Source: Bifidobacterium pseudolongum subsp. globosum | GTDB lineage: Bacteria > Actinomycetota > Actinomycetes > Actinomycetales > Bifidobacteriaceae | Direction of reading: 5' to 3' | DNA length: 64,000 bases | Assembly: GCF_004155535.1 (NCBI RefSeq) | Contig: NZ_RYUH01000014.1 | Location: 1 to 64,000 of the forward strand | In this document: positions 1 to 64,000 of the stretch, piece by piece | Layout of the letters: each line of letters opens with the position of its first letter | Numbering within the stretch: position 1 is the stretch's first letter | Position numbers and translations under genes: made by a program | Notes under the pieces: model-generated | The model's database searches: none | The model's input: the letters and a program-made list of their open reading frames with translations, nothing else | Told to the model about the DNA's origin: nothing

Positions 1-68
1 CGACGCATGAGCGAAGCCCTCATGTTCGACCACACCAACAACCAATCAACCACGACCAGCATGCCCCA
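1..68 (+). CDS. istB: IstB helper ATPase, last 22 codons (partial)
   Basis: The plus-strand frame open at the window edge reads RRMSEALMFDHTNNQ and ends at a TGA at about 68-71. It lines up with the C-terminus of the complete IstB at 11613-12356 (RRLSQALMFNNK). IstB is the AAA+ ATPase that partners the IstA transposase in IS21 transposition. Nothing can be said of the rest of the gene, which lies left of the window. The exact last base is uncertain by a codon. Confidence 0.7.
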
Positions 69-127
69 ATGACCAAAACCGAAAAAACTACATGACCAAA
101 ACCAAAACACCGACTTGACAAAATACA
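1..127 (+). mobile_element. IS21-family element, istB-side end (copy 1, truncated by window edge)
   Basis: The terminal ~125 bp match, in inverse orientation, the istB-side end of the full IS21-family element at 11535-13984: both ends read inwards from TGTATTTTGTCAA and share the following TTTTGGTTTTNGTCAT and TTTTTTCGGTTTT blocks. The element ends with ACA at 127, next to a transposase gene of another IS family. Only this end lies in the window. The match was made by eye between the two copies. Confidence 0.8.
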
Positions 128-525
128 CGCGCGACACCATGCGCCGCCGCATACGCGAACGGACCATGTTCACCTTCATGGACCCCGAACTGGGCACCGC
201 GACACCCGTGCCGACCACCAACAACGCCATCGAATCGCAAAACGCACGCATCCGCGCCATGCTCAGGAACCACCGCGGCCTGTGCCTGCTCCGTCGCATC
301 AAGGCCGTGTGCTGGTGGTGCCACCAACACACTGAACACCCCGAAAACCCCGCATGGCTGGCCACGCATGCGTGGCGCGACGAACAGATCGAACACCTCT
401 ACCGACAGGCATGGGAACGCAGCGACGGAGGAAGGCAGCAAGTCTTCGGCATCCCCGCCAGATACGGAACCGGCATCGACTGGAACGAATTCCACACCAA
501 CACACCATGGAAAGACACCGACTAG
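128..525 (+). pseudogene. IS1249-like transposase, C-terminal remnant
   Basis: An open frame starting directly at the IS21-family end encodes the C-terminal part of a DDE transposase. It contains NNAIESQNARIRAML followed by RNHRG, equivalent to SNRLEGGLNAAL...VNHRG of the transposase at 10638-14254, so the Glu of IES is the likely last catalytic residue. Both proteins also end alike, with GTGIDWNEFH and GTGTDWNEFH. The N-terminal two thirds are missing because an IS21-family element sits upstream. The two transposases are clearly different members of one family, not copies. The remnant cannot be active by itself. Confidence 0.8.
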
Positions 526-618
526 CCAGACACACTTTTTGGCCTATAACCCAAGATTCAAACAGGGGCGAATATACATCAATTCCAAGGAAAACAAACT
601 GATTCGTGTTCGATGACG

Positions 619-686
619 GAAGAGGTCCAGGAATGTCACCCCTCCGAAACGCGGAGGTTATCAGGTGTCAATCGCGGGACCTCTTC
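619..686 (+). other. Strongly structured intergenic element upstream of tRNA-Tyr
   Basis: A 10-bp perfect outer stem (GAAGAGGTCC at 619-628 with GGACCTCTTC at 677-686) encloses a 5-bp stem with a 7-nt loop (CCTCC at 641-645, GGAGG at 653-657). The layout recalls a reduced tRNA cloverleaf, but no T-arm with a TTCRANY-type loop is visible and the outer stem is too long, so it is not called a tRNA. It could be a phage small RNA, a processing site before the tRNA, or a terminator without a T-run. Confidence 0.4.
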
Positions 687-708
687 ATTCAACATTCTAT
701 CACATCCC

Positions 709-791
709 GGTGGATTGCCGCAGTAGCCGACCGGAGCCGACTGTAAATCGGCCGCCATTGAGCCGCGCAGGTGCGAATCCTGCATCCACCA
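709..791 (+). tRNA. tRNA-Tyr (anticodon GTA), phage-borne
   Basis: The acceptor stem pairs GGTGGAT (709-715) with ATCCACC (784-790). The anticodon stem GCCGA/TCGGC encloses CTGTAAA, giving anticodon GTA, and a T-arm GCAGG-TGCGAAT-CCTGC is present. The long variable region fits class II tRNA-Tyr. CCA is not encoded. It lies between the end of a mobile-element remnant and a truncated phage scaffold gene, in the place where another phage segment of this window carries a tRNA-like remnant (2565-2610). It therefore probably belongs to the phage segment and not to the host set. Confidence 0.8.
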
Positions 792-855
792 CGTATCCGC
801 GGACCCCGCACGCCGCGTCGCTAACCGTGCGCACCACACAGCAAAGGAAACAGCA

Positions 856-1099
856 ATGCCGAAACTGCACAACCCCGACCTCTGGCAGCAGTCCAGCCCA
901 CGCCCGTACCGCACCATCACCAGCAATGGCGAAGACGGCTCGGGCGACACCGAACCGAAGGATCCGCCACAGCAGGAGCCAAACGGCGAACACAACGGCG
1001 ACGGGGCGGATGCGTCCAAGGAGTTCAGCCATGCGCTCGCCAAACGCGTCGCCGAGATCGAGAAGAAGTACGAGGCCAAGCTCAAGGACTACGAGCAGC
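856..1099 (+). pseudogene. Phage scaffold-like protein, N-terminal fragment cut by a CRISPR repeat
   Basis: The gene starts with ATG at 856 behind AAAGGAAACAGC and encodes an acidic, Pro/Gly-rich start followed by a charged helical stretch (HALAKRVAEIEKKYEAKLKD). This is the style of DUF4355-type scaffold proteins, as in the more complete gene at 2674-3159. Its position after a tRNA fits the same phage gene order seen there. The reading frame runs straight into a type I-E CRISPR repeat at 1100, so only about 81 codons are phage-derived. Scaffold identity is inferred from composition and context. Confidence 0.55.
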
Positions 1100-1249
1100 G
1101 GATCATCCCCGCGCATGCGGGGCAAACCCGATGACGTACCAGCGCATCGGCTGGCCGGACGGATCATCCCCGCGCATGCGGGGCAAACACCTTTTGGGAC
1201 CTGCACCTGCGGAGTGTTGAGGGATCATCCCCGCGCATGCGGGGCAAAC
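1100..1249 (+). CRISPR. Type I-E CRISPR segment 1 (3 repeats, 2 internal spacers)
   Basis: Perfect 28-bp repeats start at 1100, 1161 and 1222. They begin GGATCATCCCCGCGC and end ATGCGGGGCAAAC. Spacers are 33 bp (1128-1160 and 1189-1221). The CCCCGCG...CGGGG stem and the AAAC end match the E. coli I-E repeat pattern, which gives a plus-strand crRNA orientation. Both outer flanks, where further spacers should be, are phage coding sequence: a scaffold fragment on the left and a MuF-type gene on the right. Confidence 0.95.
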
Positions 1250-2274
1250 GACCCTCGCGGGATATGACCCGGACAAGTACAAGGACCTGTACGAATCGGC
1301 GAAACGCATGGCCGCCGATGCCGGCGAAAGCACAAGCTCACGGAACGTGTTCTCATGGCTGAGAGAACGGTTCCCCCATGCCTTCACCGACGGGTCCGCT
1401 CTGGACCCCGAACTGCGCATCCCACGCGGGTGCGAACTATACAAAGCCCTCGGTGAGAGGCATGCATTGCGCGTCGATAAGATGCTCAACGCGTCAAAGC
1501 ATCCGGACACCGCGCCTATGGGCGCGCCGGGCAAAGGACTACCTAATCATCGACAAGCACTTCGGTGGCACCGCGCACTTCTCACCCGTGGAGGGAGGCA
1601 TTTTCCTTGACCTGAAAAGGATATACGCAGGCGACAGCGTGCACCGCCCGTATCAGAACCTGTTCCATGAGACCGCCCATATGCTTGACCAGCTGCTTGG
1701 CGGTGCCATGCCCTATTCGTACCAGCAGATGTTCGGCACATCGATCCGCAACGAAGGCCGGCGTCTTCTGGAACAGGAGAAAGCGTCCATCAGGAACCAA
1801 CGCGTCAGCCGGTTGGATGAAATACAAAGCTATTTCAACAAACATGGCCGTTGGAAGAAAACGGACCTCGTGTGGATGAAGGACAACGGCCTATTGAAAG
1901 ACCTGTACGCCAACAGCGTCGAGGGCTACGGCCCCGACGCCAATATGCGCTGGCACATCGAACAGTTGAAGAACAGCATCGAAATCAGCGACGACGAAGC
2001 CATGAGGAACATTGCGAAACATATACGCGCAGAGTCGAAGCCGACAGACCGCAACGTCGATGACATACTGCAGGCGGCTCTAGGCGATGACTATCCCCGA
2101 TCGGTCGGGCATGGCGATGGGTACTTCTCCTCATTCCAGCACGTCTGTGGCGAACCTTGGGCGGAGATTATGGATGCCCAGCTCGCGAATCCAAAGGCTT
2201 ACGAGCTGATAGAGCAGTATTTCCCGAAATCGGTTACAATATTCAATACCATGGTGAAGGAGGTGCTGGCATGA
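1250..2274 (+). pseudogene. Phage MuF-type protein C-terminus with HExxH toxin-like domain (toxin A), frameshifted
   Basis: The frame is open from the repeat border (TLAGYDPDKYKDLYESAKR...) and ends at 2274. A one-base loss near 1520 splits it: the second copy reads HPDTARLWAKYAKDYL, here HPDTAPM is followed in another frame by WARRAKDYL. Downstream lies LFHETAHMLDQLL, an HExxH zinc-peptidase-like motif, and the end is FNTMVKEVLA. The stop overlaps the next gene's start (ATGA). A toxic C-terminal domain with a small overlapping partner, just before scaffold and capsid genes, is the layout of phage MuF polymorphic toxins. The MuF head domain itself is not in this fragment, so toxin function is inferred. 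A homologous copy is inverted at 3682-4489. Confidence 0.6.
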
Positions 2275-2522
2275 AAACGCAAGGGCTTGATGTCTTCTAT
2301 GACGGCGACTTCGAGCAGTTCCTCGCCGAGGACCACGATGCAATGACACTGAAAAAAGACACAGATGACGCGTTGGGCACCTATTGCGGCATGTTCCATG
2401 GCCCGTTCTTCAACATAGAGGATACCTCCATCAACGTTTCTGATGAGGAGTTGTATCGGTGGGTCAGCTGGTGCATCTTCTATGGGAGATCGAAAGACGA
2501 GTATCCACTCGCGAATCAGTGA
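2271..2522 (+). CDS. Small acidic protein, candidate immunity partner of toxin A
   Basis: This 83-aa protein starts with ATG at 2271, overlapping the upstream stop. It contains YDGDFEQFLAEDHDAM, then GMFHGPFFNIEDTSINV, and ends YGRSKDEYPLANQ. Two relatives occur here: a full one at 3470-3685 (minus) and a broken one at 6018-6168. All three follow the end of the same toxin-like gene with overlapping start and stop codons, as toxin-immunity pairs do. No known domain is recognised. The name rests on context only; a phage head accessory protein is the alternative. A rho-independent terminator follows at once. Confidence 0.6.
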   Translation: MKTQGLDVFYDGDFEQFLAEDHDAMTLKKDTDDALGTYCGMFHGPFFNIEDTSINVSDEELYRWVSWCIFYGRSKDEYPLANQ

Positions 2523-2530
2523 ATCAACGC

Positions 2531-2556
2531 AAGGCCTCCATTCTTGGAGGCCTTTT
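2531..2556 (+). terminator. Rho-independent terminator after immunity-like gene
   Basis: AAGGCCTCC (2531-2539), a 6-nt loop, then GGAGGCCTT and further T residues form a perfect 9-bp hairpin. The inverted second copy of the gene keeps only the first half of this hairpin before it meets a CRISPR repeat at 3448. Confidence 0.8.
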
Positions 2557-2564
2557 GCATACCA

Positions 2565-2610
2565 GGACTGGAAGGCCTCTACCCCATCGGTTCGATTCCG
2601 GTGCAGTCCA
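2565..2610 (+). pseudogene. tRNA-like remnant lacking D and anticodon arms
   Basis: GGACTG (2565-2570) pairs with CAGTCC (2604-2609), and the T-arm ATCGG-TTCGATT-CCGGT (2586-2602 approx.) is intact. Only about 15 nt lie between the 5' acceptor strand and the T-arm, so the D-arm and anticodon arm are gone. It sits between the immunity-like gene and the scaffold gene, where the other phage segment carries tRNA-Tyr. A deleted phage tRNA is the simplest reading. Confidence 0.45.
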
Positions 2611-2615
2611 CTGGA

Positions 2616-2638
2616 GCCCGTCGCATGGCGGGCTTTTT
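2616..2638 (+). terminator. Hairpin with T-run before scaffold gene
   Basis: GCCCG (2616-2620) and CGGGC (2629-2633) form a short GC-rich hairpin followed by TTTTT, placed directly after the tRNA-like remnant. Confidence 0.6.
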
Positions 2639-2673
2639 CATGCCCGCATGGGCCCGAGAGAACAGGAGACGAC

Positions 2674-3159
2674 ATGGCAGACGACACAGGCACCCAGAAC
2701 GAGAACGCCGACGAACCGCAGGGCACGCAGGACGAATCCACGGACTGGGAGGCGAAATACAAGGAGGCGGTCGCGCAGTCACGCAAATGGGAGGACCGCG
2801 CCAAGGCCAGCTTCGCTGATTTCGAGGAACTCAAGAAGCTCAAGGAAGCGCAGATGAGTGACGCGGAGAAGACCGCCAAGCGCATCGCCGAACTCGAGCA
2901 GGAGAACGCCGGCTACAAGGCCGCACAACAGCAGGAGCAATGGCGTACACAGGTCGCGAAGAAGACCGGTGCGCCGGCCGATGTGCTTCGCGGCACGAGT
3001 CTGGAGGAGATCGAGGCGCATGCCGCATCCCTCGAACCTTTACTGCATCCAGCGCCGAAACTGCCGCATGTCAGCGACCCGGCCAAGCAGCCCTCTGGCA
3101 AGACCGCCGATGAGGAAGCCAAGGCGTGGGTGTCGCGCCTGTTCGGTGAAGACAAGTAA
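2674..3159 (+). CDS. Phage scaffold protein (DUF4355-like)
   Basis: This 161-aa protein starts with ATG at 2674 behind AGGAGACGAC. An acidic N-terminus (MADDTGTQNENADEPQG) is followed by a long charged coiled-coil-forming stretch (residues ~30-90, rich in K, E, A and Q) and a C-terminal region with LRGTSLEEIEAHAASL and WVSRLFGEDK. That composition, and its place immediately before a capsid gene, fit a phage capsid-assembly scaffold of the DUF4355 type. It acts inside the prohead during assembly. It appears intact, although the neighbouring capsid and MuF-type genes are broken. Confidence 0.75.
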   Translation: MADDTGTQNENADEPQGTQDESTDWEAKYKEAVAQSRKWEDRAKASFADFEELKKLKEAQMSDAEKTAKRIAELEQENAGYKAAQQQEQWRTQVAKKTGAPADVLRGTSLEEIEAHAASLEPLLHPAPKLPHVSDPAKQPSGKTADEEAKAWVSRLFGEDK

Positions 3160-3191
3160 CCCCATAACATCCAACAAGTTAGGAGCCTCAT

Positions 3192-3420
3192 ATGGCATTG
3201 CAAACAGACAAGGTGCTGCTTCCGAAGGAAGTGGCGACCGTCATCACGAAGAAGGCGAAGGGATACATCGACCATCGCGGCGCTCAGCCCCAGCGAACCA
3301 CAGCTGTTCCTCGACAAGGAATATATGGTGTTCTCCGGCAACGCCGAAGCCGAGGTCATCGTCGAAGGCAAGCAGAAGTCCTCCTACGAGGAGACGCTCA
3401 GCCCGGTCGTGGGCAAGCGC
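3192..3420 (+). pseudogene. Phage major capsid protein, N-terminal fragment, frameshifted and cut by a CRISPR repeat
   Basis: Starts at 3192 (MALQTDKVLLPKEVATVITK) behind TTAGGAGCCTCAT. An extra G in the GGG at about 3260-3263 shifts the frame; in the other frame it continues as TIAALSPSEPQLFLDKEYMV and EVIVEGKQKSSYEETLSPVV, typical of the N-terminal region of HK97-fold major capsid proteins. The sequence then runs directly into the type I-E repeat at 3421, so most of the gene is absent. It follows the scaffold gene as in normal head-gene order. Confidence 0.7.
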
Positions 3421-3448
3421 GGATCATCCCCGCGCATGCGGGGCAAAC
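3421..3448 (+). CRISPR. Type I-E CRISPR segment 2 (single repeat)
   Basis: One perfect 28-bp I-E repeat stands alone, with phage capsid sequence to the left and inverted phage sequence (the 3' flank of the second immunity-like gene) to the right. Neither neighbour is followed by another repeat at the 61-bp period. Confidence 0.85.
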
Positions 3449-3469
3449 AATCGGAGGCCTTGCATTGTC

Positions 3470-3685
3470 TCATTGATTCGCGAGTGGGTACTCTTCCTTC
3501 GGTCTGCCGTAATAGTTGCACCATAGCAACCAACGGCGTAGTTCTTCTTGTGTGACGTTGATGGATGTGTCCTCGATATCAAAGAAGCCGACGCCATGGG
3601 ACACGGCATACGCCGACAACAGGTCACCGCCTGGAATATCTCTTGCCTCCTCGCAGAAAGCTTCGAAATCAGCATCTGCCATCAT
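3470..3685 (-). CDS. Small acidic protein, second copy of candidate immunity A
   Basis: A 71-aa relative of the protein at 2271-2522. It shares FDIEDTSINVTQEELRRW and the ending YGRPKEEYPLANQ, but its N-terminal half differs (MMADADFEAFCEEARDI). The start codon overlaps the stop of the toxin-like gene upstream (ATGATG). Divergence of the N-terminal part with a conserved C-terminal part fits matching to a particular toxin variant, but function is inferred from context. A start at 3682 is equally possible. Confidence 0.6.
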   Translation of the reverse strand: MMADADFEAFCEEARDIPGGDLLSAYAVSHGVGFFDIEDTSINVTQEELRRWLLWCNYYGRPKEEYPLANQ

Positions 3686-4489
3686 CCCGTCACCTCCTTC
3701 ACCATGCTATTAAACATTGTAGCTGATTGCGGAAAGACACGTTCTATCAACGACCATGCATCAGGATTCGCGATCTGCGAGCTCATCATCTCAGCCCAAG
3801 CCTCGGCGCATTGACGTGTGGGATTGAAATACCCATCACCGAGATGGCCAACCCAGTATGGGTAGTCATCGCCGAGAGCGGCTTGCAGCATATCGTCTAC
3901 ATCTAGGTCTGTTACGTCTGTGAGCTTTCGGCCTTCGTGTACCTTGTCCGCTATGGCGCGGAGGATTTCTTTGCGTTCCGGCGGATTGACCAGCATGTCT
4001 TCATATGCGGTGATTCTGCTGCTTAGCTGCCATGCCTTCTCGCCTCGGAAGTTGGATATGTCAGAGATGATCCCGGCATTCTGCAATATGGTCAACTGCT
4101 GCGCTGTGAGTTGCCCGGAACGCCGAAGTCTAGCGCGCATCTCGGCGACCATCGGCAGCTGTTTCCTACGCTTTTGCACGAGTTCTTTTCGTGTGGCATT
4201 GAACAGGTTCATGGCATCGGTGAACAATGTCTCGTTGAATGTCTTGCCATCGTTTTTCGCCTGTGTGGAATAGTAGGTGTTCTTGCCGAGCAGGTAGTCG
4301 AGCATGTGCGCGGTCTCGTGGAACAGAGTCTGATATGGGCGGTGAGCGTCGTCGCCGGTGAAGATCTTCTCCAAGTCAAGGAAGATGCCTCCGCGCACTG
4401 GGGAGAAGCGCGTGGTACCGCCGAAGCCCTTGTCAAGGATCAGGTAATCCTTTGCGTACTTGGCCCATAGGCGTGCGGTGTCCGGGTGC
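3682..4489 (-). pseudogene. MuF-type toxin A, second copy, 5' end cut by a CRISPR repeat
   Basis: The frame is open from the repeat border at 4489 (HPDTARLWAKYAKDYLILDK) to its stop at 3682-3684. It carries LFHETAHMLDYLLGK (HExxH motif), then a region of about 130 residues not similar to copy 1, then DVDDMLQAALGDDYP and FNSMVKEVTG, which are again shared. No frameshift is visible within the ~269 codons present. The N-terminal head-binding part is missing. Orientation is opposite to copy 1, so the two copies and their partners form an inverted pair around the capsid fragment and one CRISPR repeat. Confidence 0.6.
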
Positions 4490-4746
4490 GGATCATCCCC
4501 GCGCATGCGGGGCAAACAAAAGATCATGGGCCATTTTGGTGAAGCGTTCCGGATCATTCCCGCAATTGCAGGACACAGCAAGTATAACGGGGGGAACATC
4601 CCTCCAGCAAAAAGTAAGAGCATTGATCCCCCACACGCAAGGCAAACGCAATCTTCAGTGACGCACCGGCTTTTAAGGTCGAATCATCCCCGCACATACG
4701 GGGCAAATGCGGTGAGTATGGCCTGCTTCGCCCACTTCGACGGATC
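4490..4746 (+). CRISPR. Type I-E CRISPR segment 3 with decaying, trailer-like repeats
   Basis: A perfect repeat at 4490-4517 is followed by a 33-bp spacer and clearly degenerate repeats at 4551-4578, about 4620-4647 and 4681-4708 (GAATCATCCCCGCACATACG...). At 4742, exactly 61 bp after 4681, only GGATC remains. Progressive decay of this kind marks the leader-distal end of an array in a plus-strand orientation. Confidence 0.8.
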
Positions 4747-4768
4747 GCATACGATATTTCACTGGTTC

Positions 4769-5398
4769 TCAACAATGTGTTTTCCCAATTGCGAATGCGT
4801 TCAGGAAATCCTGCGCCTGCGCGCGCAGCGGAATTGTGAAACGTGAATCACGAATCATGGTGACACGTTCGCGAAGCTTATCCACATCAATGTCACCTGC
4901 CTCCACTAACGAACCGACATACAGCCGGTCCTTTTCCTCAAGGCGGGTGAGTTTCGCCGCACACAAATCATAGGGATCCAGACAATAAATCTCCGTACGC
5001 GTCTGCTGTCCGGGAACCTCCAACCGCACCAGTCTGTCTTCCCATCTCATCGGCAGTATGGCAGTACCAGTTTCGACACCCTGCGCATAAACCTTGAACG
5101 AATCACGGAAGCGGGTTTCCTCCCCTAGATATCCTTCAATCAAGTCTGCGAGATCCTGACCGGGCATGTCGAATGCGTATTCGTCCTCGGCCGTGGGCAT
5201 GAAGGCGACATCCACTTCCACCGAACGGGTCGTGTATGCCGGCAGGTATTCGTCGTCCCAGGATCCAAGGATGGACTGAGAACCGATTATGAGGATTCTC
5301 GCGGGCTTCGCATTGACATCTATCCCGCGTATCGCGCGTTGGTTCTCTACTATTTCAGCCGATGCACGCAGCAGATGATAGAACTGCTCTCTGTTCAT
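4769..5398 (-). CDS. Nucleotidyltransferase-fold toxin (DUF6036-like)
   Basis: This 209-aa protein starts with ATG at 5398 behind AAGGAG. It has ILIIGSQSILGSW and SVEVDVAFMP, which fit the G-S-x9-11-D-x-D signature of minimal nucleotidyltransferases, and CLDPYDLCAAKL, typical of the DUF6036 group. Such proteins are usually toxins that modify RNA or other targets with nucleotides and are paired with a small antitoxin. The partner lies directly upstream and overlaps it by 44 bp. The pair abuts the decayed end of a CRISPR segment. The substrate is not known from sequence. Confidence 0.65.
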   Translation of the reverse strand: MNREQFYHLLRASAEIVENQRAIRGIDVNAKPARILIIGSQSILGSWDDEYLPAYTTRSVEVDVAFMPTAEDEYAFDMPGQDLADLIEGYLGEETRFRDSFKVYAQGVETGTAILPMRWEDRLVRLEVPGQQTRTEIYCLDPYDLCAAKLTRLEEKDRLYVGSLVEAGDIDVDKLRERVTMIRDSRFTIPLRAQAQDFLNAFAIGKTHC

Positions 5399-5720
5399 CA
5401 CGCGACTCCTTGATGATTCGCCAGTTCTCCTCTTCGCCAAGCATGCCAGACAGAGGATTGTTCTGTCTCATATTGATGCCGTACGGCGTGGTGTCTAATG
5501 CAACGGTTCGCAAACCGGACGGGTCAGGATCATGCAATGCGTCCTCCCAATCGTCGATTAGCCGCTGAAAGTAATCGCCGTTGACCATGGAACGGACCTC
5601 TGGCAGTTGCGCCAACCCCCACCGGCGGATCTGATCAATAGGATACTGGGAAAACAACCGGTTCATGCGCAGCCACTGCCGGTATTCCTCAATGCTGCGG
5701 AAATCTCTGATATCCGTCAC
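5355..5720 (-). CDS. Antitoxin-like protein, partner of the nucleotidyltransferase
   Basis: This 121-aa protein starts at 5720. It is rich in Arg, Trp and acidic residues (DIRDFRSIEEYRQWLRM; VNGDYFQRLIDDWEDAL). No DNA-binding domain is recognised. It precedes and overlaps the nucleotidyltransferase gene, the usual antitoxin-first order. A 41-bp element shared with the hipBA operon lies 51 bp upstream (5772-5812). The antitoxin role is inferred from gene order. Confidence 0.55.
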   Translation of the reverse strand: MTDIRDFRSIEEYRQWLRMNRLFSQYPIDQIRRWGLAQLPEVRSMVNGDYFQRLIDDWEDALHDPDPSGLRTVALDTTPYGINMRQNNPLSGMLGEEENWRIIKESRDEQRAVLSSAACIG

Positions 5721-5771
5721 GAGATTCCTCCTTCCAGCTCGTTCCGCTCTTGCATCATTTTATACTGCTTA

Positions 5772-5812
5772 TACTGCGATTTTACCGTAACAAACACTAT
5801 ACAAACCTTGTA
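5772..5812 (-). promoter_or_regulatory. 41-bp element upstream of the nucleotidyltransferase module
   Basis: It is identical at 40 of 41 positions to 9585-9625 upstream of hipBA and in the same orientation relative to the genes. On the minus strand it has TATAGT, a fair -10 box preceded by TTTG, and the palindrome TACAA-N3-TTGTA. Flanking sequence differs between the two sites. A promoter/operator is likely; a recombination scar is the alternative. Confidence 0.55.
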
Positions 5813-5820
5813 TCTGTTCC

Positions 5821-5954
5821 AAAAACTGACACGTGAGTACGTGGAACGGTTCCACAAGCCTTACTTCCATTTTGGGGAGTCGTATCCCCAGAGTCTGACC
5901 GAATGCATCAAAGACATCCAGCACTGGCTCGATATCGACAAGCCGAAACCATAG
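5821..5954 (+). pseudogene. Unrecognised C-terminal gene fragment
   Basis: An open frame without a credible start encodes KLTREYVERFHKPYFHFGES and continues to DIQHWLDIDKPKP, ending in TAG at 5952-5954. It lies between the shared 41-bp element and the tail of a MuF-type toxin gene, all on the plus strand. It may be the 3' end of another phage head or toxin gene. No family is recognised. Confidence 0.3.
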
Positions 5955-5967
5955 GGCGAAGTTCCAG

Positions 5968-6021
5968 ATGATGCGCTCATCTGAATACCCACAGGATAAC
6001 GTGATGAAAGAACTGTCATGA
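5968..6021 (+). pseudogene. Tail of a third MuF toxin A copy
   Basis: The 17-codon frame ends EYPQDNVMKELS, like the FPQSATMFNSMVKEVTG and FPKSVTIFNTMVKEVLA ends of the other two copies, and its TGA overlaps the ATG of the next immunity-like gene in the same ATGA arrangement. Only this tail is recognisable. Confidence 0.4.
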
Positions 6022-6168
6022 GTGAACGCGGCCGTAGAACTTCCTACAATGGTGACTTTGCCCGGTATCTCCCTGAAGAAATGCGCGACCGCAACGTTGA
6101 AAAATGAATCTTGCTGAAGCGCTGATAGTGTATTGGGGCATGTTCCACGGTCCGTTCTTCAACATAGA
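6018..6168 (+). pseudogene. Third candidate immunity A gene, frameshifted and cut by a CRISPR repeat
   Basis: Starts with ATG at 6018 and reads MSERGRRTSYNGDFARYLPE before a frameshift and stop at 6105-6107. In the next frame the sequence continues GMFHGPFFNIED exactly as in the copy at 2271-2522, then changes into a type I-E repeat at the GAGGAT junction. The conserved TSINV...EYPLANQ end is missing. It is the clearest case of a phage gene being replaced by a repeat in mid-motif. Confidence 0.7.
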
Positions 6169-6318
6169 GGATCATCCCCGCGCATGCGGGGCAAACTTCT
6201 TGTCGGCGGCGATGGCCTCCGGCGTGATCGGATCATCCCCGCGCATGCGGGGCAAACTTGTTCGTGGTCGCCTCGACCCGCTGCCGTTTCGGATCATCCC
6301 CGCGCATGCGGGGCAAAC
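6169..6318 (+). CRISPR. Type I-E CRISPR segment 4 (3 repeats, 2 internal spacers)
   Basis: Perfect 28-bp repeats at 6169, 6230 and 6291, separated by 33-bp spacers. The left flank is the truncated immunity-like gene; the right flank is minus-strand phage-like coding sequence. Confidence 0.95.
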
Positions 6319-6421
6319 ATGCTTTTTCTCGGGTGATTTCGAGTGGCGTGCTGCCGTTGAGGATGTCGGTGATCTGTTCGAGGCTGTGGGCGATGCGGTC
6401 GAGGGCCTGTTCACTGGTCAT
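6319..6421 (-). pseudogene. Small phage-like gene, 5' fragment cut by a CRISPR repeat
   Basis: Starts with ATG at 6421, overlapping the end of the preceding gene, and encodes MTSEQALDRIAHSLEQITDI followed by about 14 more residues. Its frame then enters the repeat at 6318. Predicted helical, no family recognised. It belongs to a minus-strand three-gene piece of likely phage origin. Confidence 0.45.
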
Positions 6422-6641
6422 GATCGGCTGGTTTCGGGTCGTGGTCGGTGTATGGCTCGTGTTCCGTGTTGTCCGGCTGTGGTTCTGTCCGTTCGTCGTT
6501 GGGTGTGTCGAACAGGTATTCAGGGATCAGTAGTGGTTCCGGTTTTTCGCCGGGTTCGCACGTCGGCAGGGCGGCGATTTCTTTGTCGACTGGCGGGTAG
6601 TATTCCCTGCATTTCATTGGTGGATCTATTGGCGTGCGCAT
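6411..6641 (-). CDS. Hypothetical Pro/Asp-rich 76-aa protein
   Basis: An intact small frame (MRTPIDPPMKCREYYPPVDK...) with a low-complexity, very acidic Pro/Asp/His end (EPYTDHDPKPADHDQ). Its stop overlaps the start of the following fragment. Composition and tight packing fit a small phage gene. No function can be assigned. Confidence 0.5.
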   Translation of the reverse strand: MRTPIDPPMKCREYYPPVDKEIAALPTCEPGEKPEPLLIPEYLFDTPNDERTEPQPDNTEHEPYTDHDPKPADHDQ

Positions 6642-6643
6642 TG

Positions 6644-6804
6644 TTATGTTCGTTTCTTTATGATGCTTTTCGCGTGTTTCTTGGCTGCCCTGTTGTTGAG
6701 TTGTAAGACTCGTTGTAGGGCCTTTCTCTGTTGTTCAAGACATAGTTTATGGCACGGCTCATTGGTTTGGCGTTTTTGCCGTTCGCTCGCACGTCGGCGA
6801 GTGC
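6644..6804 (-). pseudogene. Small basic phage-like protein, 5' end cut by a CRISPR repeat
   Basis: The frame is open from the repeat border and encodes a highly basic, Gln/Arg/Lys-rich peptide (RQTNEPCHKLCLEQQRKALQ...KKHAKSIIKKRT) that ends at 6644. The true start is lost. It precedes the Pro/Asp-rich gene on the same strand. No family recognised. Confidence 0.4.
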
Positions 6805-6893
6805 GGATCATCCCCGCGCATGCGGGGCAAACTTGGCTTATGAGATGATAGAACTGCATAACGCCGGATCATCCCCGCGCATGCGGGGCAAAC
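6805..6893 (+). CRISPR. Type I-E CRISPR segment 5 (2 repeats, 1 spacer)
   Basis: Perfect repeats at 6805-6832 and 6866-6893 with a 33-bp spacer between them. The flanks are the truncated basic gene (left) and the tail of a different toxin-like gene (right). Confidence 0.95.
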
Positions 6894-7001
6894 TTTCCCG
6901 CCGGCGGATCCGGCGTAGTGAGAAACACTGAAAACGGTAGAATAGAAGTAGGGCTTTCCAAGAGGAAGAAATGGAAGACAGGGGGCGAACGCCATGGATG
7001 A
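6894..7001 (+). pseudogene. Tail of a second kind of MuF-type toxin (toxin B)
   Basis: The frame is open from the repeat border: FPAGGSGVVRNTENGRIEVG, then LSKRKKWKTGGERHG and a TGA at 6999-7001. That stop overlaps the ATG at 6994, as in the toxin A/immunity A pairs. The sequence is unrelated to toxin A, which would fit an exchangeable C-terminal toxin domain. Only 35 codons remain, so the activity cannot be read. Confidence 0.4.
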
Positions 7002-7248
7002 TGTGAACAGACAAGTGGTTGAGATCGCCAAGCAATGCATTAACGTAATCAAACATGTGTCTTCTGACGAAGCGGATTACATGGAGTCGTTCCTCGACGT
7101 CGGTGAGCCTGATCTCGCGATTGTGCGGGCTTTGGATACGGCCTGCGCCAACCCTGAGATACTCAAACAAATCCCAGAATCAGTAAAAGAACTGACCAAG
7201 GATCCGGATTATCCGGAGATTCAACGCTTCGCGGACCTCTTTGAATGA
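6994..7248 (+). CDS. Candidate immunity protein B (84 aa)
   Basis: An intact frame from ATG at 6994, overlapping the upstream stop. The protein is acidic and mostly helical (MDDVNRQVVEIAKQCINVIK...; ANPEILKQIPESVKEL). It is not related to the immunity A family. The overlap with a toxin-like tail and the small acidic nature suggest an immunity protein. The next type I-E repeat follows only 21 bp downstream. Confidence 0.5.
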   Translation: MDDVNRQVVEIAKQCINVIKHVSSDEADYMESFLDVGEPDLAIVRALDTACANPEILKQIPESVKELTKDPDYPEIQRFADLFE

Positions 7249-7269
7249 ACCGGGTCCACTCGAAACAGC

Positions 7270-7955
7270 GGATTATCCCCGCGCATGCGGGGCAAACCGA
7301 GCCCCGATACGGCCCCGCCGATATTGCCGCGGATCATCCCCGCGCATGCGGGGCAAACCTGTCCGGGGATCTGGCCGACCTCCGCGGAGCCGGATCATCC
7401 CCGCGCATGCGGGGCAAACCGCTCGCCTGTCAGGCTGTTGCGCACGGTGACCGGATCATCCCCGCGCATGCGGGGCAAACAGTCACCGTAGCCGCTGTGC
7501 AGTGGGTCAAGTCGGATCATCCCCGCGCATGCGGGGCAAACGTCGGCGATCGCATCCTGTGCCGCTTTGAGCGCGGATCATCCCCGCGCATGCGGGGCAA
7601 ACTTTTGCATGGTGATGCCGGTGACGAAGCCCTCCGGATCATCCCCGCGCATGCGGGGCAAACAGCGTAACCGCTGCGCAAAAAAACTTCTTGTTCGGAT
7701 CATCCCCGCGCATGCGGGGCAAACGGTGATTTTCAGGGTTTCCCGTTCCTCCATTTCGGATCATCCCCGCGCATGCGGGGCAAACAGTCTGATTCTATTA
7801 GCAAAACACTCTCCAACAATGCCCGAAAAATTCGATTTGCACAGTCGGCCACACTTCGCTAACGTCATCATGATTCCGAACTTCTTCACTGCGGTAATAC
7901 CCGACTCTCAGTTTAGCATCGGGTCAACAATCATTCCTACACATGCGGGGCAAAC
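7270..7955 (+). CRISPR. Type I-E CRISPR segment 6 (9 good repeats plus one decayed repeat)
   Basis: Repeats start at 7270 (one change, GGATTATC), 7331, 7392, 7453, 7514, 7575, 7636, 7697 and 7758, all at a 61-bp period with 33-bp spacers. A degenerate repeat lies at 7928-7955 (ending ACATGCGGGGCAAAC); the 142 bp between it and the last good repeat contain no clear repeat. The decay marks the trailer end. This is the longest unbroken I-E run in the window. Confidence 0.95.
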
Positions 7956-8038
7956 CTTGAGCAGATCGATAATCGCAAGACTGCAGTCGGACCCTCCTGC
8001 ACCCGCAGCCACAAAGGAAGGTCCTTCGTCCGCGAACG

Positions 8039-9244
8039 CTAGAATAAGGGTTCGATTGATTCGTTGACTTTACGCAGACATGCCATGAGTCGGTCGAAGT
8101 CTTGCGAGGCCAGTGTTTCACGTAATGTTTCAGCCCGTGTCAGCACATGAGCGGCCATTGTACGAGCAAGAACAACCACCCGTTCCTCATCAAGCATATG
8201 CCTACGTGCCAGCTCAGCCCATTGGGAGGGTGTCACCTGTTCGGCAAACGGAGCATCCTCATCTATCGGCATCGCGTACTCCCACACAAACTCAGGCCAG
8301 AATCTGGTGGCGACAGCATCGTACACCGGAGATAATCGCACACCATCGGCGCCCAGCATCAATGAATAGTTCTTCGCATGCGCATCGCTGTTCGCGGTCG
8401 AAACATTAAACGCATACCGCTCAAGCCATACATATGCCAACTCATCGCTTGCATCCACACGGTGCAACAAATCAAGCACGTCATCGACGCTCACATCGTA
8501 TTTCATCCGTCCTGGCAGTCCCATGGCCTGCAGCAGATCCTCTTGGCGCAAACGCACAATACGGCCATCCCTGACAGCACGGTCGAAACGTTCCACGATG
8601 TACGCATCATGTTCCTGTACGGACAACACACCATGCTGCGGTACTGGAAGACCGCACAACAGCGCTAAATCCATGACAGCGAGCTCGATGTCGCGCAGAC
8701 CATGCAAATCCCTTGGCTGCGGTTTGACGATATGCGTCGACGGTACAGCGGCATTCGGCCAATACCACTCATCCTGAATACGAGTCAGCGAGAACTTGCC
8801 CTGCGCGCCGGCCAGAGAAAAACGCTCGTGCACGCCTTCCTCATTCCACCATGAATGCGGACGCCTCTCAATCAAGGCAATCTGATCGGCCAGCATATTC
8901 TCGTCAACCGGCTCGATCATTCTCGTAATGTTTTCCGCATCATCAGAACGAGTAAACACAAGACCACCGGTGGAGTCCACGCCATCAAGCAGGTCGAACA
9001 CGTCAGTCGATGCCGCGCCCAGACGAAACATCATGGCATGGCGGGCAGTCTCCTCGTCGGGGAGGAGATTGTCAAGGAACGCTTCTGGCGCACGCACAGT
9101 CCAATCCCCATCCAGAGGCAAACTCACGCTAATTGGCGTATCGGCATCGGAATCGTACCGAAACTCCACCAGATTGTCATCGTCACGGATGAACATACCC
9201 ACATGGCATCGATCGCCCACCCACACATGCAACACATCGCTCAT
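8039..9244 (-). CDS. hipA: HipA-family toxin kinase
   Basis: A 401-aa protein, within HipA length. It shows an N-terminal HipA subdomain (WVGDRCHVGMFIRDDDNLVE), the FSLAGAQGKFSL nucleotide-binding region, and a catalytic core with ANSDAHAKNYSLM and LSPVYDAVAT, which are HipA family landmarks. HipA kinases phosphorylate tRNA synthetases such as GltX and cause growth arrest unless bound by the antitoxin. The start codon overlaps the stop of the upstream HTH gene by 4 bp (ATGA). No inactivating change is seen. It lies between the trailer of the I-E array and a truncated IS30 gene. Confidence 0.85.
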   Translation of the reverse strand: MSDVLHVWVGDRCHVGMFIRDDDNLVEFRYDSDADTPISVSLPLDGDWTVRAPEAFLDNLLPDEETARHAMMFRLGAASTDVFDLLDGVDSTGGLVFTRSDDAENITRMIEPVDENMLADQIALIERRPHSWWNEEGVHERFSLAGAQGKFSLTRIQDEWYWPNAAVPSTHIVKPQPRDLHGLRDIELAVMDLALLCGLPVPQHGVLSVQEHDAYIVERFDRAVRDGRIVRLRQEDLLQAMGLPGRMKYDVSVDDVLDLLHRVDASDELAYVWLERYAFNVSTANSDAHAKNYSLMLGADGVRLSPVYDAVATRFWPEFVWEYAMPIDEDAPFAEQVTPSQWAELARRHMLDEERVVVLARTMAAHVLTRAETLRETLASQDFDRLMACLRKVNESIEPLF

Positions 9245-9549
9245 AGCGACATCGTCACCATCTCAACCGGATACGCATGCACATGAATTCCCAACATCGC
9301 GAACACACGCCGGGTATCTTGCAAACTCGCTAAACCCCTGTCATACAACGAACGCACAGCATGCACATCGACATGCGCATCCGCTGCCACCCGCTCCATG
9401 CTCAAGTGGCGGCCATCAATCAACTCACGCACACGGCGTGCAACCGCTGACGGAGTCGGCAGATAATCCACATGTATCTTTGGCCTACGAGGCGCATCGT
9501 CATACACCGTCACATCATCGTATTGGCTCAAGTCCAGTGTTGTATGCAT
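9241..9549 (-). CDS. HipB-like HTH antitoxin
   Basis: A 102-aa protein starting at 9549 behind AGGAGG. Residues ~35-75 (RRVRELIDGRHLSMERVAAD then AHVDVHAVRSLYDRG) form a helix-turn-helix candidate. It precedes and overlaps hipA by 4 bp, so it is the likely antitoxin and autorepressor. The 41-bp element at 9585-9625 lies 35 bp upstream and contains a palindrome that could be its operator, although the same element precedes an unrelated module. Confidence 0.7.
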   Translation of the reverse strand: MHTTLDLSQYDDVTVYDDAPRRPKIHVDYLPTPSAVARRVRELIDGRHLSMERVAADAHVDVHAVRSLYDRGLASLQDTRRVFAMLGIHVHAYPVEMVTMSL

Positions 9550-9584
9550 CTCCGCCTCCTCACATTTTCAGCCTTGCAATCATC

Positions 9585-9625
9585 TACTGCGATTTTACTG
9601 TAACAAACACTATACAAACCTTGTA
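9585..9625 (-). promoter_or_regulatory. 41-bp element upstream of hipBA
   Basis: Second copy of the element at 5772-5812, with one mismatch (T for C in TTTTACTGTAAC). It contains TACAA-ACC-TTGTA and, on the minus strand, the TATAGT -10 candidate. Its distance from the antitoxin start (35 bp) suits a promoter/operator. Confidence 0.55.
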
Positions 9626-9662
9626 CATACTCCGTTGTCTAGATGAAAGTGTGTCATCTTTG

Positions 9663-10352
9663 TCAGGCTTGTAGGTTTGGCAGTTCGTCAGGTGTGCGGT
9701 CTCCGAGCATGCGCATGGGCCTGTTGTCGGTCTCGTAGACAATCTCCTACACCTCCCGTACCACGCCCATCGCGATTATGTGGCGTTTGAGCAGATAGCG
9801 GCGGATCATGCCGTCGCGATTCTCGTTACTCGCCCGCTGCCAGCTGGAGTACGAGTCCGAAGATCCTGGCCATACCCAGTTCGTCGCGCAGCCGCGTATG
9901 GCGTGGATTCATTGGTAGATTGTCTCTGGGCACACGTGCATGAGCCGGTCATCCGGCCACAGGACGCGCAGCCCGCCGGGCCAGCAGCGAGCAAACCCAG
10001 CCGCGACCACCTACGCCCACAGACACCCATACCCGACAAGCGATACAGCTTGCGCGGCTTCGCACTGCGCCGTCCGGCCTTGCACTGCGCGGGACCGGCG
10101 ATACAATGACGGCGCCCACGGGCCGCCTTGAGGTGTTTTGGTCGGTACGACCCACTCATTGGACGGCAACCACATGTCGTGGTTGATCTGCCTGCTGATG
10201 GCGGATGCGCTGCGCCTGAGCATCGTGCCGACCGCCCGTATGCCGGTACCGTTGCCAATCTCAATCTGGACGACCTGCCGTTCTTCTTCCGACAGGTGTG
10301 AATACACCGCTCCCATAGGTGCAATAGTCCTTCGGCTTGGTTTTCTGGACAA
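9663..10352 (-). pseudogene. IS30-family transposase, degraded
   Basis: The N-terminal part is readable from 10352: YSHLSEEERQVVQIEIGNG and RRSASAISRQINHD, the IS30 helix-turn-helix. The last codons read EIVYETDNRPMRMLGDRTPD and end at 9663. Between them the frame is broken several times and too short for the full DDE domain. It lies between hipBA and the leader of the type II-C array, and is a dead insertion sequence. Confidence 0.75.
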
Positions 10353-10464
10353 TTACCAACCCAACAGATGCTACACTTTCATTTAGATAACGGATATGGG
10401 AATTGACTCTCTCTTTGATAGACTTTGATAGACTAACCTTGATATATGAGATAAGTAGACCCAT
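10353..10464 (+). promoter_or_regulatory. Leader region of the type II-C CRISPR array
   Basis: A 112-bp A/T-rich stretch between the IS30 remnant and the first repeat. It holds two tandem copies of TTTGATAGACT at about 10424-10443, the same motif as the 3' end of the repeat, and a TTGACT at about 10412-10417 as a possible -35 box. Plus-strand transcription of the array (see the tracrRNA and the terminator after the last repeat) puts the leader on this side. Confidence 0.55.
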
Positions 10465-11612
10465 GCTGGAAATTAGCTTCCTACCTTCTTGATAGACTTG
10501 AACACTCAGGAAATTCGGCATATAGGAACTAAAGTTATTGATTTAGAGTCTGGTTTGCCTTTTCGCCAGTAGGCGTGTCGTCCCGTTGCAGATGCGCACG
10601 GGTATCTGCTTGTGTGGTTTCGTGTGCAATGTGTGTCATGAGGACACGTTCGAAGCAAGCGAAGAAATGCCCGGTCTGCCAGTCGCCGATGCGCAAGAAC
10701 GGGCACGACCGCATGGGCCGGCAGCGTTGGCAGTGCGATGGGTGCAGGCTGACCGCCGGCACCAGGAACAACACCAAACGGCGCCGCACCCAGCTGGCGC
10801 AGTTCCTGGACTGGCTGCTCGAGGCCGCGCCCCAACGCAAACGCACGGAGAGCGCGCGCAACTTCCGCAAACGCGTGGACTGGTGCTGGCGGCTCGCCCC
10901 GCGCATCGAACCCGACGGCGTGGTGCATCGCACGGTCATGGCCGACGGCACCTACATGAACGGCTGGTGCCTGCTGACGGCGGTCGACGGCGAGGACGGC
11001 GAGGTGCTCGCCTGGCAGTGGTGCGCCCGGGAGAGCGCGGCCGCCTACCAGGCCCTGTTCGAACAGATCGCACCTCCCGACGTGCTCGTATGCGACGGCA
11101 TGAAAGGCATCCTCAAAGCCTGCGCGCAAATCTGGCCGGGCACGCGCATCCAACGCTGCCTGGTCCACGTGCAACGCGACACAAGGGCCGATCTGACCTC
11201 CAGACCCAGACTGCAGGCGGGCAAGGATCTCAAACGCCTCGCCGACACGCTCATCCGCATCCACGACGCCGACACGGCCGCCAGGTGGGGCCAGGCGCCC
11301 GACGCGTGGCACGAACGCTGGAAAGGCATGCTGGCCGAACGCACGTATGCCAAGGACCATCCCGACGATCCCAGGGCCGCCACGAGCAGAAGCGGATGGT
11401 GGTGGACCCACCTGCCATTGCGCCGCGCCTATTTCAGGCTTGAACGCCTCTTCAAAGACGGCACGCTCTTTTGTTTCCTCGACCCCACACTGACCGCGCA
11501 GGGCCCCGTGCCACGCGACAGCAACCGCCTCGAGTGTATTTTGTCAAATTGGCGTTTTGGTTTTTGTCATTAGCTTTTTTCGGTTTTGTGCATGGGGCGT
11601 GCCGGCGGGTGG

Positions 11613-12356
11613 TTATTTGTTGTTGAACATGAGGGCTTGGCTCAGACGGCGGCTTGGCCCGTGGAATTCGATGAGGCGTCCGTGGTGGACGATGCGGTCG
11701 ATGATGGCGGCGGCGAGTTTGTCGTCTGCGAAGATGGTGCCCCATTTGCCGAATTCGATGTTGGTGGTGAAGATGATGCTGCGGCGTTCGTATGCTCCGG
11801 CGATGATCTGGTAGAGCAGGCGTGCTCCGTCGATGTCGAAGGGCACGTAGCCGAATTCGTCGAGGATGATCAGGTCGGCGCGGCCTAGGTCCTTGAGGAT
11901 CTGGTCGAGGTTGCCGGCGCGTTTGGCCTTGCCCAGTTGCAGGACGAGTTCGGCGGTCTGGCAGAAACGCACGGTGCGTCCCTGTTCGACGGCCTTGATG
12001 CCCAGGGCGGTGGCCAGGTGGGTCTTGCCGCGTCCGGTCTTGCCGTAGAAGACGAGGTCCTGTGCGTGGTCGAGGAACTCGAGGCTGGTGAGCTGGTCGG
12101 TGTCGTAGCCGTCGGGCATCTTGACGTGCGTGTAGTCGTAGCCGTCCAGGCTTTTGATGACGGGGAATTTGGCGCGGCGCAGCAGGCGTTGGCGTTTGCC
12201 TTGTTCGCGGTGCTCGATCTCGCGGGCGAGCATGGTGTTGACGGCGTCGATCTGGCGGGGCGTGGCCCATGCGAGCAGGTCGTCGATGGTGTCGTTGGAG
12301 ATGAACAGGGCGCGCGCGTTGTCGCGCAGGCGGGTGGCGGTGTCGTTGTTCTTCAT
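11613..12356 (-). CDS. istB: IstB transposition helper ATPase
   Basis: A 247-aa AAA+ ATPase of normal IstB length. Walker A is FYGKTGRGKTHLAT and Walker B is LIILDEFGYVPFD; the end is RRLSQALMFNNK. IstB assembles on DNA and activates the IstA transposase. The gene starts at 12356, just after istA on the same strand. It looks intact, but its partner istA is frameshifted, so the element may depend on another copy. Confidence 0.92.
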   Translation of the reverse strand: MKNNDTATRLRDNARALFISNDTIDDLLAWATPRQIDAVNTMLAREIEHREQGKRQRLLRRAKFPVIKSLDGYDYTHVKMPDGYDTDQLTSLEFLDHAQDLVFYGKTGRGKTHLATALGIKAVEQGRTVRFCQTAELVLQLGKAKRAGNLDQILKDLGRADLIILDEFGYVPFDIDGARLLYQIIAGAYERRSIIFTTNIEFGKWGTIFADDKLAAAIIDRIVHHGRLIEFHGPSRRLSQALMFNNK

Positions 12357-12375
12357 GGTGTGGTCCTTGTGGGGG

Positions 12376-13844
12376 TCAGTGGTGCAGGTCGCTGAAGGCG
12401 ATGTCGTATTCGCTCAGGTCGACGGGTTCGTCGTAGACGATGGGTTCGTTGCCGGCACGCAGGCGCGCGGCCTGCAGTTCGACGCTGGCGGCGTCGAGGG
12501 TGCCGGTGGCCGAGAGCACGTCGCTCATCGCGTCGATGGCGGTCCGCCATCCGGTGTCGCGGCTGACGGCGAGCATGGTGCGCAGGTGGCCCTGCAGCTC
12601 GATGCGTCCTTGCTGGTCGAGCCACGAGCGCAGCGGGTCGGGCAGGGCGTCGCGCACCTTGCTGTTGGGCCACGCGTTGGCCCTGAACACGAGCGCCTCG
12701 AGCTGGTTGACCGGGTCGTCGCTGCTGGTGGGCGCGTCCCCGTACGCGCGTTCGTGCATGCCGATGGGCTTGCCGGTCGTGTCGAGGATCTCGACGCTGT
12801 CGGCGCGAAGGCCGACGATCAGCTCGCGTCCGGCGTGCTCGATGCCGGTGAAGTATCGGTGGCGTCCCTCGAGGGTGACGGCCCCGTATTTGTCGGCCTT
12901 CATGCGCTTGTAGGCCACCGGGTCGAATCCGGCGGCCGGCAATGGCAGCAGCATGGCCCTGTCGTGCTCGAACAGGCGCGACTCCCTCTCGCCCCTGCGG
13001 TAATGGGGCTTGTCGGCCATGGCCATGCAGCGTTCGAACAGGTCGGCGTTGAACGACTCGTAACCATACGCCTTGGGCACCGGCACGAACAGGGCGCGCC
13101 TGATCGCGCCGACCTTGGCCTCCACATTGCCCTTCTCATGGCCCGAATACGGGTTGCATAGCGTGGAGTCGAACCCGTAATGCGCGCGGAAGGCGGCGAA
13201 CAGTTCCGTGTAGCGCACCCCGCCGTCCTTGCGCTTGTGCCCCACGCCGGCCGCGTTGTCGAACACGATGCGGCGCGGCACGCCCCCCCAGACGCTCGAA
13301 CAGGCCACGAAGCGCCGCGCACGTGCACTCCGCGTTCGCCCGGGGTCAGGCAGGCGACCGCCGTGTTCGAATACGGGAACGAGAGCACGAAGAAGCGCAT
13401 GCGCGTGCGCACCCCACGCCACCAGACATCGGTCTGGCCGAAATCGGCCTGCGCCTCCGCCTCATGCCATGAAAGGTCCAGAAACCCGCTCTCCCTTTCC
13501 AAGCGAAACTGCCGCTTGAGCTCGCCGACCTTGCGGTTCACCGTCGACAGGGACACGTCCGCACCATGCTCGTGCACCAGACGCTCATGGATGCGCGTGG
13601 CCGTGTGACGCTGCTTCGACCACGACTCGCGGTCCTCGGCCAGCCACTGCTCGATCAACGGCACCCACGGGTCGATCTTCGACGGCCTGGCCCGCTTGAC
13701 CGGCGGCTTGGGCGACAGGTCACGCACCTTCAAGTACTTGCGCACGGTCGGCTCGCTCACGTTCAGCTCGCGGGCTATCGCCGCGACCGAGCAGCCTTCC
13801 TTTCGCATCGAACGGATAGAGTGGACTACGGACATGCTGATCAT
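12376..13844 (-). pseudogene. istA: IstA transposase, two frameshifts
   Basis: The N-terminus (VHSIRSMRKEGCSVAAIARE, then a helix-turn-helix) and the first catalytic region (EAQADFGQTDVWW) are in one frame. Near 13345 the frame shifts, so NAECTCAALRGLFERLGG is read in another frame, and an extra G in the run at about 13283-13289 shifts it again before VPRRIVFDNAAGVGHKR. The C-terminal part runs to 12376. IstA is the DDE transposase of IS21 elements. With both shifts it cannot be made as one chain. Sequencing error in the G-run could account for one of them. Confidence 0.85.
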
Positions 13845-16800
13845 TGCCTTTCCGGGCCTTTCAACTGGAAGAATTAGAGCACTTCCCAGTCAACCAGACC
13901 CAACGGTGATGGTCGGCATGCTCCCATGCGCAAACCCGAAAAAACTACCTGACCAAAACCTCAATCCCCAATTGAACACAAACACTCGAGGGAGGGCTCA
14001 ACGCCGCGCTCAAGTGCATGCTCGTCAACCACCGCGGCCTGCCCGAGGCGCACATGCGCCGCGCCTGCGAATGGCACTGCACCATGCACAGCGCCAAACC
14101 CGACCCCGCCCGCATCCTCAAGCAACACGACCGGCAGGGCAAACCACGTACAGACCAAGACAACGAGCCCGACATGACCCAGCCAACACTCGGAACCGGC
14201 ACCGACTGGAACGAATTCCACGCCAGCACACGCTACCCAAACGCAACCGAATGAAAGTCTAAATCAATAACTTTAGTTCCTATATGCCGGAAATTCGTGA
14301 TTCTTCACGCTGGAAATTAGCTTCCTACCTTCTTGATAGACTTGTAGGTCTCGATGACGAGTGGTGTCTGGCGCTGGAAATTAGCTTCCTACCTTCTTGA
14401 TAGACTTGAAGAACGTGACAAGAGCGTTCCACACCGGCTGGAAATTAGCTTCCTACCTTCTTGATAGACTTGCGCATGTCCCGGTCTGTGCGGCCCATGC
14501 GCTGGAAATTAGCTTCCTACCTTCTTGATAGACTTGTCTCAGCCGACGTAGCGAACGACAGCTCGCTGGAAATTAGCTTCCTACCTTCTTGATAGACTTG
14601 TCGAAACCATCGACGGCTGGTGGCGGTGGCTGGAAATTAGCTTCCTACCTTCTTGATAGACTTGGCCTCGGTCTTGGTGACGCCGGGGATCTGCTGGAAA
14701 TTAGCTTCCTACCTTCTTGATAGACTTGTGAACAATTCGCATGGGTCATCACCATCGCTGGAAATTAGCTTCCTACCTTCTTGATAGACTTGAGCACAAG
14801 AAGTGAACAGTGGTTTGCGGGCTGGAAATTAGCTTCCTACCTTCTTGATAGACTTGGGCCTGCCTTGAATACCGTACTCCTTCAGCTGGAAATTAGCTTC
14901 CTACCTTCTTGATAGACTTGTGAACAATTCGCATGGGTCATCACCATCGCTGGAAATTAGCTTCCTACCTTCTTGATAGACTTGCGCCGGAAGCATCATC
15001 GTATGGATCGGTGCTGGAAATTAGCTTCCTACCTTCTTGATAGACTTGTGAAGGTGGAACGCCCCGTGTTCCTGCAGCTGGAAATTAGCTTCCTACCTTC
15101 TTGATAGACTTGATTTCGCGGACGAGGTCACCGGGTCGATAGCTGGAAATTAGCTTCCTACCTTCTTGATAGACTTGACAATCCGTGTCCACCGTCACCT
15201 GCGTCGCTGGAAATTAGCTTCCTACCTTCTTGATAGACTTGAAACCACATCGCTAACCCGAATCTGATGCTGGAAATTAGCTTCCTACCTTCTTGATAGA
15301 CTTGGCTCGGGCCCATACGCTTGATTCCGCCAGCTGGAAATTAGCTTCCTACCTTCTTGATAGACTTGTCGAGTTTGATGCACAGGTCGAGCGCGTGCTG
15401 GAAATTAGCTTCCTACCTTCTTGATAGACTTGTCGATGGCGTCCATGTCCACACCGTTCGGCTGGAAATTAGCTTCCTACCTTCTTGATAGACTTGCTGC
15501 ATCAGTTGCAGCGGCAGTATGAATGCTGGAAATTAGCTTCCTACCTTCTTGATAGACTTGTTCCCCCGACCATCTGACCGACGTCGCGGCTGGAAATTAG
15601 CTTCCTACCTTCTTGATAGACTTGCTATGCCCTCTTCGCTGGAAATTAGCTTCCTACCTTCTTGATAGACTTGCGCATGCGCGACCAACTCCACTACGCC
15701 GGCTGGAAATTAGCTTCCTACCTTCTTGATAGACTTGCTAGGGAGATACTAGGGAACCCCACGCGCTGGAAATTAGCTTCCTACCTTCTTGATAGACTTG
15801 CGCCCACGCTACCGACTACCGGCGCGTCGCTGGAAATTAGCTTCCTACCTTCTTGATAGACTTGAAATCGTCGGCCCCGTAGCGCTGTAGATGCTGGAAA
15901 TTAGCTTCCTACCTTCTTGATAGACTTGGTGCCGACGGGTTTGAGGCGATGACGGTGCTGGAAATTAGCTTCCTACCTTCTTGATAGACTTGCACCCGGC
16001 CTACTATCCGCGTGCCCTCTGCTGGAAATTAGCTTCCTACCTTCTTGATAGACTTGAGCGGAGCGCCCACTCGTCGATCTGCGTGCTGGAAATTAGCTTC
16101 CTACCTTCTTGATAGACTTGAGCCGTTCTCGGACTTGAAGCCGACGAAGCTGGAAATTAGCTTCCTACCTTCTTGATAGACTTGGCCATCACCAGCGCCA
16201 TGCCGGACATGCGCTGGAAATTAGCTTCCTACCTTCTTGATAGACTTGTCTTGCTGGAATCATATGTGGTTCCGTCGCTGGAAATTAGCTTCCTACCTTC
16301 TTGATAGACTTGACCATGTCCACCGCATCCGAACCAATGGCTGGAAATTAGCTTCCTACCTTCTTGATAGACTTGGGTTCGCCGCACGTGGGCAGGATCG
16401 TGAGCTGGAAATTAGCTTCCTACCTTCTTGATAGACTTGGAGGCGGTCAGTTCCCGCCATGGTGTGCGCTGGAAATTAGCTTCCTACCTTCTTGATAGAC
16501 TTGGACAACGATGCCATCCGCCGCCTGCGCAGCTGGAAATTAGCTTCCTACCTTCTTGATAGACTTGAATTGGCGCCACAGTTCCTGCTCGCGCTGCTGG
16601 AAATTAGCTTCCTACCTTCTTGATAGACTTGATCTTGCCCTTGGCCTTGAGTGTATCGAGCTGGAAATTAGCTTCCTACCTTCTTGATAGACTTGGGAAG
16701 TCTACGGTGATCCTGGCGCCAATGCTGGAAATTAGCTTCCTACCTTCTTGATAGACTTGCCGGCATGATGGTGATTCTCATTGGCGTGCTGGAAATTAGC

Positions 16801-17122
16801 TTCCTACCTTCTTGATAGACTTGCACCCACACCCATCAACCTCACCGCAGCGCTGGAAATTAGCTTCCTACCTTCTTGATAGACTTGCCGACCGGCCCGA
16901 TTTGCGCGACGCGATGCTGGAAATTAGCTTCCTACCTTCTTGATAGACTTGCAGACGCACACGGGCCACTACGATCAATGCTGGAAATTAGCTTCCTACC
17001 TTCTTGATAGACTTGGTTCGTCGGCGAGCATCTCGTCGAGTGTGCTGGAAATTAGCTTCCTACCTTCTTGATAGACTTGCCAGAAGTTCGTGACACCAGT
17101 CACGCTCGCTGGAAATTAGCTT

Positions 17123-17168
17123 CCTACCTTCTTGATAGACTTGATAGCCTGCCAAGAAGGTAGGTTTT
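17123..17168 (+). terminator. Terminator of pre-crRNA transcription after the last II-C repeat
   Basis: CCTACCTTCTTG inside the last repeat (17123-17134) pairs perfectly with CAAGAAGGTAGG at 17153-17164, followed by TTTT. This hairpin can form only after the last repeat and only in plus-strand RNA, so it marks the end of the array transcript before cas2. Confidence 0.65.
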
Positions 17169-17193
17169 CCAACGATTTTCACCAAAAAGATGT

Positions 17194-17526
17194 TCAAAAA
17201 ACAGTGCAGACATCTGGTGCCTCCACATTGTTTTGAGGAACCTCGTTGACAAAACGCAGAGATTGCGCCCATTGATGGTCGCTAATATGCACCACCCGTA
17301 CTTTCCCCCCGGACGGTAAATGCTGCTTAATCATTTTCACCGTGGATCGGTTTCCCGATTGGGTTGGTGAGTATCTCGCATACACGGAGAACTGTACCAT
17401 CATATAACCCATGTCAAGCAGCATATTCCTGAACGCTGTTGCCTCGCGTCGTTCATTCTTGGTCTGTACAGGCAAATCGAACATCACCAAACACCACATC
17501 CCCCCACTCTCCTCATCCTTTTTCAT
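17194..17526 (-). CDS. cas2: CRISPR-associated endoribonuclease Cas2
   Basis: A 110-aa protein with MWCLVMFDLPVQTKNERRE (first beta strand with the conserved Asp of FDLP) and FSVYARYSPTQ, typical of Cas2. The start at 17526 is chosen because GGAGG lies 5 bp before it; a longer upstream frame only overlaps cas1. It overlaps the end of cas1 by 14 bp. Cas2 dimers bridge Cas1 dimers in the spacer-integration complex. The array lies just downstream, converging with cas transcription. Confidence 0.95.
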   Translation of the reverse strand: MKKDEESGGMWCLVMFDLPVQTKNERREATAFRNMLLDMGYMMVQFSVYARYSPTQSGNRSTVKMIKQHLPSGGKVRVVHISDHQWAQSLRFVNEVPQNNVEAPDVCTVF

Positions 17527-18418
17527 CATATCCTCCAAAAATCGGAGTTGCCAATACCCTCTCCTTCGACTCACAATATAAGCCAAATTGCTGTGCAAAC
17601 TCGTCAATGGAACTGGGAATTGTCAGCCCTCCATTGAACTGAGAGTGCACTGCCTGCACCAATGCTGTTTTTTCGTCTTTCCCTAGGGAAGATCCTTGAA
17701 TATCCAGTTGCGCAACCCGGCAATCAATGGCAGGACGATATGGTTCTATCAAATCGTCAGCCAAACAGAAATAATTGGATCGGTTGTGGTGTCCAACTCC
17801 AAAAACTGGCGACAAACCGGCTGAACATATTGATTTGATAACGAAACCGCGAAGAACGGCATAGGCGTAATCCAGTTGTGAATTACGCCCCTCTCCTGCT
17901 CCTGGAACGCGACGAAAACCCTCTCCACCAAAAAGGTACTGCCAATACTTTCTCGCCGCCTGTCCTTCAATATTGGTCAAATCACCGGAACGAACCGCTT
18001 TCGCAAGCTCACGAAGCTCATTCCCTCCTGATTTTTCACATACATCAAGGCAATGCGCCTGACCACGCACTTTAGCTTTGATAATCTGCATCCACGCATT
18101 TTTCTGCCGTGGTACGCTCATTGAGACCTGCGCACGCTGTCTGCGAGTAACAAACGTTGGAGAATCACTCCAACTATGCAAGGCTCCCACTGGAATCCCA
18201 CGCCAGTCGCAGAGCATGACACTAATACCATGCTTTGCAAGTTCGAATAACAACGCAGTAGAGCATGTAGCCTTTTGTCCCAGCAATATCACGGCAATCT
18301 GAGCCAACGGGATCTCCACTGGATCCTCGCCTTCACGGCATACGCGCAAGCGTCCGCGAACATATCGCAGCTTACCTCGTAATTGTGTGCAATCCATGAC
18401 TCGCCAAGCGCTTTGCAT
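17513..18418 (-). CDS. cas1: CRISPR-associated integrase Cas1 (type II)
   Basis: A 301-aa protein of the type II Cas1 group. It has IPLAQIAVILLGQKATCST near the N-terminus and likely metal ligands in TNIEGQAARKYW (Glu) and GVGHHNRSNYFCLADDLIEP (His and Asp/Glu). It starts 12 bp after cas9 ends and is followed by cas2 with overlap, so cas9-cas1-cas2 is one operon on the minus strand. There is no csn2 or cas4, which defines type II-C. No defect is visible, so spacer acquisition may still work at the leader beside repeat 1. Confidence 0.96.
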   Translation of the reverse strand: MQSAWRVMDCTQLRGKLRYVRGRLRVCREGEDPVEIPLAQIAVILLGQKATCSTALLFELAKHGISVMLCDWRGIPVGALHSWSDSPTFVTRRQRAQVSMSVPRQKNAWMQIIKAKVRGQAHCLDVCEKSGGNELRELAKAVRSGDLTNIEGQAARKYWQYLFGGEGFRRVPGAGEGRNSQLDYAYAVLRGFVIKSICSAGLSPVFGVGHHNRSNYFCLADDLIEPYRPAIDCRVAQLDIQGSSLGKDEKTALVQAVHSQFNGGLTIPSSIDEFAQQFGLYCESKERVLATPIFGGYDEKG

Positions 18419-18430
18419 ATTTCCACCCGC

Positions 18431-21400
18431 TTAATCGAAGGACCAACAAACTGGCATATGGTTGTAGGAAACATATCGTTTCTCACCAAGAGTATTCCGA
18501 CGAACCACCGTTGCTTTGTAGGGAAGAATCTTCCCGATGGTCAAACGCCAACTTCTGGAAAATAGAGTATTCACATTAGCGAGGACTTTAGAGTCGACAT
18601 CCAATCGTTCTAGGACTTTCGACAATCCTTCGAGTGCCAATACACTCGGTCGCAGATTGATTCTCGTCGCAGACTCGAAGCCCGTCACCACCCATCGACC
18701 AAGAATAGTGCTGTCAACATGCAGATCCTGTTCAAAAAGATTGAGGAAGGAAACCAGCTGATCGCTCACATCGTCGGGAAAATCCAGCTCAATCTCATCA
18801 CCTACAACAAGATAACCCTTATACTCAGCACGCTCGTCGCGAATAGCATCGACTACATTGTGATCTGCATACCGCATCGAAATAGACTGCTCAGGAAGGG
18901 CACATGTGAATAAATCCTCATGAGTAGCACGCAGCAAATCGGGTTGGAACACGCGAATCATACCGTACGAATATGTACGCTCGCCTTTCTTGTTCTCCTT
19001 ATACCACTTATAGATGCGAGCATGATGAATAGCACATCCAATATCAGCGGATCCTCGCTGCACAGCAATCTGCACACTGTTACCAGAAAAAAATGTCACA
19101 GTGTCCGATGCCGTGTAATACGTTCCATTCACCGTAATCTCACGATGCATATCTTCAGGAAGACCGTTCTTCGGCGAATATTCCGGCAAACGCGTCAAAG
19201 CACAATATAGTGCTGGCGTTGAGGCCTTCGCTATCAATTTGGCATCCATCGCATTACTTAGCGGAACTCTAACTAGCGGGTGAATAGTTGCATCATGAGC
19301 CGCAGAATTACCAGATGAATATCTGTACAAATGAGTTACTGGTATACGGTCTGCATCCAATGCTTCGTTGAGCAAATCCAACAGCGCACGCATAGACTCC
19401 ACCCATTTTCTGTAGGCAGCATATCCTCGGTCATCCAAGGTTGGATATTCTTTCCACGCAACTTCGTCCTTTTCAATGTGGCCTATCGCATTCTGCGCTA
19501 TATGCAAATTCCTGCGAATCTGCAAAGCTTGCGCAGCTCCTGATGTCATTATTGCGATTACTGCTGCATCAATGGCATGATGCCTACGGTCTAGACGCGT
19601 CTTATATTTTGCTCCAGCAAAATGAATTTGCCCATCGATTTGAGAAGCCTTACGCGCTTCGGCAGTGATACTTCCCTGATACACGCTCACTCGTGTCGCA
19701 GCTGGCTCATCTGCAGCCAAAGTTCCCGTATATCGTGCCGAGTTGTAATACCAGTCAATGCGTCGATGCAACTCATCAGCCATCCACGCGACTGATTCGA
19801 TGGACCGATTGTCAATCGGTTCATCCTGTTCAGTCTCCCGCAATCGTGCGATTACGGAATTCATGAAATTTCTCGCCTCTCGGCTGCTCATTGCCAACGA
19901 ATCGATATTGAACATCTTGACTCTAGCAAGGGCATCTTCTAAGGAAACACCTCGCTGCCGTGCTGCATCCGTCTGTGCCCATACGGCAAACGGCATATTG
20001 GATTTAGACCGATTACACTCCTCACATACGGCAGCAAAATTATTTCTGGTATTTGTGGAACCAACACCCTTGCGGGGGACAATATGGTCCATCTCGCATG
20101 TCTTGAAACTAATGGTGCGACCACAATACAGGCATTCGCCATTCTGCCGGGTAATGCACTCGATGCGCCGAAGATCGTAATCGCGAACGGTATCCAGCCC
20201 AAACTCCTTTTTCAGATCCTCTGCTTGTTGAGCTCGGTATGCGTTTCGCTTCGCGAGGTAGGACTCATAATCACGCTTGTCTTGACGCGCAGTGGGAATA
20301 GACGAGAACCCATTGCGCACATGCTCAATCTGAACTGATTCCGGGTTCCCCCATCGACTTTGCGCAGCAATCAGGAATCGATGGACGATTTTCAGCACCC
20401 TATCCACCGCAGCATTACCTAGGGGTGCATGGATTGGCAGTTGCGGGGGCCGCCAATTATCATCCACACCGAACAACGCTTTACGAGCCGCATGCAAATC
20501 GTCATCAGTATCCAGCATTCGTCTTGTCAGTTTATTCAGCGTCTTCACTGAATATGCCGCACGACCACTCGGCAAATCAATGGAATCTAACTTGGTCAGT
20601 GCATCATCATCAAGACGTTCAATGAACTCAATGGCTTCTGTAAATACTGGATCTTCTCGTTTGTCGTCAATATCGACCGCATTCGATAGCAGCGAAATCA
20701 TTGCCTCATGCGTGGAATCATCAGTTTCATTCCACCATTGCTGGAGGAGTTTACGAAGCTTCGAATCTTTCAACCCCATAATCCGCTGCACGGATGTCAA
20801 TTGCGGAGGTTGGCTTGTCACTCGCTCCTCGCCATCCTGAGTGAGCGAACCAACGCCCTTGAGGCGATTCCTTGGCAATCCCAGTTCCCTGCAAATATCG
20901 TTCCACAGCAGATTCTCTCCCGTCTGTTGCGATGCAAGGCGCTGGTACACCCGTTGCTTTTCATCGACCGTAAGCGGTCGCAGTGCATTACCATCCAAAA
21001 TGCGAAGGTTGGTGATGATATTGGCGATACGATAACGTTGGAAGGCCAAAGAAGCTTTTGATGCCCTTATCTCCATGGGATCGAGGGCATCACGCCCTGC
21101 ACGGCGTTCAGCAGAGCCACGCGGAGATTTCGCTTCGAATATAGCGAGAATCAACTCACGAGCCACTTCTTCCGAAACATGTTGCTGCTTGAAGATAGTG
21201 CGCAATTCATATGCATAGTCCGCCTGCATAAGACGAGTGGAAATAAGCCCTTCTCTGACGCCCAACTTCTTACTGCCAGTCGACGTACGGATGCGGATTG
21301 CCGGACCATGGTTTTCAGCGAGCACTGCATAAATGATTTGGGCAGGAGTCGCAGTTTCTGGAATGTATTCCCCACCAAGCTTCGCAATGGCACTATCTCG

Positions 21401-21883
21401 CAATTGTTGATATTGCTCTGATGATGGCGCGTCCACGCTCAGCAAAGATTCCACACGAATATATGGATTTCTCCACCCCCTATGCCGTGCAACATGCCTA
21501 CAGGCTATGGAGATTGCACGTCTGCGCTCATCCTCATTTTCAATGTATTCAGACGCCGCCAATGCACGGATCTGCCACGCGCCAAATCCATGGAGCAGCC
21601 TTTCATCCACGATGGGGAAACCCAAATCGCTAAGTTTTTTATCCAACCTAGCCAAGCGAGCCTTCCTACGCCTACGCATACGACGCGTACGCCGTGCTAT
21701 ACCAGCCTGTTGCCGGCGGGAGTCCCCACTTTTCTGCGAATTTGGATCCACACCTCCATCATGAATCACGCTCATCGCCTTGAGAATGCGCACAGGCATC
21801 CCTGTCTCATCGAGTTCGATGGCCGCTAATCCTACGGAATACAGACCAACATCAACCCCAATAGTGTAACGCCTTTGTTTCAT
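18431..21883 (-). CDS. cas9: Cas9 endonuclease, type II-C
   Basis: A 1,150-aa Cas9, a normal II-C length. RuvC-I is YTIGVDVGLYSVGLAAIELD, an Arg-rich bridge helix follows (RRTRRMRRRRKARLARLDKK), RuvC-II has VQIEHVRNG, HNH is CLYCGRTISFKTCEMDHIVP with CEECNRSKSN, and RuvC-III has RRHHAIDAAVIAI. Catalytic Asp, Glu and His residues all look present. The start MKQRRYT at 21883 is chosen for the AAAGGGGG 5 bp before it; the upstream frame to 22057 overlaps the tracrRNA and is not coding. Overall form recalls the actinobacterial AnaCas9 branch. The PAM cannot be read from the gene. Confidence 0.97.
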   Translation of the reverse strand: MKQRRYTIGVDVGLYSVGLAAIELDETGMPVRILKAMSVIHDGGVDPNSQKSGDSRRQQAGIARRTRRMRRRRKARLARLDKKLSDLGFPIVDERLLHGFGAWQIRALAASEYIENEDERRRAISIACRHVARHRGWRNPYIRVESLLSVDAPSSEQYQQLRDSAIAKLGGEYIPETATPAQIIYAVLAENHGPAIRIRTSTGSKKLGVREGLISTRLMQADYAYELRTIFKQQHVSEEVARELILAIFEAKSPRGSAERRAGRDALDPMEIRASKASLAFQRYRIANIITNLRILDGNALRPLTVDEKQRVYQRLASQQTGENLLWNDICRELGLPRNRLKGVGSLTQDGEERVTSQPPQLTSVQRIMGLKDSKLRKLLQQWWNETDDSTHEAMISLLSNAVDIDDKREDPVFTEAIEFIERLDDDALTKLDSIDLPSGRAAYSVKTLNKLTRRMLDTDDDLHAARKALFGVDDNWRPPQLPIHAPLGNAAVDRVLKIVHRFLIAAQSRWGNPESVQIEHVRNGFSSIPTARQDKRDYESYLAKRNAYRAQQAEDLKKEFGLDTVRDYDLRRIECITRQNGECLYCGRTISFKTCEMDHIVPRKGVGSTNTRNNFAAVCEECNRSKSNMPFAVWAQTDAARQRGVSLEDALARVKMFNIDSLAMSSREARNFMNSVIARLRETEQDEPIDNRSIESVAWMADELHRRIDWYYNSARYTGTLAADEPAATRVSVYQGSITAEARKASQIDGQIHFAGAKYKTRLDRRHHAIDAAVIAIMTSGAAQALQIRRNLHIAQNAIGHIEKDEVAWKEYPTLDDRGYAAYRKWVESMRALLDLLNEALDADRIPVTHLYRYSSGNSAAHDATIHPLVRVPLSNAMDAKLIAKASTPALYCALTRLPEYSPKNGLPEDMHREITVNGTYYTASDTVTFFSGNSVQIAVQRGSADIGCAIHHARIYKWYKENKKGERTYSYGMIRVFQPDLLRATHEDLFTCALPEQSISMRYADHNVVDAIRDERAEYKGYLVVGDEIELDFPDDVSDQLVSFLNLFEQDLHVDSTILGRWVVTGFESATRINLRPSVLALEGLSKVLERLDVDSKVLANVNTLFSRSWRLTIGKILPYKATVVRRNTLGEKRYVSYNHMPVCWSFD

Positions 21884-22007
21884 GTTGCCCCCTTTGGAAG
21901 TCATCGTCCTCTCAGTGTATAGCATATTCTTCAAATCACCTAATGTAGACCCATACTCCATCAGTAATTCTGTATCTACACACCATGCATCAAAAGTATG
22001 GTGGAAT

Positions 22008-22098
22008 ACGAAAACGGGGAAGCCGAAGCTTCCCCTGCGGAGCATTTCCGTTAGCATTCAAGATGGCTATCGAGTCCATCCTTACTGGAAATTAGCAA
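22008..22098 (-). ncRNA. tracrRNA: tracrRNA of the type II-C system
   Basis: On the minus strand, GCTAATTTCCAGT (about 22083-22096) is complementary to the first 13 nt of the plus-strand repeat (12 Watson-Crick pairs and one G-U). It is followed by GATGG-N9-CCATC and CGGA-N5-TCCG stems and the hairpin GGGGAAGC-TTCG-GCTTCCCC with GTTTTCG, an intrinsic terminator (22016-22035). The RNA of about 90 nt would lie between gshA and cas9. It fixes which repeat strand is crRNA. The ends are estimated from promoter and terminator. Confidence 0.85.
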
Positions 22099-22103
22099 AT
22101 CCG

Positions 22104-22132
22104 AGTATACACGATTATCAGTCTGCACACAA
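22104..22132 (-). promoter_or_regulatory. tracrRNA promoter
   Basis: On the minus strand TTGTGT (22127-22132) and TATACT (22104-22109) are separated by exactly 17 bp, a good vegetative promoter. Start of transcription is expected at about 22097-22098, just before the anti-repeat. Confidence 0.75.
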
Positions 22133-22133
22133 C

Positions 22134-23405
22134 TTACCCCTGTCGCACCTCCGGCCACTTCGCGTCGCCCGGCACATCCGCCAGCGCATCCCCTACGCCC
22201 AGCACCTCGGCCCAATACTCCATCGGCTGGTCGTAGGGCTTCGCCTCTCCCCCGCGCGCCTGCAGCACGGCCTTTGCGGCGTGCACGTCTTCGCCGGTCA
22301 GTCCGCTGAAGTACGATTCGAGGCTGTTGCGGCGCTCCACATCGTAGAACAGGTTGCTCACGATCTGTGTGAGCAATTCCGCGCGCTCGATCGGCAGTGA
22401 GTCCCAGTGCCGCATCTCGATGAAGTTCTTCAAACGCACGTCGTTGAAGTGCGTGGAGAGCACGTGGTTGATCTCGTACGCGTTGAGCTCGCGGTCCGGG
22501 TATAGGTCGGCCGCGGTCGTGTAGAACGCGGCGAATTCGATGCCGTGCACGGACGCACCTTCCGCTTCCGGCGTGTGGGTCAGGTCGGCGAACATGAGCG
22601 GGGTGCTCAGCACGTCCGCCGCGTAATCCTCCCAGCTGAACCGCTCGTCGTACAGGCCCGGCGTCACGTTGGTACGTTGCACGTCGAGGTAGTCCCACAT
22701 ACGCTGGCGGCACAACGGCCACGGGTTCGGCGCGCCTTCGAAATATGGCGTATTGCGAAAGAACCATGCGAGGATCGGGCCGATCGCGGTGCCGAGGCGC
22801 ATCTTGTCGATCGCGTCGCGTTCGCTTGTATAGTCGATGCTCACCTGCGTGGAGGCGGATGCGCGCATCATGCACGGGCCGAACTGCCCGATGCGCCCCA
22901 GGTACTCGTTCATCGCGGCGTAGCGCAGTTTGGGGTTGAGCGGGATGTCCGCGTATGAGCTCTTTGGCTGGTAGCCGTAGTTCACCAGGCGGAAATCGAG
23001 CTCGTCGAGGATCGGTGCGGCTTCGCGCATGAACTGCCCGTGCAGTTCGAGCAGATCCTCGGGTTTGCGCAGAATGCCGATCGACGTCTCGATCTGCCCG
23101 CCCGGTTCGAGCGAGATGGAGATTCCCTCGCGCGCGAGCCCGACGAGGTGGTCGTCCTGCCAGTATTCCTGCGCGGGGTCGTAGTACGGGCGCAGGCGGC
23201 GCAGCAGTTCCTCCACGCCGTTCGGCTCGCCGTAGGTGACCGCCGTGTCGTCGCTGTTGTGCACGGGCAGATGTTCGATCTCCACGCCGAAGCCCCCGGT
23301 GCCAGGCGTGGAGCACCCCTCCTCGAAGAATCGTACAAGACTGCGCACGTGGCGCGGATTCGGCTGAACCAGCAGATGCGCGTAGGAAACTCGTGGTGTC
23401 GTCAT
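22134..23405 (-). CDS. Glutamate-cysteine ligase family protein (GCS2)
   Basis: A 423-aa protein of the GCS2 family, as found in actinobacteria. Landmarks are GGFGVEIEHLPVH (active-site strand with Glu residues), ISLEPGGQIETSIGI (substrate-binding Glu/Gln), and CMMRASASTQVSIDY. Such enzymes join glutamate and cysteine using ATP to give gamma-glutamylcysteine, for glutathione-type or ergothioneine-type thiols. Bifidobacteria often keep this gene without a glutathione synthetase, so the end product is not known. It starts at 23405. The tracrRNA promoter begins immediately after its stop. Confidence 0.85.
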   Translation of the reverse strand: MTTPRVSYAHLLVQPNPRHVRSLVRFFEEGCSTPGTGGFGVEIEHLPVHNSDDTAVTYGEPNGVEELLRRLRPYYDPAQEYWQDDHLVGLAREGISISLEPGGQIETSIGILRKPEDLLELHGQFMREAAPILDELDFRLVNYGYQPKSSYADIPLNPKLRYAAMNEYLGRIGQFGPCMMRASASTQVSIDYTSERDAIDKMRLGTAIGPILAWFFRNTPYFEGAPNPWPLCRQRMWDYLDVQRTNVTPGLYDERFSWEDYAADVLSTPLMFADLTHTPEAEGASVHGIEFAAFYTTAADLYPDRELNAYEINHVLSTHFNDVRLKNFIEMRHWDSLPIERAELLTQIVSNLFYDVERRNSLESYFSGLTGEDVHAAKAVLQARGGEAKPYDQPMEYWAEVLGVGDALADVPGDAKWPEVRQG

Positions 23406-23478
23406 AAGTGCCCATAGTAACGCGCGCGCACGCGGACACGGCGCGTTTGTTCTAAAAAATCCCTATAATGTGCACAAT

Positions 23479-26400
23479 TCACGCGCCGGTTCGGCCGGCT
23501 GCGGCGTTCTTCTTCGCCGCGGCGATCATCAGTTTGATGCGGTTGAGCTGGTTCGCCTCGCTCGCGCCGGGGTCGTAGTCGATCGAGACGATGTTCGCCT
23601 GCGGGTAGAGCCGACGGATCTTGCCGAACATGCCACGGCCCGTGACATGGTTTGGCAGGCACGCGAACGGCTGTGCACAGATGATGTTGGGGCAGCCCGA
23701 TTCGATGAGCTCCACGATCTCGCCCGTGAGCAGCCAGCCTTCGCCGGCCTGCACGCCGATCGACGTGACGGTCTGCGCCTTGGCCACGAGCTGGTCCATC
23801 GGCAGGTCCTTGTCGAATTTGCCGCCGCTCGCCTCAAGCGCGCGGTTCACCGGGTTCATGTAGGCGTGGATCACGCCTTTGAACGCCGTGTACAGCGCCT
23901 TGTTGCGCCCCGTTCCCAGATGGTGCTCGTTCCATTCGTTGATGTACGGGCGCATCGTCATGAAGTCGATGATGCCGGGCACCACGGCCTCACAGTCCTG
24001 CGACTCGATCACCTCGACCACGTGGTTGTTGGCGTCGGGCTGGTATTTCACGAGGATCTCGCCCACCACACCGACACGCACCTTGCGCTCGACGTCCTTG
24101 AGCGGCAGCGCGTCGAAGGTCTCCACGATCTTCGCCACGAGCTTGGCATACGGCCAGTATGCGTTGCCGTACAGCATCTTCGCGGTCTTCGACATGCCGT
24201 GGTTGAGCAGCGTCTCGCGCACGATCACGTTCCACCGCTCGTACAGGCGGTTCGCGGAACCCGGATTCGCCTCGTACGGGCGCACACGGTACAGGCACTT
24301 CATGAGCAGGTCGCCGATGACAAGCGACTTCGCCGCACGGTGCAGCAACGGCACTGTGGGCGTGAAGCCGGGATTGTCCACAAAACCTTGCGTGGAGATC
24401 GCGATCACGGGGATCTGCGGGTAGCCTGCATCCACGAGCGCCTTGCGGATGAGCGCGAAGTAGTTCGTGGCGCGGCACATGCCGCCGGTCTGCGAGATCG
24501 CGAGCGCCGTGGTGTCCGGGTTGTACCGCCCGGATTTGATGGCCTCGACGAGCTGGCCTACGGTCATGATCGCCGGGTAGCAGGCGTCGTTGTTCACGTA
24601 TTTGAGGCCGGTCTCCACGTCGGTTTTGCTGGCGTGTTCGAGCACGTCGAATTTGTATCCGGAGGCGCGTATGGCCGCTTCGACGAGCCGGAAGTGGATG
24701 GGGCTCATCTGCGGGGCGACGATGGTGTAGTCGCGGCGCATGTCCTTGCCGAAGGGCACGCGGTTGGCGTAGGCGCTCATGGTGGCGCTGTGCCGGTTCT
24801 GCTGGGCGCCGGCGCCGGCCTGCTGGCCCATGACGGCGTCGAGCAGGATCTGCCGGCCGGGTGTGGGCGCTGCGGTGCCGGTGTGCCGGAAGGCACCGGC
24901 TGCGGGCGTAGCGGCGAGCCGGGCGTTGCGTTCGCGTTCCTCGACGGCGGCTTTGAGCGAGCGCAGGCGGATTTTGGCGGCGCCAAGATTGGAGACTTCG
25001 TCGATTTTGAGCATGGTGTACACGTCGGCTTTGTCGGCGAGGATCTCGGACACCTGGTCGGTCGTCACGGCGTCGAGGCCGCAGCCGAACGAGTTGAGTT
25101 GCACGAGTTCGAGTCCGGGCCACGAGGCCACGAAGTGCGCGGCGCGGTAGAGGCGCGCGTGGTAGGCCCACTGGTTCATGACGCGCAGCGGCATGGTGGT
25201 GACCTTGCGGTCTTCGACGTGCCGGAACCCTTCGCTCGTGTGGGCGGCCGGGTCGGTCTCATCTTCGTCGAGGTATGCGGTGAGTGCTGGCACGTCGTTG
25301 GGGTCGAGCCAGCTCACGGAGTCTTCGGAGAGCACGACCATGCCGAGCGAGCAGATCGTCTCGGGGATGCCGTGGTTGACTTCGGGGTCCACGTGGTAGG
25401 GGCGCCCGGCGAGCACGATGCCGCGGCAGTTGTGCTCCTTCATGTAGGCGAGCGCGCGCACGCCTTCCTGCTGCACATCGTGTTTGAACACGGTGTCTTC
25501 GGCGTAGGCGGCGGCGACGGCTGCTTCGGCCTCCTCGCGCGTCACGCCGGCCCATGCGAATTCCTCGACGATGCGGTCGACCATGAGGCTGTGCTTGGAG
25601 AGGTTGAAGTAGGGGCGCATGAACCGTATGCCGTCCGCACGCAGTTCGGGCATGTTGGCGCCGATGACCACGGGGTAGTTGGCTACGACCGGGCAGTTGT
25701 AGTGGTTGTCAGCTTCGGGCACCAGGTCGTCTTCGAACGAGACGCATGGGTAGAAGATCGTGTGGATGCCTTTGTTGAGGAGCCACTTGATGTGCCCGTG
25801 CACAAGTTTCGCCGGGTAGCAGATGTTTTCGGACGCGATGGATTCGATGCCGGTTTCGAACAGTTCGTGGTTGGAGCGTCCGGAGATGACGACTTTGAAT
25901 CCGAGGCTGGTGAGCAGCGTGAACCAGAACGGGTAGTTCTCGTACATGTTGAGCACGCGGGGTATGCCGATCTCACCGCGCGTGGCCTTCTTGTCGGTCA
26001 GGCGGCGGTAGGCGAAGGCGCGCTTGTATTTGAAGTCGTACAGGTTGGGCCGGTCGCTGCGTTTGCGTTTGGCGTCGCCGCCGCGTTCGCACCGGTTGCC
26101 GGTCACATAGCGCGACCCGTCGTGGAATGTGGTGATGGTGAGCTTGCAGTGGTTCTGGCACAGTTTGCACACGTCACGTTCGGTCGTCATCGACAGCTCG
26201 TCGAGGGCCACGCCGTGCAGGATGCTCGAGATGGTGTGGTCCACGCCGTCGATGCGCGCGACATGTGCGCCGGCGTCGTCGGTGTCGCCGTCCGTGTCGT
26301 CGGCGATGTCATCGTAGTGCATGCGCGCGGTGAGTGCGGCGCCGTAGGCGCCCATGAGTCCGGCGATGTTGGGGCGCGTCACCTCGCGTTCGGTGAGCAG

Positions 26401-28203
26401 TTCGAACGCGCGCAGCACGGCGTCGTTGAGGAACGTGCCGCCCTGCACCACGACCGTGCTGCCGAGCTCGCCCGAATCGCGCAGTTTGATGACCTTGTAC
26501 AGTGCATTGCGCACGACGGAATAGCACAGGCCGGCGGCGATGTCCTCGATGCTCGCGCCCTCTTTCTGCGCCTGCTTGACGCTCGAGTTCATGAACACCG
26601 TGCACCGCGAGCCCAGATCCACGGGGTGTTCGGAGGCGAGCGCCGCCTGCGTGAACTCCTCGATGGTCAGTCCCATCGACCGCGCGAAGGTCTGCAGGAA
26701 CGACCCGCAGCCCGATGAGCAGGCTTCGTTGACGGCGATCGAATCGATCACACCGTCGTCGACGGCCAGGTATTTCATGTCCTGGCCGCCGATGTCGATG
26801 ACGGCGGTGACGCCTTGGCTCACCATTTCGGCGCCGCGGTAGTGGGCCATCGTCTCCACCACGCCTTCGTCGAGATGCAGGCCGGTGGCGATGAGCCCTT
26901 CGCCGTAGCCGGTGGCGCAGCTGCGCGCGATCCAGGCGCCTTCGGGCAGGTCGTGTTCGATCGTGCGCACGATCTCGATCGCGGCGGTCAGCGGGCTGCC
27001 GTCGTTCGTGGCGTATGACGACCAGACGATCTCGCGGTCGTCGTTGACGAGCGTGGCCTTGATCGTGGTCGATCCGGCGTCGATGCCCAAAAAGTGCGGT
27101 CCGCGTGCGCCTTCGAGCGTGCCGATGTGCACGTGCTCGCGGTGGTGGCGCGCGTCGAACGCCTCACGTTCGGCACGGTTGGCGAACAGCGGCGGCATCG
27201 TGGCGGTGTTCGCCGGCAGTGTGCTCAGGTGTTCGAGTGCGGCGATGATGTCGTCGGCCGAACGCGCCGGATAGTCCTCAGCGTGCTCGATCTGGTCGGA
27301 TTCGCCCGCGATGAGCGCGGCTCCGTACGCGACGTACAGGTGCGCGTCGGCGGGCGTGACGAATTCGTCGGCCTTGCCGTCGAGCGCGCGGCGGAACGCT
27401 TCGCGCAGCTCGCTCATGAAGAACAGCGGTCCGCCGAGGAACACGACCGTGCCGTGAATTGGCCGGCCCGAGGCGAGGCCGGCGATCGTCTGCGTGGCCA
27501 CGGCGGTGAAGATCGACGCGGCGAGGTCGGGTTTGGCGGCACCGTCGTTGATGAGCGGCTGCAGGTCCGTCTTCGCGAACACGCCACAGCGCGACGCGAT
27601 CGGGTACAGCGTGGTGTAGTCCTTCGCCATCGCGTTGAGTCCGGCGGCGTCGGTGTCGAGCAACGTGCTCATCTGGTCGATGAACGCGCCGGTGCCGCCG
27701 GCGCACGAGCCGTTCATGCGCTGTTCGGGCGTGGGCTTGAGATACGTGATCTTGGCGTCTTCGCCGCCGAGTTCAATGATCACGTCGGCCTGCGGCACGT
27801 CCTGGTCGATCGCGCGCGTCTCCGCGATGACCTCCTGCACGAACGGCACATGGATCGCGTCGGCGAGCGCGAGGCCGCCCGATCCGGTGATGGCGAGCGC
27901 GATCGGCTCGTCCGCGCGGCCCAGTTCGGCGAGCTTGGCGCGGATGTCGCGCAGCAGCCCCTCCATCGTGGCGCGCACGTTCGCGTGGTGGCGGCGGTAG
28001 TCGGCGAACAGCGTCTCGCCGAGCGCGTCGGAATCGTCGAGCACGACAGCCTTCACTGTCGTCGAGCCGATGTCGAGGCCGACGCGCAGCGGGCGCGCGG
28101 CGGACCCACGCATGCCGTGGCCGGCCGGCTGTGCGGCTTGGCTGGTGTGCTGCGTGGGTGTTGTGTTGTCGTTCGGCATGCGTTCGGGTGCCGTCTGAAC
28201 CAT
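23479..28203 (-). CDS. Giant acyl-CoA dehydratase activase (BadF/HgdC type, DUF2229)
   Basis: A protein of 1,574 aa if started at 28203 (GAGGT 4 bp before); 15 more codons are possible. Two ASKHA ATPase modules are seen: VGLDIGSTTVKAVVLDD with GGEDAKITYLK and SCAGGTGAFIDQM, then LGIDAGSTTIKATLVND with DIGGQDMKYLAVDD and ACSSGCGSFLQT. The Cys residues of the second could hold a shared [4Fe-4S] cluster. A CKLCQNHCKLTITTF motif opens the DUF2229 part, and a dehydratase-subunit-like region with AISQTGGMCRATNYF ends the chain. The family activates 2-hydroxyacyl-CoA dehydratases by ATP-driven electron transfer. No separate dehydratase gene is nearby, so the target is unknown. Confidence 0.85.
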   Translation of the reverse strand: MVQTAPERMPNDNTTPTQHTSQAAQPAGHGMRGSAARPLRVGLDIGSTTVKAVVLDDSDALGETLFADYRRHHANVRATMEGLLRDIRAKLAELGRADEPIALAITGSGGLALADAIHVPFVQEVIAETRAIDQDVPQADVIIELGGEDAKITYLKPTPEQRMNGSCAGGTGAFIDQMSTLLDTDAAGLNAMAKDYTTLYPIASRCGVFAKTDLQPLINDGAAKPDLAASIFTAVATQTIAGLASGRPIHGTVVFLGGPLFFMSELREAFRRALDGKADEFVTPADAHLYVAYGAALIAGESDQIEHAEDYPARSADDIIAALEHLSTLPANTATMPPLFANRAEREAFDARHHREHVHIGTLEGARGPHFLGIDAGSTTIKATLVNDDREIVWSSYATNDGSPLTAAIEIVRTIEHDLPEGAWIARSCATGYGEGLIATGLHLDEGVVETMAHYRGAEMVSQGVTAVIDIGGQDMKYLAVDDGVIDSIAVNEACSSGCGSFLQTFARSMGLTIEEFTQAALASEHPVDLGSRCTVFMNSSVKQAQKEGASIEDIAAGLCYSVVRNALYKVIKLRDSGELGSTVVVQGGTFLNDAVLRAFELLTEREVTRPNIAGLMGAYGAALTARMHYDDIADDTDGDTDDAGAHVARIDGVDHTISSILHGVALDELSMTTERDVCKLCQNHCKLTITTFHDGSRYVTGNRCERGGDAKRKRSDRPNLYDFKYKRAFAYRRLTDKKATRGEIGIPRVLNMYENYPFWFTLLTSLGFKVVISGRSNHELFETGIESIASENICYPAKLVHGHIKWLLNKGIHTIFYPCVSFEDDLVPEADNHYNCPVVANYPVVIGANMPELRADGIRFMRPYFNLSKHSLMVDRIVEEFAWAGVTREEAEAAVAAAYAEDTVFKHDVQQEGVRALAYMKEHNCRGIVLAGRPYHVDPEVNHGIPETICSLGMVVLSEDSVSWLDPNDVPALTAYLDEDETDPAAHTSEGFRHVEDRKVTTMPLRVMNQWAYHARLYRAAHFVASWPGLELVQLNSFGCGLDAVTTDQVSEILADKADVYTMLKIDEVSNLGAAKIRLRSLKAAVEERERNARLAATPAAGAFRHTGTAAPTPGRQILLDAVMGQQAGAGAQQNRHSATMSAYANRVPFGKDMRRDYTIVAPQMSPIHFRLVEAAIRASGYKFDVLEHASKTDVETGLKYVNNDACYPAIMTVGQLVEAIKSGRYNPDTTALAISQTGGMCRATNYFALIRKALVDAGYPQIPVIAISTQGFVDNPGFTPTVPLLHRAAKSLVIGDLLMKCLYRVRPYEANPGSANRLYERWNVIVRETLLNHGMSKTAKMLYGNAYWPYAKLVAKIVETFDALPLKDVERKVRVGVVGEILVKYQPDANNHVVEVIESQDCEAVVPGIIDFMTMRPYINEWNEHHLGTGRNKALYTAFKGVIHAYMNPVNRALEASGGKFDKDLPMDQLVAKAQTVTSIGVQAGEGWLLTGEIVELIESGCPNIICAQPFACLPNHVTGRGMFGKIRRLYPQANIVSIDYDPGASEANQLNRIKLMIAAAKKNAAAGRTGA

Positions 28204-28447
28204 CGATACCTCGTTCATCTTCGGGCGTGCTGGTGCGGGCGCGCGCATGGTCGCCTTGTGTTCCGCGCGCGCCGCCCCAACGTCAATAATCCGATTATCT
28301 TAGTGCCGAGCGGGTACGTTGTGAAGGGCCGGTTCAGCGTGCGGCTCACTGCATGAACACTCACCTATACTTTCTCTAACCGATACACGCGCGCCATTGC
28401 GCCCGGCAGTCCGCCCTTTCGACGATGGCGCGAGAAACGAGGCTGGG

Positions 28448-29377
28448 ATGAGCGGTCGGAACACAGATGGGGATGGGCAGCTGCACCCCACGCAGCGCAT
28501 CGACATCGCGATGGAGCAGTTCGAGGAGGAGCCGGCCACGCAGGCGCTGCCGGTCGATGCAATCCGTGCGAGCGCGGCGCAGGCGGCGCCGCCGAGCTAT
28601 GCGGTGGGTGGGGCGCCGGCGCCGCAACCGCCCAAGCACAAAACGTGGCCGATTGTGGTGGCGGTGATCGCGCTCATCGCGCTGATCGGCGCGGTGATCG
28701 GCGGCGTGGTGTACAGCCACAAGCATTCCGAGGCGCTCGCCCGTTGCCGTACGGCGGTCAGTGAGTTCAGTGACGCGCGCAAGGCGTTGCTCGCCACAAG
28801 CGATGATTCGCCGGCAATCCAGCGGTTCATCCGCAATGTGCTGGGTGTGGACGACATTCTCGACGCGGTGGCGAAGGCCGCGACCGCCGCCGAGGGCACG
28901 GTCTCGGACGAGGGGTGTGCCACCAACGCGACGGTCATCCAACTCAATCTGGTCGCAGACACGCTCACCAGCGCCACGGATTCGCTGCGCGAGTCCACGA
29001 AGCAGATCGAGCAGAAGGCGAAGGACAAGGTGGATGACGCACTCAGTGGCGAGAGCCTCAAGCAGGGCGCCTCCGATACGCTCGACAAGGCGGGCGAGGC
29101 GGCCGGCGACGCCGCCGACAGCGCGAAAAGCGGATTGCAGTCCGCGCTCGACCGCGCCGGCGACGTGCTCGACGACGTGCGTGAGCACTACGACGGCTCG
29201 GCCGTCGGGTCATACCTGACCGGCGCGCTGCAGAAGGCGGTCGACGCCGGCCAACGGCTCATCGACGACTCGGGCATCAAGGATTCCAAGGTGTACAAAG
29301 CGGCCGAGGTGACGATCAATGAGGCGATCGACGCGGTAAACACGTGGATCGACACGCAAGCGTCCAAAGCGGACTAG
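28448..29377 (+). CDS. Membrane-anchored coiled-coil protein, unknown function
   Basis: A 309-aa protein from ATG at 28448. A Pro/Ala-rich cytoplasmic N-terminus (about 60 residues) is followed by one membrane segment (WPIVVAVIALIALIGAVIGG), then an external region rich in Ala, Asp, Lys and Ser with coiled-coil character (TDSLRESTKQIEQKAKDKVD; DTLDKAGEAAGDAADSAKS). No enzymatic motif is recognised. It is transcribed away from the activase gene and ends 13 bp before the convergent nrdG. It may be an envelope protein. The start was chosen over an earlier ATG because the upstream codons look like 5' leader sequence. Confidence 0.7.
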   Translation: MSGRNTDGDGQLHPTQRIDIAMEQFEEEPATQALPVDAIRASAAQAAPPSYAVGGAPAPQPPKHKTWPIVVAVIALIALIGAVIGGVVYSHKHSEALARCRTAVSEFSDARKALLATSDDSPAIQRFIRNVLGVDDILDAVAKAATAAEGTVSDEGCATNATVIQLNLVADTLTSATDSLRESTKQIEQKAKDKVDDALSGESLKQGASDTLDKAGEAAGDAADSAKSGLQSALDRAGDVLDDVREHYDGSAVGSYLTGALQKAVDAGQRLIDDSGIKDSKVYKAAEVTINEAIDAVNTWIDTQASKAD

Positions 29378-29390
29378 CGTGCCGCGCGCG

Positions 29391-30092
29391 TCAGCTCGCG
29401 TCGCCTTCGCCGGCGGCACGCTCATGGCCGTAGATTTCTGGAATGAAGCGCTCTTGGTCGTGCAGCTTGCTCCAGATGACGACCTCGCCGCGCTCAAGGC
29501 TTGCGGGAACGTCGATAATCCGCTGGTTTGACGAACCACGGAACTGCAGCAACGAGTCATGCAGCGTCTTGATGTACCGGCCGTCGACGAGGATGTCGAT
29601 CTCGCGCAGCAGGTCGAGCTTGTCGGGGCTCTCCCCTTCGCGCATGAGCTCCTCCCACGTGTAGCCGGTCCAGCACCAGATGTCTTTCGTGTGGCCGAAG
29701 CGTTCGCGGATCTTGCGGGCGAGCGGCAGCAGCACGCCGGTGTTGAGCAGCGGTTCGCCGCCGAGGAACGTGATGCCCTGCACGAAGCCCTGCGCAAGGT
29801 CGTCCATGATCTGCGCCTCGAGCTTCTCGTTGTATTCGTGGCCCGCCTGGAAATCCCAGATCGACGAGTTGTAGCAGCCCTCGCAGTGGAACGGGCAGCC
29901 CGACACATACAGCGAGCAGCGGATGCCTTCGCCGTCGGTCATGAGGAACCGCTTGTAGTCGGCGATCATGTTGTGGCTCATCGCATTCGTCCACTGCCCC
30001 GCGCGCGGGTTGTTCGTCAACGGGCTCGGCACCGATGGGCCCCGGTATTCCTTGGTTTTGACGAAATCGTGGCGTGTGCCTGCCTGTACCAT
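29391..30092 (-). CDS. nrdG: Anaerobic ribonucleotide reductase activating protein NrdG
   Basis: A 233-aa radical-SAM enzyme. The cluster motif is CPFHCEGCYN (CxxxCxxC) after GIRCSLYVSG, and GGEPLLNTG is the SAM-binding GGE motif. It forms the glycyl radical on NrdD. The start at 30092 (MVQAGTRH) has AGGAG upstream; earlier ATG codons exist at 30110 and 30158. The family core begins near MSHNMIADYKRFL, so the first ~35 residues are an extension. It follows nrdD on the same strand across a strong hairpin. Confidence 0.93.
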   Translation of the reverse strand: MVQAGTRHDFVKTKEYRGPSVPSPLTNNPRAGQWTNAMSHNMIADYKRFLMTDGEGIRCSLYVSGCPFHCEGCYNSSIWDFQAGHEYNEKLEAQIMDDLAQGFVQGITFLGGEPLLNTGVLLPLARKIRERFGHTKDIWCWTGYTWEELMREGESPDKLDLLREIDILVDGRYIKTLHDSLLQFRGSSNQRIIDVPASLERGEVVIWSKLHDQERFIPEIYGHERAAGEGDAS

Positions 30093-30135
30093 GCGTTCCT
30101 GCTCCTCCATGCCCAATCTGCATCCATCATGACAC

Positions 30136-30175
30136 AGGGCGGCACATCCCGCGTTCACCGCGGATGTGCCGCCCT
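30136..30175 (-). terminator. Strong hairpin between nrdD and nrdG
   Basis: AGGGCGGCACATCC (from 30136) pairs with GGATGTGCCGCCCT (ending 30175) in a stem of more than 14 bp, 25 bp downstream of the nrdD stop. No T-run follows on the minus strand, so it may stabilise nrdD mRNA or attenuate read-through into nrdG and need not be a full stop. Confidence 0.6.
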
Positions 30176-30199
30176 GCCGGTCGCGCTATGCGCGTGCGT

Positions 30200-32593
30200 T
30201 TACTTCGTTTCCTCGAACCATTCGCGCGTCTCGCCGTTGCCGAGCGTGACGCGGCCGGTCTCACCAGCCATGTGCTTGACGCGGTGGGCGATCTCCTCGT
30301 GGCGTCCGTGCACCATCGGGCGCTGCACCGGGTTGCCCAAGTAGCCGCACGTGCGCTTTGTCACATTGCACTTGTCCGGGTCGGAATTGCCGCACTCAGG
30401 GCACTTGAAGCCCTCTTCGGTCGGCTCGAAGTCTCCTTCGAAGCCGCATTCGAAGCAGTGGTCAATCGGGGTGTTGGTGCCGAGGTAGCCGATGCCGATG
30501 TTGTACGCGTAGTCCCACACGGCCTCGAGCGCCTTCGGGTTGGCCTGCAGGCACGGGAACTCGCAGTAGTTGATGAAGCCGCCCGAAGCGTAGTACGGGA
30601 AGTCCTTCTCGTAGTCGAGCTTCTCCATCGGCGTGGGCTGCAGCCACACCGGGTAGTGGAACGAGTTCGTGTAGAAGTCGTGGTCGGTCACGCCCTCGAC
30701 CTCGCCGAACTTGTCGCGGTCCATGCGGTTGAAGCGGTCGGTGAGCGATTCGGCCGGCGTCGAGTACACCGAATAGTGGTAGCCTTCGGCGGCGGACCAG
30801 TCCTTGCACAGCTGGTTCATGCGGCGCACGATCTCGAGCGCGAACTCCTTGCCCTGCGGGTCCCAGCCGTGGTCGCGCATCCAGTTCTTGCCGTAGAAGA
30901 CCGCGGTCGTCTCATACAGACCGATGTAGCCGAGCGAGACGGTGGCGCGCTCGTTGCGGAACAGCTGGTCGACGTTGTCGTTCGCGTCCAGTCGGCCGAA
31001 CGCGCCGTAACGGAACAGCGTCGGCGCGTTGACCGGCGTGGCCTGCTTGCAGCGCATGATGCGGAACTGCAGCGCCTGGTGCGCGGTCTCCATGCGCTCG
31101 TCGAACAGGCGCCAGAAGCGGTTCACGTCGCCGTGCGATTCGAGCGCGATGCGCGGCACGTTGACCGTGACGACGCCCAGATTCATGCGGCCGTCTTCGA
31201 CATCCTCGCCCGTCTGCGGGTCGATCCATCCCTGCAGGAACGAACGGCAGCCCATCGGGGCCTTGAACGAGCCGGTGATCTTCACGATGTTGTCGTAGAA
31301 CACCACGTCGGGGTACATGCGCTTCGTCGAGCATTCGAGCGCAAGCTGCTTCAAGTCGTAGTTCGGGTCGCCCTGGTCGGCGTTGACGCCGTGCTTGATC
31401 GTGAAGACGAGCTTGGGGAAGATCGCCGTGTGGCGGTCCTTGCCCAGGCCGCGGATGCGGTTGAGCAGGATCGCGCGCTGGATCTCGCGGGCGAACCAGC
31501 TCGTGCCCAGGCCGAAGCCGACCGTAACGAACGGCGTCTGGCCGTTCGAGACGCGGTTCGAGTTGATCTGGTATTCCATCGTCTGCATCGCGTCGTAGAT
31601 GGCCTTGCGCGTCATGATCTTCGCGTAGACCTCACGCAGCTGGTCGAGTTCGGGCAGGTCCTTGTCGAACGCCTCGTCCATCGGCAGCGGCTCGCGGTTC
31701 TCGAAGTGCAGCCAGCGCGGCTCCTGCTCCTTGAGGCCGCGCACCATGTCTTCGGCCACGGCGATCGGCGTCGAATCGGGGATCATGGCGCGGGCCATGT
31801 CCATGTTCTTCGCATAATCGCGCTTCGCGTAGTCCTCGAGCATCTCGTCGGCGCGGTTGACGGTCTGGCCGCCGTACTGCGCGCCCGCGATGTCCTTGAT
31901 GATCTGCGTGATCTGCGTGGCGGCGGTGCCGATGGACTTCGGCGAATCCATCATCGCGTTGCCGAGCGCGAACCCGTGGCGCAGCATGTCGCCGAAATCG
32001 GGCAGCGAGCAGTTGTTCATCGACGTGAACGGCGAATAGTCGGCGTCGTGGAAATGGATGTCGCCCTTCATGTGCGCGTTCGCCACCGCGTCGGGCAGCA
32101 TCGAGAACGCGGATGCCTTGGAGACGGCGCCGGCGAGCAGGTCGCGTTGCGTGGCGTAGACGTTCGAGTCCTTGTTCGCGTTTTCGCGCACGAGCGACTC
32201 GTCGCGGTTGACGAGGCGCTTGACGGCCTCGTTGATGTCAGTGGCCTTGGCTCGCTCGATGTCTTTGTTGAGGCGGTAGTTGGTGTAGGTGCGCGCCACT
32301 TCGTACAGGTGGTCCTCGATGAGCGCGTGCTCCACAAGGTTCTGGATGTCTTCGATCTTGGCGGGACCGTTGTAGCGTTCCTTGATTTCGCCTTCCACCT
32401 GGCTGGCCAGGTCGCGGATCATGCGCTCCTCTTCGGGCCCGACTTCTTTGTCGAGGTCCGCGAAGGCGGACTTGACGGCTTCGACGATGTTGACGGGGTC
32501 GAAATCCACGATGCGACCATCGCGCTTTTCGACCAACACCGTGGTCGCGTTCCTTGCCTGTGTCCGCGGGGCGTCCATGACCTGAGCTTCCAT
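30200..32593 (-). CDS. nrdD: Anaerobic ribonucleoside-triphosphate reductase NrdD
   Basis: A 797-aa protein from ATG at 32593 (AGGAAAGCGC before it). An N-terminal ATP-cone (TVLVEKRDGRIVDFDPVNI) gives allosteric control. The body has the glycyl-radical reductase core, including MGCRSFLQGWID. The C-terminus carries a zinc site (CFECGFEG...CPECGNSD) and the RTCGYLG glycyl-radical motif. It makes deoxyribonucleotides without oxygen, as needed by an anaerobe. Activated by NrdG downstream. NrdR-like boxes lie 108-155 bp upstream. Confidence 0.97.
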   Translation of the reverse strand: MEAQVMDAPRTQARNATTVLVEKRDGRIVDFDPVNIVEAVKSAFADLDKEVGPEEERMIRDLASQVEGEIKERYNGPAKIEDIQNLVEHALIEDHLYEVARTYTNYRLNKDIERAKATDINEAVKRLVNRDESLVRENANKDSNVYATQRDLLAGAVSKASAFSMLPDAVANAHMKGDIHFHDADYSPFTSMNNCSLPDFGDMLRHGFALGNAMMDSPKSIGTAATQITQIIKDIAGAQYGGQTVNRADEMLEDYAKRDYAKNMDMARAMIPDSTPIAVAEDMVRGLKEQEPRWLHFENREPLPMDEAFDKDLPELDQLREVYAKIMTRKAIYDAMQTMEYQINSNRVSNGQTPFVTVGFGLGTSWFAREIQRAILLNRIRGLGKDRHTAIFPKLVFTIKHGVNADQGDPNYDLKQLALECSTKRMYPDVVFYDNIVKITGSFKAPMGCRSFLQGWIDPQTGEDVEDGRMNLGVVTVNVPRIALESHGDVNRFWRLFDERMETAHQALQFRIMRCKQATPVNAPTLFRYGAFGRLDANDNVDQLFRNERATVSLGYIGLYETTAVFYGKNWMRDHGWDPQGKEFALEIVRRMNQLCKDWSAAEGYHYSVYSTPAESLTDRFNRMDRDKFGEVEGVTDHDFYTNSFHYPVWLQPTPMEKLDYEKDFPYYASGGFINYCEFPCLQANPKALEAVWDYAYNIGIGYLGTNTPIDHCFECGFEGDFEPTEEGFKCPECGNSDPDKCNVTKRTCGYLGNPVQRPMVHGRHEEIAHRVKHMAGETGRVTLGNGETREWFEETK

Positions 32594-32700
32594 GCGCTTT
32601 CCTGTTCTCTTAAGGGACCGGTGCCACCCGGCCGTGTTGCCGAAGCGCCCGCTGCGGTGGGGCGCCATACTTGCCTGACAGAACTGTACGCCAAAGCCAC

Positions 32701-32748
32701 CCCCCATATCTAGTACAACGCGCCGGCAAATGACCCATATCTTGGGTT
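32701..32748 (-). promoter_or_regulatory. Paired NrdR-like boxes upstream of nrdD
   Basis: CCCCCATATCTAGTAC (32701-32716) and ACCCATATCTTGGGT (about 32733-32747) share the CATATCT core and lie 31 bp apart, three helical turns. Actinobacterial NrdR sites are paired 16-bp boxes with a similar core and this spacing, upstream of ribonucleotide reductase genes. The rest of the 359-bp nrdD-xseA gap shows no other clear signal. Confidence 0.55.
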
Positions 32749-32952
32749 TTCGTTGAAATTCCGCCCCAAATGTCATGCGTGTGATACTCATCACGAACCA
32801 CCTTGTTCGCCGTGCGGAAATCCACGCGAGCCTATGGTATCCCAAGCGCCCGGCCGAGGTGCGCGCCGGTGCGTTCGCTGGCCGGGAAAACCAACCGACA
32901 CGCCGCATTGCGCGCCTTGACGATGTCCGTTCGCTGATGGAATCTAGTCAGT

Positions 32953-34245
32953 ATGGTTTGGAACAACAACAATGGCTCGGGCGGCGCCGGCTCGCCGCTC
33001 GACAGGCCGCGCACGCCCGACGAGCTGCCCAGGTTCGCGCGCGACACGACCCCCGAAAACCCGTGGCCGGTCTCGCTGCTGAGCCAGCATTTCCACGACG
33101 CCGTGGAACGCTGGCCCGCCGCATGGATCGAGGGGCAGATCATCGAGATCAACGCGCGGCGCACCGGCACGGTGTACCTGACGTTGCGTGACAGCTTCCA
33201 GGAGGTGTCGATCTCCGCGCTCGGCTTCGGCGCGTTCGCACAGAAGGCGCGCGCGTTCCAGCAGGGCGACCGCGTGGTCATGCACGGGCAGGCCGATCTG
33301 TGGGTCAAATCGACGCGCCTGAGCTTCCGCGCCGACGACATCCGGCGCATCGGTTCCGGCGGCATCAAGGAGCAGATCGACGAACTGCGCAAGAAGCTCA
33401 AGGGCGAAGGCCTGTTCGACGAATCCAACAAAGTGCCGATCCCCGAATTCCCCACGACGATCGGCATCGTGTGCGGCCCCGGAGCCCGCGCGGAGGGCGA
33501 CATCATCACGAACGTCAACCTGCGCTGGCCCATCGTGCACTTCGCCGTCAAATACGCGCATGTGCAGGGCCCGCAATGCCCCGCCGAAGTGGTGCAGGCC
33601 ATCCAGGAGCTCGACGCCGACCCGGCGGTGGACGTAATCATCGTGGCGCGCGGCGGCGGCAGTTTCGAAGACCTCATCGGATTCTCCGACGAACGCGTGG
33701 TGCGCGCCACCGCCGCCTGCGTGACGCCGATCATCTCGGCGGTCGGGCATGAGGACGACTGGACGCTCATCGACTTGGCGTCCGACATGCGCGCCTCCAC
33801 CCCCACCGACGCCGCCAAACGCGTGGTGCCCGACGTGCGCGAACAGCAGCAGCTCGTCGCGAGCGCGATCGGCACGATGAGCATGCGCATGCGCGCGATG
33901 GTGGACAACGAGTCGCGCCTGATCGAGGGATATGTGAACCGCCCGAGCCTGACCCACCCGCAGACGATGGTCGAATCCCACGAACGCGACATCGCCGACG
34001 CCGTGCGCGCGATGCGCATCGGGCTGACGCGCATCGTGGACGATGCGCAGATGCATGTGGAGAAGCTCAAGGCCACGCTGACCGCGTTGAGCCCCCAGTC
34101 GACGCTCGACCGCGGCTACGCGGTGCTGCAGAACGCCAGCGGCCATGTGGTCGACGACGCAGGCGATGTGCATGTGGGCGACGAGCTGACAATCACCCTG
34201 CGCCACGGCACCGTGGTGGCGCAGGCCCAAGCCACGCACGTCTAA
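32953..34245 (+). CDS. xseA: Exodeoxyribonuclease VII large subunit
   Basis: A 430-aa XseA. It has the N-terminal OB-fold (WIEGQIIEINARRTGTVYLT), the catalytic-domain signature VARGGGSFEDLIGFSDE, and VGHEDDWTLIDLASDMRAST, followed by a coiled-coil region and the common ending LDRGYAVLQN. With XseB it degrades single-stranded DNA processively. The small-subunit gene follows 72 bp downstream. The Asn/Gly-rich first 15 residues (MVWNNNNGSGGAG) are specific to this protein. Confidence 0.96.
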   Translation: MVWNNNNGSGGAGSPLDRPRTPDELPRFARDTTPENPWPVSLLSQHFHDAVERWPAAWIEGQIIEINARRTGTVYLTLRDSFQEVSISALGFGAFAQKARAFQQGDRVVMHGQADLWVKSTRLSFRADDIRRIGSGGIKEQIDELRKKLKGEGLFDESNKVPIPEFPTTIGIVCGPGARAEGDIITNVNLRWPIVHFAVKYAHVQGPQCPAEVVQAIQELDADPAVDVIIVARGGGSFEDLIGFSDERVVRATAACVTPIISAVGHEDDWTLIDLASDMRASTPTDAAKRVVPDVREQQQLVASAIGTMSMRMRAMVDNESRLIEGYVNRPSLTHPQTMVESHERDIADAVRAMRIGLTRIVDDAQMHVEKLKATLTALSPQSTLDRGYAVLQNASGHVVDDAGDVHVGDELTITLRHGTVVAQAQATHV

Positions 34246-34317
34246 ACACGCCGACCCAGAACAATCCCTAACAACCGCAATCCAATCCACATACATCACA
34301 CATCCCAAGGAGACACC

Positions 34318-34668
34318 ATGGCAGACGACATCGAAATCACGCAGACCGAAGAGACCATCACCGGCGACGAATCCACCAACACCGCGCAGCCCGCACCGCA
34401 GGCGGCCACGAGCCTGACCCAGGAGGAACGCGACCTCATCGCCGCCATGCCGTACGAGGAGGCGCGCGACAAGCTCGTGCAGGCCGTGCGCGCACTGGAG
34501 AACGGCGGCCTGAGCCTCGACCAGTCGATGCGCCAGTGGGAGATCGGCGAGGCGCTCGCCCAGCGTGCCGAGTCCCTGCTCGCCGACGTGCGCGCGCGCC
34601 TCGACGCCGCACAGGCGCAGCAGGCGCAGACCGCGAGCACGGCCGGCACGCAGGAAAACCTGCAGTAA
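34318..34668 (+). CDS. xseB: Exodeoxyribonuclease VII small subunit
   Basis: A 116-aa XseB, starting at 34318 behind AAGGAGACACC. The family core is residues ~40-95: MPYEEARDKLVQAVRALENG and GLSLDQSMRQWEIGEALAQR. N- and C-terminal tails are low-complexity and rich in T, A and Q, making it a little longer than usual. Same operon as xseA. It converges with the phosphodiesterase gene, leaving 7 bp between the stops. Confidence 0.95.
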   Translation: MADDIEITQTEETITGDESTNTAQPAPQAATSLTQEERDLIAAMPYEEARDKLVQAVRALENGGLSLDQSMRQWEIGEALAQRAESLLADVRARLDAAQAQQAQTASTAGTQENLQ

Positions 34669-34675
34669 TCGGCCG

Positions 34676-35692
34676 CTAGCGGCGCGTGAAGTCGAGCGTG
34701 GCGAGCAGTGCGCGGTGATCCGAGCCACCGATGCGCACCGTGCTGACCTGTCCGACGACCACACCACGTTCGGTGACGATGTGGTCGATGCCCGAGAACG
34801 CCGGCAGCCACGGTTTGTCGGCGGGCCAGCTGAATACAAGGCCGTGGCCGCTCGCGCGCGCCGCGTCCTGGAACCGCGAGCCGAGCAGGTCGCGGAACAC
34901 CGCGTGGTCGTAGGTCGCGTTGAAATCGCCCATGAGCACGTATTGTGTGCCGGTGCGCGCGGTCAGTTGCTGCATCTCGGTGAGTGACTTGCGCCACAGG
35001 TCCCACGACTGCGCGGTGGGCGACGTGGTGTGCACACTGACGAACCGCACCGGCAGCGCGCCGTTGTCAAAGCGGAGAGTGCCGGCGGGCATGGCCGAGG
35101 CGCTCGACGGGAACTCCGCGTCGGCCGGCTGCCGCAACGGCTGCGCGGACCACAGACCGTTGCCGTACGTACCATCCGACGACGCGCTGACCGCATAGGG
35201 CAGGTAATCCCCGATGCCCGCCTGCTCAAGCCGCTGCACGAACTGCGGCGTGGTCTCCTGCAGCGCGAGCACCTCGATATGCTGGTCGCGCACCGCGTCG
35301 ACGATCGCCTGCGGGTCGGCGGCGCCCTTGTACACATTGCACGTCATCACGCGCGCGAACGCGTCGTCGGTGGCGGGTTTGGCCTGCGCCACCGCGGCGA
35401 TGGCCTGCGCGCCGAGCGGCTCGCCGTTGCGGTAGAACGGCAGCTGCCAATAGCCCTGCAGCACGATGCACGCCACGGCCACCGCGGCGGTGAACCAACG
35501 GTGTGCAATGCACGCGCAGACGAGCGAGACCACCGCGGCGAGCGCGAACCACGGACTCAACGCGATCACATACGGCACATACGGCAGCGCCTGCATGTCT
35601 TCTGGCAGCAGACGGGCCGCGCAGCCGAGCAATGCGACGAGTGCGAACAGGGCCCCTACGGAAGCCAGAACAGGGTGCCTACGCGATGCCAT
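34676..35692 (-). CDS. Membrane-anchored endonuclease/exonuclease/phosphatase family protein
   Basis: A 338-aa protein starting at 35692 with AGGAGG 6 bp before. Two or three membrane segments lie at the N-terminus (VLASVGALFALVALLGCAA; YVIALSPWFALAAVVSLVCA), followed by an EEP-fold domain with RVMTCNVYKG, EVLALQETT, YVLMGDFNATYDH and GGSDHRALLATLDF, holding the expected Asn, Glu, Asp and His residues. The catalytic part would be outside or membrane-proximal. The substrate (DNA, phospholipid or other phosphodiester) cannot be told. Confidence 0.8.
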   Translation of the reverse strand: MASRRHPVLASVGALFALVALLGCAARLLPEDMQALPYVPYVIALSPWFALAAVVSLVCACIAHRWFTAAVAVACIVLQGYWQLPFYRNGEPLGAQAIAAVAQAKPATDDAFARVMTCNVYKGAADPQAIVDAVRDQHIEVLALQETTPQFVQRLEQAGIGDYLPYAVSASSDGTYGNGLWSAQPLRQPADAEFPSSASAMPAGTLRFDNGALPVRFVSVHTTSPTAQSWDLWRKSLTEMQQLTARTGTQYVLMGDFNATYDHAVFRDLLGSRFQDAARASGHGLVFSWPADKPWLPAFSGIDHIVTERGVVVGQVSTVRIGGSDHRALLATLDFTRR

Positions 35693-35895
35693 ATGGTGCC
35701 TCCTTGCGGGCGGTTGTGCGAACTTACATCGACAGCATATGGCCGGCTCGCCCGCCTGGGTCCACCGGCCGCATGCCACCCACGGTACCCGCGGCCGCCC
35801 GACCGGCGCCATCCTCCCCGCGAATGATTCGCAGCGCGCCGAAAACCACAGCGCTGGCCACAGGCCGTGGCGCTGTGTATAATGGCAGGTTGTTT

Positions 35896-35971
35896 GCCCT
35901 GGTAGCTCAGTGGATAGAGCACCGCTCTCCTAAAGCGGGTGTCGTCGGTTCGAATCCGATCTGGGGCACCA
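35896..35971 (+). tRNA. tRNA-Arg (anticodon CCT)
   Basis: A full cloverleaf: acceptor GCCCTGG/CTGGGGC, D-arm with GCTCAGTGGATAGAGC, anticodon arm CCGCT-CTCCTAA-AGCGG (anticodon CCT), T-arm GTCGG-TTCGAAT-CCGAT, and encoded CCA. It decodes AGG. Confidence 0.95.
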
Positions 35972-36166
35972 TATGCCGTGGCTCTTGGTGCGGCACGGCG
36001 TTTTGGCAGTCCTTGAGACCCAACAGACCTAACGGCCGATTACCCATTGCAATTAACACAGTTTGCCCCACATGTCCATTTTGATGGTAGTTAGTACGTA
36101 GAGTAGACTTTCCAATGCAGTCCATGCAGTAATTCAGTCAATGTCGACACTGGAGAAGGAGTCGAA

Positions 36167-37972
36167 ATGCTGTCACAAAAAATCAGAACAATGGTTGGGG
36201 TTACTCTTGCATGTTGTCTCACCGCCAGTCTTACCATGTCCGCCGCTTACGCAGTGGATGCCGAAACGGTAACAACCACCACGCAGAGTGCACAAGCTCG
36301 AAACAACGATTTCTCAATACAGGGTGCTAATATCCTCGGAAACCAACTCACGATGGGTGTATATACTACGGAAAACGTCACTTCGGATTCCGTAACCATC
36401 TACAACGGAAATTCCAGTGCCTGGTGGTCGTCATCCGATAATCAAGTTGCCTCCGCATATACAACGGCTACCCGAACAAGCACCATCTCTTTCGGTAGCT
36501 ACTCACGGACGATGGTACAGATTGAAGGCGCCATTCAAGGCCATGCTGCAGGTGAAGCCGATATCACCCTCCACATTGGCGATTATTCATCCACGGTGCA
36601 TGTCACCGTCCGGGTCATCCCAGTGGACTCCGTACATATCCGCGAAAATGATCTCTCCATGTATGTCGGGGATTCCACGACGTTGTCCACCTATGTTTCC
36701 CCGAGCAACGCAACCAATCAAAACGTCACATTGACGAGTTCCGATCCGTCAGTCGTATCGGTCAACGGTCACGAACTCACCGCACGCAAGCTCGGCACCG
36801 CGAAAATCACCGCCACGGCAGGCGGCAAGTCCACTTCGATTACGGTTACGGTAGCCAAACGCCCTGTCGACACCGTCACCATCCAAGGAGATGCGGTAAG
36901 CAACGGCATCTTGCGTATGTCAGCGCTCTCTTCTTCGAAACTGAATGCAACTGTCTCCCCTGCCAATGCCACCGACCGTAAGGTGACCTGGAAGTCCTCC
37001 GATGACAAGGTCGCATCGGTCGCGGCCGACGGCACCGTCACCGCACACAAGACCGGCGACGCGACGATCACCGCCAGCGCGGGTGGCAAGAACGCGACCG
37101 TGAAGGTCGTCGTGCACCCGCAGGTCGAGAAGGTCGCCATCAAGGGCGCGCATGTGCAAAACGGCAAACTCGACATCACCGTGTTCAAGACCGACAAGCT
37201 CACCGCCGACGTCCTGCCCGTCGAAGCGCTGGACAAGACCGTGACGTGGAAATCCTCCGATGACAAGAAGCTGAGCGTGTCGAAGGATGGCGTCATCACT
37301 GCGCATATGGCCGGAAAGGTCGAAGTCACAGTGACAGCCGCCGGTAAGTCTGATACCGTGACCGTGACCATCGGGTTCAAAGACGTCAACAACGACACCC
37401 CCCATCATGAGGACATCCAGTGGATGGCCAACAACGACATCACCACAGGGTACCCGGATGGCAACTACCTGGGCATGGGCAAGGTGTTCCGTCAGGACAT
37501 GGCCGCATTCCTCAGGCGTGAGGCCCAGCTGCGCAACATCGGCGATTCCCGCATGTGGAAGCCGTCTGCAGAGGATTGGCACCGCTTCACTGACGTGAAT
37601 GAAAGGACCCCGCACGCCGAGGATATCCTGTGGCTCGCCCATGCAGGCATTGCCGAAGGGTACCGCAATGCCGACGGCACATGGCGTTATGAGGGCATGA
37701 CCTTCGTCTACCGTCAGGACATGGCCGCGTTCCTCGAACGCATCGCCAAACTCGCCCACAAGGCATCAAGCGTCAAGCCAAAGACCGATTTCACCGATGT
37801 GGTGGCAGGGCAAACTCCACACTACCGAGAAATCGAATGGCTTGGCGGGTCGGGCATCGCACAGGGTTACCGCAATCCAAATGGCACATGGCGCTTCGAA
37901 GGCATGACGCCCACCTACCGGCAGGACATGGCCGCGTTCATCCAGCGACTGAACGCACTGCTTGAACGTTGA
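36167..37972 (+). CDS. Secreted surface protein with Ig-like (Big_2) and SLH-like repeats
   Basis: A 601-aa protein with a signal peptide (MLSQKIRTMVGVTLACCLTA, cleavage near AYAVDA). After a ~110-residue N-terminal region come at least three bacterial Ig-like repeats, each with a VDSVHIR- or VDTVTIQ-type start and KVTWKSSDDKVASVAADGTV-type core. Three C-terminal SLH-like units follow (FKDVNNDTPHHEDIQWMA; FTDVNERTPHAEDILWLA; FTDVVAGQTPHYREIEWLG), each ending RQDMAAFL-like. No LPXTG sorting signal is present, so the C-terminal units probably hold it on the wall. Roughly the first 750 bp look richer in A/T than the rest. A terminator follows. Confidence 0.88.
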   Translation: MLSQKIRTMVGVTLACCLTASLTMSAAYAVDAETVTTTTQSAQARNNDFSIQGANILGNQLTMGVYTTENVTSDSVTIYNGNSSAWWSSSDNQVASAYTTATRTSTISFGSYSRTMVQIEGAIQGHAAGEADITLHIGDYSSTVHVTVRVIPVDSVHIRENDLSMYVGDSTTLSTYVSPSNATNQNVTLTSSDPSVVSVNGHELTARKLGTAKITATAGGKSTSITVTVAKRPVDTVTIQGDAVSNGILRMSALSSSKLNATVSPANATDRKVTWKSSDDKVASVAADGTVTAHKTGDATITASAGGKNATVKVVVHPQVEKVAIKGAHVQNGKLDITVFKTDKLTADVLPVEALDKTVTWKSSDDKKLSVSKDGVITAHMAGKVEVTVTAAGKSDTVTVTIGFKDVNNDTPHHEDIQWMANNDITTGYPDGNYLGMGKVFRQDMAAFLRREAQLRNIGDSRMWKPSAEDWHRFTDVNERTPHAEDILWLAHAGIAEGYRNADGTWRYEGMTFVYRQDMAAFLERIAKLAHKASSVKPKTDFTDVVAGQTPHYREIEWLGGSGIAQGYRNPNGTWRFEGMTPTYRQDMAAFIQRLNALLER

Positions 37973-37994
37973 CCTCGCGCCTCCCCTGAACAGT

Positions 37995-38042
37995 CGATGT
38001 GACCTGTGCCGTTGGTTGACGGCGCAGGTCACATCGGCTTTT
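37995..38042 (+). terminator. Rho-independent terminator after the surface protein gene
   Basis: CGATGTGACCTGTGCCG (37995-38011) pairs with CGGCGCAGGTCACATCG (38020-38036), a 17-bp stem with one G-U, followed by GCTTTTT. Confidence 0.9.
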
Positions 38043-38190
38043 TCGCAACCGTACGCCCGGGAATTTCCAATACTGTACAAGAAAAAACATGCCACTGCAC
38101 CCACCGATATGAGACTTGCGGGGCCGCACGCGCACACCGGGCGGTACAGTGGGGCGAAACAGCAGTAGCACCGACGAAAGAAGGCCCACA

Positions 38191-38910
38191 ATGACGATGG
38201 CCGCCTGTGGTTCCGTGACCGCCGAAACACTTGGATTCGAAGCCTCGCAGGCGATTCCCGCGGCGAAAGGCACCCTGCCGAAGGGCTTGTTCGCGGCGAA
38301 ACCGACCGCTCCCCTTTCCGCGAAGACCAAACAGCATCTGGTGCACGGCATCGCGTCGATCACGATGCTCGCGCTGCTGCGCCCGGCGAACACCGGTCTT
38401 GAGGCGAGCGCCCGCATGCCGGAGGTCCTGGTGCTGGGCCTGCGCCTGGCCGACGGCGTGCAGGAGACGCCGGACGATGTCATCGAGCTCATCGCCTCAC
38501 AGCGCGCATCCGGCATCCTCTTCGCCGTGGTGCGCACGGCCGAGCATGAGGGCACCACGCGCGAGGAATGCCAGTTCGCCGTGCGCCGCGCGATTCCCGG
38601 GCGCGCCGGGCATACGCCCACGTTCCGCGTATTCCACAGCGCATGGGAGCCGGCCGGCGAGATGTTCCTCGATGTCAACGGCGCCACGATGGACGAACTG
38701 TGGGCGTCGTTGTGCTCGCAGACGATCCTCGGTTCCATCGACCACGTGGACCTCGACGCGCGCATCGCCCGCGCCGAGCGCATTCGCGCGCTGGAGGCTG
38801 CGGTCGCGAAGCTCACCGCCGACCACAAGCGCGCAAAGAACCCCACGCAGCGCAACGAGATCTACGCCAAACTGCACAAGGCGAAGAACGAACTCGCCGC
38901 GCTGCAGTAA
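38191..38910 (+). CDS. DUF4391 domain protein
   Basis: A 239-aa protein starting at 38191 (GAAGGCCCACA before the ATG). It matches the style of DUF4391 proteins: a LPKGLFAAK region near the N-terminus, ILFAVVRTAEHEGTTREECQ and EMFLDVNGATMDELWASLCS in the middle, and a C-terminal coiled coil (RIRALEAAVAKLTADHKRAK). In other genomes the family is found beside helicases and methylases of restriction or phage-defence loci; here it stands alone beside ppx. Its function is unknown. Confidence 0.65.
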   Translation: MTMAACGSVTAETLGFEASQAIPAAKGTLPKGLFAAKPTAPLSAKTKQHLVHGIASITMLALLRPANTGLEASARMPEVLVLGLRLADGVQETPDDVIELIASQRASGILFAVVRTAEHEGTTREECQFAVRRAIPGRAGHTPTFRVFHSAWEPAGEMFLDVNGATMDELWASLCSQTILGSIDHVDLDARIARAERIRALEAAVAKLTADHKRAKNPTQRNEIYAKLHKAKNELAALQ

Positions 38911-38923
38911 GCGCGACAAGCCG

Positions 38924-39892
38924 TCAGAATCCGAAGCGCGTGCGCCCGTACTGGTCGATCCAGCGCAGGATCGCGCCTTCGCGCAACGCCCACGGGCACA
39001 CTTCGATTTCGTTGATGCCAAGCGCGCGCATGATCTCGACGGCGATGATGCCCGCGCCCACGATCGTCATGGCGCGGTCCTGCGTGATGCCGGGCAGTGC
39101 GGCGCGCTGGGCCGGTTCAATCGCCGCGAGGCGCGGAATCCAATCCTCGAGCTGCCCGCGCTCCACGCACAGCGCGTCCTCGCGCCCTGGCTGGTGGATC
39201 ACCGTGCCGGCTAGGCGTGCGAGCGAACGGATCGCCTTCGACGTGCCGACGGCGTGGCTCGAATAATCCTCGGCGGGCACGGCGTCGACGACCGGCGCAA
39301 TCATCTTGCGTACTTTCTTGTATGCCGCGTCGAGGTCTTTCACCGACGCCATGCCGCCCGGCAGCAGGTCGCGCGTCACGACGCCGGCGCCGGCGTTCAC
39401 GGCGGCGGCGATGGTGGGCTCCTCGTCGGAGCCGAGCGCGACTTCGAGCGAGCCGCCGCCGATGTCGATCATCAATAGACGGCCGGCGTCCCAGCCGTAC
39501 CAGCGGCGTGCGGCGAGGAACGTCAGACGCGCCTCGTCTTCGCCAGAGAGCACAGTGACGCGCTGCCCGATGACTTCTTCGAGCCGGTGCAGCACCTTGT
39601 TGCCGTTGGGCGCCTCGTGAATCGCGGAAGTGGCGAGCACAAGCAGTTGCGAGACCTTGGATTGTTCGGCGAGCCGCATGGATTCGTCCACCGCGGTGAG
39701 CAATGCGTCCACCGCGCTTTTCTTGATGCTGCCATCCTCTTTGAGATGGTCCATGAGCCGCACCGTGGTCTTCGAGCTCGCTTCCGGCTCGGGACGCGCA
39801 CCTACGGCCGCATCGACCACAAGCATATGCACGGTGTTCGAACCGATGTCGAGCACGCCCAGACGCGTGGAACGCAGTTTCAGATTCGCCAT
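38924..39892 (-). CDS. Exopolyphosphatase / guanosine pentaphosphatase (Ppx/GppA)
   Basis: A 322-aa protein starting at 39892 ([12 protein letters not shown]). The ASKHA-fold landmarks are [18 protein letters not shown] (phosphate 1), AIHEAPNG and [11 protein letters not shown], and [19 protein letters not shown] (phosphate 2). Length fits the short actinobacterial Ppx. It would hydrolyse polyphosphate or pppGpp; which one cannot be told. It ends 14 bp after the convergent DUF4391 gene and follows an aminotransferase gene, 31 bp downstream. Confidence 0.88.
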
Positions 39893-39923
39893 GATACCTC
39901 TTTTCCTTCCTCCATCGACGGGA

Positions 39924-41144
39924 TCACTGCGCCCGCTTGGCACCGAGCGAGCCGACAAATGCGCGTAGACGGTCCAATCCCTCGCGCAGGTCGTCGCGCG
40001 ATGCGGCGTACGACAGCCTCACATGCGTGTCCGCGGTCGCTTCGCCGAAGTCGGCGCCGGGGGTGAGCGCCACATGCGCCTCCTGCAGTGCGCGCTCGCA
40101 GAATTCGGTGGCGCTCAGACCCGTGGAACTCACGTCGAAATACGCGTAGAACGCGCCGTTGGGAGCCACGTCCACGGGCAATCCAAGGCCGCGCAGGCCA
40201 TCGATCACTATGGACCGGCGTTCGAGCAGCTCAAGCCGGCGCCGCTCGCTGATGGCGAGCGCCTCGCTGCTGAAGCACTCCACCGCCGCGATCTGTGTGG
40301 GCGTGTGCGCGCTGAGGAAGAAGTTGGTCGCAAGGTTGTCCACAGCGTCCACGGTGGCTTCGGGCACCACGATCCAACCAAGCCGCCAGCCGGTCATACC
40401 GAAGTATTTCGAGAAACTGCTGCATACGATCGCGTCCGGGTCGATCGAGAGCACCGATGGCACGCGCGTGCCGTCCGGCTCCACATCGGCCAGATCAAGG
40501 TAGGTCTCGTCGACGATGCGCCAGGCGTCGTGCTCGCGCGCATAGTCGCACACGGCGCGCAACGTGTCCGGGGCGATGGTGGTGCCGGTGGGATTCGACG
40601 GCGAGGTCACCATGACGGCGCGCGTGCGTTTGGACCAGTATTGGCCGAGCAGCTCGGGGGTCAGGTGGAAGCGCGTGTAGGCGCTTGTGGGCACGTCCAC
40701 CACCACACCTTCGAACGCACGCACGAGTTCGCGGTTGGTGGGGTATGACGGGTCGGCGATGAGCACCTCGCTGCCGGCGTCCACAGTGAGCGCGACGGCG
40801 AGCAGCAGCGCGGTGGACCCGCCCGCTGTGATGACGATGCGCGAGGGATCGACGCTCACCTGATGCTGTGTGGCGTAGAATTCGCTGATCTTGCGGCGTA
40901 GCGCCGGCAGGCCCTTCGCCTCGGTGTAGGGCAGGGCGCGCCCGTCGTACAGGTCGCGCATGGCCGTGCGCACCGGTTCGGGGGCGTCGTAGTCCGGCTG
41001 GCCCAGGTTGAGTTTGATCACGTGCACGCCTGCCGCCTCCATCATGTCCGCCTGCGCGCCGATGCGCATCGCGCGGAACGGGTGCACGGCGCCGGCGCGC
41101 GTGGCGAGCGGCGGCAAGGTGTGCAGATTATGGGATTCGTCCAT
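39924..41144 (-). CDS. PLP-dependent aminotransferase, class I/II
   Basis: A 406-aa enzyme started at 41144 (MDESHNLHTLPPL) with GGAGACCGTG before it. It has KLNLGQPDYDAPEPV, TAGGSTALLLAVALT, TSPSNPTGTTIAPD, IVDETYLDLA and the PLP-lysine region CSSFSKYFGMTGWRLGW. This is the fold type I aspartate-aminotransferase-like group. The exact substrate (aspartate, aromatic or other amino acid) cannot be read from sequence. Likely co-transcribed with ppx downstream. Confidence 0.9.
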   Translation of the reverse strand: MDESHNLHTLPPLATRAGAVHPFRAMRIGAQADMMEAAGVHVIKLNLGQPDYDAPEPVRTAMRDLYDGRALPYTEAKGLPALRRKISEFYATQHQVSVDPSRIVITAGGSTALLLAVALTVDAGSEVLIADPSYPTNRELVRAFEGVVVDVPTSAYTRFHLTPELLGQYWSKRTRAVMVTSPSNPTGTTIAPDTLRAVCDYAREHDAWRIVDETYLDLADVEPDGTRVPSVLSIDPDAIVCSSFSKYFGMTGWRLGWIVVPEATVDAVDNLATNFFLSAHTPTQIAAVECFSSEALAISERRRLELLERRSIVIDGLRGLGLPVDVAPNGAFYAYFDVSSTGLSATEFCERALQEAHVALTPGADFGEATADTHVRLSYAASRDDLREGLDRLRAFVGSLGAKRAQ

Positions 41145-41309
41145 CACGGTCTCCTTTTGGGCGTTGTATGCGCGCCCTGATTCACATGCCCTGTGGTTCA
41201 TACTACGCGTTGGGCGTCATGTGCCATCGCGCGGTCGGCGAAGTGCCTACGGTGGGAATAGTGCGCCCGCGCACCGCACGGAAATGCTTCCATAAGAAAG
41301 GCGGCCCTG

Positions 41310-42374
41310 ATGACCGATTCCACCCAATCCCAACCCGAGGCCACGACCAGAGGGAGCGACGCGGCACGCCCGCTCAATGTGGCGATCCTTGGCGCAGGCC
41401 GGATCGCCCGCACGATGGCCAAGACCCTCACCATGATGGCCGGCTCCCCCACGTACAGCTCGATGGTGGTGCCGTATGCCATCGCCTCGCGCTCACAGGG
41501 CAAGGCCGACGAATTCGCGGCCCAACACCATCTGCCCCACGCCTATGGTTCCTACGACGCGATGCTCGCCGACCCGAACGTGGATCTGGTATACATCGCC
41601 ACCCCCCACAGCCTGCACGCCGAACAGGCCATCGCATGCATGAAGGGCGGCAAGCACGTGCTCGTGGAGAAGGCCTTCGCCGCGAACCTCGAGCAGGCGC
41701 GCGCGGTCATCGACGAATCCGACAAGACCGGCCTGTACTGCGGCGAGGCGATCTGGACACGGTACATGCCGTCGCGTGCGATCATCGACCGGATCATCGA
41801 TTCCGGGCGCATCGGCGCGGTGACCGGCATCAACGCCAACCTGTGCTACCCCATGACCCACAAGGCGCGCCTGACCGACCCGAACCTCGCGGGCGGCGCG
41901 CTGCTCGACGTCGGTATCTACCCGCTCACGTTCATCGACATGGTCATGGGAGCCCAGGAGATCGACCACTTGGCCACCTCGATGCAGCCCTACCCCACCG
42001 GCGTGGACGCGCAAAGCACGACGACGCTCTACTACGCCGACACGACGATGGCCACGGCGCTCAGCTCGATGCTGTGCGCCTCGGACCGCGACGGCATGGT
42101 GTACGGCACGGAAGGATACCTGGCGTGCCGCAATGTCAACAACGTCTCCGCGGTCGACGTCTACAACAACGGCCATGAGCGCGTCGACCACATCGACATG
42201 CCCGAACAGCTCACCGGCTATGAATACGAAGTGGCCGCAAGCGTGCAGGCGATCCGCCAAGGGCGCCGCGACTGCATCGAGATGCCGCATGTGGACACCC
42301 TGCGCATGATGGCGCTGCTCGACCAGATCCGCGACGAATGGGGCCTCGCGTTCCCATTCGAGCACCAGGACTGA
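41310..42374 (+). CDS. Gfo/Idh/MocA family oxidoreductase
   Basis: A 354-aa protein with a dinucleotide-binding N-terminus (VAILGAGRIARTMAKTL), the NPNV-like DPNVDLVYIATPHSLHAEQA stretch and the catalytic EKAFAANLEQA (Lys of the EKP-type motif, here EKA). The C-terminal domain has LLDVGIYPLTFIDMV. Such NAD(P)-dependent enzymes act on sugars, inositols or dihydrodiols; the trans-dihydrodiol dehydrogenase-like subgroup fits best. Divergent from the aminotransferase gene. The change of the usual Pro in EKP to Ala is worth noting. Confidence 0.85.
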   Translation: MTDSTQSQPEATTRGSDAARPLNVAILGAGRIARTMAKTLTMMAGSPTYSSMVVPYAIASRSQGKADEFAAQHHLPHAYGSYDAMLADPNVDLVYIATPHSLHAEQAIACMKGGKHVLVEKAFAANLEQARAVIDESDKTGLYCGEAIWTRYMPSRAIIDRIIDSGRIGAVTGINANLCYPMTHKARLTDPNLAGGALLDVGIYPLTFIDMVMGAQEIDHLATSMQPYPTGVDAQSTTTLYYADTTMATALSSMLCASDRDGMVYGTEGYLACRNVNNVSAVDVYNNGHERVDHIDMPEQLTGYEYEVAASVQAIRQGRRDCIEMPHVDTLRMMALLDQIRDEWGLAFPFEHQD

Positions 42375-42582
42375 GCATCCGCGCGCATGGCCACCATGTG
42401 AACCGTGCGCGCGACACACTCTGAGACGGGCGCGTACACATCGTAGAACCATGCCGGTGCTGTGCCCGGGAAACTGCTAGCGTGAACCGTATGCGCACCG
42501 GATCGGGCCGCCCGGCAGGGCCCCGGCGCCGCGCGCACAGCCACACGAGGCCGCCGACGGCGCTGCGGCAAGGGGACGACAC

Positions 42583-44031
42583 ATGACAATGCGAGCTGAC
42601 AGTTCAAACATCGCGCAGTACCGCGAACTGACGCAGATGGTGGATTTCGTGGAGACCGAATGGGGATTCGACGAGGAATTCGACGGCCCCACGTTCCTGT
42701 GGGACCCCACCATATCGTCATGCTCGCAACACGAGGACGCGCGGCGCAACCCCACGCCGGTGGCACAGCCCGATGAGGCGCGGCTCGTCATGGCCCAGCC
42801 GATGCAATGGTATTTCGATGGCATCGCCGCCATCACCCCAAGCGCCACCCCCACGCCCGAAGGCGGCATGGACGTGCCATGCAAGGACATGCCGTCGTTC
42901 CGCTTGGAATCGCAGGCGCTCGCCGGCGTGGAAGCGGTCGTGGCCAACGCGCTCGCGAGCAACCAGTGGCTCGACGCCACGCGCAACCTGTGCATGGCGG
43001 TCGAACTGACCGCACGGTTCATCGGGTCGTGCGAGGACCGCAATCAGGAATGCCTGGAATACCTCAAGGAACTCATCCAGCTCGTGCGCATCTACATGGA
43101 TTCGGTGGCGCGCAACGCGGACCCCGAGACGAGCGCGCAGGCGCTGCGCATGGTGACCGACGTGGCGTGCAACGAGGACTTCCGCATCAACCCGATGCCG
43201 ATGGTGGAGCTGCTCTCCTGCTGCCTGTCGTTCGCGCAGTGGGACGACACGCGCGTCTTTGCGTATGAGGCGCTGAACAACGCGGTGGCCAGCATGGACG
43301 GCATGGCGCGCCAGTACGGTGACGACGCAATCGCCGACGCCCGATTCCGCGAAATGGTGACCGGCGAATACGCGCATGAATTCGCCGATCTGGACGGGTT
43401 CGAAGGGTTCGACGACGAACCGGACCCCAACACCTGCACGGACCGGCGTGAGCTGGAGCTGCACGCGCATTTCCACTTCAAGCAGGCGATGCTGCTCATG
43501 CGGCACGACCTGATGCGCATGAGCGGCGACGCGGACGAGGCCGACGCGCTGCTGCGCGAGCACTGCACGATCGCGCCGCTCGCCGACGCCTATGCGGCGC
43601 GGCTGATCCATGCACGCCGATGGCGCGACCTGCTCGAGTTCATCGACGATGTGGAAACGCGCCGCCCCGAACAGTTCACGATCATGTTCCCCGAAGACCT
43701 TGTGCCCTATGACTGGGAGTCGCTGCGCGAGATCGCGTTGCAGGGCCTCGACGAGCGCGGGCAGTTGCAGGAGATCTACCGTGCGCGCGTGCTCGGCGCG
43801 TTCGACATGGATGAGTTGGCGGCGCTGACGAACCTGCGGCGCCTGTGCGACGACCGCACATGGGACGAGCAGTCCGCGCGGATCGTGGACGACTACCACC
43901 ATGAAGGCCCGCATCTGGCGCGCAACCCCGTCTACGAGCACATGCTCGTGATGCGCGCCATGCGCAACGAGGCCATGCGCTACCTGGAGGATTTCCCAGA
44001 CGCATGGCCCGATCTTGCGGCTATTCTCTAG
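42583..44031 (+). CDS. Unrecognised 482-aa helical-repeat protein
   Basis: A long intact gene starting at 42583 (MTMRADSSNIAQYRELTQMV). No catalytic motif or signal peptide is seen. The protein is acidic, Met- and Trp-containing and almost wholly helical, with pairs of helices such as WLDATRNLCMAVELTARFIG, FKQAMLLMRHDLMRMSGDAD and YAARLIHARRWRDLLEFIDD, suggesting TPR-like or SEL-like repeats, as in the C-terminal tail of some SWIM-domain proteins. It stands alone between a divergent regulatory gap and the convergent S10-like peptidase gene. Probably a cytoplasmic scaffold; no function can be given. Confidence 0.65.
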   Translation: MTMRADSSNIAQYRELTQMVDFVETEWGFDEEFDGPTFLWDPTISSCSQHEDARRNPTPVAQPDEARLVMAQPMQWYFDGIAAITPSATPTPEGGMDVPCKDMPSFRLESQALAGVEAVVANALASNQWLDATRNLCMAVELTARFIGSCEDRNQECLEYLKELIQLVRIYMDSVARNADPETSAQALRMVTDVACNEDFRINPMPMVELLSCCLSFAQWDDTRVFAYEALNNAVASMDGMARQYGDDAIADARFREMVTGEYAHEFADLDGFEGFDDEPDPNTCTDRRELELHAHFHFKQAMLLMRHDLMRMSGDADEADALLREHCTIAPLADAYAARLIHARRWRDLLEFIDDVETRRPEQFTIMFPEDLVPYDWESLREIALQGLDERGQLQEIYRARVLGAFDMDELAALTNLRRLCDDRTWDEQSARIVDDYHHEGPHLARNPVYEHMLVMRAMRNEAMRYLEDFPDAWPDLAAIL

Positions 44032-44046
44032 CGGTCAGCCAACCGC

Positions 44047-45528
44047 TCACTGCTCGTGGCGCTTCTCGTAGAACGCCTTGAGCTCGGGGCCGGCGGCCTC
44101 GAGCGCCACCTGGTCGCAGTACAGCATATGGCCGTTGGAATGCACATGGTATTCGATGCGGTCCTTGAGCGCCTGCGGCAGGAACAGCTTGCCCATGTCG
44201 TGGCGCACGTTCCAGTACGGCGTGGCCGCGTCGTGGATGCCACCGAAGAACAGGATGCGGCTCGTGGGGTTGCGGCGCAGCGCCGTGGCGATGTCGAACG
44301 CGACGTTCGGCGTCTGCGGCGAGCCCATCGTGCCCGGGGCCTGATGGTTCCAGTTCCACGACTCGTTGACCTTCATCGACAGGCCTTCGTAGTTGGCGTA
44401 GCCCTTGAATCCGATGTCGCCGAGCATCTTCATGTAGACGTCCAGGTAGGCGGCGTTGATCGCGTCGTACGAGGGGTCCTCGCCCGCGAAGAACTCGTTG
44501 TCGCCCTGCACGTCCGGGTAGCCGAAGGTGGTGAAGCGCGTGTCGTAGCGGCCGGTGGTCTTGCCTTCGTCGGCGAGCAGCGACTTGCGGAACGTGTCGA
44601 GCTCGATGCGCAGGCCCTTCGCCTTGATGAAGTCCTTCGGCAGGCCGATGAGTTCGCTCATCTGGCCGGCGATCTCGTCCATCCTGTCCGCGGGCAGCTC
44701 ATCGCCGAGGATGAGCGCGCCGGCGAGCGTGGAGTTCACGAAGTCGAACGCCTTGTTGTACCACTCGTACTGGTCAACGCCCTTGCCGGCCTTGCCGAAG
44801 TAGTTCGCGGTGGCGGCGTACACCGGCACCATGCCCATGTAGTATGCGTCATTGCCCGAAAGCGTGGGTGCGTAGTCCAGGATCGTGGACTGCTCGACCA
44901 CACCGGTCACGCCAACGCCATGCTCGCCGAGCATGCGGTACACCACGGCGTTGCGCATGGTGCCATAGGATTCGCCGTACAGGTAGACCGGGCTGTTGAA
45001 ACGCTTGTGCTCAGTGAGCCACGCGATGATGCCGCGGGTGAACGCGTCACCGTCGCCGTCCACGCCCCACACCTTCTTGGCGTCGAAGCCGGGCGCCACA
45101 TGGGAGTAGCCGGTGCCGAACGCGTCGATGAACACGAGGTCGGAGCTGGTCAGCAGTGTGCTTGGGTTGTCTTCCACCTCGCCCACGCCGGTCAGGTGCG
45201 CCATGCCGTCGGTCTTGACGCGCACGGCGCCCATGCCGCCGATGTTGACCATGTACGACGCGCCGCCGGGGCCGCCGTTCCAGCAGAACGTGACCGGACG
45301 GTCGGACTTGTCGGATGCGTCCGAAACCTGCGAGAGCATGAACATGTGGCCGATGAGCGTGCCGTCGTCCTCGCGCACCGGCACCATTTCCGCGGTGGCC
45401 GTGTAGTTGATGGTGGTGCCGTCCGCGCCGGTCCAGACATAGTCTTTGCTCGCAGTGGCGGGAACCGGTTCAAGCGGTTCCTTCTTGTCTTCCTTCGCGC
45501 TGGATGCAGCGTTGGTTTCGTCAGTCAT
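44047..45528 (-). CDS. Peptidase S10-like serine carboxypeptidase
   Basis: A 493-aa alpha/beta-hydrolase. It has the S10 signatures PVTFCWNGGPGGAS (oxyanion region), VFIDAFGTGYSH, the nucleophile VYLYGESYGTMRN, and FFGGIHDAATPYWN with a following YHVHSNGHM that supply Asp and His. No signal peptide is found, so it likely acts in the cytoplasm and removes C-terminal residues from peptides. It is the last gene of a minus-strand operon with a C45-like hydrolase, pepC and an amino-acid permease (gap 29 bp). Confidence 0.85.
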   Translation of the reverse strand: MTDETNAASSAKEDKKEPLEPVPATASKDYVWTGADGTTINYTATAEMVPVREDDGTLIGHMFMLSQVSDASDKSDRPVTFCWNGGPGGASYMVNIGGMGAVRVKTDGMAHLTGVGEVEDNPSTLLTSSDLVFIDAFGTGYSHVAPGFDAKKVWGVDGDGDAFTRGIIAWLTEHKRFNSPVYLYGESYGTMRNAVVYRMLGEHGVGVTGVVEQSTILDYAPTLSGNDAYYMGMVPVYAATANYFGKAGKGVDQYEWYNKAFDFVNSTLAGALILGDELPADRMDEIAGQMSELIGLPKDFIKAKGLRIELDTFRKSLLADEGKTTGRYDTRFTTFGYPDVQGDNEFFAGEDPSYDAINAAYLDVYMKMLGDIGFKGYANYEGLSMKVNESWNWNHQAPGTMGSPQTPNVAFDIATALRRNPTSRILFFGGIHDAATPYWNVRHDMGKLFLPQALKDRIEYHVHSNGHMLYCDQVALEAAGPELKAFYEKRHEQ

Positions 45529-45557
45529 AATGACTCCTTAGATTGAAAACATGTGAA

Positions 45558-47666
45558 TCAGTGGGATGCGGGGCCCGCGGGCCTGGACGGCGTAGACGTG
45601 CCGCCGGAAAGCGTGGGCTTGGCTGTCTTGGCTGCGGCCTCGCTGGCTTCGGCCTCGTCGACCTGCACACGGTGCTCGGCCTTGGCGAGCGCGGCGTCGT
45701 CCTTGGCTTCGTCTTCGAGCGCATGCGCCTCGTCGGTGTAGTCCTGCACGTCGGCTTCGAGCGCCTGCGCGCGGGCTTGGGCGCGCTTGGCGTCGGCGGA
45801 GGCGTCGGTCGGGATGGCTGCGGCCTTGACGTCCGCGGCGGCGGGCGCAGGCAGCATGTTGCCGTCGTCGTCGGTGTGCACCGGCTCGGGCTCATAGGCG
45901 ATCGTCTTCATGCCGGCGTTCGGGTCGCCCACAAGCGCGACCTTGGCGGGCTCGCCCGGTTCGGTGATGCCGTGCTTCTTGAGCAGCGCGGCGGCTGCGG
46001 CGGCCTGCGCGTCGGCGTCCTTGGCGCTCGGCAGATCGATTGTCTCGTTCGGATCGTAGAGATGTTTGATCGGCTGGCCCATCGGGTTCTGGCCTTCGCT
46101 GAGCAGCGCGGTCGGGATGTTGGACAGCGCCTTGCCCGGCTTCTTCATGCCTTCGATCTGCCAAGTGAACGGCGCGAACTGGTTCGTTGGATCGGACCAG
46201 TCGTGCTTGCGCGAGGCGCGGTAGATGAGCACGCAGGCGAGGAACACGAAGGCGAGCAGGCCGATGATGATCAGGTCATAGGTCAGGCCCGAGCCGACCT
46301 CGGCCTCGAGCTGCGCCGGCGGGTAGAACGCCAGCACGATGCCGAAGAGGCAGGCGATGATGCCCACACCGGCCACGATCCAGGCACCGACCATGCCGCC
46401 GGGCACCTTGAAGCCGCGCGGGCGGTTCGGCTGCTGGTAACGCAGGCGCAGGAACGCGACGAACATGAGCACGTAGTAGGTCAGGTACAGGATCGTGATG
46501 GCCTGGGTGATGAGCGCGACGAAGCCCTCGACGTTCGGCAGCAGGAACACGATGAACGCGATGACGGTCATCAGGGCCATCTGCGTGTACATCAGGCGGC
46601 TCGGCATGCCGTGCTTGTTGTTGTTCTGCAGGAACTTGGGCAGGAAGCCCGAGCGGCCGGCCTGGCCGAGCATGTACGAGGGGCCGGCGAGATTGGTGAT
46701 GAGCGCGGCGAAGCTGTTGAGCATGCCGAGCCAGCAGAACACCAGATACAGGTCGGGGAATCCGATCGCGGCGCCGAGCGCGCGGTACGTGGCGTACAGC
46801 GTGTACAGCAGGTTGATCTGCTTGTTCGGAATGACCATGGCGATGATCAGGGTGCCGACGATGAAGATGACGAGCGAGAGGATCATCGAGATGAAGATGG
46901 CGAGCGGGAACTGCTTGTTCGGCTTCTTCAGGTCCTTGATGTGCGCGGCGTTCATGTCGATGCCGGCGAACGAGAAGAACACGCCTGCGGCCAGGGCGAG
47001 CGTGGACATGCCCGACCACTTGGGCACGAGCTCCGCCGGCGACATGTCGATGGCCGGGCTGTTGCCTTGGCACAGCCAGACGACCGCGAGGATCGTCATG
47101 ACGCCCAACGGCAGGAACGTGCCGAGGATCACACCGTACTTGGCGATGTTGCTGAAGGTCTTGACACCCTTGGTGGCGAGCCAGCAGCAGAACCAGTAGT
47201 AGGCGAGCCAGCCGATCATGATCGGCAGCGTGACCTTCCACGTGTGCGAGTTCTTGGCGAAGTCCACCGCCCAGTCGTACTTGGTGGTGAAGAAGCCGAT
47301 TGTGGCGGACATGGACGGGATGCCGGAGCCGAAGGTGAAGGTCGTCTGGAACCAGAGGATCAACAGGCAGGCGATGGCCGGGAACGTGCCGATGCCTTCG
47401 CCGACCCAACGGAAGATGCCGCCGCGTTGGCTCCACCCGGAGGCGAGTTCGGCCGCGACCAGACCGGTCGGCAGGAAGAACAGCAATCCGCCGAGAAGGA
47501 ACAGTGTGACGGAGGACAAGCCGTAGAACGACTGCTGTACGTCGTTCGCCAGACCGGCGATGACCGTGACGTTCATCATGATCAACGCGATGGTGGTGAG
47601 ATTGCCCGAGCCTCCCTTGGCGCCTTTGACTATGGCGCCGGATTTCGATTTTGTATTTCCACTCAT
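45558..47666 (-). CDS. APC-family amino acid permease with long C-terminal tail
   Basis: A 702-aa membrane protein starting at 47666 (AGGAAATC before ATG). The first ~500 residues hold about 12 membrane segments of the amino acid-polyamine-organocation family, including the early NVTVIAGLANDVQQSF helix and SFAGIDMNAAHIKDLKKP. The last ~200 residues are hydrophilic and coiled-coil-like (KDADAQAAAAAALLKKHG; ALEDEAKDDAALAKAEHRVQ), unusual for the family. It probably takes up or exchanges amino acids produced by the peptidases of the same operon. The substrate is unknown; the GadC-like exchanger branch is possible. Confidence 0.88.
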   Translation of the reverse strand: MSGNTKSKSGAIVKGAKGGSGNLTTIALIMMNVTVIAGLANDVQQSFYGLSSVTLFLLGGLLFFLPTGLVAAELASGWSQRGGIFRWVGEGIGTFPAIACLLILWFQTTFTFGSGIPSMSATIGFFTTKYDWAVDFAKNSHTWKVTLPIMIGWLAYYWFCCWLATKGVKTFSNIAKYGVILGTFLPLGVMTILAVVWLCQGNSPAIDMSPAELVPKWSGMSTLALAAGVFFSFAGIDMNAAHIKDLKKPNKQFPLAIFISMILSLVIFIVGTLIIAMVIPNKQINLLYTLYATYRALGAAIGFPDLYLVFCWLGMLNSFAALITNLAGPSYMLGQAGRSGFLPKFLQNNNKHGMPSRLMYTQMALMTVIAFIVFLLPNVEGFVALITQAITILYLTYYVLMFVAFLRLRYQQPNRPRGFKVPGGMVGAWIVAGVGIIACLFGIVLAFYPPAQLEAEVGSGLTYDLIIIGLLAFVFLACVLIYRASRKHDWSDPTNQFAPFTWQIEGMKKPGKALSNIPTALLSEGQNPMGQPIKHLYDPNETIDLPSAKDADAQAAAAAALLKKHGITEPGEPAKVALVGDPNAGMKTIAYEPEPVHTDDDGNMLPAPAAADVKAAAIPTDASADAKRAQARAQALEADVQDYTDEAHALEDEAKDDAALAKAEHRVQVDEAEASEAAAKTAKPTLSGGTSTPSRPAGPASH

Positions 47667-47720
47667 GATTTCCTGCTTATCTTGCACAACGCCGAAGCGG
47701 GGCCGGAGCCACGCGCCTCA

Positions 47721-49079
47721 TCACGGTTCCGGGTTGAAGGTGTTCCAGTACGGAAGCACTTCGGGCTCGGTGTCGAGTGCCTTCCGGTATTCCTCCGGCA
47801 GGTACTCCTTGCGTACGGCGACCTCGTACATGTACTCGTCGAACCACGAGTCGTCCATGATGAAGTAGCCTTGGTGGCCGACCGGCTTGCCGTGCGCGGT
47901 CGCGCCCCACGAATTCTCCACCTTCCAACGCACCGGCTTGCCGTCGGCGTCCAGATCGACGCCGGCCATCGTCATCGCGTGGCTCGGCAGGCTCTGGTTG
48001 TATTGGAACCGCTGGCCTTTGTCCATCTTGAACGTGATGCCGAACATCTTCTGCACGTCATACAGGTTGAGCGCGAGGATGCCCTTCTGGAAATCGGAAT
48101 CCTGCACCACGTCGCAGCCGAACCAGACAGGCTCGCCCGCCTTGAGCTGGTCGATGACGGCCTGCTTGAACACATCCAACGGCACGTTGAGGTACTTGAG
48201 GTGGCGCTTGGCGCCGAGCACCTCGCCGGTCATGTCGATCGTGTAGACCTTGCCGAATTCCATGCCGTCGACCGGCAGGTTCATGACGCCCACGTAGTCG
48301 TCGAGTCTGATCTCGCCGAGATACTTCTTGTAGAACTCGAGTGGGGTCAGGCCGTAGTCGGCGTGGTACTGCTTGTCGGTGTCGCGGTATTCGAAGTCCA
48401 CCTTCTCCGGCGGCTGGCCGAAGCTCACGCACAGCATGCGGTAGATGTCGGAGAGCATGTCCTTGCGGGTCTTCTCGATCTTCTCATCCGACTTGCCGTC
48501 ACGGACCATGGCGCGCAGTTCGAACGCGTCCTCGCGCAGCAGGCGGTTGAGCACCGCGTTGAACTCGGAGGTGTCGAGCGTCACCTTGGTGTCGGGCATC
48601 GCCTCGCGCGGCACGACGCCGTACTTCTCGATGAGCGCGCAGACCGGGTCCCAGTCGCCTCCGTCCTGCTGCGGCGTGGCGAGCAGGAAGTCGATGCGGC
48701 GGTCGTTGAGGTCCTCCTTGGCGTACTTGACGATGTTCTCCATGAAGAAGTTCGACTTCTCGAGCTTGTCATAGAAGAAGTTGTAGTTCTGCGACAGCTG
48801 GAAGCTGCCCTTGGGCAGCTTGAGCTGCTTCTCCATGTGGAAGCGCAGGAAGTTGAGCGCGGAGAACATCCAGCAGCGGCCGGACTGCTCCTGGTTGGCG
48901 ACGGCTTCGCTGTCGACGTCGATGGAGAACACGAAATTGTTCTTGGTGACGACGACGTTCTCACGTTCGCTCGAGGCGTGGATGCCGTTGTTCTTGACGG
49001 CCTGCTCCGCGATCTGCTGGGCGGTGTCTTTCTTATAGGCCTGCGCCATCTGCGCCAGGTCCTGTTTGGTCAATTCCAT
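47721..49079 (-). CDS. pepC: Aminopeptidase C (C1B family)
   Basis: A 452-aa cysteine aminopeptidase of the bleomycin-hydrolase group, normal length. The active-site Cys is in VANQEQSGRCWMFSALNFLR, the His in LPSHAMTMAGV and the Asn in KVENSWG. It is a cytoplasmic, hexameric enzyme releasing N-terminal residues from peptides. Start at 49079 (MELTKQDLAQM). It is the second gene of the peptide operon, 49 bp after the C45-like gene and 54 bp before the permease gene. Confidence 0.96.
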   Translation of the reverse strand: MELTKQDLAQMAQAYKKDTAQQIAEQAVKNNGIHASSERENVVVTKNNFVFSIDVDSEAVANQEQSGRCWMFSALNFLRFHMEKQLKLPKGSFQLSQNYNFFYDKLEKSNFFMENIVKYAKEDLNDRRIDFLLATPQQDGGDWDPVCALIEKYGVVPREAMPDTKVTLDTSEFNAVLNRLLREDAFELRAMVRDGKSDEKIEKTRKDMLSDIYRMLCVSFGQPPEKVDFEYRDTDKQYHADYGLTPLEFYKKYLGEIRLDDYVGVMNLPVDGMEFGKVYTIDMTGEVLGAKRHLKYLNVPLDVFKQAVIDQLKAGEPVWFGCDVVQDSDFQKGILALNLYDVQKMFGITFKMDKGQRFQYNQSLPSHAMTMAGVDLDADGKPVRWKVENSWGATAHGKPVGHQGYFIMDDSWFDEYMYEVAVRKEYLPEEYRKALDTEPEVLPYWNTFNPEP

Positions 49080-49128
49080 GATCGATGCCTTTCCTTGTGC
49101 GGTAATCCCGGTGTTTTTGTCTTGGCGT

Positions 49129-50487
49129 TCAGTCGAACAGCGTCCACGGCTGGCTGGGGCGGTCATACAGGTAACCACGCTGCCAGTTCCACTGTGGGTG
49201 CTGGGCCATGAACTCGTCGGCGTCGAACGGCTCGCCGTCCGCGCGTCCGAAGATGCCCCACATGCGCAGCGCCTCGATGTCGGAGGCGTCCGCGCATTTG
49301 CCGTCGCACGAGCCGCCCGGGAAGAACGGCACATTCCACACACCGTGCGGATCGTCGGCGTAGTATTGCGGATCGACGTCGTAATGCGCGCAGATGTTGC
49401 GCGAGCACGCGTTGATGTACCCCAGATAGGGGTCGAATTTGTCCGCCAGGATGCGCTTGGCCACATCGTCGTCGATGGTGCCCGCAAGCTGCGGCATGAG
49501 CTGTTCGAACCGGGCGCGGCGCGCGCCGGTCTGCTGGCGCACGTCGTTGTAGCCGTTGTCGACGCATTCGAGGTTGCGGATGCGCGGATTGTGGCACGCG
49601 TTGCAGCCATAGTAGAAGCCGTCGGTCGTGCGCAGCAGCTCCTGGTGCTTGAGGCCCTGCTCGTAGCGCGCGATCTCGCCGTTCTTGGTGTCGGCGAGCA
49701 ACCAGATGTTGGCGTAGCCGCCGTTGTTGCCCTGATTCGCAAGGTCGACCCATTCGTCGATCGAATTGGCGTATTGCGTGGCCTTGCGCGAGCGCACGTA
49801 TTCGGGGATGCCGTTGACGTCGTAGCCCACAAAGCCGGCGATCGTGGTCTCGGTGATGCCCAGACCGGCGGAGGTGACATAGAAGTCGGTCATCGAATCG
49901 ATATAGCCCGGCACGGTCTGCATCTTGAAGCGGTTGCCGTGGGCCGGCACCACTTCCTCGCACACGTTGAAGTACTGGCCGCTCCAGAAGTCGTCGAAGC
50001 TTTCGTGGGCGATGACGGGCCGGCCGTCCGCAGTGGCGGAACCGGTGGCCACAAAGCCCGAGCAATGGGAGCCTTTGGGGCCCGCCGGCGGATTGTTGGA
50101 GTACTGCGCGGCCACCTGCGGCCACCAGTAGCCGGTCAGTTCCATCCATGCGTTCCAGCCGATGATGTCGCCGAGCGTCGTGGGGAACCCGCCGGCGGTG
50201 AAGCCGTCGGCCATGCCCTGCATCTCGTCGAGGTATTCCTGCTCGATGTGCGCCTGATGGAGTTTCACGGCTTGTTCCACGAAGAATGAGTAGTCCATGC
50301 CGAGCGTTTCGAGCGTCATGTGTGTGTAGACGCGGATGGCGTCACGGAACTCGTCGGTGAGTAGGTAGCCGTGCTGGAACCCGATGTCGTAGGGTTCACC
50401 TTCCACGTGCAGGTAATGCCAACCATTGATGTCGTCTCGGCTCGCCTTGTCCACGATGGCGCGCTGCTGATCCGTAAGTTCTGTCAT
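49129..50487 (-). CDS. C45 / phospholipase B-like hydrolase
   Basis: A 452-aa protein starting at 50487 (MTELTDQQRAIVDKASRDDI). N-terminal residues YDIGFQHGYLLTDEFRD and the GSHCSGFVATGSATADGRPV region (Cys as candidate N-terminal-nucleophile residue after processing) are typical of the C45 acyltransferase / phospholipase B-like superfamily. C-terminal Cys residues (YGCNACHNPRIRNLEC) are notable. No signal peptide. It opens the four-gene operon with pepC, permease and S10-like genes, so an amide or peptide substrate is likely. Its real reaction is not known. Confidence 0.75.
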   Translation of the reverse strand: MTELTDQQRAIVDKASRDDINGWHYLHVEGEPYDIGFQHGYLLTDEFRDAIRVYTHMTLETLGMDYSFFVEQAVKLHQAHIEQEYLDEMQGMADGFTAGGFPTTLGDIIGWNAWMELTGYWWPQVAAQYSNNPPAGPKGSHCSGFVATGSATADGRPVIAHESFDDFWSGQYFNVCEEVVPAHGNRFKMQTVPGYIDSMTDFYVTSAGLGITETTIAGFVGYDVNGIPEYVRSRKATQYANSIDEWVDLANQGNNGGYANIWLLADTKNGEIARYEQGLKHQELLRTTDGFYYGCNACHNPRIRNLECVDNGYNDVRQQTGARRARFEQLMPQLAGTIDDDVAKRILADKFDPYLGYINACSRNICAHYDVDPQYYADDPHGVWNVPFFPGGSCDGKCADASDIEALRMWGIFGRADGEPFDADEFMAQHPQWNWQRGYLYDRPSQPWTLFD

Positions 50488-50768
50488 GACCGGTCCTTTG
50501 TGCCTCTTATCGGATACGCTTTCACAATAGAACCGGAAAAAATGCGGACCCCACCGTTTCAATCAAGGCATAATACGCTTCAGGCGTTGTGGAAAAACCG
50601 AAAATTCATGCTCTTATACGCGAAATGTGAATGTTTTTCACCCCACAAAAGAACCCCACTGTCGGTATCCGGTTGGTTGGTGCACCGCTGACCAATAAGC
50701 GACGCAGTGGCCACAGGAATATACGCGTCTTGGCCGACAAATCCCAAGCCACCGCCCCGAACATAACG

Positions 50769-50806
50769 GAATCCCTCCTGCCGCGATATGGCGGCAGGAG
50801 GGATTC
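50769..50806 (-). terminator. Hairpin downstream of def
   Basis: A perfect 16-bp stem, GAATCCCTCCTGCCGC with GCGGCAGGAGGGATTC, with a 6-nt loop, 7 bp after the def stop. There is no clear T-run. The rest of the 326-bp gap (50488-50813) must hold the promoter of the peptide operon, but no convincing -35/-10 pair was seen. Confidence 0.7.
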
Positions 50807-50813
50807 GGGGCGG

Positions 50814-51461
50814 TCAGAGGTCGAAACCGAGCTCCTTCGCGGCCTGTGTGGGCACCGGGTCTTCGCACCAGAAGTCCTCGAGGTTCTCCACGGTCGTCAG
50901 CGAGCGGATCTCCGCCTTGTCGATGTACAGCTCGCCGCTCAAATGGTCGGTCTCGTGCTGGAAGATGCGCGCCGGCCAGCCATGCAGGCGCTCCTCGTGG
51001 CGGTTGCCCTCCTCGTCGTGCCAGTGGGCCACGATGTCGAGCCAGCGCTTGCGCACCGCCTGGTAGCCTTCCACACTGAGGCAACCCTCGTAGAACGAGC
51101 GCGTCTCCTCCCCTACCGGTTCGTAGGCGGGGTTGATGATCACATGGAACGGGAACTCAGCGATTTCACGCGGGTCGTCGTCGCCGTCGGCATGGTCCTC
51201 CACCACGGCGAGCGCAAGGTTCAGCCCGATCTGCGGGCCTGCCAGCCCGACGCCCGGCGCGGCGAGCATCGTGGTGCGCATCGTCTCGATGAGTTTGTGC
51301 AGCGTGTGCTTGCTCAACTGCCCGTCGTACTGCACGCATTGCGCGCGCAGCACCGGCTCGCCGGCCTCGACGATCGGCAATACGCCGTGGTCGGCGGATT
51401 TGAGCAGCCGTTCCACATCCCTGTTGAGCGCCATGTCGACGCGCTTGTGTGATCCGAACAT
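50814..51461 (-). CDS. def: Peptide deformylase
   Basis: A 215-aa enzyme with all three family motifs: GVGLAGPQIGLN, EGCLSVEGY (Cys metal ligand) and FQHETDHLSGELY (HExxH). It removes the formyl group from new proteins. Length is on the long side for the family, with an N-terminal extension (MFGSHKRVDMALNRDVERLL). It follows glmM on the minus strand, 43 bp downstream, and ends at a strong hairpin. Confidence 0.95.
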   Translation of the reverse strand: MFGSHKRVDMALNRDVERLLKSADHGVLPIVEAGEPVLRAQCVQYDGQLSKHTLHKLIETMRTTMLAAPGVGLAGPQIGLNLALAVVEDHADGDDDPREIAEFPFHVIINPAYEPVGEETRSFYEGCLSVEGYQAVRKRWLDIVAHWHDEEGNRHEERLHGWPARIFQHETDHLSGELYIDKAEIRSLTTVENLEDFWCEDPVPTQAAKELGFDL

Positions 51462-51504
51462 CCGTATCCTTCTCTCTTATATATAAGGTATGTCTACTGT
51501 GCGC

Positions 51505-52887
51505 TCACAGCCCGAGCTCGTCGGCCACGACCTGCGCCAGGCGCGCGGTCACGGCGTCCGCCTGTTCCTGCGTGGCGGCCTCGGCCATCACGCGCACAAG
51601 CGGTTCGGTGCCGGAGGGGCGCAACAGCACGCGGCCGGTGTCGCCGAGCAGTTCCTCTTCGCGCGCGACGGCGTCAAGCACCGCCTTGTTGGTCTTGGCG
51701 GCCATCTTGTCTACATTCGGCACATTGATGAGCTGCTGCGGCAGCTGCGGGAAGTCCGCGGCGAGGCTCTTGAGGCTGCGGCCGGAATCGACGACCTCCT
51801 TGCACAGCGTGAGCGCGGTGAGTGTGCCATCGCCGGTCGTGGCGAATTCGCGGTTGATGACGTGGCCCGACTGTTCACCGCCGAGCGAGTAGTCGCCCTT
51901 GAGCATCTCTTCGAGCACATAACGGTCGCCGACGTTGGTCTGCACGGTGGTGATGCCCATGTCTTTGAGCGCGAGTTTGAGGCCGAGGTTGCTCATCACG
52001 GTCACGACGAGCGTGTTGTGGTTGAGCTTGCCTTCGCGTTGCTTGGCGCGCGCGAGGATGCCCATGATCTGGTCGCCGTTGACGAGCGTGCCGTCTTCGT
52101 CCACCGCCAGGCAGCGGTCGGCGTCGCCGTCGAAGGCGACGCCCAGATCGGCGTTGGACGCCTTGACCATGGCCTGCAACTGCTCGGGGTGGGTGGATCC
52201 GGCGTTCTTGTTGATGTTGTAGCCGTCCGGCGACGCGTTGATCACGATGACGTCCGCGCCCGCGCGACGCAGTGCCTCGGGCGCCACGACCGACGTGGCG
52301 CCGTTCGCGCAATCGGCCACGACGCGCAGGCCCTTGAGCGGCTTGGACTGCGTGCCGTCGGTGATCGGGGCAATCGTGGCCACGAGATGGTCGATGTACA
52401 TGTTCGTGGCGGTGTTCGAGTCGTGGCTCACGCGGCCCACACCCGCGCCGGTGGGGCGGTCCCAATCCTGGCCGAGCACGGCCTCGATCTCGTCCTCCTT
52501 CTTATCGGGCAGCTTGAAGCCGCCGCGCGCGAAGAACTTGATGCCGTTGTCGGGCATGGGGTTGTGCGAGGCGGAGATGACCGCGCCCATCTCCACATTG
52601 AGCACGCTCGTCAGATAGGCCACGCCCGGCGTGGGGATGATGCCCGCGTCGATGACGTCGAAGCCGCCGGCGCTCATGCCGGCGGCGAGCGCGTTGGAGA
52701 GGAAGTCACCCGAAACACGGGTGTCGCGTCCGATCAACGCACGGCGCCGGCCCGCCTTCTGATCGGGTTTCGGGGCATCGTCGCCGAGCACACGCACGGC
52801 GGCGTCCCCCAGATCGAGCGCGAGCTGGGCGGTCAGATCACGATTGGCAAGACCACGGACACCATCGGTTCCAAACATACGTGGCAT
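51505..52887 (-). CDS. glmM: Phosphoglucosamine mutase
   Basis: A 460-aa enzyme, normal GlmM length, starting MPRMFGTDGVRGLAN at 52887 (TGAGGATGAAT before it). The phosphoserine loop is GAVISASHNPMPDNGIKFF, the metal loop FDGDADRCLAVDEDG, and the C-terminal phosphate-binding loop RPSGTEPLVRVM. It converts glucosamine-6-phosphate to glucosamine-1-phosphate for peptidoglycan. Earlier in-frame ATG codons would add residues not found in the family. Confidence 0.96.
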   Translation of the reverse strand: MPRMFGTDGVRGLANRDLTAQLALDLGDAAVRVLGDDAPKPDQKAGRRRALIGRDTRVSGDFLSNALAAGMSAGGFDVIDAGIIPTPGVAYLTSVLNVEMGAVISASHNPMPDNGIKFFARGGFKLPDKKEDEIEAVLGQDWDRPTGAGVGRVSHDSNTATNMYIDHLVATIAPITDGTQSKPLKGLRVVADCANGATSVVAPEALRRAGADVIVINASPDGYNINKNAGSTHPEQLQAMVKASNADLGVAFDGDADRCLAVDEDGTLVNGDQIMGILARAKQREGKLNHNTLVVTVMSNLGLKLALKDMGITTVQTNVGDRYVLEEMLKGDYSLGGEQSGHVINREFATTGDGTLTALTLCKEVVDSGRSLKSLAADFPQLPQQLINVPNVDKMAAKTNKAVLDAVAREEELLGDTGRVLLRPSGTEPLVRVMAEAATQEQADAVTARLAQVVADELGL

Positions 52888-53000
52888 ATTCATCCTCACT
52901 TGATATGCATCAGTCCACCGATCCGACCGATATCCACGACCGGACCATACGTGCACGATTCTACTGCACCCGTCTACTGCGCCCATGGCGATTGCCGTGG

Positions 53001-55538
53001 TCAGAAGAGCGAACCATTGTCCTCCCGCACCATATTCGCGGGCACGATGCTTGAGACCACGTTCACCGGCAATGAGTCCGCATCGTATGTGCGACTGGCC
53101 ATCCTCCCTTGGTCGAACGGCACCATCAGGAACTCGGTTCCCGCAGGCCCCGACTGGGAATCATCCCATGTCACGTCCACGGCGGTCCAGCCTTCGCCGG
53201 TATTGACCACATTCCACGCGTGCCGGCTGTTGTAGACGGGGATGGACGGGTCGATGACGTTGCCGGTGACATACCATGATTCGATGCCGGCCTGGTTCAA
53301 CAACGCCTGGAACACCTGCGCATACCCCGAACAGACGATGTACGCGTCGTCGGTGCCGGCCACCTCCAACGCGAGCGCGCTGGCGGTGTATTCCGTCCGG
53401 GCGTCGATGTTGCTTTTGCCGTCCTTGTAGACCGCATGGTCGTACCGGAACGAGTCGATGATTTTGTTGTGGAAATAGGTCACCTTGTCCCGTGGACTGC
53501 CGCCGACCTCTTTGACCCACGCATTGACGACGCCCAGGACCTTGTCACGCTCCTTGAGGTAATCCTCTTTCCTCTGGCGTTTGGAGCCGGCGTACACCTG
53601 TACAATCGGGTCCTCGCTGCCTTCGTCCGTACGGACCGACATCGTGCAGGTGTACACACAGAAGGTCAGCGGGTTCTGCGCCACGGCCTCCTGGAACGCC
53701 TGTTGGAGGGTGTCGCTGTGATCGGAGTCATCCGCGCTGACGTAGTGGGCCACGTTGATCCTGCGGTTGCCGGCGAGCAGATTGGCGGCCAGGTATTTGA
53801 CCAGCTCATTGGTGCCTTTCACGGGGATGCCCGTGGACGACAGGTCCGGCATGGTCGTGGAAGTCTCCACGGCCATGTCCTTGGCCAGCTGCTCCCAATC
53901 CACATCGCTGTCATCGACCACCGGGAGCAGTCCTGTGCCGGGATTCTCCTCGTCGAGCTGGGCGTCCGCCTCGTCGAATCCCTTCTTCAGCGCGTCGATC
54001 GTCGGGTAATCGGTCGCGGGAATCGAGACCGTGTCGTGTATCGTGGTGCCCTTGATGGTGCACGGCACCTCCCATATGAGCGTTTCCCTGCGACTCGTGG
54101 TGCCACCGTTCTCACGGTCGTATTGGACCGAGTCCTCCTTGCGCGTGGTGGCTTTGTCGAAGTCGAACACACGGCGCGTCTTGCGGATGGTGCCATCCGC
54201 CATGTTGACGTAGCCCACGGCCTCGTACTTCAGCAGTTCGATGCCGCCTTCGGGCTTCTTGCCCCGCAGGTTTTCGGTATGCAAGCTCACGGTGATGGGG
54301 ATCTGCGACAGCAGGTCATTCGCGCGCAGCATGGCGTAGGGAGAGTAGCCGCCCTCCCCGTCCGTGGCACGCACCAGGAACGACATGTTGCGCACGGTGT
54401 CGGGGCCCGGATAATACGACTTCACATCCTCGGCCTTGATGTTGTCGGACGTGGCCGCGTTCTGCAGGTCCAGACGGGTTCCTTCGATGTCATCGGCGCT
54501 GTCGCCCATGACCAGGCCGCCGAACAATCCGTTCTGGCTGTCTCTCTCATCATCCGGATCGATGGCGTGTGCGGACATCTCCAGTTCCTTGGAATTGATC
54601 GACGTGTCCTCGGTGAAGTCGATCAGGGTGACGGTCTGAGGGATGGATGTCTCGCCCTTCCGCTTCTTCTGCATGAACACCTGGTATCTGGAGGCCCCGT
54701 CCACCGGGTCCCAGCGAATCGTGACATACCCGTCATCGTCAACGGACGCGCGCAGGTTCTTGGGGATGGGCAATTCATCCGCATCCCCCTGCACGGTGAA
54801 ATAGGTCACCTGCGGTCTCTTGAGCTTTTTGCCGTCATCGCCCGCATACCGCACCAGATAGTAGCCGTCGAACCCGAACCAGCGGTTTCCCGACGTCTTT
54901 CCATCAAACGAATAATGTTCGGGGTCCTTGTCGTGTTCCTTGGTAAACGGGTAGACCTTCTTGTTGTTCCTCACAGAGGAACCAGTGAATGCGGAGATGG
55001 TGATATTGCCGGGTTTCTCTATCCCGCAAGACGAGGTCGTGGGGAACTCATTGGTGAGCGCCGGGTCGGTGTACACCCTCACCGCTTCCTTGTACCTCTC
55101 GTCATCGTCTTTGCAAGCATATGGGATGTCAAACCTGTGGTACCACTCGAGCCCCGTCATCGGCTCCAGCAGTTCGAAATCGCCGTTCTGCAATGCACTT
55201 GGATACATGTAGCCGCCATAGATGCCCTGCTCTCGGTCTGCGGCGCGCTTGTGCATGAACCATGCCACACCCGAAGAGGCGATGACGCATACCGCCACCA
55301 CGGCTGCGACGATGGTGATGATCCGCTTCCTGTGCTTCTTGGGGTCTATGGCCACGGCCTTGGCCTGTGTGGGATTGGATTGGCCGGGCCGTGTGGAGAC
55401 CCATCGCGTTCCAGTCCAATACATGGTCTTCCGGGTGCGCGGGTGCCGGTACCAGCCGGCCTTGGGCAACGGTCGGCCCTGCTGCGGTTGTGGTGGCTGC
55501 TGAGATGGGTTTCCGTGCGGCTCCTGTGGTCCAGTCAT
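53001..55538 (-). CDS. Membrane protein with DUF2510 and transglutaminase-like domain (paralog 1)
   Basis: An 845-aa protein. N-terminal Pro/Gln-rich segment, then a DUF2510-type motif (KAGWYRHPRTRKTMYWTGTR), one membrane segment (RIITIVAAVVAVCVIASSGV), a long external region with a fibronectin-III-like module (GYVTIRWDPVDGASRYQVFM) and a C-terminal transglutaminase-like fold with Cys, His and Asp in YIVCSGYAQVFQALL, YNSRHAWNVV and TAVDVTWDD. Such proteins act outside the membrane, possibly as cysteine peptidases or cross-linkers of the envelope. It follows a paralog (55578-57989) with 39 bp between them. Confidence 0.8.
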   Translation of the reverse strand: MTGPQEPHGNPSQQPPQPQQGRPLPKAGWYRHPRTRKTMYWTGTRWVSTRPGQSNPTQAKAVAIDPKKHRKRIITIVAAVVAVCVIASSGVAWFMHKRAADREQGIYGGYMYPSALQNGDFELLEPMTGLEWYHRFDIPYACKDDDERYKEAVRVYTDPALTNEFPTTSSCGIEKPGNITISAFTGSSVRNNKKVYPFTKEHDKDPEHYSFDGKTSGNRWFGFDGYYLVRYAGDDGKKLKRPQVTYFTVQGDADELPIPKNLRASVDDDGYVTIRWDPVDGASRYQVFMQKKRKGETSIPQTVTLIDFTEDTSINSKELEMSAHAIDPDDERDSQNGLFGGLVMGDSADDIEGTRLDLQNAATSDNIKAEDVKSYYPGPDTVRNMSFLVRATDGEGGYSPYAMLRANDLLSQIPITVSLHTENLRGKKPEGGIELLKYEAVGYVNMADGTIRKTRRVFDFDKATTRKEDSVQYDRENGGTTSRRETLIWEVPCTIKGTTIHDTVSIPATDYPTIDALKKGFDEADAQLDEENPGTGLLPVVDDSDVDWEQLAKDMAVETSTTMPDLSSTGIPVKGTNELVKYLAANLLAGNRRINVAHYVSADDSDHSDTLQQAFQEAVAQNPLTFCVYTCTMSVRTDEGSEDPIVQVYAGSKRQRKEDYLKERDKVLGVVNAWVKEVGGSPRDKVTYFHNKIIDSFRYDHAVYKDGKSNIDARTEYTASALALEVAGTDDAYIVCSGYAQVFQALLNQAGIESWYVTGNVIDPSIPVYNSRHAWNVVNTGEGWTAVDVTWDDSQSGPAGTEFLMVPFDQGRMASRTYDADSLPVNVVSSIVPANMVREDNGSLF

Positions 55539-55577
55539 CGCTTCTCTTCCTTATATCCTTATGCTCTTGTGGTCCCG

Positions 55578-57989
55578 TTACCGTTGACTGCCGCCATAGG
55601 CGGGAATGCTTGACTTGAGCATCCAATCCGATTCCACGGTGTGTTCGTCCAATGTATTGGCGTCCTTGAGCTGATACTCGCTCGACGCATATGAGCCATC
55701 GTCGTCCCATGTGGTGTCGATGTCGTACCATTTACCATCCAGCTGCACGCGGTTCCAGGCGTGCCTGCCGCTCGCACCCTGTCCGCTAACGAACAGCGAC
55801 GGTATACCGATCTGGTCGGCAATGGCGTCGAACGACAATGTATATGATGCGCATACGCCCCGGCCGTTGATCAATATGCCATCCGTCCAGGAATGAGGGA
55901 ACGCCTTTTGCAGCTGAAACAACTCCATATGGGACTCGTAGGCTTCGAATGCGTCATAGTCATACTCGGCGGTGGCCGCCAGATAGTTGTCAATCTGGAT
56001 AGCGCCTTCGCGTGTGGCACCGGCTGTGATTGCGGAGGCGCCCTGCATCACTTTGTCGTAAAATGCATCACGCAATGCGAATGCGTCATCGGCATAGGTC
56101 ACACGCACCATACGCTTGCCAGTCGTAGTAATAGTGGCCAAACTGACACCCGAATAATCCACCTTGAACATGACGGCAAGATACGAGTTTTGGTATATCG
56201 CTTCCTGAAGCACGTCATAGAACTCAGGAGCGCTTGGGCTTGACGCATAGGCGTCGATGTCGATCATCTTATGGCCAGCGAGCAGATTCTCCGCCACATA
56301 GCGCACATATTCGGTCGAACCGAATGGCTTGTATTTCTCCACGCCGTTGTGCCCAACGGGCTTGCTATCCGGTTCGAGCAGGTCATTCATTTCCTGTTTG
56401 AAGGTGGCACTAATCACGCCGGACTTCGGCTCGTTTCGCTTCCACTGGGCGATTTTCGCTTGGGATTGGTCGTATTCGCCGATGTCCCTGTACCACTGCT
56501 TCGTCGTATATGCCGTCCCCGGAACCATACAGGTGCTGTACAGCATGTGCGAATCGTCGAATTCAGGCTTGGGGCATTCCTTGTAGATCTCGTGGGTGCG
56601 GCCGTCGAGCATCGTGACGTAGTGCTTGGCATAGGCGTGCTGGAGCTTGTCGGGCATCTGCGAGTCATTGCCGGAGAACGGTTGCGTCTGCTGATTGATG
56701 GTGCTCAGCATATAGTCGGCTTCTTGTAATGGCAACGAGGACATGAACGGCGCAAGCGAGGCTGTTGATAAATAGCTCTCATGTCCGTTCGAGTCGATTG
56801 CGCTCACGGCAATCCAGCCATCCGATGTATCCATGCGCTCATCGAACTGCTGGGCAAGTTGTGCAGCACGTTCCTCGCCGAGCGCCAGACCCAAATCGTA
56901 ATCAACGCAGTCAACATCGGTGCTTTTTGACGCCTTGCACTCCATCGCGTTGTCCTCGCTTTGCAGCACCAATTGCGATAACGCGCCGTTGCCGGCGCTG
57001 TCGCCTAACTGGTCGAGGCGCACGTCCGTCTGGTCGGTGTCGGCGATGGGATCCATCTGCACTTCGGACGTGAAGAACGTGTGCCGGATCGTGTACAGCC
57101 GGTATTTGCTCGCGCCTTCCACCTTGGAAAAACTGATGCGCAATATGCCATCGCCATCCACCGACAACTGCAGGTCGCGCGGACGGTCCAACGAACTGCG
57201 GTACTTGTCCTTGACGGTGAAATACGTGATCTTGGGTTTGGCGAGCTTAACGCCATGCGCATCGCGCCATTGCACGAGCCAGTAATGTTCATAGCCGGAA
57301 AAACCGAGATTGTACTTGGATATGTCGTTGTCGTCCTGGGCGGCATCCGGGCGGGACATGCCCGTGACCTCCAATCGGTTGTCGTCCGTGATCGCATAGC
57401 CGGCCTCGACGGGCGCATCCAGATTGGCGTTGCCGTATACGCATAGGAAATCGCAGGCTTCCAGCTCCTCGGACTTCGCGAGCTCCTGCGCCGTTTCGGG
57501 CGTAAGATCCATCGAGAACTTGCGCGAATTGCTGATGGCGATCAACGGGTCCTGCAGATCGAAACGGTCGGCGGTGAACGTGGTGCCGTACGCCTCTTCC
57601 TTGGACATCGATGCGAACGAAGGACCGTCCACAAGACCGGCGCGTTCCAGAACGTTCAGAGTCAGCATCCCGCCACCGACGAGCACCGCCAGAGCCGTGA
57701 TGATGCTCAGCAGAATGATCCAGATACGCTTCTTGGGGGCCTTCGGCGATGCAAGCGCCGCAGACGGGGCATAGCCGGCTCCCTGCATGGCGGGCATGGG
57801 CCGCTCGCTCCATTGGGCTCCGGTCCAATACATGATCGTCTTGGTTCGTGGATGTTGGTACCACCCCGCCTTGGGCAGTGGCCTGCCGTTGTCAGGTTGA
57901 CGGTCCCGCAGCGGTTGCGGCTGCTGAGGTGGCGTGCCCTGTCGTGGCTGCTGTGGGGGTGTTCCGCGCGGCGGCTGTGGCCCGGTCAT
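55578..57989 (-). CDS. Membrane protein with DUF2510 and transglutaminase-like domain (paralog 2)
   Basis: An 803-aa protein starting at 57989 (AAGGAGAAGTG before ATG; a GTG codon just upstream is less likely). Same build as the downstream paralog: Pro/Gln-rich start, KAGWYQHPRTKTIMYWTGAQ, membrane segment (IWIILLSIITALAVLVGGGM), external region and C-terminal transglutaminase-like domain with GVCASYTLSFDAIAD, GASGRHAWNRV and WYDIDTTWDDDG. The catalytic Cys, His and Asp are all kept. The middle regions of the two paralogs are far more different than their ends, suggesting distinct partners. Confidence 0.8.
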   Translation of the reverse strand: MTGPQPPRGTPPQQPRQGTPPQQPQPLRDRQPDNGRPLPKAGWYQHPRTKTIMYWTGAQWSERPMPAMQGAGYAPSAALASPKAPKKRIWIILLSIITALAVLVGGGMLTLNVLERAGLVDGPSFASMSKEEAYGTTFTADRFDLQDPLIAISNSRKFSMDLTPETAQELAKSEELEACDFLCVYGNANLDAPVEAGYAITDDNRLEVTGMSRPDAAQDDNDISKYNLGFSGYEHYWLVQWRDAHGVKLAKPKITYFTVKDKYRSSLDRPRDLQLSVDGDGILRISFSKVEGASKYRLYTIRHTFFTSEVQMDPIADTDQTDVRLDQLGDSAGNGALSQLVLQSEDNAMECKASKSTDVDCVDYDLGLALGEERAAQLAQQFDERMDTSDGWIAVSAIDSNGHESYLSTASLAPFMSSLPLQEADYMLSTINQQTQPFSGNDSQMPDKLQHAYAKHYVTMLDGRTHEIYKECPKPEFDDSHMLYSTCMVPGTAYTTKQWYRDIGEYDQSQAKIAQWKRNEPKSGVISATFKQEMNDLLEPDSKPVGHNGVEKYKPFGSTEYVRYVAENLLAGHKMIDIDAYASSPSAPEFYDVLQEAIYQNSYLAVMFKVDYSGVSLATITTTGKRMVRVTYADDAFALRDAFYDKVMQGASAITAGATREGAIQIDNYLAATAEYDYDAFEAYESHMELFQLQKAFPHSWTDGILINGRGVCASYTLSFDAIADQIGIPSLFVSGQGASGRHAWNRVQLDGKWYDIDTTWDDDGSYASSEYQLKDANTLDEHTVESDWMLKSSIPAYGGSQR

Positions 57990-58156
57990 CACTTCTCCTT
58001 AATGCCCTCTTGCTTCACAAAAGTACCTTGTCAGCGTAATGGAACAAGGTTTTCCGCCATCACACGATGAGCTGTTTTTCTTTGACAGCATACCGAGGCA
58101 CCACATTGTGTCGTGGATATGCTACTAGGAATTATCGAAGTATCAGCCGCGATACC

Positions 58157-58195
58157 GTTGGGGCCTGTGCCGTCCATGACGGCACAGGCCCCAAC
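58157..58195 (-). terminator. Terminator hairpin downstream of pepN
   Basis: A perfect 18-bp stem, GTTGGGGCCTGTGCCGTC with GACGGCACAGGCCCCAAC, and a CAT loop, 30 bp after the pepN stop. No T-run on the minus strand. The 58010-58156 stretch before it, upstream of the transglutaminase-like genes, shows nothing else. Confidence 0.75.
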
Positions 58196-58225
58196 ATCAC
58201 CGATCGTTGTGTCTAATGCGGCGCA

Positions 58226-60853
58226 TCACCCATCGATGTCGCCGTTGAGCGACGCGTTGAAGTCGGCGACCATCTTGGTGCGGTGCGAGCTCTCCACGTT
58301 GCCGCTGATCAGGCGCTTGAGCGCGTTGTCGGCGTCCTGGTGCGTGGCGAGCCACTTATCGCCCAGCTCCACGAGCGTCGCCGGATCGGCATAGCTCGGG
58401 TACAGGCCCTCAAGCAACGCCTCGGCCATGTGGAACGTCTTGTGGTTCCAGATCCATTCCGCGGAGTCGAAGTACTCCTTGACATACGGTTCGGCGAGTT
58501 CCTGGCTCGGCGTGGAGGCGAAACCGGAGGCCACGGATTCGAGCTGGCTGTTGGTGAGCACCTCGTCGTGGATCGCCTCGTTCCACGCCCACGCCTTCGC
58601 GTCGGCGGTCGCGCGCGCGGCACGTGCGGCGAGCGCGAACTCGCGGTTCTCCGTGGTGTCCTTCTTCTCGAGCTCCTGCTGGATGTCGGCCTCGTCGATC
58701 GCGTTGATGGACGCGAGCGCGCGGGTCAGCGACCAACGGAAGTTGTTGTCGAGCTCGAGGCCTTCCAACACGAGCGAGCCGTCGAGCAGGCCGCGCACGG
58801 TGTCGGCGAAGAGGCTGTCGCCCTCCACGCCGTAGCTCAGGTAGGCGCTGATGAGCTGGAACTGCATGTCGGAACCCGCGGGCGCCTGCTTCGCCAGATC
58901 GAGCAGCTCCTCCGCGGTACGGCGCGCGATGACGGCGCGGTTCTTCGGGTCGGTGTAGTGCCAGACGGTCGTGGAGAGGCATGCGAGCGCGTAGCGGAAC
59001 GTCGTGGATTCCGTCTCCGTGCTCAACAGCTTGAGCGTCGTGTCGATGAAGTCGCGCGCCGCGAGCTGCGCGTCGCGGGTCATGTCCCACAGCGCGAGCC
59101 AGATGACCGCGCGGGCGAGCGCATCGTCGAAGCGGTACAGGTTCGCCTTGGCGAACGTGAGCGAATCGTCGTCGAAGCGCAACTTCGTGTAGGTCAGGTC
59201 GTCGTCGTTCACAAGCAGGAACTGCGGGCGCGCCTTGCCCACCGCCTCACTCACGTCGGTCTGTTCGCCGCGCACATCGAGCTCGATGCGGTCGGTGCGC
59301 ACGACCTTGCCGGTCGCCTCGTCCTCGTTGTAAAAGCCGACGGCGAGACGGTGGTCACGCAGCACGGGATGGTCGGTCGGCGCGAACTGGTGCAAGGTGA
59401 GCGCGCTGATCGTGCCGTCGTCGTTCGTGTGCAGGTCGGTGGCGATCGTGTTGATGCCGGCCTGCTCAAGCCACTGCTTGCTCCACGTCTTGAGGTCGCG
59501 GCCGGACGTGCCTTCGAGCTCGGCGAGCAGGTCGTCGAGCGTCGCGTTCGAATACGCGTGGCGGTACAGGTAGTGGTTGATGCCCTCGAAGAACTCGTCG
59601 CGGCCCACGTAGGCGACGAGCTGCTTGAGCACGGACGCGCCCTTGGCGTAGGTGATGCCGTCGAAGTTCACGTAGGTGTCGTTGAGGTCGTTGATCGGCG
59701 CGACGATCGGATGGGTCGTGCTCAGCTGGTCCTGGTTGAGCGCCCAGCTCTTCTCGCCGGAGCAGAACGTGGCCCAGGCGTCGTGCCATTCGGTCGCCTC
59801 GGCGGTGGCGAGCGTGGAGGTGAACTCGGCGAATGACTCGTTGAGCCACAGGTCGTTCCACCACTTCATCGTCACGTAGTCGCCGAACCACATGTGCGCG
59901 AGCTCGTGCAGCACGGTCACCACGCGGCGCTCGGCGAGCGCGTCGGTCACCTTCGAGGAGAAGACGTAGGAGTCGCGGATCGTGACCATGCCGATGTTCT
60001 CCATCGCGCCCGCGTTGTATTCCGGCACGTAGATCTGGTCGTACTTCGCGTACGGGTACGGCACGCCCCACGTCTTCGCGTAGAACGCGAAGCCCTTCTT
60101 GGTGATGTCGAACAGGTAGTCCACGTCTTTCGCGAAGTCGTCCTTGAGCGCCTGGCGGCAGTATTGCGCCATCGGGATCGTGCGGCCGTCCTCGTTCTGG
60201 TACGTGGTGTGCCATTCGGCGTACGGGCCGGCGCAGATCGCGGTGAGATACGAGCTCATCGTGGGTGTGGGCGCGAAGGTCCAGCGCTTGGCGTGCTCGG
60301 CGGGCTTGGTGCCGAGCGTGCCGTCGAGCGTCATCCGGTCGGTGTCTTCGGTGCTCTCGACCGGCATGTTCGACGTGACGATCCACGAGCACGGCGCGAG
60401 CACGGAGAAGCGGAACACGGCCTTGAGGTCGGGCTGGTCGAACACGGCGTAGACGCGGCGCGCGTCCGGCACTTCGAACTGCGAATACAGATACACGTTG
60501 CCGTCGGAGGGGTCCACGCTGCGGTGCAGGCCTTCGCCGGTCGTCGAATAGCGGCACACGGCGGTGACGACGACCTCGTTGCGCTCACGCAGGTTGTTGA
60601 GTGCGATGCGGTCGTCGGCGAACACCTCGCCCGGCTCCACGGACTCGCCGTTGAGTGTGACCGACGTCACTTCGTCGGCGATGAGGTCGAGGAACGTGCT
60701 CTCCCCCGCCTTGGCGCCGAACTGGATCGTGGACGTGGAGACGAAGGTCGTGTCGCCTTGCGTCAGGTCGAGGTCCACACTGTAGTGGATGGGGTATTGC
60801 ACGATGGATTTGCGTTCTTCCGCTTCGACGCGGGTCAGATTCGCTCCCGGCAT
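58226..60853 (-). CDS. pepN: Aminopeptidase N (M1 family)
   Basis: An 875-aa M1 metallopeptidase from ATG at 60853 (GAGGAGCCAACT before). The exopeptidase motif is YNAGAMENIGMVTIRD and the zinc site VLHELAHMWFGDYVTMKWWN followed by LNESFAEF (HExxH-x18-E). The C-terminal ERAP1-like helical domain is complete. Cytoplasmic; it removes N-terminal residues from peptides. An upstream extension of the frame overlaps the hairpin after rnj and is not used. Confidence 0.96.
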   Translation of the reverse strand: MPGANLTRVEAEERKSIVQYPIHYSVDLDLTQGDTTFVSTSTIQFGAKAGESTFLDLIADEVTSVTLNGESVEPGEVFADDRIALNNLRERNEVVVTAVCRYSTTGEGLHRSVDPSDGNVYLYSQFEVPDARRVYAVFDQPDLKAVFRFSVLAPCSWIVTSNMPVESTEDTDRMTLDGTLGTKPAEHAKRWTFAPTPTMSSYLTAICAGPYAEWHTTYQNEDGRTIPMAQYCRQALKDDFAKDVDYLFDITKKGFAFYAKTWGVPYPYAKYDQIYVPEYNAGAMENIGMVTIRDSYVFSSKVTDALAERRVVTVLHELAHMWFGDYVTMKWWNDLWLNESFAEFTSTLATAEATEWHDAWATFCSGEKSWALNQDQLSTTHPIVAPINDLNDTYVNFDGITYAKGASVLKQLVAYVGRDEFFEGINHYLYRHAYSNATLDDLLAELEGTSGRDLKTWSKQWLEQAGINTIATDLHTNDDGTISALTLHQFAPTDHPVLRDHRLAVGFYNEDEATGKVVRTDRIELDVRGEQTDVSEAVGKARPQFLLVNDDDLTYTKLRFDDDSLTFAKANLYRFDDALARAVIWLALWDMTRDAQLAARDFIDTTLKLLSTETESTTFRYALACLSTTVWHYTDPKNRAVIARRTAEELLDLAKQAPAGSDMQFQLISAYLSYGVEGDSLFADTVRGLLDGSLVLEGLELDNNFRWSLTRALASINAIDEADIQQELEKKDTTENREFALAARAARATADAKAWAWNEAIHDEVLTNSQLESVASGFASTPSQELAEPYVKEYFDSAEWIWNHKTFHMAEALLEGLYPSYADPATLVELGDKWLATHQDADNALKRLISGNVESSHRTKMVADFNASLNGDIDG

Positions 60854-60921
60854 AGTTGGCTCCTCACTGTCTTCTGTCCTGTTTCCCCGTAGGTTCTTCT
60901 TGATGGTTCTTCCACGCAAAG

Positions 60922-60959
60922 CGCCGGCGCGCACGGTCGGGGACCTGTGCGCGCCGGCG
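60922..60959 (-). terminator. Terminator hairpin downstream of rnj
   Basis: CGCCGGCGCGCAC (60922-60934) pairs with GTGCGCGCCGGCG (60947-60959) in a perfect 13-bp stem, 9 bp after the rnj stop. Confidence 0.7.
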
Positions 60960-60968
60960 TGCCGCCTG

Positions 60969-62885
60969 TTAGTCGGAGTATGTCTCCATGCTCTCCATGT
61001 CGGCCGCGACATCCGCCACAACGGGCACGATCATCGGCTTGCGGTGCAGTTCGCGCGCCACCCAGCTGCCGAGTGTGCGCCGCATGATCTGCTGCAGCTT
61101 GTGCACGTCCTTCGTGCCGCCCATCATCGCGTCCTGCAACTGCTCGATGATCTGGTGGCGCACCTTTTCGAACGACTTCTCGTCTTCGGCCACTGCGTTG
61201 AGATACACCTTAGGCCCCGAGATCACGTCCCTCGCGTCGGTGTCGACGACCGCGAAGCATGAGACGAAGCCTTCGGAACCGAGGATGCGGCGCTTTTCAA
61301 GCTCGTCGTCGGTCAGTTCGCCCACCGAATCGCCGTCCACGTAGATGTAGCCGCATGGCACGGAGCCGACAATCGCGGCCTTGCCGTGGTAGAGGTCGAC
61401 CACGTCGCCGTCTTCGGCGAGCACCACGTTCTCCGGCTCGATGCCGGTCTTGACGGCGATCAGGCCGTTGGCCACGAGGTGGCGGTTCTCACCGTGGATC
61501 GGCATCGCGTTCTTCGGCTTGACGATGTTGTACATGTACAGCAGCTCGCCTTCGTTGCAGTGGCCGGAGACGTGCACGGCCGCGTTGTCGCGGTTGACGA
61601 CGCGCGCGCCGAGCTGCACGAGCTTGTTGATCACCTTGTACACGCCATGCTCGTTGCCGGGGATCAGCGAGCTGGCCAGGATGACCGTGTCGAACTCGTT
61701 GATCGTGATGTCGCGGTGGTTGCCGTCGGCGATGCGGCCGAGCGCGGCCATCGGCTCGCCCTGCGAACCGGTGCACATGTACACAAGCTTGTTGTCGGGG
61801 TAATCCTTGGCCTTCTTCAGGTCGATCACCGTGTCCTCCGGCAGGTGCAGGTAGCCCAAGTCGGCGGCGATGGCCATGTTGCGCACCATCGAACGGCCGA
61901 CGAACACGACCTTGCGGCCGTACTTGTGGGCGGCGTCCACCACCTGCTGCACGCGGTGCACATGGCTCGAGAAGCTCGCCACGATGATCTTGCGCGTGGC
62001 GGTGGCGAACACCTGGTCGAGCGCCGGGCCGATCGAGGTCTCGGGCTTGACGAAGCCGGGCACCTCGGCGTTCGTCGAATCCATCATGAGCAGGTCGATG
62101 CCCTGTTCGCCGAGCTTGCCGAACTCCACGAGGTCGGTGACGCGGTGGTCGAGCGGCAGCTGGTCGAGCTTGATGTCGCCGGTGTCGATGAGCGAGCCGG
62201 CGGGCGTGCGCACGCACACGGCGAGCGCGTCGGGGATCGAGTGGGTCACCGTCACGAATTCGAGGTTGAACGGGCCCACCTTGAGCTTGTCGCGGCCTTC
62301 GACCTGGATCGTCTCGGGCTCGATGTGGTGCTCCTTGCACTTGGCCTCCACAAAGCCGAGCGTCAGCTTGGAGCCGATGAGCGGAATGTCCTTGCGCAGC
62401 TTGAGCAGGTACGGCACGCCGCCGATGTGGTCTTCGTGGCCGTGCGTGAGCACGAGCGCGTCCACCTTGTCGAGGCGGTCCTTGATGTAGTTGAAGTCAG
62501 GCAGGATCAGGTCGACGCCCGGCTGCTCCTCTTCGGGGAAGAGCACGCCGCAGTCGATGAGCAGGATGTGGCCGTTGTATTCGATCACGTTCATGTTGCG
62601 GCCGATTTCGCCAAGGCCGCCGAGCGGCACGATGCGCATCGAGCCCTTGCGGTACTTCGGCGGGGCGATGCGGTTGGTGTCGTTGGTGTCCGATGTGGCG
62701 AGCTTCTTGCCCTTGGCGGCGTTGTCGCCGTACTGCGGCGTGGTGTTGGCGCCCTTGCCGGCGCGCTTGCGCGTGGCAGTGGCTTTGGCGCCCGACTTGG
62801 CCGTCTTCGCGGTGGTCTTGGCGGCCGTCTTCTTCTTCGATCCGCGCACATGTTTGCGCGGCGCTTGTTCTTGTGTTTCTGTCAT
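60969..62885 (-). CDS. rnj: Ribonuclease J
   Basis: A 638-aa metallo-beta-lactamase/beta-CASP ribonuclease starting at 62885. A basic Lys/Ala/Thr-rich extension of about 75 residues (KKKTAAKTTAKTAKSGAKAT), typical of actinobacterial RNase J, precedes the core with RIVPLGGLGEIGRNMNV, the metal motif LTHGHEDHIGGVPYLL and the beta-CASP motifs. It degrades and processes RNA from internal sites and the 5' end. It follows dapA on the same strand, an order known in actinobacteria. Confidence 0.95.
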   Translation of the reverse strand: MTETQEQAPRKHVRGSKKKTAAKTTAKTAKSGAKATATRKRAGKGANTTPQYGDNAAKGKKLATSDTNDTNRIAPPKYRKGSMRIVPLGGLGEIGRNMNVIEYNGHILLIDCGVLFPEEEQPGVDLILPDFNYIKDRLDKVDALVLTHGHEDHIGGVPYLLKLRKDIPLIGSKLTLGFVEAKCKEHHIEPETIQVEGRDKLKVGPFNLEFVTVTHSIPDALAVCVRTPAGSLIDTGDIKLDQLPLDHRVTDLVEFGKLGEQGIDLLMMDSTNAEVPGFVKPETSIGPALDQVFATATRKIIVASFSSHVHRVQQVVDAAHKYGRKVVFVGRSMVRNMAIAADLGYLHLPEDTVIDLKKAKDYPDNKLVYMCTGSQGEPMAALGRIADGNHRDITINEFDTVILASSLIPGNEHGVYKVINKLVQLGARVVNRDNAAVHVSGHCNEGELLYMYNIVKPKNAMPIHGENRHLVANGLIAVKTGIEPENVVLAEDGDVVDLYHGKAAIVGSVPCGYIYVDGDSVGELTDDELEKRRILGSEGFVSCFAVVDTDARDVISGPKVYLNAVAEDEKSFEKVRHQIIEQLQDAMMGGTKDVHKLQQIMRRTLGSWVARELHRKPMIVPVVADVAADMESMETYSD

Positions 62886-62971
62886 GGTGTCTTCGTTTTC
62901 TTCAATAAGTGCCGTCCGCCTATGCGAACGGCAAGGAATCAGTGCGGCCGCGGGCACACGCGGCCATTGTG

Positions 62972-63877
62972 TCACAGCAGACCGGACGCCTTGAGGCCGG
63001 CCTTGACCACGTCGATCTGCTCGGCGCTCGGGCCCACGTTCGGCAGGCGCATCTCGGTGCATTCGAGCAGGCCTCGCACGTTGAGCGCCGCCTTGGCCAT
63101 CACGGCCTGGAAGCCGGTGCCGTTCATCGCGTCGATCGCGGGGGCGATGCGGTTGGCGAGCGCCTGCGCACGGTGCACGTCACCGCAGTCGAAGGCATTC
63201 GCCAGATCGCGCAGCGGACCGGCGGCGGCATGGGCCACGACCGAGATGATGCCCACGGCGCCGATCGAGAGGAACGGCAGGAAAAGCGCGTCGTCGCCCG
63301 AATACCACGTCAGGCCGGTTTCGAGGCGCTTGCGCACGGCGCCGGCGATGTCTCCGGTCGCGTCCTTGACGGCGCACACGTGGTCGAGTTCGGAGATGTG
63401 GCAGTATGTGTCGAGCGCGATGCGCACGCCGGTGCGCCCCGGCACGTCGTAGACGATGATCGGCTTGTCCGCCGACTCGTTGACGGCGCGGTAATGGTAG
63501 AAGATGCCCTGCTGTGAGGGGCGCGAGTAGTACGGGCAGACCACGAGCACCGCGTCGGCGCCCGCTTCCTGCGTCTGTTCGACCATGCGCACGGTGTGCG
63601 CGGTGTCGTTGGAACCGGCGCCGGAGATGACCGGCACATCCACCACGTCCTTGACGGCGCGCACCAGCTCGACCTTTTCGTCCATGTGCGTGGTGGGTGA
63701 TTCGCCGGTCGTGCCGTTGACGACGATGCCGTCCGCGCCGTCGGCCACCAGCTGGCGGGCGATCGTCTGCGCGGCGTCATAATCCACCGCGCCGTCGGAC
63801 TTCATCGGGGTGACCATCGCGGGCAGGATGCGCCCGAACGGGGCTGGGTCAAGAAGGTGCATGGTTCCGTCAGTCAT
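62972..63877 (-). CDS. dapA: 4-hydroxy-tetrahydrodipicolinate synthase
   Basis: A 301-aa (beta/alpha)8 enzyme. GTTGESPTTHMDEKVELV holds the Thr pair, IVYDVPGRTGVRI the active-site Tyr and the Arg of substrate binding, and HVCAVKDATGD the Schiff-base Lys. It condenses pyruvate with aspartate semialdehyde, the first lysine/diaminopimelate-specific step. The last codons of dapB lie 92 bp upstream on the same strand, supporting a dapB-dapA-rnj order. Confidence 0.96.
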   Translation of the reverse strand: MTDGTMHLLDPAPFGRILPAMVTPMKSDGAVDYDAAQTIARQLVADGADGIVVNGTTGESPTTHMDEKVELVRAVKDVVDVPVISGAGSNDTAHTVRMVEQTQEAGADAVLVVCPYYSRPSQQGIFYHYRAVNESADKPIIVYDVPGRTGVRIALDTYCHISELDHVCAVKDATGDIAGAVRKRLETGLTWYSGDDALFLPFLSIGAVGIISVVAHAAAGPLRDLANAFDCGDVHRAQALANRIAPAIDAMNGTGFQAVMAKAALNVRGLLECTEMRLPNVGPSAEQIDVVKAGLKASGLL

Positions 63878-63969
63878 ACGTGCAACGGTACTGTTGGGTT
63901 AGGACGCGCGCGGGGCGATTCACTGCCGGAAAAAGCGTGCGGTGCCGCGCCCCGCGCGCATCCCGCGCG

Positions 63970-64000
63970 TCACAGATCGAGGAATTTGTCGAGCCCGACC
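63970..64000 (-). CDS. dapB: 4-hydroxy-tetrahydrodipicolinate reductase, last codons (partial)
   Basis: The minus-strand end of the window reads VGLDKFLDL and TGA at 63970-63972. This fits the usual C-terminus of DapB, and dapB is expected upstream of dapA in bifidobacteria. Only nine codons are visible. Confidence 0.6.
   Translation of the reverse strand, partial: VGLDKFLDL

Follow-up and report, generated by a model that had tools for sequence, protein, structure and literature searches.

The window, that is, the whole 64-kb stretch of DNA analyzed, carries a CRISPR-Cas9 locus whose gene order on the minus strand is glutamate-cysteine ligase, tracrRNA, cas9, cas1 and cas2, followed by the CRISPR array. 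The cas9, cas1 and cas2 genes form the three-gene operon of type II-C systems. As to csn2 and cas4, the gap between cas2 and the array measures about 50 bases, and the scan of the insertion ORFs gave no match to either family. The minus strand of the interval between the ligase gene and cas9 holds what is by its layout a complete type II-C tracrRNA gene, the letters of which were checked at each coordinate. It lies beside the CRISPR-cas locus in an orientation that allows pairing with the crRNAs. The features of the locus are the following:

22134-23405, locus read on the minus strand: glutamate-cysteine ligase gene (best NCBIfam match below its cut-off)
22127..22132, minus strand: weak -35-like hexamer TTGTGT, 17-nt spacing to the -10 box, 3/6 matches to TTGACA
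22104..22109, minus strand: -10 box TATACT, 7 nt before the anti-repeat, position kept in 17/17 loci
22011..22096, minus strand: tracrRNA, predicted 86-89 nt, start at 22096 or 1 nt before (covariance model, E 2.6e-17)
22096-22084, minus strand: anti-repeat GCTAATTTCCAGT, 13 bp with repeat nucleotides 1-13, 12 Watson-Crick and one G-U (letters and 17-set pairing count)
22060..22082, minus strand: nexus stem-loop, 7 bp, stem 22082-22076 with 22066-22060, nexus region 22083-22060
22038..22050, minus strand: short middle stem CGGA/TCCG, 22050-22047 with 22041-22038 (by eye, no formal count)
22011..22035, minus strand: intrinsic terminator GGGGAAGC-TTCG-GCTTCCCC and T-run, stem-loop 22035-22016, T-run to 22011 (consensus scanner)
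21884..22057, minus strand: 58-codon in-frame extension of cas9, overlapping the tracrRNA, probably untranslated; frames of relatives close sooner
18431..21883, minus strand: cas9, 1150 aa, likely true start 21883 (TIGR01865, 205 bits, cut-off 100)
17513..18418, minus strand: cas1, type II (TIGR03639, 226 bits, cut-off 120)
17194..17607, minus strand: cas2 (TIGR01573, 58.5 bits, cut-off 24.5)
17123..17168, plus strand: hairpin of last repeat and flank, then TTTT, possible array terminator; last repeat and flank span 17108-17168
14309..17143, crRNAs on the plus strand: CRISPR array of 45 exact 36-nt repeats, spacers mostly 28 nt; a 46th repeat lies at 10465

In the tracrRNA, the consensus scanner assigned 8 pairs to the terminator, 6 of them G-C. 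Folded in isolation as a single strand, the RNA gave a z of -2.63, with 2/200 shuffles folding equally well. The anti-repeat is mostly paired internally in that fold, so the free RNA may need the crRNA or Cas9 for its opening. At the gathering threshold, Rfam returned one tRNA elsewhere in the whole window and no family at the tracrRNA, and a permissive Rfam search of 21900-22200 gave three chance-level matches only. A natural single-guide form was considered and rejected, the sequence upstream of the anti-repeat being free by eye of any repeat-like stretch.

The repeats pair with the anti-repeat only if the crRNAs are read from the plus strand. Two spacers of the array stand out: a single one of just 13 nt (15625-15637) and an identical 28-nt spacer present twice (14729-14756 and 14921-14948). 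Searches for spacer targets yielded a single phage match (E 0.9) and a single plasmid match (E 0.2), and at such values no PAM was derived. The lone repeat at 10465 is parted from the main array by an insertion of about 3.8 kb (10501-14308) within one spacer. The insertion has perfect 32-nt inverted ends (10516-10547 and 14258-14289) and is flanked on both sides by GGAAATTC, and the interrupted spacer was by eye originally 28 nt long. It contains a match to a Mutator-type transposase, while its opposite strand has a match to IstB (IS21) and weak ones to transposases; perhaps two elements are nested here.

Pairing and covariation of the tracrRNA

We searched 112 genomes of the genus for Cas9 and obtained a match in 30, six of these covering only about 55-71 residues. 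The relatives compared are the 20 with substantial Cas9 matches, besides the window's own genome; the more divergent G013 and G095 and the fragments of G064 were taken separately and are outside these counts. Named relatives of the protein are those of Bifidobacterium canis (64% identity) and of a Corynebacterium metagenome-assembled genome (40%). A contig scan with a single Cas9 protein recovered only 2 loci.

In 15 of the 20 relatives, the start of this RNA lies 141-251 nt ahead of the cas9 match, the two sharing a strand; in the other five (G042, G039, G108, G099 and G107) it is displaced. It lies about 4 kb upstream in G042, on another contig in G039 and G108, and about 590 nt upstream on the opposite strand in G107. 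The G099 copy (L055:7249-7345) sits just upstream of the first repeat at the 5' end of the array, on the crRNA strand.

Pairing between anti-repeat and repeat is complete within each genome: all 13 positions pair in 17/17 sets for which the repeat is known, against a mean of 12.43 with the repeats of other species, and the anti-repeat tracks changes at repeat positions 2, 5 and 6 over these sets. When partners were permuted between species, with relatedness uncontrolled, 0/5000 permutations reached the native pairing. The stems behave likewise. In an alignment of 18 sequences 97.6% of cells are paired, as against 43.6-56.1% in controls slid by 1-3 columns, and 53 cells carry changes on both sides as against 15.6 in shuffles. 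Such two-sided changes occur in 11/16 pairs of the nexus and terminator stems, that is, 5/7 in the nexus (99.2% of cells paired) and 6/9 in the terminator (96.3%). Four of the five covariation measures were above the shuffles (0-1/500 as high); the number of further pair types in this alignment showed no excess (22 versus 22.7 in shuffles).

A covariance model trained on the 18 sequences, the window included, matched in 25 of the 112 genus genomes, and beyond its training set it located the tracrRNA of G039, G042 and G108. Applied to a sample of 297 genomes from the order, it found another genus of the family and a single weak match outside the family. Run with strict filters over the whole genome of the window at E up to 0.01, it returned the tracrRNA site alone, with no second copy. 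The anti-repeat is also the sole 13-mer of the window with at least 11/13 Watson-Crick matches to the partner of the repeat, outside 10400-17200, the part left out of the count as holding the array and its lone repeat. At no more than one mismatch, the 13-mer has 48 places in the whole genome, namely the 46 repeats, the tracrRNA site and a single site at C2:108410. The original prediction had named a better anti-repeat elsewhere in the genome as the finding that would overturn it, and neither the 13-mer nor the covariance search brought one to light.

We are thus highly confident that the minus-strand element 22011-22096 encodes the tracrRNA of a complete type II-C CRISPR-Cas9 locus, an RNA that the system probably requires to make use of its guides, with a predicted length of 86-89 nt and a predicted start at or one base before 22096. 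A complete tracrRNA gene upstream of cas9, as originally predicted, is borne out by the pairing with its own repeat, by the covariation and by the covariance model. The 13-bp anti-repeat claimed for it forms 13/13 pairs, and the two small stems and the intrinsic terminator are present, the nexus and terminator covarying and the latter being detected by the scanner.

The cas9 frame through the RNA gene and the integrity of the locus

Above 21883 the cas9 frame runs on without a stop for 58 codons, as far as an ATG at 22057 that directly follows a TGA; in this the original prediction was exact, and the extension is peculiar to this genome among those compared. The frames of the 20 relatives close 0-38 codons above their aligned or match start, none being as long as 58. 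Cas9 translation most likely starts at the ATG at 21883, which is preceded by the Shine-Dalgarno-like AAAGGGGG and is the start also used by the closest relative. The open frame through the tracrRNA looks accidental, and the locus illustrates a reading frame running through an RNA gene.

That the frame up to 22057 is translated, giving Cas9 a real 58-residue N-terminal extension, is extremely improbable in our judgment. Such a protein would have a choice of starts, as the open frame contains ATG codons at 22057, 22045, 21961, 21925 and 21904, the last of which (7 codons above 21883) also has a purine-rich stretch before it, and one relative, L048, has a shorter open stretch of 34 codons with a TTG start that partly overlaps its tracrRNA. 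However, no open stretch exceeds 38 codons in any of the 20 relatives, the closest of them (65% identity) lacks an ATG above the aligned start, the DNA of the extension is conserved as RNA stems and a good Shine-Dalgarno sequence stands before 21883. We also consider it very unlikely that the locus is a relic in which a conserved-looking RNA outlives an inactive system. The insertion of about 3.8 kb does interrupt one array spacer, and in another genome (G018, L010 / L039) an intact-looking tracrRNA and array lie beside a cas9 match with 7 stops, part of it in another frame. Yet the window has open frames for cas9, cas1 and cas2, exact copies throughout its 46 repeats, and an intact anti-repeat and terminator.

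The probable 5' end of the tracrRNA and a proposed scheme for the guide RNAs

In 17/17 loci, the hexamer closest to TATAAT within the 60 nt upstream of the anti-repeat is separated from it by 6-7 nt, and T1, A2 and T6 of this -10 hexamer are identical in all of them. In the 40 nt before the hexamer just two columns reach 11/17 (G at 12 and 13). The best -35 match over the 17 loci averages 3.35/6 as compared with 2.81 in shuffles, a slight excess, and with a match barely above the shuffles we rejected a conserved -35 element. A GCGTGTC motif occurs upstream in 4/17 loci (shuffled mean 0.07), too few for interpretation, and the consensus promoter scanner reported no promoter at its threshold upstream of the tracrRNA. 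The "good promoter (17-bp spacing)" of the original prediction was therefore overstated: its 17-nt spacer and conserved -10 box stand, but its -35 hexamer is poor (3/6) and is not clearly conserved in relatives. In Bifidobacterium breve, the promoter hexamers are TATAAT and TTGACA, with 17 bp as the optimal distance, and the -35 is more degenerate in genes of medium expression, according to the part of PMC5746004 considered.

The nearly constant distance between -10 box and anti-repeat, together with normal spacing, makes the first G of the anti-repeat, or the base just before it, the probable transcription start. This agrees with the start near 22097 and the length of about 90 nt originally predicted. 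An RNA starting at the anti-repeat would form a 13-bp duplex with no upper stem. The same tracrRNA could instead be transcribed from farther upstream as a molecule of 108-109 nt with upper stem and bulge and then be cut by RNase III, a reading that we hold to be unlikely. Two bifidobacterial tracrRNAs in the part of PMC7284854 considered, of 109 nt and 108 nt, are described as having both features, and a GATAAT hexamer is found farther upstream in the window (22119-22114). Nevertheless, extending the RNA to 109 nt from an unchanged 3' end would move its start above the -10 box, and the stretch proposed as upper stem contains the conserved box itself. Moreover, this stretch pairs with its native repeat no better than with the repeats of other species or after shuffling (-5.5, -5.1 and -6.2 kcal/mol, respectively). 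The upper stem and bulge thus find no support in the upstream stretch, which gives no pairing signal and holds the -10 box.

The repeats may carry promoters of their own. In the last repeats of 19 arrays, T26, G27, A28, T29, A30 and T34 are invariant and make up an extended -10 pattern; here the motif near the 3' end of the repeat is TGATANNNT, and each repeat ends in TTGATAGACTTG. The scheme that we infer for transcription, start sites, Cas9 binding and RNA processing at the tracrRNA locus is as follows. RNA polymerase would start the tracrRNA at or one base before 22096 from a promoter driven by its -10 box and would stop near 22011. With its first 13 bases the tracrRNA would bind nucleotides 1-13 of every repeat in crRNAs transcribed from the other strand, and the nexus, the middle stem and the terminator hairpin would form the Cas9-bound body. 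The crRNAs would consist of a guide of 23-24 nt and then the repeat. Because the tracrRNA would begin at the anti-repeat, leaving the rest of the repeat single-stranded, RNase III may have nothing to cut.

The type II-C system of Neisseria meningitidis resembles the scheme proposed here in that the array is transcribed opposite to the cas genes from starts within spacers, whereas the position of its tracrRNA and the length of its anti-repeat differ; in Campylobacter jejuni the tracrRNA has a pairing stretch longer than the 13 bp seen here. The part of PMC3656092 considered describes for C. jejuni three cas genes and an extended -10 box in each repeat, as here, with crRNAs starting at spacer position five from that repeat-borne box. 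With this precedent, the repeat-borne box of the window makes it probable that transcription of the crRNAs begins some 5-6 nt into each spacer. The same source has RNase III cutting the C. jejuni tracrRNA:repeat duplex to give crRNAs of about 38 nt; the N. meningitidis system is named both there and in PMC3936727. The tracrRNA itself looks genuine but ordinary for its field, since type II-C tracrRNAs upstream of cas9 have already been published for bifidobacteria (B. bombi, PMC4521832; B. longum and B. pseudolongum, PMC7284854); what is added is a refined 5' end. Those RNAs, as far as these sources go, share with ours the location upstream of cas9, an anti-repeat complementary to the repeat, a nexus and terminal hairpins. 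Those modelled in silico for B. longum (109 nt) and B. pseudolongum (108 nt) possess an upper stem and bulge, whereas the RNA predicted here, with 86-89 nt and 13 bp, has neither. To understand or use the compact Cas9 of 1150 aa, one has to know both ends of the tracrRNA, 5' and 3', correctly. If the short-duplex start is true, published in-silico guide designs for bifidobacterial II-C Cas9 may contain promoter sequence, and crRNA maturation in bifidobacteria may do without RNase III.

The end of the array and orphan tracrRNA-like genes

A covarying, species-specific hairpin marks the end of 19/19 bifidobacterial arrays: starting at about nt 14-19, the last repeat pairs with an inverted copy in the flank. 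Mean pairing energies were -23.0 kcal/mol with the native flank, -16.2 with flanks of other species and -7.3 with shuffled ones, and 0/2000 flank permutations reached the observed sum. When a fixed helix of 13 pairs was aligned (row L054 looks out of register), 84.6% of cells paired, sliding lowered this to 42.9-54.3%, 7 pairs had changes on both sides, and the number of further pair types was not clearly above shuffles (60/500 as high). The T-run after the hairpin has at least 4 T in 11/19 arrays, the window included, and at least 3 in 15/19. Similar hairpins were seen in L060, L061, L063 and L082. When the whole last repeat was folded with its flank, nt 1-13 were partly paired in all 19 arrays, which argues against the simple picture of these nucleotides being free for the tracrRNA.

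This hairpin is possibly an intrinsic terminator of crRNA transcription that forms anew whenever a spacer is added; in II-C systems, new spacers enter at the last repeat (PMC12080349, in the part considered). The missing T-runs in 8 loci speak against a terminator there, and the hairpin could alternatively be a signal for spacer integration. Our literature search found no description of an array-end hairpin, the closest paper (PMC12080349), in that same part, having looked at hairpins upstream of the array. Taking the terminator reading together with the guide RNA scheme, we tentatively suggest, as something possible though short of probable, that bifidobacterial and some other actinobacterial II-C systems combine a tracrRNA that starts at the anti-repeat (13-bp duplex, probably no RNase III substrate), crRNA starts within spacers from promoters in the repeats and an array terminator that has the last repeat as its 5' arm and is thereby inherited automatically with each new spacer.

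Concerning generality, type II cas1 was sought in a sample of 396 genomes from the phylum; of 27 matches, 10 exceeded the cut-off, the window itself accounting for one of these. Six of the 9 other loci had a detectable array in the stretch examined, and none was counted as support for the hairpin. Three of these arrays, in their assumed direction, had 0, 35 and 44 of 300 shuffles pairing as well or better; we take their repeats to be of II-A appearance. Another, of uncertain direction, had 276/300, and the last two, from one genus, pair weakly (16/300 shuffles each).

A tracrRNA-like gene is found in five small, AT-rich genomes of the genus, each time 23-57 nt downstream of one and the same 474-aa gene, in 11-kb loci with a GC content of 41-46%. 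These orphan genes occupy one conserved chromosomal site:

L076:5337-5422, orphan tracrRNA-like gene
L077:5349-5432, orphan tracrRNA-like gene
L078:5230-5311, orphan tracrRNA-like gene
L079:5822-5905, orphan tracrRNA-like gene
L080:5399-5484, orphan tracrRNA-like gene

They keep the -10 box, anti-repeat, nexus and terminator, and covariation among the five is slight (4/22 pairs). Seven other small genomes have no orphan gene within 330 nt of that site. Three of the five gave no Cas9 match, one of these being only 88% complete, and the other two have Cas9 and a second tracrRNA. The five genomes are possibly, we assume, what NCBI calls Gardnerella, and our literature search found no paper on Gardnerella with an orphan tracrRNA. 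The orphan gene may be a relic, a decoy or a regulator. Together with the array-end hairpin, it is more novel than the tracrRNA gene itself. An intact-looking tracrRNA is also present in G035 (L075:4959-5047), a genome without a Cas9 match, where it is followed by a Shine-Dalgarno-like stretch and an ATG, as if cas9 had been deleted.
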